IMG/VR virus record: IMGVR_UViG_3300020468_000074
Coordinates: 1 to 23,785 of that record
DNA from: a virus
Direction: 5' to 3' (one strand)
DNA length: 23,785 nucleotides
Part shown: positions 1 through 23,785 of the stretch, piece after piece
Position numbering within the stretch: position 1 is the stretch's first letter
How the letters are laid out: each line of letters starts with the position of its first letter
Translations under genes and position numbers: made by a program
Notes under the pieces: generated by a model
Databases searched by the model: none
Told to the model about the DNA's origin: nothing
What the model saw: the letters and a program-made list of their open reading frames with translations, nothing else

Positions 1-102
1 GAAGATGTGGTAGCAGGGAATGTAGATAAATTAAAGAAGAGATATCCTGGTGGAGAGTTTAATGTCTACCAGTCAGAAAATCGTAGAGAAGGTGATTTAT
101 AA
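1..102 (+). CDS. MazG-like nucleotide pyrophosphohydrolase, C-terminal fragment
   Basis: Only the last 33 residues of this gene lie in the window. The frame is open from base 1 and ends with TAA at 100-102. The end (NVDKLKKRYPGGEF followed by QSENR) resembles the C-terminus of phage and bacterial MazG-like/phosphoribosyl-ATP pyrophosphohydrolase-like proteins, where a 'N-x-x-KL-x-x-RYP-x-G' stretch is followed by a conserved Asn-Arg. Such enzymes hydrolyse nucleoside triphosphates to monophosphates, and cyanophages commonly carry one. The stop codon overlaps the ATG of pyrE (TAATG), so the two are probably co-transcribed and translationally coupled. The catalytic E-E-x-x-E region is outside the window, so the family call rests on the tail and the context alone. 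Confidence 0.55.
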   Translation, partial: EDVVAGNVDKLKKRYPGGEFNVYQSENRREGDL

Positions 103-734
103 TGACTGCATTTAATCCTAAGAACTTTGATCCTAAAACAGGTGCACCTAAAAATCCTCCTACGAAAGAAGAAATGTTTCGTATGTTTAGGGATCGTCTT
201 TTAAAAGATTTACAAACAGATTCTTATCGTAAAGGAGATTATACTCTTTCTTCTGGTAAGAAGACAGATCATTATGTGAATTGTAAACCAGTTACATTAT
301 CTGGAGAAGGTAGTATTTTAGTAGGAACACTTCTTCTTGATTTGGTTGAAGATGAAACTTTAGCAGTAGCAGGTCTTACATTAGGTGCTGATCCTTTAGT
401 AACATCTGTTGCAATGACTTCTTGGTTAGACAATACCAAAAGAACTAAACTCGATGCATTAATTATTCGTAAAGAAGTAAAAGATCATGGTACAACTTCT
501 CAAATTGAAGGTATGTTACCAGTTCAAGGATGTAAAATATGTGTTTTAGAAGATGTAGTTACAACAGGTGAATCTGCAATGAAGGCAGTTAGGGTATTAC
601 GTGAAGCTGGATACAAGGTAGAACAAGTTCTTTCTATTGTTGATCGTCAAGAAAATGATGAAGCAGATGACTTATTTGAAAAGGAAAATATTGAATTTGT
701 AAGTTTATTCACTCTAGATGATCTTTCATACTAA
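102..734 (+). CDS. pyrE: Orotate phosphoribosyltransferase
   Basis: This enzyme transfers ribose-5-phosphate from PRPP to orotate to give OMP, the fifth step of pyrimidine synthesis. The protein has 210 residues, close to the usual size, with an extra N-terminal segment of about 25 residues. Seen motifs are the substrate region GDYTLSSGKKTDHYVN, the mobile-loop signature IIRKEVKDHGT, and the PRPP-binding motif VLEDVVTTGESAMKAV followed by VLSIVDR. The PRPP motif reads E-D where many family members have D-D, a known variation. The ATG overlaps the stop of the MazG-like gene, and the stop overlaps the ATG of purM, giving a tight nucleotide-synthesis cassette. It is probably an auxiliary metabolic gene supplying pyrimidines for phage DNA replication. 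Confidence 0.93.
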   Translation: MTAFNPKNFDPKTGAPKNPPTKEEMFRMFRDRLLKDLQTDSYRKGDYTLSSGKKTDHYVNCKPVTLSGEGSILVGTLLLDLVEDETLAVAGLTLGADPLVTSVAMTSWLDNTKRTKLDALIIRKEVKDHGTTSQIEGMLPVQGCKICVLEDVVTTGESAMKAVRVLREAGYKVEQVLSIVDRQENDEADDLFEKENIEFVSLFTLDDLSY

Positions 735-1642
735 TGAATTATGGTGTAGACATAGAAGCAGGAGATGCTTTTGTTGAAAAACTAAAAGAGAAAGCACCAA
801 CCATTGGTGGGTTTGGTGGTATGTTTAAGGTTCCTCGTGGATATGAGGAACCTATTTTGGTATCTGGTACTGATGGTGTTGGAACTAAAATTAATATATG
901 CAGAGTTGCTAATGATTATACAACTATAGGCCAAGACTTAGTTGCTATGTGTGTGAATGATATAATCACATGTGGTGCTAAACCATTGTATTTTTTAGAT
1001 TATGTTTCCACTCAAAAGATAGATGATAATCTTGCTGATATTATGGTGGGTATTCTTAAGGGATGTGAGATTGCAGGAATGGAACTTATAGGTGGAGAGA
1101 CTGCCGAACATACTAGACAAAATGAATATGATCTTGCAGGATTTTGTACAGGTATTGTAGAGAAGACTGAACTTATAGATGGTAAACTTATTCAAGCAGG
1201 TGATAAGATAATTGGTTTACCTAGTAGTGGATTTCATAGTAATGGATATACTTTAATCAATGATATGTTATGGAGACAGAAGATATATTATAAGGATATG
1301 CCTGAGTTACTTACACCTACTACAATCTATGCACCATTGATTATGAAACTTTTAGAAGAGTTTCCAATAGTTGGAATGGCCCATATAACTGGTGGTGGAT
1401 TACTTAGCAATGTATCAAGATGTATTCCAGAAGGATTAAAAGCAGATATAAATTATAACTCTTGGAACTTACCTGAGATATTCCAAAAGATTATGTTAGC
1501 AGGTGAGATTCCAGAGGAAGAAATGAAGAGGGTATTTAATCTAGGTATAGGATATTGCTTAATTGTTCCAGACGAAGTAGTATCAGATATCCAAAATACA
1601 ATTGAAGAATCATGGGTGATTGGTGAGGTCACACATATATAA
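734..1642 (+). CDS. purM: Phosphoribosylformylglycinamidine cyclo-ligase (AIR synthetase)
   Basis: PurM closes the imidazole ring of FGAM with ATP to form AIR in de novo purine synthesis. The 302-residue protein begins at the conserved GVDIEAGDAFV segment and contains the nucleotide-binding SGTDGVGTKI loop, the DLVAMCVNDI helix, the GGETAEH motif, the GLPSSGFHSNGYTL motif and the AHITGGGL motif, all hallmarks of the family. It is shorter than bacterial PurM (about 345 residues): the N-terminus lacks the usual 12-15 residue lead and the C-terminus stops soon after the IGEV motif. The ATG overlaps the pyrE stop. Cyanophages often carry purM, and it probably boosts purine supply during infection. 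Confidence 0.95.
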   Translation: MNYGVDIEAGDAFVEKLKEKAPTIGGFGGMFKVPRGYEEPILVSGTDGVGTKINICRVANDYTTIGQDLVAMCVNDIITCGAKPLYFLDYVSTQKIDDNLADIMVGILKGCEIAGMELIGGETAEHTRQNEYDLAGFCTGIVEKTELIDGKLIQAGDKIIGLPSSGFHSNGYTLINDMLWRQKIYYKDMPELLTPTTIYAPLIMKLLEEFPIVGMAHITGGGLLSNVSRCIPEGLKADINYNSWNLPEIFQKIMLAGEIPEEEMKRVFNLGIGYCLIVPDEVVSDIQNTIEESWVIGEVTHI

Positions 1643-1661
1643 TATAGTATCAAAAGTTACG

Positions 1662-1865
1662 ATGAGAGATCAATTAATCAGAGCACTTTTAGCACACGCT
1701 AATGGAGACATTCAAAAACACGTTGCAAACGTAGAGGTTTATTTAACTAACCCTGCAGGTATCGGTGAGCATTCTGATATTACAGAAGCAATCGAAACTG
1801 AATTAAATATAATTGCTAAGTATCAAGACCAGATTGACGTAATAAATAAATACTTCAAAAAGTAG
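1662..1865 (+). CDS. Small conserved-looking protein of unknown function
   Basis: This 67-residue protein starts MRDQLIRALLAHANGDIQKH and contains NPAGIGEHSDITEAIETEL, followed by a helical tail ending INKYFKK. It looks like two or three helices without membrane segments or Cys residues. An upstream in-frame TTG at 1620 would overlap the purM end and adds an unrelated basic stretch, so the ATG at 1662 is preferred. The 'GIGEHSD' segment looks familiar from hypothetical proteins of T4-like cyanophages, but I cannot attach a function. It lies 19 nt after purM and 7 nt before the next gene, so it is probably in the same transcript. Confidence 0.75.
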   Translation: MRDQLIRALLAHANGDIQKHVANVEVYLTNPAGIGEHSDITEAIETELNIIAKYQDQIDVINKYFKK

Positions 1866-1872
1866 TTGAGAT

Positions 1873-3189
1873 ATGGCTAAGAAGAAAACTAGCAAAGATG
1901 TTTCTTCGGCAACAATGACTCGTATGCAAGAGCTAGGCTCTGCATGGGTTTTTAAAAGAGCTATTCAAGATAACATTGTATTTAAGAGTGCTAATGATAT
2001 CGTTAATGATAGTGTAACATATAAAGAGTTAATTAAGATATGGAAAACTGTTGGTAAGTGTGAATGGGAAGATGATATTGATGGTGAGTGGGTAATTAAT
2101 TTTTATAAACAAACAGCAATACTTTTAAAGAAAATAGGAAAACCAAATTTTACAGAGTTTTCTCGTGATGGTGGCCCTAAACCAGCATATATTTTACCTG
2201 GTAGTAAAGGTGGTGTAACCTTTATGGATTGGGTTACTGATTTAGTTAAAGAGGAATTTGATATAGGACAAAAAGATAATTGGAACCCTGCTGATATTTG
2301 GTTAATACAAGATGAGAAGAAGTGGAAGAAAAAAATCATGGAATCTTTCAGTAATAAGAAAGATCCAACTGCCTCTATAGAATCTGAATTAGCAAAACTC
2401 AATTCTATTTTTAGAGCTCTTTTTAAAACAAAACAAATAATGGGGATCTCACTAAAGAAAATTGGTGGGGGTTCTGCATCATGGAAAGAAGTTAATGTAA
2501 GTGGGTCGTTCTTTAAAAACCTTAAGGCTACTAAAATGTCACTTCATAGTGCAAAGTGTCTTTTAGGAACAAAAAAAATTGATCCTGATAAAGCAAAGAA
2601 AGATATTGAAAGAGGAAAAAAACGTGGATCACCAGGTGCAGCTACTTTAACTCAAGATACAATTATAACTATTAAAGATCCTGGTATTGTTAATGGAAAA
2701 CAAACTGAATTCAAAGTTCAAATTAAAGCAAATGATTCTACAAAATTTAGTAATTTAAAATGGGAACCAACTATTGTAGGTAAAGGTGCAGCAAGATTGG
2801 GTAAAGCAACGGTAGAATTGGTATTGGATTTGATGAAAGTTTATGGTATAATGAAATCATATGAGCCAAACAATAAAGCATTCCCAAGAAATAAAACTGA
2901 GTTTAGAGATGTCGAAGATGATTATAGAAAAATCATTGACGAATTAATTATGGATAGGTTTGTAGATCTTGGAAAGGTTGATGTAGAAACTGCTATAATT
3001 AATATAAAAGAAACCTATGATGTTAATAGAGGCCAACCTTGGGTTGCAGTATCTAAATTACAACAACTTAGATTTTTATATGCTTTAATGACTCTACCAC
3101 AAAATAAAAGAGATGATTTTTGTACTTCTTTAATTTTTACTGCAGAGAAAGCAGGTAAAAGATATGGCCCTTATGGAAAGATATTCTAA
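1873..3189 (+). CDS. Unknown 438-residue phage protein, possible PD-(D/E)XK-like nuclease
   Basis: The protein is soluble and Lys-rich, with no signal peptide or membrane helix. Residues 134-143 read KDNWNPADIW and residues 191-196 read GISLKK. A 'NPaDiW ... giSLKk' pair separated by about 50 residues resembles the core of some restriction-endonuclease-like families, where an Asp (here D141) and a downstream x-x-K (here K195) coordinate the metal. The usual Glu/Asp before the Lys is Ser here (S193), so catalysis is uncertain. The C-terminal half (from about 260) looks like a separate domain ending RYGPYGKIF. The stop overlaps the ATG of the next gene (TAATG). The gene is certainly coding; the nuclease idea is inference from the motif only. 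Confidence 0.8.
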   Translation: MAKKKTSKDVSSATMTRMQELGSAWVFKRAIQDNIVFKSANDIVNDSVTYKELIKIWKTVGKCEWEDDIDGEWVINFYKQTAILLKKIGKPNFTEFSRDGGPKPAYILPGSKGGVTFMDWVTDLVKEEFDIGQKDNWNPADIWLIQDEKKWKKKIMESFSNKKDPTASIESELAKLNSIFRALFKTKQIMGISLKKIGGGSASWKEVNVSGSFFKNLKATKMSLHSAKCLLGTKKIDPDKAKKDIERGKKRGSPGAATLTQDTIITIKDPGIVNGKQTEFKVQIKANDSTKFSNLKWEPTIVGKGAARLGKATVELVLDLMKVYGIMKSYEPNNKAFPRNKTEFRDVEDDYRKIIDELIMDRFVDLGKVDVETAIINIKETYDVNRGQPWVAVSKLQQLRFLYALMTLPQNKRDDFCTSLIFTAEKAGKRYGPYGKIF

Positions 3190-3410
3190 TGAAATCTGAA
3201 TTGAAAAATCTTATAAAGACTTTTGAATCTGATCAAGTTGGTCAGCAGAAATTTAATGCTTTCTTACAGTATTGTTTCTATGGTGTTAAGAATCCTAAGA
3301 AAAAGACTCATTCTAAAAAGATAATAAATAAATATGATAACTTAAGAACAAGTCTTGTTAAGTATATCCTTGCACATGAAAAAGAGATAAAATTAGAATT
3401 AAATAAATGA
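3189..3410 (+). CDS. Small basic protein of unknown function
   Basis: This 73-residue protein is rich in Lys and Asn and is predicted helical, with no Cys pair, signal peptide or membrane segment. Its ATG overlaps the previous stop and its own end overlaps the start of the next gene (ATGA at 3407-3410), so all three are likely coupled. The segment NPKKKTHSKKIINKYDNLRTSLVKYILAHEKEI suggests a helical hairpin but matches no family I recognise. Its position between a possible nuclease and putative head proteins gives no clear functional hint. Confidence 0.7.
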   Translation: MKSELKNLIKTFESDQVGQQKFNAFLQYCFYGVKNPKKKTHSKKIINKYDNLRTSLVKYILAHEKEIKLELNK

Positions 3411-4684
3411 AATCCTTTTTAAATTTTTTATCTGAATCTGCTACACAACAGGCAGCCCGTATGGGGTTGACTGGTGATGGTCATGGAGGCTGGTATAAAG
3501 ATGGAGAGTTTGTTGCAAAGACAGAGAAAGGAAGATTAAAGTTTTATAATAAGAGACAGAAAGTAGGTGGTAAAGATCCAGCACAGACTGATAAAGAAAA
3601 AAGTTTATCTGGTAAACAACCAGCAGGAGCACAACCACAACCACAGGCACAACCAAAAGGTAAAGTACCTCAACAGGACGTTGCACCTAAGGAACCTATG
3701 AAACAAGAGGATGATCCAGATGCACCAGCAAGTCCTGAGAAGTTAATGCCTCCTCAAGTTGAGAAAACAAAAGGAACTTTAACTATTGCATTTGGTAGAT
3801 TCAATCCACCAACAACAGGACATGAGAAATTATTAGATACTGTTTCTAAATCTTCTGATGATGGTGACTATATTATAGTACCTTCACGCAGTCAGGATAA
3901 GAAAAAGAATCCTTTAGATGCTGATCAGAAGGTCGCAGTGATGAGACAGATGTTCCCTAATCATAGTGAGAGAATTGTTAATGATTCTCAGAATAGAACT
4001 ATCTTTGATGTATTAAAGAAAGCTCATATGGATGGTTATGCAGGAGTAAGAATTGTAGGTGGTGCTGATAGACAGAAAGAATTTGATAAGTTAGTTAATA
4101 ATTACAACGGATTACATTATGACTTTGATAAAGTAGAAGTTCGTTCTGCTGGTGATAGAGATCCTGATGCTGAAGATATAACAGGAATGTCTGCATCAAA
4201 GCAAAGAAAGTATGCTGCAGAGAATGACTTTGAAAACTTCTTAAAAGGTGTTCCATCAGCAATGAATAAGAAGGTTGCTAAAGAACTCTTTAAAAATATT
4301 CGTGCAGGTATGAATATTAAAGAAGGATGGAGTCTTTGGAGAATCGCACCTAAGTTAGACTGGGAGAATTTAAGAGAACATTTTGTAGGTAAAAAGATAT
4401 ATCAAGTTGGTGATTTAGTTGAAAATCTTAACCATGGATTAATTGGTAGGATTATTCGTAGAGGCACAAACTATTTGATTTGTGTTACTGAAGATAATAT
4501 TATGTTTAAGTCGTGGATCAAGGATGTAACAGAAGCTAAGAAGTACAATAATGATACTAAAATTTCTGGTGTTCCTGCCAATCAACGTGAAATTGGTACC
4601 CCTGCATTGCTTAATTATGCTAAGTCAATGGTTCCTGGCCAAGACTGGGGTAAACAATTCATAAATAAATATAGAAAAAAGTAA
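3407..4684 (+). CDS. Putative internal head protein with cytidylyltransferase-like nucleotidyltransferase domain
   Basis: The 425-residue protein looks modular. Residues 1-10 (MKSFLNFLSE) closely resemble the T4 internal-protein capsid-targeting peptide and end in an L-x-E site of the kind cut by the gp21 prohead protease. Residues 20-50 hold a GDGHGGWYKDGEFVAKT segment. Residues 55-120 are a Gln/Pro/Lys-rich linker. Residues 124-270 form a nucleotidyltransferase fold: FGRFNPPTTGH (129-139) is the T/HxGH motif and GMSASKQR (260-267) resembles the S-x-T-x-x-R motif. Residues 335-375 (QVGDLVENLNHGLIGRIIRR) look like a small beta-barrel module. The substrate cannot be read from sequence. ATGA overlap with the upstream gene. 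Capsid packaging is inferred. Confidence 0.8.
   Translation: MKSFLNFLSESATQQAARMGLTGDGHGGWYKDGEFVAKTEKGRLKFYNKRQKVGGKDPAQTDKEKSLSGKQPAGAQPQPQAQPKGKVPQQDVAPKEPMKQEDDPDAPASPEKLMPPQVEKTKGTLTIAFGRFNPPTTGHEKLLDTVSKSSDDGDYIIVPSRSQDKKKNPLDADQKVAVMRQMFPNHSERIVNDSQNRTIFDVLKKAHMDGYAGVRIVGGADRQKEFDKLVNNYNGLHYDFDKVEVRSAGDRDPDAEDITGMSASKQRKYAAENDFENFLKGVPSAMNKKVAKELFKNIRAGMNIKEGWSLWRIAPKLDWENLREHFVGKKIYQVGDLVENLNHGLIGRIIRRGTNYLICVTEDNIMFKSWIKDVTEAKKYNNDTKISGVPANQREIGTPALLNYAKSMVPGQDWGKQFINKYRKK
4660..4667 (+). promoter_or_regulatory. Candidate T4-like late promoter
   Basis: CATAAATA matches the T4 late promoter TATAAATA at seven of eight positions and lies 36 bases upstream of the ATG at 4704, similar to the spacing of the better candidate at 7789. 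It lies inside the end of the preceding coding sequence and in an AT-rich stretch, so a chance match is possible. Confidence 0.3.
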
Positions 4685-4703
4685 TTGATTTTAAGGATTT
4701 CCA

Positions 4704-6479
4704 ATGAGTAAACATATAGTTGAAGAAAATCCCTCTGCACAACCTGCTGCTTCTGGTGCCCAAGGTGCCGATCAGAAGATAAAAAAGCAAGCACGTCAAC
4801 TTGCGTATGATGTTAGGTATAAAGTAAAGCAAGGATTTAAGGAAGGTCAAAAAGCAGATCCAGTTTCTCTAAAGAGAGCGTATCTTTCTCAACTGGGTAA
4901 GTCACCAGCACCTGGCCCTGTTAAGGCAGCTGCTAAGACAATGCTTGTTGGTGAGTCCTACGAATTTGTTGATATTACTGATACTGTAAAGTCTTCTATT
5001 TCTGATGTATTGAATAATGTGTTCACTCTTGGTGGTGGTAAGAAAGAAGAAGAAATAGTTGAGGCAGATCTAGGTAAGAAGTTTAAAGTAAGAGTAAAGG
5101 ATAAGAAGACTGGTAGATCTTACATAAGAATGGCTGATCGTGCAAAGATCTCTGAACTAAGAAAGAATCCTAACATCGCATCTGTTGAGATGACTGGTGG
5201 ATCAGGTACACCATATGAAGGTGAGAAAAAGAAAGGGGAAGCAACTGCTAGTGTAAAATCAGGTAAAGGTATTCCTGGTGATATAGAAAAGGTTAAGGAA
5301 GAATTTATTGCCGAGGTAGGTGAGAAAGAAAATCCTGATGCTAATGGTAAGAAGATTGATGTAATGAAGGGTAAGAACAAAGTTACTATTAACCCTACTC
5401 AATCTGAACAGGTTGAACCTGATAAAGATGAAAAACCAAAAATGGATCCAAAGGAGAAAAGAGTTGGTATGATGAAACGTATGATTCTTCAAAAGAAAAT
5501 GCAAGCAGTTAGATCTGGTGCTGGTGCAGACATAGTTGCACATACTGAATTAGAAGGTGATGTTATTGAAGAAGGTAGTCTTAAGCAAGCAAGAAAAAAT
5601 ATTGGAATGGATCCAAACAAACCTTCCTGTTGGGATGGCTACAAAGCAAAGGGTACAAAAAAGAAGGGCGGTAAGACCGTTCCTAACTGTGTTAAAGAGG
5701 AGGAACTCATGGAAAAGAAAGCGAAGAAAGATTATGATGGTGATGGTAAAATTGAATCTGGTAAGGATGAGTACTTTGGATCAAAAGACAAAGCAATCAA
5801 AAAGGCCATGAAGAAAGAATCCATGAAGGAAGGTTATGGTAGTAAGAAAAAGAAAAAGAAATCTTATGGCGAGTCTACCAATAAGTTAGGTTTAAAATCT
5901 TGGCAGAGTATGCTTGAGGGATCTTATGGTGAGATTGATAGACCTGTTGAAAAGGAAAGTGATACACCAGAAGTAACAGCTGATGTATGTTTTGATGCTG
6001 GTGCTGCAATTCCTACAACTATTAAAGGAACTGGAGATCCAAGAGAACTTCCTACTGCAATTAATCTTATGAAGAATAAGTACAGAGCACAAGGTATCAT
6101 GGCTTCTAAAGAACCTGATGGTAAATTAGTTGAAGGTATGGCTACTCCTGAGTCAGGAACTGGTAAGTATTATAATGAAAAGAAACCTACTGCTATGCAA
6201 CTTGCTAAAAGAAAAAAGATGGATAAGGTTAAGTCCTTAACTAATCAAGGAAAACATAAAGAAGCAAGTGCATTGTATAAAGAAGGTATTGATGTTATTA
6301 AAGACATTTTAACTAAGGAAGTAGTTGATGAAAAGATCAGTGCTTCTGGATACGCTCGTGCTAAGAAGTGGAGAGAAGATCAGGCAAGGGCAAAGGATAA
6401 AAAAGAACAGGAACACTATGCTAATAAAGCAAAGACTCACAAGTGGGATGGTGAGAAGTGGAATAAGAGGGAATCTTAA
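4704..6479 (+). CDS. Large Lys/Glu-rich protein, probable prohead-core or internal virion protein
   Basis: The 591-residue protein is highly charged and largely low complexity, with long Lys runs. Visible modules are a helical N-terminus (25-65), a short domain around 124-168, a segment NKPSCWDGYKAKGTKKKGGK with a following Cys (305-329), and DYDGDGKIESGKDEYFG (343-359), a Ca2+-loop-like Asp pattern. The C-terminus (550-591) is helical and charged. Several I/L-x-E triplets at linker positions (I118-V-E, I202-A-E, I288-E-E, L335-M-E, L475-V-E) would suit the T4 gp21 protease. I infer a head-interior protein from composition, these sites and flanking genes with capsid-targeting-like starts. It begins 19 nt after the previous stop and its own stop overlaps the next ATG. 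Confidence 0.75.
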   Translation: MSKHIVEENPSAQPAASGAQGADQKIKKQARQLAYDVRYKVKQGFKEGQKADPVSLKRAYLSQLGKSPAPGPVKAAAKTMLVGESYEFVDITDTVKSSISDVLNNVFTLGGGKKEEEIVEADLGKKFKVRVKDKKTGRSYIRMADRAKISELRKNPNIASVEMTGGSGTPYEGEKKKGEATASVKSGKGIPGDIEKVKEEFIAEVGEKENPDANGKKIDVMKGKNKVTINPTQSEQVEPDKDEKPKMDPKEKRVGMMKRMILQKKMQAVRSGAGADIVAHTELEGDVIEEGSLKQARKNIGMDPNKPSCWDGYKAKGTKKKGGKTVPNCVKEEELMEKKAKKDYDGDGKIESGKDEYFGSKDKAIKKAMKKESMKEGYGSKKKKKKSYGESTNKLGLKSWQSMLEGSYGEIDRPVEKESDTPEVTADVCFDAGAAIPTTIKGTGDPRELPTAINLMKNKYRAQGIMASKEPDGKLVEGMATPESGTGKYYNEKKPTAMQLAKRKKMDKVKSLTNQGKHKEASALYKEGIDVIKDILTKEVVDEKISASGYARAKKWREDQARAKDKKEQEHYANKAKTHKWDGEKWNKRES

Positions 6480-6721
6480 TGAAGTCATTTAAAGATTTTA
6501 TAAGTGAAGAAGGCTATGATCGTATCAAGGATCGCATAGCAATGAGGGGTGGAGATCCTAGTTCACCAAAAAAATCAGATGCAACTACTCGTCCAGTAAG
6601 TAAAGAAATCAAAAAGCAAAAAGGTAAAACTGTGCTTCAGAAACAAACAGAGAAGAAGTATGGTAAGGGTGCTACTGCTATGGATGTTGTAAAGGCAAAG
6701 ATTAAAAAGGGTGAAATATAA
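6479..6721 (+). CDS. Small basic protein with capsid-targeting-like N-terminus
   Basis: This 80-residue protein starts MKSFKDFISE|EGYD. The first ten residues fit the pattern M-K-x-F/Y-x-x-F-I/L-x-E shared with T4 internal head proteins and with the gene at 3407, and end in I-S-E, a candidate gp21 cleavage site. The remainder is basic (about a quarter Lys) with Gln and Thr and no hydrophobic core, as expected for a DNA-associated internal protein. Both ends overlap neighbours by one base (TAATG). It is most likely a packaged internal protein; this is inferred from the N-terminus, size and charge, since no family is recognised. Confidence 0.7.
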   Translation: MKSFKDFISEEGYDRIKDRIAMRGGDPSSPKKSDATTRPVSKEIKKQKGKTVLQKQTEKKYGKGATAMDVVKAKIKKGEI

Positions 6722-7563
6722 TGCCAGCAGTTTCTAAGAAACAGCAAAGGTTTTTTGGGATGGTTCGTGCAGCCCAAAAGGGTGAGATGAAAAATCCTTC
6801 ATCTGAAGTATCAGATGTTGCTAGTGATATTAGTATGAAGGATGCAAAGAAATTTGCAAAGACTAAGCATAAAGGATTGCCTGAAAAAAAAGCAGTAAAA
6901 GAGGAGTCTGTCCCTAGAAATTCAATGGGAAAACCTATTAGAATTAAAGATAAAATTAAAGCAGCAAAAGGACAAATTCCTCATAAAGTTACTGAAGCAA
7001 TTAAGAGAGATGAGTATGGAGATCCAATTGGTGGGCCAAAGATATCTAAAAAACAATTAAAGAAAAACCTTGCAAGTAATGAGAAGGATGAAAAGATTGT
7101 TCATAGTGAAGGTGCAGCATGGACAAAGAAATCAGGTAAGAATAAAGAAGGTGGTTTAAATGAGAAAGGTAGGAAGTCTTACGAACGTGAGAATCCTGGT
7201 TCAGATTTAAAAGCACCAAGTAAGAAGAAAGGTAATAAGAGAAGAGCATCATTCTGTGCTCGTATGAAGGGAATGAAAAAGAAATTAACAAGTGCAAAGA
7301 CTGCAAGAGATCCAGACAGTCGTATTAATAAATCCCTTAGAGCATGGAACTGTAGTTATAAACCTGAAGGTAAATTGGTTGAAGACTACGAAGAAAAAGC
7401 AAAAAGTAGGCAGAAGTTTGTGGATTTTTACAAGAAAGCAAAAGACGCTAAGGCAAAAAAGCAATCAGATTCGGTGAGAACAGATAGTAGAAAACATGGA
7501 ATAAAGTTCTCAGACTCAAAAGGAAGTGGTAGATTAAAGGCTGGAAAGAAAATTTATGATTAA
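6721..7563 (+). CDS. DUF3008-like / DUF6321-like basic protein
   Basis: The 280-residue protein has two recognisable parts. Residues 1-55 (PAVSKKQQRFFGMVRAAQKG, then SMKDAKKFAKTKHKGLPEK) match the DUF3008 type of small phage and bacterial protein. Residues 134-220 (AAWTKKSGKNKEGGLNEKGR, then SFCARMKGMKKKLTSAKTA and DPDSRINKSLRAWNC) match a conserved phage module that I believe is DUF6321. The function of either module is unknown to me. The last 50 residues are Lys/Asp/Ser rich. It is the last of the tightly coupled 3407-7563 block and shares the strongly basic composition, so it may also be a head-interior or DNA-binding protein. Confidence 0.8.
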   Translation: MPAVSKKQQRFFGMVRAAQKGEMKNPSSEVSDVASDISMKDAKKFAKTKHKGLPEKKAVKEESVPRNSMGKPIRIKDKIKAAKGQIPHKVTEAIKRDEYGDPIGGPKISKKQLKKNLASNEKDEKIVHSEGAAWTKKSGKNKEGGLNEKGRKSYERENPGSDLKAPSKKKGNKRRASFCARMKGMKKKLTSAKTARDPDSRINKSLRAWNCSYKPEGKLVEDYEEKAKSRQKFVDFYKKAKDAKAKKQSDSVRTDSRKHGIKFSDSKGSGRLKAGKKIYD

Positions 7564-7596
7564 ACTTGCTATATAGATTAGCATATTAGATTAATC

Positions 7597-7785
7597 ATGA
7601 CTAAATTTTTACTACCTATTGCTATCAACATTATAGATAAAGCAGTAGATAAGATCCCTGAGGATCTAGAGGACAAACTAAAGACGTTTGTTATTGGACT
7701 TCTTAAGAAGGCTGCTGCCAAATCAGGCAACAAAGTAGATGATCAACTAGTGGAAGCACTAGAGAAGGCCCTACTAGGTTCTTGA
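7597..7785 (+). CDS. Small amphipathic-helix protein of unknown function
   Basis: This 62-residue protein begins MTKFLLPIAINIIDKAVDKI and continues with charged amphipathic helices (EDLEDKLKTFVIGLLKKAAAK). It has no Cys. The N-terminal 14 residues are hydrophobic enough for peripheral membrane contact, but a full membrane span is doubtful. It stands alone with 33 nt before and 44 nt after it, the latter carrying a late promoter for the next gene. The upstream 7564-7596 gap is AT-rich with no convincing promoter or hairpin. No function can be assigned. Confidence 0.65.
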   Translation: MTKFLLPIAINIIDKAVDKIPEDLEDKLKTFVIGLLKKAAAKSGNKVDDQLVEALEKALLGS

Positions 7786-7788
7786 GTT

Positions 7789-7796
7789 TATAAATA
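7789..7796 (+). promoter_or_regulatory. T4-like late promoter
   Basis: TATAAATA is an exact match to the T4 late promoter core and lies in a short intergenic gap 33 bases before the ATG at 7830. The following bases CTTTA are shared with the element at 15846, giving a common 12-mer TAAATATCTTTA. It would be used with the phage sliding clamp and a gp55-type sigma factor late in infection. Confidence 0.75.
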
Positions 7797-7829
7797 TCTT
7801 TAGAAAAAGATTTTTATAGGGAACGAATC

Positions 7830-8906
7830 ATGGCTCTTTGGGGTACAAATGATAATATACCGTCAGTAGGAACCGTTACATTAAATTGGACTCCAAACGC
7901 TGATGGATCACATACAGTCACAGGTAGTGCAACACCTACAGTTTTCGGAACAGTTGGTGCTGCTAAAACGGGCGATATAATCCGTTTTGGTTTGAGAGAT
8001 GGTGTAGAGACATCAAAATATTTTGGAGATGCAGTAATCACAGGTATTACAAGTGCAAGAACTTTAACTATTGGTTCTACTGCTGGACTTGTTAATGCAG
8101 CAATCGCAGATACTAGTTACTACATATCTGAACTTCCAAAATACACAGTATTGGATAGTTATTACAGTAATACACACGATACAGTTGCAACATTTAAGAA
8201 CATTAAACAAGCAGAAGCTTCTATAGCATCTGTTACTGCTGGTGTTGGTAAGACTGTAGTTGGAGTTAATGCTGATGATGGATCAGATATCTCAGTATTA
8301 GGTCTTAAGAAAGGAGATGCTTTAGTAAATAACAGCACTACAATTATTATTGGAGCAGTTGAGTCTGCTGTAAGTACTGCAAACGCAAACACTACCGTTG
8401 GATTAGCATCAGTCTTTGCTGTTGCTCCTGGTGGAATTGTTGTTGGAGATACTGTTGATGTTGATGTTGCTGGACAAGGTGTAGTCGGTGTCGCTATTAC
8501 AGAGATAACTGCTTCTTACGTTGCAATCGGTGAAACTGTAAATACTCAGATTAATGCTGGTTCTGACGTAACCTTTAGAGGTAATGTAATTAGTCTTGAA
8601 GGTACAGTTGCTGCAACTATTACTCAGAACGATCCACTTATCTTCCAGAGAAAGTCTGGTGGATATGATAGAAACGTCTATGGTATTTCAACTACTACTC
8701 AGTTAGGTACAGGTTCTGACGGTGGAATTAATGGAAAAGAATATATTACACCTGGTGCTGGATGGGTTGGTGTTACAACCTTCATTGATATGCACGGTAA
8801 CTTAAGAGTGAAGAGTGAAATACTCGTCGCTGCTGGTGGAGATGCTGGAATCACAACTGGTTCTGATAGTATCGCATACCCAACTAATAGAGGTGCTAAC
8901 GCATAA
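7830..8906 (+). CDS. Probable virion structural protein
   Basis: The 358-residue protein starts MALWGTNDN and is rich in Gly, Thr, Val and Ala with alternating beta-strand-like segments and no Cys. Its C-terminal part (VYGISTTTQL, then AGWVGVTTFIDMHGNLRVKS) resembles a module I associate with cyanophage virion structural proteins. Codons are more uniform than in neighbours, with many GGT, GTT, GCT and ACT, which suits high expression. It has its own exact TATAAATA late promoter and a 5' leader with a GGGAA ribosome site (7819-7823). The middle (about 130-270) looks like repeated beta motifs (TTVGLA, VVGVAI). Whether it is a tail, fibre or capsid decoration protein cannot be decided here. Confidence 0.8.
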   Translation: MALWGTNDNIPSVGTVTLNWTPNADGSHTVTGSATPTVFGTVGAAKTGDIIRFGLRDGVETSKYFGDAVITGITSARTLTIGSTAGLVNAAIADTSYYISELPKYTVLDSYYSNTHDTVATFKNIKQAEASIASVTAGVGKTVVGVNADDGSDISVLGLKKGDALVNNSTTIIIGAVESAVSTANANTTVGLASVFAVAPGGIVVGDTVDVDVAGQGVVGVAITEITASYVAIGETVNTQINAGSDVTFRGNVISLEGTVAATITQNDPLIFQRKSGGYDRNVYGISTTTQLGTGSDGGINGKEYITPGAGWVGVTTFIDMHGNLRVKSEILVAAGGDAGITTGSDSIAYPTNRGANA

Positions 8907-8930
8907 AACTTAATTTAATCTCAATATAAT

Positions 8931-9302
8931 ATGAAATTTGATGAATTGAATGAAAACAATTATTTGTTATTTGCTATAAAATTCTATGATAATCCTCAAG
9001 CTCTCACTAGAGATGATTTTGATGATGATTTGAAGCGAATCAAATACATAAAAAGATTACTGAAAAGGTATAAGAATACAGGTGAGCTTAAGGTTCACCT
9101 TATTTTAAATCACCTAACAGTTCTATTCAATGTGTTTGATGATGCTGCTGTAGCATTATTGTTTTACAATTTAGAAGAAGATCTTTGGCCCTATCTAAAG
9201 AGTTTTCTTGTATTTCTGAATAGAATTGCAGAGTATCCTCGCACTGCAATTAATGATATTCATGAGGATAAAGACTGTTTGAAACAACTTCAGGAACTCT
9301 AA
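8931..9302 (+). CDS. Conserved-looking helical protein of unknown function
   Basis: The 123-residue protein is acidic and helical (KFDELNENNYLLFAIKFYDN, then IKRLLKRYKNTGELKVHLIL and NHLTVLFNVFDDAAVALLFY). It resembles a hypothetical protein repeatedly found in marine T4-like phages, but I do not know a function. There is no signal peptide, and the hydrophobic residues are spread as in a soluble helical bundle rather than a membrane span. It follows the structural gene after 24 nt and ends with TAATG overlapping the next gene, so it is probably part of the late transcript. Confidence 0.75.
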   Translation: MKFDELNENNYLLFAIKFYDNPQALTRDDFDDDLKRIKYIKRLLKRYKNTGELKVHLILNHLTVLFNVFDDAAVALLFYNLEEDLWPYLKSFLVFLNRIAEYPRTAINDIHEDKDCLKQLQEL

Positions 9303-9796
9303 TGAATATTAATAGGTTCGTTTCTAATATAAAACACATAAGAGAAGCAGCACCTACTAATTCTTCAGGTACTGGTGGTTTCGGTGCTAGTGCATCATCC
9401 CCAGTTGCAGGATATGATAAATATCTATTTCCAGGTGATGCTGGTTTATTAACCAGAGATTATCAGACACCCTATGGTTTGAAATGGGGTTTGAGTGATG
9501 TTGTTCCTGTTAAACATCTAACACTTGATGATATTGATATTATGACTAATGCGTCTAAAGAGTTTTATAATAAAATGACTGCACCAAAACCACAAAAATC
9601 TAATCCTATGGAGAATGTAATGAACATTGTTCGTAGTCTTAAGGAAGAAGCACCTGTAAACAATGTGGGTGGTGGTGCTATTGCAGGAGCAGTTGGGGGA
9701 GAAGCACCTCCTGTGTTTAGTAAGAAGAAGAAACCGCCAATTCTGGCCAGAGGATTAATGCCTGGTGCTAGAAAACGATGGGCAACCAAGAATTAG
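9302..9796 (+). CDS. Putative virion-associated protein with repeated prohead-protease-like sites
   Basis: The 164-residue protein has two related segments: NIKHIREAAPTN near the N-terminus (9-20) and NIVRSLKEEAPVN at 108-120. In each, an I-R-E or L-K-E triplet precedes A/E-A-P, matching the I/L-x-E specificity of the T4 gp21 prohead protease. Each is followed by a Gly/Ser/Ala-rich stretch (GTGGFGASA; VGGGAIAGAVGG). The middle (35-95) has a conserved look (YDKYLFPGDAGLLTRDYQTP) and the C-terminus is basic (SKKKKPP and ARKRW). It may be processed during head maturation, but this is inference. The ATG overlaps the stop of the previous gene. No enzyme motif is seen. Confidence 0.7.
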   Translation: MNINRFVSNIKHIREAAPTNSSGTGGFGASASSPVAGYDKYLFPGDAGLLTRDYQTPYGLKWGLSDVVPVKHLTLDDIDIMTNASKEFYNKMTAPKPQKSNPMENVMNIVRSLKEEAPVNNVGGGAIAGAVGGEAPPVFSKKKKPPILARGLMPGARKRWATKN

Positions 9797-9800
9797 GAAG

Positions 9801-10190
9801 ATGGAAGATAATCATAAGGGTGTAAATGCTGCAATATTAGAAAGATTAGAGAAAGTTGTATCAACGTTACAAGACAATTCAGTTAAGATGGGTCAGTTAC
9901 TTGCTGTCCATAATGAAAAATTAGATAAGCAGGATAGAATAGATGCGGTATTATTTGAGAAGGTGGAATCGCTTCACAGAGAAGTCAACCGTTCAACTAC
10001 AGAGATTAAAAAGGGCTGTGAGAGAGATATTCGCAAGGTAGATACTCGTCTTCAGGTAATTGAGAAGAAAATGTGGTCAATTTTTGGTGCATTAAGTATA
10101 ATAAGTTTCCTTGTTAGTCCTGTTGGACAAAGAATTATGGGGTCGGTGTTGACTCCAGCAGTAGAATCGAGTATAATACAAAAAAATTAA
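9801..10190 (+). CDS. Coiled-coil protein with C-terminal membrane helix (XhlA-like architecture)
   Basis: The 129-residue protein has a long charged helix (residues 10-90, with repeated LEKV, LDKQDRID and VDTRLQVIEKK heptad-like spacing), then a hydrophobic stretch MWSIFGALSIISFLVSPVGQ and a short tail. A coiled coil followed by K-K-M-W and one membrane helix is the layout of XhlA/holin-associated proteins and of some other phage small membrane proteins. The ATG at 9801 is preceded by AGGAAG, though very close; an in-frame GTG at 9765 inside the previous gene would add 12 residues and is less likely. A lysis role is possible but not shown. Confidence 0.7.
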   Translation: MEDNHKGVNAAILERLEKVVSTLQDNSVKMGQLLAVHNEKLDKQDRIDAVLFEKVESLHREVNRSTTEIKKGCERDIRKVDTRLQVIEKKMWSIFGALSIISFLVSPVGQRIMGSVLTPAVESSIIQKN

Positions 10191-10199
10191 CGACTCATA

Positions 10200-10673
10200 A
10201 TGAGTGAAGTTCACTTCAAGAAGCATCGTGTGTTCAGAGAAACAGAGGATGTTATTTTTTATGATATATCAGTCGAGGAATCGAATGCATCTGACCTTGT
10301 AGTGCATACTGGTGCTGCTACATCACCTCCTAATGATGTAGTGGGTGCAAAACAGTTCTATATTCACAAATATCAGGACGATTACAACAGAGTTGTACAA
10401 GGTGAGAGGCAGTTTGAGTTAGTAAACTTTGACTGGAAGTATCCATACCATATAGTGCATCTAAATCGTGCTAGTGGTGCCCTAATGATACCTAAACTGA
10501 CGTATCATAGGTCAGTATCAGGTGATGGAGGGTCTATTGTCATCAATCAATCTCAAAGGTATGATGGATTCAGTAGTGAATCTGAGTTTATACCTGTATC
10601 TTGTGCAGCCGTACCTAAATTGTACAAGGTATTGATGCATGAGAAACCTGTGGTGCATACCCTAGGAGAATAA
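10200..10673 (+). CDS. Cupin-like (RmlC-type) protein of unknown function
   Basis: The 157-residue protein is rich in beta strands. The segment HLNRASGALMIPKLTYHRSV, about 35 residues after KYQDDYNRV, fits the second cupin motif (G-x-x-x-x-P-x-x-x-x-H), and QRYDGFSSESEFIPVS resembles a tail seen in cyanophage homologues I recall. A second clear metal ligand set (HxH...E) is not obvious, so enzyme activity is doubtful. It lies directly upstream of the primase gene with a one-base overlap (TAATG). The gene is clearly coding; the fold assignment is tentative. Confidence 0.7.
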   Translation: MSEVHFKKHRVFRETEDVIFYDISVEESNASDLVVHTGAATSPPNDVVGAKQFYIHKYQDDYNRVVQGERQFELVNFDWKYPYHIVHLNRASGALMIPKLTYHRSVSGDGGSIVINQSQRYDGFSSESEFIPVSCAAVPKLYKVLMHEKPVVHTLGE

Positions 10674-11644
10674 TGGACATAATTGATTCCAAGTTTATTG
10701 GATTAGTGTCTTCACGACTTCAAAAGTTTAAGAGAGTGAAGGCAGACTTATATAATTTCCGTTGTCCTCTCTGTGGAGACTCTCAAAAGCATAAAAATAA
10801 GGCAAGAGGATATCTCTATCAGGTAAAAACTAATACCAATTACAAATGCCACAATTGTGGTGCTAGTTTATCCTTTAATAATTTCTTAAAGCAGTTAGAC
10901 CCTACACTCCATAAGCAATATACTATGGAGAAGTTTAAGGAAGGTTATACTGGTAAAAATTTTGTTGTAGAAGAACCAAAATTAGAATTTAAAAAACCTA
11001 TTTTCAAGAAACAGTTAGATCTTCCTAAAGCATCTGAGGTTCCTATTGCTAAGGAATATCTTGAAAAAAGAATGCTAGATCCTACAAAGTTTTATTTCGC
11101 AAAGAAGTTTAGAACTTGGGTAAATAGTAAAAAAAGAACGTTCGATTCTGTCCAAAAAGATGAGAGTCGAATTATTATTCCCATGTATGATACAGAACGT
11201 AATCTCATTGGGTTTCAAGGAAGGGCCCTAGGCCCTAACTTTGTTAAATATATCACTGTGATGCTTAATGATGATGCACCAAAAGTGTTCGGATTGGAAC
11301 AAATCGACAAAACAAAAACAGTCTATGTTACAGAAGGCCCCTTCGACTCAACATTCATTAGAAATAGCATTGCAATGTGCGGTGCAGACGGTGATGTTCG
11401 GGGGTGGGGTATTAGCAGTCCTGTATGGGTGTATGATAATGAGCCGCGGAGTAATGAGATTCTTAGACGAATCGAATCTACCATCGACAGAGGTGAGTCT
11501 GTTGTTATCTGGCCACAAAAGATAAAAGAGAAAGACATAAATGATATGGTTCTTTCAAAATATGATATAATGTCTATATTGGAATCGAATACATATTCGG
11601 GATTAGAAGCAAAAGTTAAATTTAACAACTGGAAAAAGGTATGA
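10673..11644 (+). CDS. 61: DNA primase, T4 gp61-like
   Basis: This primase would make RNA primers for lagging-strand synthesis together with a gp41-type helicase. The 323-residue protein has an N-terminal zinc ribbon, CPLC (31-34) and CHNC (59-62), a central region with IIIPMYDTERNLIGFQGRAL, and a Toprim domain: VYVTEGPFDSTF (E221, D225), the D-N-E triplet at 255-257 and KDINDM (D288). Size and order match T4 gp61. The Toprim D-x-D is D-N-E here. The ATG overlaps the previous stop, and its end overlaps nrdA by ATGA at 11641-11644, linking replication and dNTP synthesis genes. Confidence 0.88.
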   Translation: MDIIDSKFIGLVSSRLQKFKRVKADLYNFRCPLCGDSQKHKNKARGYLYQVKTNTNYKCHNCGASLSFNNFLKQLDPTLHKQYTMEKFKEGYTGKNFVVEEPKLEFKKPIFKKQLDLPKASEVPIAKEYLEKRMLDPTKFYFAKKFRTWVNSKKRTFDSVQKDESRIIIPMYDTERNLIGFQGRALGPNFVKYITVMLNDDAPKVFGLEQIDKTKTVYVTEGPFDSTFIRNSIAMCGADGDVRGWGISSPVWVYDNEPRSNEILRRIESTIDRGESVVIWPQKIKEKDINDMVLSKYDIMSILESNTYSGLEAKVKFNNWKKV

Positions 11645-13962
11645 GCAACGTTATCAACGTTAAGAAACGCAATGGAAGAGGCATGGAACCTCTTCAACTT
11701 GAAAAAATGCATAAGATGGTTGATATGGCCACTGAAGGACTTGCAGGTGTATCTGCTAGTCAAGTAGAAATACAATCAGGAATTCAGTTTTATGATGGTA
11801 TTACTACTGCAGAAATACAAGAGATTCTAGTTAAGTCTGCGAGTGATTTAATTTCTTTAGATACACCAAACTATCAATACGTTGCTGCTAGATTGCTTCT
11901 CTTTGGACTTAGGAAGAGTTTGTATGGTCGTTACCATGAACATCCACTTGTTAAGGATCATGTAATTAGATGTATAGATGCAGGAGTATATGACAAAGAG
12001 TTACTGGATTTGTATTCTGATGATGAGTATGTTAAACTCCAGTCATTCATAGACCACGATAGAGATTATCTCTTCACCTATGCAGGTCTTCGTCAGGTAG
12101 CAGATAAATATCTAGTACAAGACAGAAGCACAGGAGCAGTATATGAGACTCCACAGTTCATGTATTTGCTTATAGCAGCATCTATATTTTCAAAATATCC
12201 ACAGGAAACAAGATTAGATTATGTCCGAAACTACTACAACGCAATCTCCAAGCACCGAATCAACATCCCCACCCCAATCATGGCAGGTGTCCGAACACCC
12301 ATTCGTCAATTTGCATCTTGTGTTTTGGTTGATATTGATGACACCCTCGATAGTATCTTTAGCAGTGATATGGCTATTGGCAAATATGTCGCACAGAGGG
12401 CTGGTATCGGTATTAACGCAGGTAGGATCAGGGGGATCAACAGTAAGATCAGGGGTGGAGAAGTTCAGCACACAGGTGTTGTCCCCTTCCTTAAAAAGTT
12501 CGAAAGTACTGTTAGATGCTGTACTCAAAACGGTATCAGAGGAGGGTCGGCCACTGTCCACTTTCCTATCTGGCATAAGGAAATCCAAGACATCCTCGTC
12601 CTCAAAAACAACAAAGGAACAGAAGACAACAGAGTCAGGAAACTCGACTACAGTATCCAGTTAAGTGAATTATTTTATCAAAGGTTTATCGACAATAAAG
12701 AAATCTCGCTTTTTTCCCCTCATGATTGTCCTAACTTGTATGAGAGTTTTGGCACCTCTGAGTTTGATGAGTTATATTGCAGTTACGAATTGGATGAATC
12801 CATCTCCAGAATCACAGTCGGAGCTCAAGAATTAATACTTGACCTCTTGAAAGAAAGAGCAGAAACTGGTAGAATATACATAATGAATATTGACCATTGC
12901 AATTCTCACTCATCATTTCTTGATAAAGTAGAGATGAGTAACTTGTGTCAAGAGATTACATTACCAACTAAACCTATACAACACATTGACGATGAATCTG
13001 GGGAAATTGCTCTCTGTATCCTTTCTGCTATTAATATTGGCAAAATTAGGGATCTTTCGGATCTTGAAGGCCTCTGCGATCTTACTGTTAGGAGTCTTGA
13101 TGAACTTATTGATTTTCAACGATACCCCGTCAGAGCAGCAGAAATCGCAACTAAAGCACGTAGATCACTCGGTGTTGGTTACATCGGTCTAGCACACTAT
13201 CTTGCTAAGAATGGTTTCGCATATGGAGATGAAGGTGCATGGCAGTTAGTACATGACCTTTCAGAAGCATTCCAATATAACTTAATTAAGGCAACTGTAC
13301 AGGTTGCAAAAGAAAAAGGTGCATGTGAATATTCTGATAGGACTAAATATTCTCACGGTATATTACCCATCGACACATATAAAACGGACGTTGATGAAAT
13401 TGTTCCTAATGATTTAAAGTATGATTGGGAAACATTAAGAAACGACGTAAAACAATATGGAGTACGAAATAGTACGTTATCTGCACAGATGCCCTCGGAG
13501 TCTTCTTCAGTCGTCTGTAATGCTACGAATGGTATTGAACCACCCAGAGACTATCTCTCGGTCAAGAAGTCTAAGAAAGGCCCTCTTAAACAGATTGTTC
13601 CTTCTTACAACACCCTTAAGAATAACTATACGCTTCTTTGGGAGATGCCTAGCAATGTTGGATATATTAATATTGTTGCTGTTATGCAGAAATTCTTCGA
13701 TCAAGCGATTAGCGGAAACTGGAGTTATAACCCGCAACAATATGAGGGTGCTGAGGTTCCTACTTCAGTGATGGCACAAGATCTTTTGACTACATATAAG
13801 TACGGTTGGAAAACATCTTATTATCAGAACACATATGATAATAAGTCGGATGATGTGGAAAGCACAACATCAGTTGAATCTAATGATGGGGATAAGTTAA
13901 AATGTCTAGTCGATGACATTATGAGTTCAGAAGAAGAGGTCTGCGAGAGCTGTGCAATTTAA
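11641..13962 (+). CDS. nrdA: Ribonucleotide reductase class Ia, large subunit
   Basis: NrdA reduces ribonucleoside diphosphates to deoxy forms. The 773-residue protein has an N-terminal ATP-cone (about 5-85), the redox cysteines C227 (FASCVL) and C459 (ALCILSAINIG), the active-site triad N434-x-C436-x-E438 (SNLCQE), the PSESSS loop, the tyrosine pair in TSYYQNTY, and the C-terminal CESCAI pair that accepts electrons from thioredoxin or glutaredoxin. All essential residues are present. Bases about 12230-12720 use many C-ending codons (ATC, AAC, GAC, CTC, GTC), unlike the T/A-ending codons before and after, hinting at a mosaic origin. nrdB follows in the same transcript. Confidence 0.97.
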   Translation: MSNVINVKKRNGRGMEPLQLEKMHKMVDMATEGLAGVSASQVEIQSGIQFYDGITTAEIQEILVKSASDLISLDTPNYQYVAARLLLFGLRKSLYGRYHEHPLVKDHVIRCIDAGVYDKELLDLYSDDEYVKLQSFIDHDRDYLFTYAGLRQVADKYLVQDRSTGAVYETPQFMYLLIAASIFSKYPQETRLDYVRNYYNAISKHRINIPTPIMAGVRTPIRQFASCVLVDIDDTLDSIFSSDMAIGKYVAQRAGIGINAGRIRGINSKIRGGEVQHTGVVPFLKKFESTVRCCTQNGIRGGSATVHFPIWHKEIQDILVLKNNKGTEDNRVRKLDYSIQLSELFYQRFIDNKEISLFSPHDCPNLYESFGTSEFDELYCSYELDESISRITVGAQELILDLLKERAETGRIYIMNIDHCNSHSSFLDKVEMSNLCQEITLPTKPIQHIDDESGEIALCILSAINIGKIRDLSDLEGLCDLTVRSLDELIDFQRYPVRAAEIATKARRSLGVGYIGLAHYLAKNGFAYGDEGAWQLVHDLSEAFQYNLIKATVQVAKEKGACEYSDRTKYSHGILPIDTYKTDVDEIVPNDLKYDWETLRNDVKQYGVRNSTLSAQMPSESSSVVCNATNGIEPPRDYLSVKKSKKGPLKQIVPSYNTLKNNYTLLWEMPSNVGYINIVAVMQKFFDQAISGNWSYNPQQYEGAEVPTSVMAQDLLTTYKYGWKTSYYQNTYDNKSDDVESTTSVESNDGDKLKCLVDDIMSSEEEVCESCAI

Positions 13963-13996
13963 AACAAATTCTACGAGGAAAAAAGTGGTTGATTCA

Positions 13997-15127
13997 ATGA
14001 CTGTATTTAATACAGAACAAGTTGATACTAAAAAACAACCTATGTTTTTTGGTGCACCTTTAGGTGTTCAGAGATACGATTCTTATAAGTATCCTGCATT
14101 TGAGAACTTAACTAAGTCTCAGTTAGGATATTTCTGGAGACCAGAAGAAGTTTCCTTACAGAAAGATAGAGGAGATTATCAGCAATTAGATAAGCAACAA
14201 AAACATATCTTCACATCTAACTTAAAGTATCAAACAATGTTGGATAGTGTTCAAGGTCGTGCACCTGGTATGGCTTTTGCACCATATTGTTCTCTACCTG
14301 AGTTAGAAGGTGCTATGAATGTATGGCAGATGATGGAGATGATTCATTCTCGTTCATATACTTACATAGTTAAGAATGTATATTCAGATGCTTCTGAGGT
14401 ATTTGATACTATTCTTACTGACGAAAGAATCTTAGAACGTGCTGCAAGTGTAACTAAAGCATATGATGAATTTGTAAACCATGCACATCAATGGGATCAA
14501 AGTAATCATTGGAGAGAAGATTGGAAAGAAGGATATAATTCTTCCTTTGAAAGAAAACAATTAAAAACATACTTATACAGGGCAGTCGCAAATGTTAACA
14601 TACTGGAAGGTATTAGGTTTTATGTTAGTTTCGCTTGTAGTTTTGCCTTTGGTGAACTTAAACTTATGGAAGGGTCAGCTAAGATTATATCCCTCATTGC
14701 AAGAGATGAGAACCAACACCTCGCCATCACCCAAAACATTTTAAATAATTGGAAGAAAGGTGATGATCCAGAAATGGTTGATATTGTTAAAGAACAAGAA
14801 CCTTGGTTGATACAAGCATTTAAAAATACTGTTGATGAAGAAAAGAGATGGGCTGAATATCTATTTAAAGATGGTAGTATGATTGGATTGAATGATAAAC
14901 TCCTTCAACAGTATGTTGAGTGGGTTGCTAATAAGAGGATGAGATCAATAGGTCTTAAACCTGTTTATGATGTACCAATCAGAAACAATCCATTACCATG
15001 GACAGAGCATTGGATATCCTCAAAAGGACTCCAAGTTGCACCACAAGAAACAGAAGTCGAATCTTACATTGTTGGAGGTATTAAACAAGATGTTAAAAAA
15101 GACACATTCTCAGGTTTTAAACTCTAG
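13997..15127 (+). CDS. nrdB: Ribonucleotide reductase class Ia, small subunit
   Basis: NrdB carries the diiron-tyrosyl radical cofactor used by NrdA. The 376-residue product has the metal-ligand helices with EGAMNVWQMMEMIHSRSYTYI (Glu, Glu-x-x-His and the radical Tyr), EGIRFYVSF, and EGSAKIISLIARDENQHL (Glu and His ligands). The start is uncertain: ATG at 13997 gives MTVFNTEQVD, the usual kind of start in cyanophage NrdB, but GTG at 13985 has a better spaced GAGGAA site (13974-13979) and would add four residues. A GTG at 13952 overlapping the nrdA end is less likely. The C-terminal tail (TFSGFKL) is the type that docks into NrdA. Confidence 0.96.
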   Translation: MTVFNTEQVDTKKQPMFFGAPLGVQRYDSYKYPAFENLTKSQLGYFWRPEEVSLQKDRGDYQQLDKQQKHIFTSNLKYQTMLDSVQGRAPGMAFAPYCSLPELEGAMNVWQMMEMIHSRSYTYIVKNVYSDASEVFDTILTDERILERAASVTKAYDEFVNHAHQWDQSNHWREDWKEGYNSSFERKQLKTYLYRAVANVNILEGIRFYVSFACSFAFGELKLMEGSAKIISLIARDENQHLAITQNILNNWKKGDDPEMVDIVKEQEPWLIQAFKNTVDEEKRWAEYLFKDGSMIGLNDKLLQQYVEWVANKRMRSIGLKPVYDVPIRNNPLPWTEHWISSKGLQVAPQETEVESYIVGGIKQDVKKDTFSGFKL

Positions 15128-15290
15128 TAAAACATATCATGTATATCTACATGAAAAATGTTTATTTAAAAATTTAAATCAAGAAGAGTTTGATGTTATT
15201 TGGGGAAGGTTATATCATTCCTATTGGGATGGCCTTTCATATTCAGAAATTGATATAGATGAAGCAACACTTATAGATTCATCCTATTAA
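15090..15290 (+). CDS. Small conserved-looking protein following nrdB
   Basis: The 66-residue protein contains KTYHVYLHEKCLFKNLNQEE then FDVIWGRLYHSYWDGLSY, which resembles a small hypothetical protein often found after nrdB in T4-like cyanophages. There is no start codon just before KTYHVYL; the ATG at 15090 is in frame, has GGAGG (15074-15078) 11 bases upstream, and overlaps the nrdB end by 38 bases, so it is chosen. It has no membrane helix. Its link to nucleotide metabolism is only by position. Confidence 0.7.
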   Translation: MLKKTHSQVLNSSKTYHVYLHEKCLFKNLNQEEFDVIWGRLYHSYWDGLSYSEIDIDEATLIDSSY

Positions 15291-15291
15291 A

Positions 15292-15456
15292 ATGAACAAG
15301 ACATTAGAAAAAATATTAGAACCTATCGTCCTCATTGGGATGACGGGTTTTCTATTGGTGATGTTTGGAATCTTTACTGTAGAGCATTTCTTAGTCAGAC
15401 CTCCTATGAGATTGTTAGGACTGGGTGAGTATAAGAAAAGGAGAAGAAGAAAATGA
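15292..15456 (+). CDS. Small single-span membrane protein
   Basis: This 54-residue gene begins one base after the previous stop. The protein has a short N-terminal helix, one membrane span (IVLIGMTGFLLVMFGIFTV), the segment EHFLVRPPMRLLGLG and a very basic end (KKRRRRK), suggesting the C-terminus stays in the cytoplasm. The stop overlaps the ATG of the next gene (ATGA at 15453-15456), which supports translation. No function is recognised. Confidence 0.65.
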   Translation: MNKTLEKILEPIVLIGMTGFLLVMFGIFTVEHFLVRPPMRLLGLGEYKKRRRRK

Positions 15457-15830
15457 AAATAGAATTTGAAAAACAATTTGGTAAGGGTACAGACCCTTGG
15501 TATGCAAAGGCAGAGAGATGGGTTAAGAAAAAATTTAAGAATCCATTTATCCAACACTTAGCATTAGGTTTCATTACTTGGTTAAAAGAAGTATGGATTG
15601 AAGGTAAAATCAAAATGGAAATGAACAGTGTAGATGAACAAATCAAAGAGATTCATAAAGAGTGGGATGAACAAACAAAACCTAAAGTAAGAATTATTGA
15701 AACAGAATCAGAGGTAGAAGGTTTGAAAGACATGAGTATTCAAGCATACCAAGAAGCAGCAAAAGCAGATGCATGGTTGTTCGGTGATTACGATGCATAT
15801 GAAGTATTTGAAGATAAAGAGGATTCTTAA
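15453..15830 (+). CDS. Unknown 125-residue soluble protein
   Basis: The product starts MKIEFEKQFGKGTDPWYAKA and has helical segments (HLALGFITWLKEVWIEGKIK) and an acidic C-terminus rich in Glu and Asp (DAYEVFEDKEDS). A mildly hydrophobic stretch at about 33-47 is probably amphipathic rather than membrane spanning. The preceding AGGAGAAG (15440s) serves as ribosome site, and ATGA overlap couples it to the small membrane protein. The stop codon lies in the loop of a rho-independent terminator, so this is the last gene of the primase-nrdAB transcription unit. Confidence 0.75.
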   Translation: MKIEFEKQFGKGTDPWYAKAERWVKKKFKNPFIQHLALGFITWLKEVWIEGKIKMEMNSVDEQIKEIHKEWDEQTKPKVRIIETESEVEGLKDMSIQAYQEAAKADAWLFGDYDAYEVFEDKEDS

Positions 15831-15842
15831 TCCTCTTTTTTT
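15816..15842 (+). terminator. Rho-independent terminator
   Basis: AGAGGATT (15818-15825) pairs perfectly with AATCCTCT (15829-15836) across a three-base loop CTT, and A-T pairs extend the stem by two more. A run of seven T follows directly (15836-15842). The stop codon TAA of the upstream gene is inside the hairpin. It separates the primase-nrdAB unit from the following late promoter. Confidence 0.9.
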
Positions 15843-15845
15843 GTG

Positions 15846-15853
15846 TCTAAATA
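15846..15853 (+). promoter_or_regulatory. T4-like late promoter
   Basis: TCTAAATA differs from the T4 consensus TATAAATA in one position, lies just after a terminator and 25 bases before the ATG at 15879, and shares the 12-mer TAAATATCTTTA (15848-15859) with the exact late promoter at 7789. Position and shared flank make it convincing. Confidence 0.7.
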
Positions 15854-15878
15854 TCTTTATAATAATTTTGTATTAGTT

Positions 15879-16136
15879 ATGCAACCTACATTAGATCCTA
15901 AAGAAATAAAGGATATTGGTGATATATGGAAGAACATTACAGATCCCACCAAGACTCCTCCAGATGAGACACCTGTTACACCAGAACCATATGATCCTCC
16001 TGCAGGTGCTATCAGTAAAAGAGATGAACTAGAAGCAACAGGTAAGTTTTCTTCTAGTGAGATTGATAATATTCTAGCAGATGTAGAGGAACCTCCAACA
16101 CCAGAAGCACCTTCTGAAGATGGAACAGGAGTATGA
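15879..16136 (+). CDS. Acidic Pro/Thr/Glu-rich small protein
   Basis: The 85-residue protein starts MQPTLDPKEIKDIGDIW and is rich in Pro, Thr, Glu and Asp (TPPDETPVTPEPYDPP; EEPPTPEAPSEDG), with a short helix-like part around SKRDELEATGKFSSSEIDNI. It is probably mostly disordered. An in-frame GTG at 15843 lies on the terminator tail and late promoter and would put the start before the transcription start, so the ATG at 15879 is chosen. The end overlaps the endonuclease gene by 17 bases. Function unknown. Confidence 0.7.
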   Translation: MQPTLDPKEIKDIGDIWKNITDPTKTPPDETPVTPEPYDPPAGAISKRDELEATGKFSSSEIDNILADVEEPPTPEAPSEDGTGV

Positions 16137-16551
16137 AAATCCCTGGTACTACCAAGGTACAACTTTCACTTCTGACGATATTGGCGATTTCTTCGGTTAC
16201 ATCTACAGGATTACTAATCTTCAAAACGGTAGACAATATATCGGAAGAAAGTATTTCGTGCAGAAAAGAAAACCCAAAGGAGGAAAGCGAAGAGTCACCT
16301 CAGAGTCAGACTGGAAAAAGTATTACGGAAGTTCCCCCGAACTTAAAGATGATGTTAAACTATATGGAAAGGACTCCTTTAAAAGAGAAATCCTTAGTCT
16401 CCATAAAACTCTCGGAAAAGTAAATTATGAAGAGACTAAACAATTGTTTCTTCATAATGTTTTAACTGAGGCTCTTGACGACGGGACTCCTGCATATTAT
16501 AATAGCAATATTCTAGGTCGTTATATGAAGAAAGACTATGGAAACTTCTGA
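16120..16551 (+). CDS. GIY-YIG endonuclease
   Basis: The 143-residue protein carries a GIY-YIG domain: GYIYRITNLQNGRQYIGRKY (residues 26-45) holds the two signature motifs and the conserved Arg, and SDWKKYYGSSPELKDDVKLY then GKDSFKREIL form the next helices, with a Glu near EETKQLFLHNVLTE. No separate DNA-binding domain is present, like the free-standing T4 Seg type. It may be a homing or DNA-processing nuclease; genes of this type sit near nrdB in other cyanophages. Many C-ending codons (TAC, TTC, GAC, AAC) set it apart from its neighbours. It overlaps both adjacent genes. Confidence 0.85.
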   Translation: MEQEYENPWYYQGTTFTSDDIGDFFGYIYRITNLQNGRQYIGRKYFVQKRKPKGGKRRVTSESDWKKYYGSSPELKDDVKLYGKDSFKREILSLHKTLGKVNYEETKQLFLHNVLTEALDDGTPAYYNSNILGRYMKKDYGNF

Positions 16552-16750
16552 TGCTTTAGCAGGTAGTTTATATGCAACTCATACTCATGCTATAAAAAGA
16601 TTAAATCAATTAATTGAAGAGGGTAGAGATGCTGATGCTTGGGCTATGATTCATGAATATGAAGAATGGTTGGATTTGCACACAGATAAAGATCATGAAC
16701 ACGATATATACTCTTTAGAATACATCGGAGATGATAGTGAATACGATTAA
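16538..16750 (+). CDS. Small acidic protein of unknown function
   Basis: The 70-residue protein (METSDALAGSLYATHTHAIK, then RLNQLIEEGRDADAWAMIHE and YEEWLDLH) is a helical, acidic protein with many His, ending in an Asp/Glu tail. It overlaps the endonuclease end by 14 bases in another frame and the next small gene starts within its last codons. There is no signal peptide, Cys or membrane span. The His residues (H15, H17, H45, H53, H58, H60) might bind metal, but no defined motif is present. Confidence 0.7.
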   Translation: METSDALAGSLYATHTHAIKRLNQLIEEGRDADAWAMIHEYEEWLDLHTDKDHEHDIYSLEYIGDDSEYD

Positions 16751-16907
16751 AGAACAAGCAATAGGAATATTAAACAGAAGGTTTCCCAACTCAACTATTG
16801 AGAGTATAGATGAGTGTGCAAATGATTGGTCACGTAAACAAGTAACTACTATAGGCCTTGTAAATTTCTATAAAGCATACTATAATAGTAAATATACAAA
16901 CCATTAG
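16737..16907 (+). CDS. Small protein with GTG start, unknown function
   Basis: This 56-residue reading frame begins with GTG within the last codons of the previous gene and gives MNTIKEQAIGILNRRFPNST then IESIDECANDWSRKQV. The composition is protein-like, with alternating helix segments and a Trp and Cys, and it fills exactly the space between its neighbours, which is the pattern of this genome. It has no membrane segment. Because it is short and starts with GTG, the call is moderate. Confidence 0.55.
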   Translation: MNTIKEQAIGILNRRFPNSTIESIDECANDWSRKQVTTIGLVNFYKAYYNSKYTNH

Positions 16908-16916
16908 GTTATTCAA

Positions 16917-17168
16917 ATGCAAAAAATTGTAAATGTCATCGCGTTGTCGTCTGGTGTTGTATCTCTTGCCCTTATTGGGCTGGGTGTATTTACTTATGTA
17001 CAAAGAGATAAACTCGTTGATAATGTTAAGTCCAGAGTTATGGAAGCAGTTACTGACGCACTTCCAAGCGTAGTAGGTGGTTCTTTACCAGGTACTACTG
17101 GTCTTCCAACAGCACCTTCAGCACCAGATGCAGCAAATCCTCAATCACCTATACCATTAGGTTTTTAA
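16917..17168 (+). CDS. Small membrane-anchored protein
   Basis: The 83-residue protein has one N-terminal membrane helix (VNVIALSSGVVSLALIGLGV, residues 5-24), then YVQRDKLVDNVKSRVMEAVT and a Pro/Ala/Gly-rich tail. Proteins of this look occur in other T4-like cyanophages, but the function is unknown to me. The next gene also encodes a membrane protein, so they may work together at the host membrane. The upstream gap of nine bases has no classic ribosome site. Confidence 0.75.
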   Translation: MQKIVNVIALSSGVVSLALIGLGVFTYVQRDKLVDNVKSRVMEAVTDALPSVVGGSLPGTTGLPTAPSAPDAANPQSPIPLGF

Positions 17169-17201
17169 GAATACTATATAGGAGTAGTTATTTCTATCCC
17201 T

Positions 17202-17648
17202 ATGGCTGAAAAAGTCGAAGCAATAAAAGAAGAGAAAAAAGGCCCTCTTGGTAAGCTAAAGGAAGCAATCGTTCCTGATTCCGAAGAGCAAGCAGCCATC
17301 ATTAGTACACTTGTACGGCTGGGTGTTCTTGTTTGGTCGGGTGGAATATTGACATTAAATTACGTAGCTATACCAGGTGTGCCTCAACAAAAAATAGATC
17401 CAACTTTCATAGCCTCAGTTTTTACTGGAGTTTTGGCTAGCTTTGGAATTCAAACAGCAAGCAAGAAAGGTGATGGAACTATGAAGATGGATAAGGGTGG
17501 TGGAACTGGCCCTAACGGAAACATATCTAAAAAGGATATGGAAATGTTAATTGCGAAAGCAGCAGCAACTGCACCTACTCAAACCATTAGAATAGAACAA
17601 GCACCATTAAGTATTGCACCTGTAATACCCCCTAAAAAATCATCGTAA
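17202..17648 (+). CDS. Membrane protein with two predicted helices
   Basis: The 148-residue protein has a charged N-terminus (1-30), a first hydrophobic span (IISTLVRLGVLVWSGGILTL), a short loop with NYVAIPGVPQQKIDP, a second span (FIASVFTGVLASFGIQTA), and a Lys/Gly-rich then Ala/Pro-rich C-terminal tail. Both ends would face the same side. The two-helix hairpin and size could suit a holin, but no lysis gene such as an endolysin is adjacent, so I leave it unnamed. The stop overlaps the ATG of the next gene (TAATG). The 33-nt upstream gap contains AGGAG (17180-17184). Confidence 0.75.
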   Translation: MAEKVEAIKEEKKGPLGKLKEAIVPDSEEQAAIISTLVRLGVLVWSGGILTLNYVAIPGVPQQKIDPTFIASVFTGVLASFGIQTASKKGDGTMKMDKGGGTGPNGNISKKDMEMLIAKAAATAPTQTIRIEQAPLSIAPVIPPKKSS

Positions 17649-17776
17649 TGACTAAATTAAACGACGTAGTTAAAAGAGTAGAAGTATTAGAAAAAGATAC
17701 ATCAAAGGTTAATAAGATTCTTCCTAAAGTTTCTGTTGTCCTTTCAACAATCGCATTGATACTTGTATTCTTGTAA
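17648..17776 (+). CDS. Tiny coiled-coil/membrane protein
   Basis: This 42-residue frame gives MTKLNDVVKRVEVLEKDTSK followed by VNKILPKVSVVLSTIALILV. A short heptad-like helix (VVKRVEVLEKD) precedes a C-terminal membrane span. The TAATG overlap with the upstream membrane protein supports translation. The layout is a miniature of the 9801-10190 protein. A role with its neighbour in the membrane is possible, but no homology is visible. Confidence 0.6.
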   Translation: MTKLNDVVKRVEVLEKDTSKVNKILPKVSVVLSTIALILVFL

Positions 17777-17780
17777 TATA

Positions 17781-17806
17781 TAATATACACTTAGATAAAA
17801 ATAATG
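17781..17806 (+). repeat. 26-bp start-region element, copy 1
   Basis: The first 15 bases (TAATATACACTTAGA) are identical to the second copy at 17975-17989; the whole 26-base unit including the ATG at its end differs only in two positions. In both copies the ATG starts 9 bases after the end of the 15-mer. It lies just after the stop of the 42-residue gene and may be a promoter plus leader or a translation element; an overlapping TATAAT is at 17779-17784. Confidence 0.75.
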
Positions 17807-17977
17807 TTACCAATTTTATTAACAGTAACAACTACTATGTCAGAAATTAATCCCTCTGATGTAGAGTTTACTACTCAGGAAGCAACTTCCCAAATCGTGA
17901 TAGCAGATACTCCAGTGAATATGGATGGTATATGTGAGATGATTTCTTTCGATGAATACATTTGTTACGATAAATAA
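17804..17977 (+). CDS. Small acidic protein of unknown function
   Basis: The 57-residue product starts MLPILLTVTTTMSEINPSDV and ends with CEMISFDEYICYDK. The first 11 residues are hydrophobic; a second ATG at 17837 (MSEINPSDVEF) would remove them and is a plausible alternative start, but the ATG at 17804 is placed at the end of a repeated start-region element that has exactly the same spacing in the next gene. Two Cys occur near the C-terminus (residues 44 and 54). No family is recognised. Confidence 0.55.
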   Translation: MLPILLTVTTTMSEINPSDVEFTTQEATSQIVIADTPVNMDGICEMISFDEYICYDK

Positions 17978-18000
17978 TATACACTTAGAGAAAAACAATG
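17975..18000 (+). repeat. 26-bp start-region element, copy 2
   Basis: Second copy of the unit at 17781-17806. It begins on the TAA stop of the upstream gene and ends with the ATG of the next gene at 17998. The repeat spacing (194 bases) equals the length of one small gene plus its leader, as if a gene-plus-leader cassette had been duplicated or the leader is under selection. Confidence 0.75.
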
Positions 18001-18171
18001 TCTTGTAACGATCACGAAAAGATGAATCCTGTTGTACATGCTTTGTATCATGCAAAGGAATGGGATAAGAAAATGATAAAGAAATTCCAAGATAAATTTA
18101 ATTTAACTGATTATCAAATTAAATGTATTGCCTTTGCTAAAGGTTTTATAATTGGTGCGATTCTACTTTAA
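17998..18171 (+). CDS. Small protein with hydrophobic C-terminus
   Basis: The 57-residue protein (MSCNDHEKMNPVVHALYHAK, then EWDKKMIKKFQDKFNLTDY) is helical and basic, ending in AFAKGFIIGAILL, which may insert into or contact the membrane. The ATG lies at the end of the second repeated element, and the stop overlaps the ATG of the NifU-like gene (TAATG at 18169-18173), so the two are probably translated together. The function is unknown. Confidence 0.65.
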   Translation: MSCNDHEKMNPVVHALYHAKEWDKKMIKKFQDKFNLTDYQIKCIAFAKGFIIGAILL

Positions 18172-18407
18172 TGGAATTTAACGAAAGTAATGTAATAGAA
18201 TCACTTAAAGATATCTCTCCATACATCGAAGCTGATGGAGGGTATCTTGAGTTTGTCGAGATAGAAGAAGAAACAAATTTTGTTAAGATAAGACTTAGTG
18301 GTGCATGTGAGACATGTGCTATGAGTGCTATGACTTTAAAAATGGGCATAGAAAAAAAATTACTTCAAGACTTTCCTGATTGTAATGGAGTTGTACAGGT
18401 TCTCTAA
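18171..18407 (+). CDS. NifU C-terminal-domain-like Fe-S protein
   Basis: The 78-residue protein matches the C-terminal (Nfu) domain of NifU/NfuA: VIESLKDISPYIEADGGYLE, a beta strand, then VKIRLSGACETCAMSAMTLK and MGIEKKLLQDFPDCNGVVQV. The CxxC pair C46/C49 would bind a 4Fe-4S cluster between two subunits and deliver it to target proteins. The length is exactly that of a stand-alone Nfu domain, as in cyanobacterial NifU-like proteins. It follows a small gene by one-base overlap. As an auxiliary gene it could support Fe-S cluster repair of photosystem I or other host enzymes during infection; that role is inferred. Confidence 0.88.
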   Translation: MEFNESNVIESLKDISPYIEADGGYLEFVEIEEETNFVKIRLSGACETCAMSAMTLKMGIEKKLLQDFPDCNGVVQVL

Positions 18408-18453
18408 CACAGTCAGTAAGTCCACACACAAATGCGTAGAAATACTTATATGG

Positions 18454-18459
18454 TATAAT
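18454..18459 (+). promoter_or_regulatory. Candidate -10 element in the 18408-18492 gap
   Basis: The 85-base gap between the NifU-like gene and the next gene holds TATAAT (18454-18459) followed by AAATAATATC, which also resembles a TAAATA late core. No good -35 hexamer is visible about 17 bases upstream. It is a possible start of transcription for the small protein and plastocyanin genes. Confidence 0.35.
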
Positions 18460-18492
18460 AAATAATATCAATAGTACAGGATTGAAACAATC

Positions 18493-18672
18493 ATGCCCTT
18501 TACTCAAAACAAACATTATACTGTTGGTTATCACGATAATCAAAATCATAAAGTGGAAATTTGTGAGTACGCAATAGACGCATTCCAAGCAATACAAAAC
18601 GCACAAGAGGATGTTCCAGGTTTATCGGAGCACCCTCATTCTTGTGAGTACTGTATTCTGGAGGACTCATGA
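18493..18672 (+). CDS. Small protein with CxxC motif
   Basis: The 59-residue protein begins MPFTQNKHYTVGYHDNQNHK and ends HPHSCEYCILEDS. It contains C23 and a C-terminal CEYC with nearby His residues, which could bind metal or act in redox. It is similar in look to small hypothetical proteins in other cyanophages. The stop overlaps the ATG of the plastocyanin gene (ATGA), indicating coupled translation with a copper protein. The 85-base upstream gap holds a likely promoter. Function unknown. Confidence 0.7.
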   Translation: MPFTQNKHYTVGYHDNQNHKVEICEYAIDAFQAIQNAQEDVPGLSEHPHSCEYCILEDS

Positions 18673-19034
18673 AAATTTTTAAATTAAAATATCTACTACA
18701 AGCGTGGTGGTTATTTGTAATCATGATAGCAATTGCTGCTAGCCCTAAGATCGCATATGCAACATCCTCAGAAATCACCATGGGTTCTGGTGGGAACCTT
18801 ATCTTTAGTCCTAATGAACTTACTATATCCGTTGGTGATACGGTTAAGTTCGTTAACGGAGAACTACCCCCTCACAATATGGTAGTAAAAGATCATCCCG
18901 AACTTTCGCATACAGACTTGTCTTTTCTGGGTGGGGAAAGCTTCGAGGTTACTTTCCCCGAATCTGGAGACTATGAATTCCAGTGTGATCCTCATGCAGG
19001 AGCAGGTATGACTGGAATAATTCACGTTTACTAA
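18669..19034 (+). CDS. petE: Plastocyanin
   Basis: Plastocyanin carries electrons from cytochrome b6f to photosystem I in the thylakoid lumen. The 121-residue precursor has a signal peptide (KLKYLLQAWWLFVIMIAIAA, ending AYA before T32) and a mature cupredoxin of about 90 residues, slightly short for the family. The copper ligands are all seen: H69 in PPHNM, and C106, H109 and M114 in CDPHAGAGM. It is a recognised cyanophage auxiliary photosynthesis gene, likely to keep electron flow going during infection. Neighbours (CxxC protein, NifU-like protein) also concern redox or metal sites. Confidence 0.93.
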   Translation: MKIFKLKYLLQAWWLFVIMIAIAASPKIAYATSSEITMGSGGNLIFSPNELTISVGDTVKFVNGELPPHNMVVKDHPELSHTDLSFLGGESFEVTFPESGDYEFQCDPHAGAGMTGIIHVY

Positions 19035-19094
19035 CAGAACAAGAAGAACACTTGTACTAGATTCATACATAATACTAATACTACACATTAGTTT

Positions 19095-19394
19095 ATGTTA
19101 TCTACCCAATATCGTCTTCGGTTAGAAGGCATCTGCAAAGACATTGCATCAGGAACAGAAGTAAGTATAGATGATATGATATGGGCACAAAAATTATCAA
19201 AAGCAAACACCTCAGCAAGAGGAATGTTAAACAAGGCTCGTCGGATGAGTACAGATCCAGACGAGTCTTTTCTTAATGGCCTGAACATTGGAGACCCCGA
19301 CTCAGGCAACCATAGAAGGGGTTTTGGATGTCCAGAAGATGTAGTCGATTGGTTTCATCAAGAGAGACCTGATGACTGGAGACAAAGGGATTGA
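19095..19394 (+). CDS. Conserved-looking 99-residue protein of unknown function
   Basis: The protein starts MLSTQYRLRLEGICKDIASG and holds IDDMIWAQKLSKANTSARGM, a helical region, then GFGCPEDVVDWFHQERPDDW near the C-terminus. It resembles a hypothetical protein that I have seen in T4-like cyanophages. No membrane helix. The 60-base upstream gap contains TTGTAC (19052-19057) and TAATAC (19076-19081) 18 bases apart, a weak host-like promoter. Its stop overlaps the TTG start of the next small gene. Confidence 0.75.
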   Translation: MLSTQYRLRLEGICKDIASGTEVSIDDMIWAQKLSKANTSARGMLNKARRMSTDPDESFLNGLNIGDPDSGNHRRGFGCPEDVVDWFHQERPDDWRQRD

Positions 19395-19501
19395 ATGAAG
19401 TAGTCTGGTCAATAAATATAATGTGTGCTATACTATTAATATGTGTAGGCATAGTAATTTATTGGATCTTTATGTATGATACGTGGTATCCTAACGACTA
19501 G
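19391..19501 (+). CDS. Tiny single-span membrane protein with TTG start
   Basis: A 36-residue frame starting with TTG (TTGA overlap with the previous stop) gives MNEVVWSINIMCAILLICVG then IVIYWIFMYDTWYPND. It has one membrane helix (residues 8-27). The preceding AAGGG provides a ribosome site. Alternatively, translation begins at the internal ATG at 19421. It overlaps the lipoprotein gene by 26 bases in another frame. Short and with a rare start, so moderate confidence. Confidence 0.5.
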   Translation: MNEVVWSINIMCAILLICVGIVIYWIFMYDTWYPND

Positions 19502-19748
19502 ATGGTTAATACTACCAATAATAATAACAGCGTGTGGTACTGCTCCAGTTACCCCACCAGCTGGTGCGTTGGAAGTTGAAGAAGAACTAATGCTGAAGAT
19601 AATAAATTACGCAGAAGGATATAGAGCAACAAAAATAAATCTTGATATTGATTCCATGATAAATAGTGCACTAATGGAGTTTGAAAATGGGAGCAATGAT
19701 ACCCCCAAGTCAGAAGAGTTGTTACAACTTTCGAGTAACGAAGATTAA
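19476..19748 (+). CDS. Putative lipoprotein
   Basis: The 90-residue protein has an N-terminal lipoprotein signal: basic start (MIRGILTTRW), hydrophobic core (LILPIII) and lipobox ITAC with Cys20 as lipid-modified residue. It continues with GTAPVTPPAGALEVEEELML, a Pro-rich linker then a helix, and an acidic tail. Such small phage lipoproteins with a Pro-rich start can be outer-membrane spanin subunits, but the overlapping upstream protein (36 residues) is too short for a classic inner-membrane spanin, so the role stays open. The ATG at 19476 is used. It overlaps the nuclease gene at the 3' end. Confidence 0.7.
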   Translation: MIRGILTTRWLILPIIITACGTAPVTPPAGALEVEEELMLKIINYAEGYRATKINLDIDSMINSALMEFENGSNDTPKSEELLQLSSNED

Positions 19749-20151
19749 CAAAGTAGTTGACGGTGACACAATTGATGTTACAATAGACCTTGGATTTGAT
19801 TTATACAAAAAAGAAAGGGTTCGCGTAGCTGGGATTGATACTCCTGAGAAACGTACCCGTGACTTAGAGGAGAAAGCACTTGGAATCGACGCAACAAACT
19901 GGCTCAAAGCGAAACTGGCTGAAGCCATTACTGGTGACGACGAGCTTACTATTAGGACTGAACTTAGTGGTGGCATCGGCAAATATGGTCGTCTACTGGG
20001 GTGGTTATATATCGGGGATGGCGACGTGTCACTTAATGAAGAAATGATCAAGCTAGGATATGCATGGGAATATGATGGTGGAACGAAGCAAAAGAACTTT
20101 GAGGAACTACGAGAGATTCGTAGATCATTCGGTTCATTAAATGCTGGCTAA
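19687..20151 (+). CDS. Staphylococcal-nuclease-like (thermonuclease family) protein
   Basis: The 154-residue protein has an OB-fold nuclease domain: VVDGDTIDVTIDLGFD (D25), RVRVAGIDTPE (R46, D51, E54) and GKYGRLLGWLYI (R102), matching the calcium-binding Asp and the catalytic Arg-Glu-Arg of micrococcal nuclease. It has no signal peptide, so it probably acts inside the cell, for instance in host DNA or RNA breakdown; cyanophages often carry such a gene. The ATG at 19687 is chosen because GGAG lies seven bases upstream; ATG at 19696 and TTG at 19681 are in frame too. It overlaps the lipoprotein gene. Confidence 0.88.
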   Translation: MGAMIPPSQKSCYNFRVTKINKVVDGDTIDVTIDLGFDLYKKERVRVAGIDTPEKRTRDLEEKALGIDATNWLKAKLAEAITGDDELTIRTELSGGIGKYGRLLGWLYIGDGDVSLNEEMIKLGYAWEYDGGTKQKNFEELREIRRSFGSLNAG

Positions 20152-20590
20152 ACTTAAGAAGGCATATGTAAATTTCACATTGACTTTTGCAATGCCTTTA
20201 CTTATATTAAATGGTATAACTGGTCATTATTCTACATGGTGGGATAAAAAGATGGATGATACTGATACTTTAGTTGCTTGTAGAAACTTAGCAGACAAAG
20301 GTTTAGGAACCAGAGAGGAATGTCAGGAAGAGTTTGATGATCGTTATCATAATTTTATAGCAGAAGATATAATTGAAAAGGAACTTTGGGATCCTTTCTA
20401 TAATCATATAAGTATGAACTATGTCCAACCTATACATGGATGGTACTATCGTAGAACAGGAAGTCTTTATAACTTCTATAGGTGTCGTGAGTATTTGCCA
20501 GACTTTGAGATGGTAGGAGAATGTATGAAAATTATTGATGAGGCAGACTGTATGGGTGGTATTGATGAGTGTGATTCTACTTCTTCTTAA
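20141..20590 (+). CDS. Unknown protein with N-terminal hydrophobic segment
   Basis: The 149-residue protein begins MLAKLKKAYVNFTLTFAMPL with one hydrophobic segment (13-25) that may be a membrane anchor or signal, followed by a soluble region with Cys residues (C47, C61, C114, C127, C137, C144) and aromatic-rich ISMNYVQPIHGWYYRRTGSL. The even number of Cys suggests disulphides if the C-terminal part is periplasmic or lumenal. It overlaps the nuclease end by 11 bases and, in the convergent direction, the minus-strand operon's last gene by 14 bases. No family recognised. Confidence 0.7.
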   Translation: MLAKLKKAYVNFTLTFAMPLLILNGITGHYSTWWDKKMDDTDTLVACRNLADKGLGTREECQEEFDDRYHNFIAEDIIEKELWDPFYNHISMNYVQPIHGWYYRRTGSLYNFYRCREYLPDFEMVGECMKIIDEADCMGGIDECDSTSS

Positions 20591-21347
20591 GTGGTGGTAG
20601 ACCTTTTTTCTCACGATACTTATTTGCTGCTATCTCACTACGACTTAACTTAGGAGGGTGTTTTCCTAACTTCTTTTTTATAGACGCAGTGAGTTTTTTA
20701 ATGACTGGTTTTATTAATCTTAATAATAATGGTGTTGCAGCAGCACCTGCTGTGGCCAATACTGCAATCGCTACGGTTGTAGTTGACTGATTTATAGAGG
20801 GTAGAAATTTTTCAGCAGGGGTTGTAGGTTCGTACAATGTTATACAGACCTTACCATCTTTACTCAGTTCATGACCAATAACTTTCTCATCACCTGCTTG
20901 TGTTAAGTCGCCAAGTCTTAAGTTATTGGGGCCAGGACATGCTACTTCTGGAACTACATCACCAGTGTCTGGTACTTCTGGTGGGCCAGGTGGTGGTGCA
21001 ACATCTGGTGGTGGAGTTTCTGTTGTAATTAATAATTGTTCTGGTTCATAATTGATTGCATCATATGTTGGATATTGGCCATTAGGGCAGGCTGTTTGTG
21101 CACCTTTAGGGTCATCATTTACAAGGTTCTTATCAAAAGGTAATCTAGTTACTTTGTTTTGATCATCAGGATGAAACTCTACACAACCTGGTAATTCTAC
21201 AATAGGGAAACCAAGTTGTAATGTAACTGGAGGATGTATGTTATACATCATTTGACCGTTATATAATGTTGGGCCATAGATACCAATATCCCATATGGGT
21301 CTGGTAAATATTTGAGGTGATTGTATATTAATTTGCGGTATGCTCAT
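20577..21347 (-). CDS. Exported or membrane-anchored protein with C-terminal helix
   Basis: The 256-residue minus-strand protein starts MSIPQINIQSPQIFTRPIWD, has no signal peptide, a Pro-rich linker (TPPPDVAPPPGPPEVPDTG, 111-129), Cys at 55, 87, 137 and 168, then one membrane helix (TTVAIAVLATAGAAATPLLL, 190-209) and a very basic tail (ASIKKKLGKHPPKLSRSEIA, ending LPPLKKK). The start overlaps the previous gene by four bases (ATGA). Being last in an operon of signal-peptide proteins, it may anchor or assemble them at the membrane. Function unknown. Confidence 0.7.
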   Translation of the reverse strand: MSIPQINIQSPQIFTRPIWDIGIYGPTLYNGQMMYNIHPPVTLQLGFPIVELPGCVEFHPDDQNKVTRLPFDKNLVNDDPKGAQTACPNGQYPTYDAINYEPEQLLITTETPPPDVAPPPGPPEVPDTGDVVPEVACPGPNNLRLGDLTQAGDEKVIGHELSKDGKVCITLYEPTTPAEKFLPSINQSTTTVAIAVLATAGAAATPLLLRLIKPVIKKLTASIKKKLGKHPPKLSRSEIAANKYREKKGLPPLKKK

Positions 21348-22255
21348 TCTGGTGCGTTACCAATACTTATTGGTTTTAATATAGATGCATCATATGATAC
21401 TTCTTTTGGTTCTTCAATTTTAACTTTATAATCAAGTGGTGTAATACCATGTTGATGTGGTGCTACAACACCAGGTTTATTTACAAGAATAACATCTGCA
21501 CATACAGAGGCATAGGGGCTTTTGGGGTGGAACATTATACCAGCCTTCATTAGTTCACCACAGTTTTTTAAACGAGCTATCTCAAAGTCTAATCTTTTAT
21601 TTGCAGTTGCTTGAGTCATCAATGCAATATTAGCAGCTGCAGCATTCTTACACAGTTCTTGTAGTTTCTGATCTATAGGTCTTGACCAAGTTGCTGAGAA
21701 TCCTACAGAGAGATTATAACCATCTGTCTGTCCAGTTCTTGTAGGAATATAATAAAGGATTTGGCCAGGGTTATCGGGTATATTATCGTTATCATTATCT
21801 GCGTTGTTGTATACTGGATCTTGGAAGGTTCGTTCGAACGGCCGTTTGAAACTTCCCGTTCCATTGACGTATGGGGTAAGGTTCATGGTAGGCCCTTGAC
21901 ATGCAATACCAGCACCATATTGATTAGTTATATATGGGCCCTGTAATACCTGTATAGCTTGATTGGTTACTGAGCCAGAGGAATTTGCTATTGGATTTGC
22001 AGTAGCAGAAACCCCTCCCACGTCAGTCGCATAGGAAGGGGTACATGTAAGTGCACTTAAAAGTAATAGAGCAAGTTTTTTGGCTACTGGCTGAATGTTG
22101 ATTGTGTGTTTGTGACGCTTTCTATTGTTGTGGTTCTCTGTATTATTGTTTGCGTCGAAAGGCCAGGCCCCATGTAACTTTCGCTGTATTGAAAGGAACC
22201 TGCTGGATTCACGATTGAAAAGTTTGGTTTGTTGGTTAGATCCATTCCAGTCCAT
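21344..22255 (-). CDS. Secreted protein; true start uncertain
   Basis: The only standard start is ATG at 22255, giving 303 residues, but residues 1-53 then read as an Asn/Arg/His-rich stretch in a region already used by the upstream gene in another frame. A normal signal peptide, VAKKLALLLLSALTCTPSYA, begins at residue 57. I suspect initiation near 22096 (an ATT codon), leaving 250 residues and a 13-base overlap with the previous gene. The mature part has ANSSGSVTNQAIQVLQGPYI, then TANKRLDFEIARLKNCGELM and HPKSPYASVCADVILV, like a conserved cyanophage protein I recall. Probably periplasmic, outer-surface or virion-associated. Confidence 0.75.
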   Translation of the reverse strand: MDWNGSNQQTKLFNRESSRFLSIQRKLHGAWPFDANNNTENHNNRKRHKHTINIQPVAKKLALLLLSALTCTPSYATDVGGVSATANPIANSSGSVTNQAIQVLQGPYITNQYGAGIACQGPTMNLTPYVNGTGSFKRPFERTFQDPVYNNADNDNDNIPDNPGQILYYIPTRTGQTDGYNLSVGFSATWSRPIDQKLQELCKNAAAANIALMTQATANKRLDFEIARLKNCGELMKAGIMFHPKSPYASVCADVILVNKPGVVAPHQHGITPLDYKVKIEEPKEVSYDASILKPISIGNAPE

Positions 22256-22527
22256 GTTGAAGTCACTCCCTCTATAGTATTAGTTCCAGATGTTACTGAA
22301 GGTGCTGATAGAGATACCCCATCAGCTTTTATATTTGTACCTGTGATTGTGTACTGATAGCCTGTATTATAGTCTATCGAATTTATGGTCTCCGTTACGG
22401 TAGATGTTGTCTCCGTGGAGCTTTGCATTGAGCCCTGAGTAAAATTAGGGACTACTGGTACAGCAATCGCAGTCCTCGCACTCGCAAGGACAGACGCAAT
22501 CACACTTAGGACAAGTAACTTCTTCAT
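22084..22527 (-). CDS. Secreted Ser/Thr-rich protein
   Basis: The 147-residue protein has a Sec signal (KKLLVLSVIASVLASARTAI, likely cleaved near AIA), then a Ser/Thr-rich mature part with YQYTITGTNIKADG (58-71) and FQYSESYMG (112-120). These two motifs recur in the product of the upstream gene, so the two are probably diverged paralogues. No Cys. It starts eight bases after the upstream stop. Role unknown; exported or virion-bound beta-rich proteins are likely. Confidence 0.72.
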   Translation of the reverse strand: MKKLLVLSVIASVLASARTAIAVPVVPNFTQGSMQSSTETTSTVTETINSIDYNTGYQYTITGTNIKADGVSLSAPSVTSGTNTIEGVTSTWTGMDLTNKPNFSIVNPAGSFQYSESYMGPGLSTQTIIQRTTTIESVTNTQSTFSQ

Positions 22528-22534
22528 TACTCAT
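22445..22534 (-). CDS. Possible Cys-rich 29-residue peptide in alternative frame
   Basis: An ATG at 22534, one base after the upstream stop, opens a 29-residue frame overlapping the signal peptide of the neighbouring gene. It contains nine Cys in an 18-residue stretch (CPKC, then DCVCPCECEDCDCC) alternating with Asp/Glu, a metallothionein-like look. It could be chance, because Ala and Val codons after T-ending codons give TGC/TGT in this frame. No clear ribosome site. Reported as a candidate only. Confidence 0.22.
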   Translation of the reverse strand: MSNEEVTCPKCDCVCPCECEDCDCCTSSP

Positions 22535-22535
22535 T

Positions 22536-23108
22536 CTAGTTCACGGTCAATGTAGTTACTACCTGGCCAGTGGCTGTGGTTCCAGCACCACCTGCTGTTA
22601 GAGCGATAGCTCCGTCTGTTGCAATAGTACCAGCTAGACTTCCTGCGTGACCACCAGAAGATGTTACAGTTTGACCATATGCTGGCATATCCATAACTGT
22701 TCCGAATGAGTTAATCGCAGGAGCAGCACTGTCTCCTGTTACGGCTGCAGTATATGTATGAGCAGTAACATCAACACCCGCACCAAGTGCATTCGTTTTG
22801 TCACCAGCAATGAAACTTTCAGTTAGGCTGAAAGCATCACCAGCTGTGGTAACTGTGTAGACACCATCGGAGTGAGTAGCGGCCACACCTGTAGTTTCGT
22901 TTGCTTGACCTAAACCGCCCATTGTACCTGCGGTAATATTTGTACCTTGTACACTGTAGGTTGAACCAATTCTTGTTGCATCTGTAGCTGCAGCATCAAC
23001 ACGAAGTTGAGTTGAAGCAGAGATTGTATGTATTATATCAGCTTTAGCTGGTGCCACTATCGCACCCGTCATCAATACCATTCCAATTAGTGATAGAACT
23101 TTCTTCAT
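22536..23108 (-). CDS. Secreted Ala/Gly/Thr-rich protein
   Basis: The 190-residue protein has a Sec signal (KKVLSLIGMVLMTGAIVAPA, cut after AKA) and a mature part rich in Ala, Gly, Thr and Val with beta-strand character, no Cys and few charges. It has the motifs YSVQGTNITAG (51-61) and FSLTESF (93-99), shared with the next gene. It is first in the minus-strand operon with a late-promoter-like element 31 bases before the ATG. Composition resembles adhesin or fibre-like surface proteins. Function unknown. Confidence 0.75.
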   Translation of the reverse strand: MKKVLSLIGMVLMTGAIVAPAKADIIHTISASTQLRVDAAATDATRIGSTYSVQGTNITAGTMGGLGQANETTGVAATHSDGVYTVTTAGDAFSLTESFIAGDKTNALGAGVDVTAHTYTAAVTGDSAAPAINSFGTVMDMPAYGQTVTSSGGHAGSLAGTIATDGAIALTAGGAGTTATGQVVTTLTVN

Positions 23109-23138
23109 TTGTAGTTGGTAAAGATAGTTTAACGGCTT

Positions 23139-23146
23139 TATTTAGC
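23139..23146 (-). promoter_or_regulatory. Late-promoter-like element for the minus-strand operon
   Basis: On the minus strand this reads GCTAAATA, sharing the TAAATA core with the elements at 7789 and 15846, and lies about 31 bases before the ATG at 23108. It is in the divergent 107-base gap between the exported-protein operon and the + strand gene at 23216. Confidence 0.5.
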
Positions 23147-23162
23147 GTTAAAATACCTAGGG

Positions 23163-23191
23163 TTGAAAAACTATAATATATACTGTATAAT
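23163..23191 (+). promoter_or_regulatory. Sigma70-like promoter
   Basis: TTGAAA (23163-23168) and TATAAT (23186-23191) are spaced by 17 bases, close to the host sigma70 consensus, 24 bases before the ATG at 23216. It would allow transcription by unmodified host polymerase early in infection. Confidence 0.8.
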
Positions 23192-23215
23192 GAATAACAT
23201 TAATGTACCAGACTG

Positions 23216-23443
23216 ATGACAGAACAGCAAAACCATCTTAGAGAATTATTAACTCAAGCAGAAGAAATTAAAAATGATATTAATAATTTAAATGCACAAG
23301 CACAATCAAAAAAAGAGTTATTGCTCAGAGCATTAGGTGCAATAGAATATTTACAACAGATAGGTGTAACACTTGAAGAACAAACACCAGTAGTAACACC
23401 ACCACCAACAGCAAAACCAAAATCAAAAGCAAAAGGCTCTTGA
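23216..23443 (+). CDS. Small coiled-coil protein
   Basis: The 75-residue protein is a long helix (LRELLTQAEEIKNDINNLNA, then SKKELLLRALGAIEYLQQIG) with heptad-like hydrophobic positions, followed by a Pro/Thr/Lys tail (PVVTPPPTAKPKSKAKGS). It has its own sigma70-like promoter. Its TGA stop forms part of the -35 box of the talC promoter. It looks like small coiled-coil proteins from other cyanophages; function unknown. Confidence 0.75.
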   Translation: MTEQQNHLRELLTQAEEIKNDINNLNAQAQSKKELLLRALGAIEYLQQIGVTLEEQTPVVTPPPTAKPKSKAKGS

Positions 23444-23467
23444 CGAATTATCCCTATGTGTTATAAT
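23440..23467 (+). promoter_or_regulatory. Sigma70-like promoter for talC leader
   Basis: TTGACG (23440-23445) and TATAAT (23462-23467) are 16 bases apart. The -35 overlaps the stop codon of the preceding gene. The expected transcript start, around 23473-23475, coincides with the first hairpin of the leader. Confidence 0.82.
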
Positions 23468-23472
23468 ACATT

Positions 23473-23675
23473 TGTTGGACGCAACATAGGGAGTGACTGA
23501 ATAAACTTACTGGCAATCGCTGGTTAAGGTGATGAGACACAGGTGGTGCTGCACCGAGAGGTGAATCGACTTACCAGTCGGGTCTCAGGCAAAGATGTAT
23601 TTACTCTGTAGTAATGCCCATCTTTTGTTGGTACACAGGAATCCAACCTCCCCCCTTTTTTTCAAGGAATATATA
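23473..23675 (+). ncRNA. Structured 5' leader of talC, possible riboswitch-type RNA
   Basis: About 200 bases without a reading frame hold several clear stems: TGTTG/CAACA with loop GACG (23473-23486); a three-way element closed by TGAGAC (23533-23538) and GTCTCA (23582-23587) enclosing GGTG/CACC (23542-23555) and CGACT/AGTCG with loop TACC (23567-23580); then AAAGATG (23591-23597)/CATCTTT (23619-23625) containing TTACT/AGTAA with loop CTGT (23601-23614); then GTTGG/CCAAC (23627-23647). GGCA (23512-23515) could pair with TGCC (23615-23618) as a pseudoknot. A C6T7-type pyrimidine tract precedes the AAGGAA ribosome site. Structured RNAs such as manA and wcaG are known from cyanophages; I cannot confirm a class. 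Confidence 0.6.
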
Positions 23676-23785
23676 ATGGAAGTAACAATATACGACACCC
23701 CCAACACTATGAAAATCTTTTTAGATACAGCAGACACTCAAGAAATTAAAGATGGTTATGATACTGGTTTAATTGATGGAGTCAC
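23676..23785 (+). CDS. talC: Transaldolase, N-terminal fragment
   Basis: The gene runs off the window after 36 complete codons. Residues from 12 on (MKIFLDTADTQEIKDGYDTG, then LIDGVT) match the start of the short TalC/fructose-6-phosphate aldolase-like transaldolases, a hallmark cyanophage gene that moves carbon into the pentose phosphate pathway. Family members usually begin at that second Met (23709). The upstream ATG at 23676, adding MEVTIYDTPNT, has the AAGGAA ribosome site (23664-23669) at good spacing, so I start there; the site at 23709 has none. Expression is probably controlled by the structured leader. Confidence 0.9.
   Translation, partial: MEVTIYDTPNTMKIFLDTADTQEIKDGYDTGLIDGV

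What the first reader, a model, noticed from the sequence alone, without database searches (positions are those of the whole stretch)
3407..4684. Nucleotidyltransferase enzyme with a T4-like capsid-targeting N-terminus
The protein starts MKSFLNFLSE and the 80-residue protein at 6479 starts MKSFKDFISE. Both fit M-K-x-F/Y-x-x-F-I/L-x-E, close to the T4 internal-protein capsid-targeting peptide that is cut by the gp21 protease after I/L-x-E. Behind it here is a cytidylyltransferase-like domain (FGRFNPPTTGH at 129-139; GMSASKQR at 260-267). If correct, the phage packages and injects an active nucleotidyltransferase with its DNA, as T4 does with Alt and IPI, to modify host molecules at once on entry. 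Seen: sequences and motifs. Known: T4 system. Inferred: packaging and injection.
Basis: partly seen in the sequence, partly recalled or inferred. Interest (0 to 1): 0.72.

Follow-up and report, generated by a model that had tools for sequence, protein, structure and literature searches.

The report
Cyanophage enzyme tagged for head packaging
This ocean virus makes an NAD-synthesis-like enzyme whose first ten residues match the address tag that phage T4 uses to load proteins into its head, and relatives of this enzyme have been found in purified virus particles, so it is probably carried in with the DNA.

Summary
In detail: ORF 3407-4684 (425 aa) starts MKSFLNFLSE, the 80-aa ORF at 6479 starts MKSFKDFISE, and a CTP_transf_like domain follows. 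The window is a T4-like cyanophage (Kyanoviridae) fragment. The same DNA pattern run on T4 finds only ipII, ipIII and gp61.1. In a 61-sequence alignment, F7 and E10 are the only invariant columns before the catalytic domain, with F4 at 90% or more. T4 work assigns targeting to residues 4 and 7 and processing to 8 and 10. Orthologues were already detected by mass spectrometry in virions of S-SM1, S-SCSM1, S-SZBM1 and S-CREM2, and all four start with the tag (one in a nine-residue form). In S-CREM2 the five best-scoring N-termini of 219 genes are all virion-detected (p = 6.5e-4): SAM hydrolase, kinase, nucleotidyltransferase and two hypotheticals. The published papers left open whether these enzymes are packaged or contaminants; the tag argues for sorted packaging. 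I found no paper making the link. A second ~35-aa 'DGHGxW' module behind the tag is shared with other virion proteins. The fold is an adenylyltransferase (PPAT/NMNAT-like), not specifically a cytidylyltransferase. Cleavage, injection, activity and substrate remain inferred.

The parts
3407..4684 (+). Gene for the CTS-tagged nucleotidyltransferase (425 aa; T4-GC190 family, 'cytitidyltransferase'/NMNAT-like)
   Evidence: ORF; PF01467; 59.5% identical over its length to P-SSM2 PSSM2_194 = T4-GC190
3407..3436 (+). Capsid-targeting sequence MKSFLNFLSE (residues 1-10); predicted gp21-type cut between codons 10 and 11 (3436/3437)
   Evidence: F7 and E10 invariant, F4 at least 90% in 61 homologs; T4 ipII/ipIII match the same pattern; gp23 of relatives has LTE|A in the same context; the cut itself is inferred
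3440..3556 (+). Post-CTS module, about 35-40 aa, ARMGLxxDGHGGWYKxGEFVAKTEKGxLKF (residues 12-50)
   Evidence: Shared with S-N03 kinase (twice), S-N03 972-aa protein, S-CREM2 ORF12 and ORF14
3560..3760 (+). Variable P/Q/E-rich linker (residues 52-118)
   Evidence: AF2 pLDDT below 50 for 69-109; total protein length differs among homologs
3764..4306 (+). Adenylyltransferase/cytidylyltransferase-fold domain (residues 120-300)
   Evidence: AF2 pLDDT about 90; Foldseek best matches PPAT/CoaD and NMNAT
3791..3823 (+). Catalytic motif FGRFNPPTTGH (129-139; (H/T)xGH signature)
   Evidence: F129, G130, R131, N133, P134, P135, G138, H139 invariant
4184..4207 (+). Second nucleotide-binding motif GMSASKQR (260-267; SxSxxR)
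   Evidence: S262, A263, S264, R267 invariant
4358..4540 (+). C-terminal beta-strand module, VGDLVENLNHGLIGRIIRRGTNYLICVTED... (about 318-378); a separate gene in P-HM1 (PHM1_163)
   Evidence: Found in 471 phage records; strands at 337-376 in the model; P-HM1 split
6479..6721 (+). Second CTS-tagged protein, 80 aa, MKSFKDFISE (CTS 6479-6508)
   Evidence: Pattern match; 68-90 aa family with the tag in related contigs; no mass-spectrometry evidence for this small family
6721..7563 (+). Neighbour with DUF3008-like N-terminus and DUF6321; N-terminal part matches S-SCSM1_93, annotated virion protein
   Evidence: 66.7% identity over 57 aa; annotation; Pfam
7830..8906 (+). Neighbour homologous to S-SCSM1_95 (tail fiber protein, annotated virion protein); marks the virion-gene cluster
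   Evidence: E 4e-20; annotation

Best explanation
The gene encodes an internal head protein of a T4-like cyanophage. Its first ten residues act as a T4-type capsid-targeting sequence: aromatic residue 4 and F7 bind the assembling prohead core, then the phage's gp21-type protease cuts after E10, leaving the enzyme in the head beside the DNA. (Sequence, conservation and virion detection of orthologues are shown; core binding and the cut are inferred from T4.) The mature enzyme is then delivered to the host cell with the DNA (inferred), where an adenylyltransferase-fold domain with intact catalytic motifs acts at the start of infection. The likeliest reaction is NMN plus ATP to NAD+, which would sustain the NAD pool (inferred; PPAT-like or other nucleotidyl transfer not excluded). 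A second short module behind the tag is common to several cyanophage virion proteins and probably helps loading, unloading or anchoring (inferred).
For: Positive control: the pattern hits ipII, ipIII and gp61.1 in T4, and nothing in SPO1 or phiKZ. Conservation: 228 of 246 homologs carry the tag and most of the rest are close variants such as MNFTQFLREA and MLTFHVFITEA. F7 and E10 are the only invariant columns before residue 129, while the rest of the N-terminal third diverges between lineages; F4, F7 and E10 use both synonymous codons in the window-type lineage. T4 genetics: residues 4 and 7 target, 8 and 10 govern processing (PMC9026906). Virion detection of tag-bearing orthologues: S-SM1 T4-GC190 (PMC3037559; MKKFSAFLNE), S-SCSM1 ORF91 (PMC9602691; MKSFLQFLKE), S-SZBM1_140 (PMC9146016; MRFRQFIIE), S-CREM2 ORF154 (PMC10665884; MKNFSSFLTE). 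Predictive test: a CTS matrix without S-CREM2 sequences ranks 219 S-CREM2 N-termini; the top five, separated by a clear score gap, are all virion-detected (p 6.5e-4). Protease context: gp23 of relatives has LTE|A. Fold and family.
Against: No virion data for this phage; the window is a fragment without its own gp21/gp22/gp23. The published authors allow that the enzymes are highly expressed contaminants. Detection is weak in places: 2 peptides in S-SZBM1, 3 in S-CREM2. One strict CTS protein of S-SCSM1 (SSCSM1_30) is not annotated as a virion protein. P-HM1, HTVC008M and DLP_6 homologs lack the strict tag, so the enzyme can also be used unpackaged. The NMN substrate is unproven: all NCBIfam matches are below their cut-offs for the window protein.
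Confidence: 0.8

Rival explanations
1. The enzyme is an abundant cytoplasmic infection protein that co-purifies with virions, and the N-terminal motif is incidental or serves another role.
For: Authors of the S-SCSM1 and S-CREM2 proteomes state this possibility; low peptide counts; homologs without the tag exist in P-HM1, RaK2 and Cr30.
Against: Tag residues are as conserved as catalytic ones. Virion detection repeats in four phages in separate studies. In S-CREM2 no protein outside the virion set has a positive CTS score, and enzymes such as RNR, DNA polymerase and RecA are absent from the virion list.
Confidence: 0.1
2. The protein is a CTS-targeted core or scaffold component needed to build the head, with a degenerate or dispensable enzyme domain (IPIII-like role).
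For: CTS proteins join the prohead core; T4 IPIII affects head morphology. It is a core gene of all 16 cyanophages compared by Sullivan et al..
Against: All catalytic signature residues are invariant across 61 homologs, which a scaffold role would not require. Copy number looks low: emPAI 0.26 against 27.6 for the capsid protein and 0.30 for the protease in S-SZBM1.
Confidence: 0.12
3. The packaged enzyme is not an NAD enzyme but transfers a nucleotide to another small molecule (PPAT-like, for CoA) or acts on RNA or protein. (A rival to the substrate only; compatible with packaging.)
For: Foldseek's best matches are PPAT/CoaD rather than NMNAT; some members match CoaD models; a conserved upstream neighbour family DUF6267 has a KWDGAP ligase-like motif.
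Against: GRFNP before the (T/H)xGH motif is NMNAT/NadR-like (own knowledge); NadR and NadD models match more members (47 and 56 of 61) than CoaD (25).
Confidence: 0.4

Closest known systems
T4 internal proteins IPII and IPIII with the capsid-targeting sequence MKTYQEFIAE
   Same: Same spacing and same residue classes at positions 1, 2, 4 (aromatic), 7 (F), 8 (I/L), 10 (E), followed by A/S; relatives encode a T4-like head and gp21-type protease.
   Different: Cargo is a 425-aa enzyme with an adenylyltransferase fold rather than a small basic protein; an extra conserved module sits behind the tag; host is a marine cyanobacterium.
T4 Alt (packaged and injected ADP-ribosyltransferase)
   Same: Enzyme carried in the head and expected to act immediately at infection.
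   Different: Unrelated fold and chemistry; Alt consumes NAD+, whereas this enzyme, if NMNAT-like, would make it.
NMNAT-like/cytidylyltransferase virion proteins of S-SM1 (T4-GC190), S-SCSM1 ORF91, S-SZBM1_140, S-CREM2 ORF154
   Same: Homologous protein, same neighbourhood near gp61-nrdA-nrdB where read, tag present in all four.
   Different: The parts of those reports that I read do not mention the tag; this window's own protein has no proteomic data.

Membership tests
T4-type capsid-targeting-sequence (CTS) internal proteins | N-terminal decapeptide with aromatic 4, F7, hydrophobic 8, E10 | tested here: met
   control in T4
T4-type capsid-targeting-sequence (CTS) internal proteins | Present in the virion | tested here: inconclusive
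   Met for four orthologues by published mass spectrometry; not measured for this phage
T4-type capsid-targeting-sequence (CTS) internal proteins | Cut by the gp21 protease after E10 | not testable with these tools
   Only context: gp23 of S-SZBM1 and S-CREM2 has LTE|A, and gp21 is encoded in both
T4-type capsid-targeting-sequence (CTS) internal proteins | Ejected into the host with the DNA | not testable with these tools
   Needs labelling or fractionation of infected cells
Cytidylyltransferase-like superfamily (PF01467) | Pfam gathering score; (H/T)xGH and SxSxxR motifs | tested here: met
   36.8 bits against 21; motif residues invariant; fold match
NMN/NaMN adenylyltransferase (NadR/NadM/NadD) | Score above the curated equivalog cut-off | tested here: not met
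   TIGR01526 25.7 bits against 341; TIGR00482 22.4 against 112
NMN/NaMN adenylyltransferase (NadR/NadM/NadD) | Catalyses NMN + ATP to NAD | not testable with these tools
   Needs an enzyme assay
Phosphopantetheine adenylyltransferase (CoaD) | Score above the curated equivalog cut-off | tested here: not met
   TIGR01510 22.5 bits against 103, although the closest folds by Foldseek are CoaD
T4-like cyanophage core gene T4-GC190 | Full-length homology and synteny upstream of gp61-nrdA-nrdB | tested here: met

The most novel reading that the evidence does not exclude
Cyanophages use a common two-part N-terminal cassette, the T4-type capsid-targeting decapeptide plus a ~35-aa DGHGxW module, to sort a battery of enzymes into the head for release at infection. 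The set includes an NMNAT-like adenylyltransferase, an APH/Ser-Thr kinase and a large protein annotated as Cas9 (with a CTS-like stretch further in); a SAM lyase carries the decapeptide alone. This would explain the unexplained enzymes in cyanophage virion proteomes and give a sequence rule for finding more.
Probability: 0.6. Interest if true: 0.75.

Novelty: new variant of a known kind. Interest (0 to 1): 0.62.

Why it matters
Enzymes kept turning up in cyanophage virion proteomes and their authors could not tell cargo from contamination. A conserved T4-type address tag on the same proteins gives a mechanism and a sequence test, and turns the question into a simple experiment (is the N-terminus at residue 11?). 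If the enzyme makes NAD+, an abundant group of ocean phages would arrive with a way to hold up host NAD from the first minute, relevant to NAD-depleting defences. The tag is also a candidate handle for loading proteins into cyanophage heads.

Tried and rejected
Late-promoter check (HATAAATA): 9 matches in the window against 9.4 expected, no information. PDB sequence searches: no significant relative. S-CBWM1 as a further proteomics case: the region read (60-109 kb of 139 kb) has no gene annotated as the homolog, so it is not counted. The idea that the 80-aa CTS protein at 6479 equals the MS-detected S-SCSM1_93 was tested and dropped; S-SCSM1_93 matches the next gene, 6721. Two related-loci runs failed through wrong coordinates; one was redone, the SAM-lyase query was not. 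A paper wanted for expression timing (PMC5029184) is not held, and supplementary tables (S-SM1 Table S8) could not be read. Considered and rejected: that the C-terminal 'ribonucleotide reductase' PHROG hit (phrog_4808) is meaningful; the module occurs across cyanophage cytidylyltransferases, and phage records annotate it inconsistently.

Full report
What is there. ORF 3407-4684 encodes 425 aa starting MKSFLNFLSE, and the 80-aa ORF at 6479 starts MKSFKDFISE. The window is a virus record of 23,785 bases. Gene order upstream of gp61 primase, nrdA and nrdB, together with a full-length match to P-SSM2 PSSM2_194 (59.5%), S-SKS1 and others, makes it a T4-like cyanophage. The family is T4-GC190, 'cytitidyltransferase'; 558 phage records match, mostly cyanophages.

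Is the tag real? The pattern ATGAARNNNTWYNNNNNNTWYHTNNNNGAR was run on complete phage records. T4 gives three hits: ipII, ipIII (both MKTYQEFIAE, the experimentally proven capsid-targeting sequence) and gp61.1; SPO1 and phiKZ give none. Thirteen T4-like records give 21 hits and no hit of the reversed control; a further 30 records, partly the same, give 31 hits with no control hit. Several of these hits are very short or doubtful ORFs, e.g. in HTVC008M and one of the two in Cr30. In neighbourhood ORFs the motif is at 77 of 3915 first ATGs and 1 of 9114 later ones, though 63 of these are one family.

Conservation pattern. Homologs were gathered from four searches of viral contigs. Of 246 with a start, 228 match a CTS expression and 13 of the other 18 are near variants (MNFTQFLREA, MLTFHVFITEA, one with a one-residue deletion); real absences are HTVC008M, DLP_6, P-HM1, RaK2 and Cr30. 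In the alignment of 61 non-redundant members the only invariant columns before residue 129 are F7 and E10, and F4 is kept in at least 90%. In the window-type lineage positions 3, 5, 6 and 9 vary while F4, F7 and E10 are kept and use both synonymous codons, so it is the protein that is conserved. Three lineages with different sequence behind the tag keep the same tag. In T4 IPIII, targeting rests on residues 4 and 7, processing on 8 and 10 (PMC9026906). A one-residue-shorter form, MRFRQFIIE|A, occurs in the S-WAM1/S-SZBM1 lineage.

Virion evidence. T4-GC190 was detected in purified S-SM1 virions (PMC3037559); the S-SM1 protein starts MKKFSAFLNEA. S-SCSM1 ORF91 (47% identical, MKSFLQFLKEA) is a virion protein (PMC9602691). 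S-SZBM1_140 was found with 2 peptides and emPAI 0.26, near the protease (0.30) and far below the capsid protein (27.6), suggesting a few copies per head (PMC9146016; the copy-number reading is mine and rough). S-CREM2 ORF154 was found with 3 peptides (PMC10665884). The authors of two of these papers say the enzymes may be cargo or contaminants. Neighbouring window genes 6721 and 7830 also match S-SCSM1 virion proteins, and a segment of 4704 matches S-SZBM1_139.

A predictive test. All 219 S-CREM2 gene starts were compared with its published list of 52 virion proteins. A strict motif finds ORF6 (SAM hydrolase), ORF14 (kinase) and ORF154 (nucleotidyltransferase): 3 of 52 virion, 0 of 167 others (p 0.013). 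A position matrix made without S-CREM2 sequences puts ORFs 154, 14, 136, 6 and 13 on top with scores from 15.4 to 5.7; the next is 0.0. All five are virion proteins (p 6.5e-4). The matrix was built after I had seen the strict result and the near-matches, so this is not a blind test. A counter-example is SSCSM1_30, which has a perfect tag but is not annotated as a virion protein; it is small, and non-detection is weak evidence.

A second shared module. Behind the tag lies a ~35-aa stretch, RMGLxxDGHGGWYxxxGEFVAKTEKGxL. A profile of it also matches the S-CREM2 kinase ORF14 (twice), ORF12 (annotated Cas9; no Pfam match), S-N03 kinase gp136 (twice) and a 972-aa S-N03 protein. In S-CREM2 both clear matches are virion proteins. 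I found no description of it in the papers read. Its function is unknown; it would stay on the mature protein if the cut is after E10.

What the enzyme does. AF2 gives a confident domain at 120-300 (pLDDT about 90), a low-confidence tag and linker and a small C-terminal beta module. Foldseek's best matches are PPAT/CoaD, then NMNAT/NaMNAT (E 1e-5 to 1e-3, 13-21% identity). NCBIfam models of NMNAT/NaMNAT (TIGR00482, 56 of 61 members; TIGR01526, 47) match more members than CoaD (25); for the window protein all are below cut-off. So 'adenylyltransferase fold, intact motifs' is shown; 'NMNAT' is my best guess at about even odds; 'cytidylyltransferase' is a superfamily name only.

Other tagged proteins. 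The same tag is on S-AdoMet lyase-family proteins (S-CREM2 ORF6 and a contig protein, PF23780, E about 1e-19), on a 105-108-aa family, and on a 106-aa Caulobacter phage Cr30 protein with a weak PARP match (E 0.0018).

Conclusion. Packaging by a T4-type capsid-targeting sequence is the best-supported reading (about 0.85-0.9 for targeting; lower for cutting and injection, lowest for NAD synthesis). Parts of this were known: the T4 tag, and the enzyme's presence in cyanophage virions. The link between them, its use across several enzymes, and the extra module appear new within the library I could search, which lacks most subscription journals.

Noticed in passing
window 9302-9796; L086 28342-29235 (S-CREM2 ORF160); L089 19303-19488 (S-SCSM1_97): Small proteins beside gp61 carry a peptide that looks like the major capsid protein's cleavage site and N-arm: window IREAAPTNSSGTGGFGASASSPVAGYDKYL against S-SZBM1 gp23 ILTEAAPTMSAGSSPAGFSGLATATGPVAGFDPVL; S-CREM2 ORF160 GATGFTGAAAPEGPVAGYDPLM against its gp23 GADGFTGAAAPGGPNAGFDPVM. 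Both named relatives are virion-detected. Compared by eye only.
   Followed up: partly
T4 NC_000866 18966-19130 (gp61.1), L297; L304: T4 gp61.1, a 54-aa hypothetical protein, has a perfect capsid-targeting sequence (MKTFKEFIKE) and sits beside gene 61; a CTS protein of similar make-up (MKTFRQFMDEDAPVNNVGGG...) occurs in a near relative of this window.
   Followed up: partly
L112 (Caulobacter phage Cr30, record position 28306-28335, minus): 106-aa protein with tag MKTFKQFFNE and a weak PARP/ADP-ribosyltransferase match: a possible Alt-like injected enzyme in a distant T4-like phage.
   Followed up: partly
L091 4869-5765, L093 4784-5989, L092 3556-4788, L094 1125-2360, L097 1718-2911, L119: A family (DUF6267 in the four scanned) with a conserved K(W/Y)DGAP ligase-like motif sits upstream of the nucleotidyltransferase in six diverse phages; in DLP_6 it carries a tag-like N-terminus MKFTQFLAES.
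   Followed up: partly
L116 and L108: S-AdoMet lyase-family proteins with capsid-targeting N-termini, suggesting packaged anti-restriction enzymes in cyanophages.
   Followed up: partly
L093 5980-7877 (P-HM1): In P-HM1 the enzyme is split: a 188-aa nucleotidyltransferase without a tag and a separate 435-aa gene with the C-terminal module, a natural untagged control.
   Followed up: no
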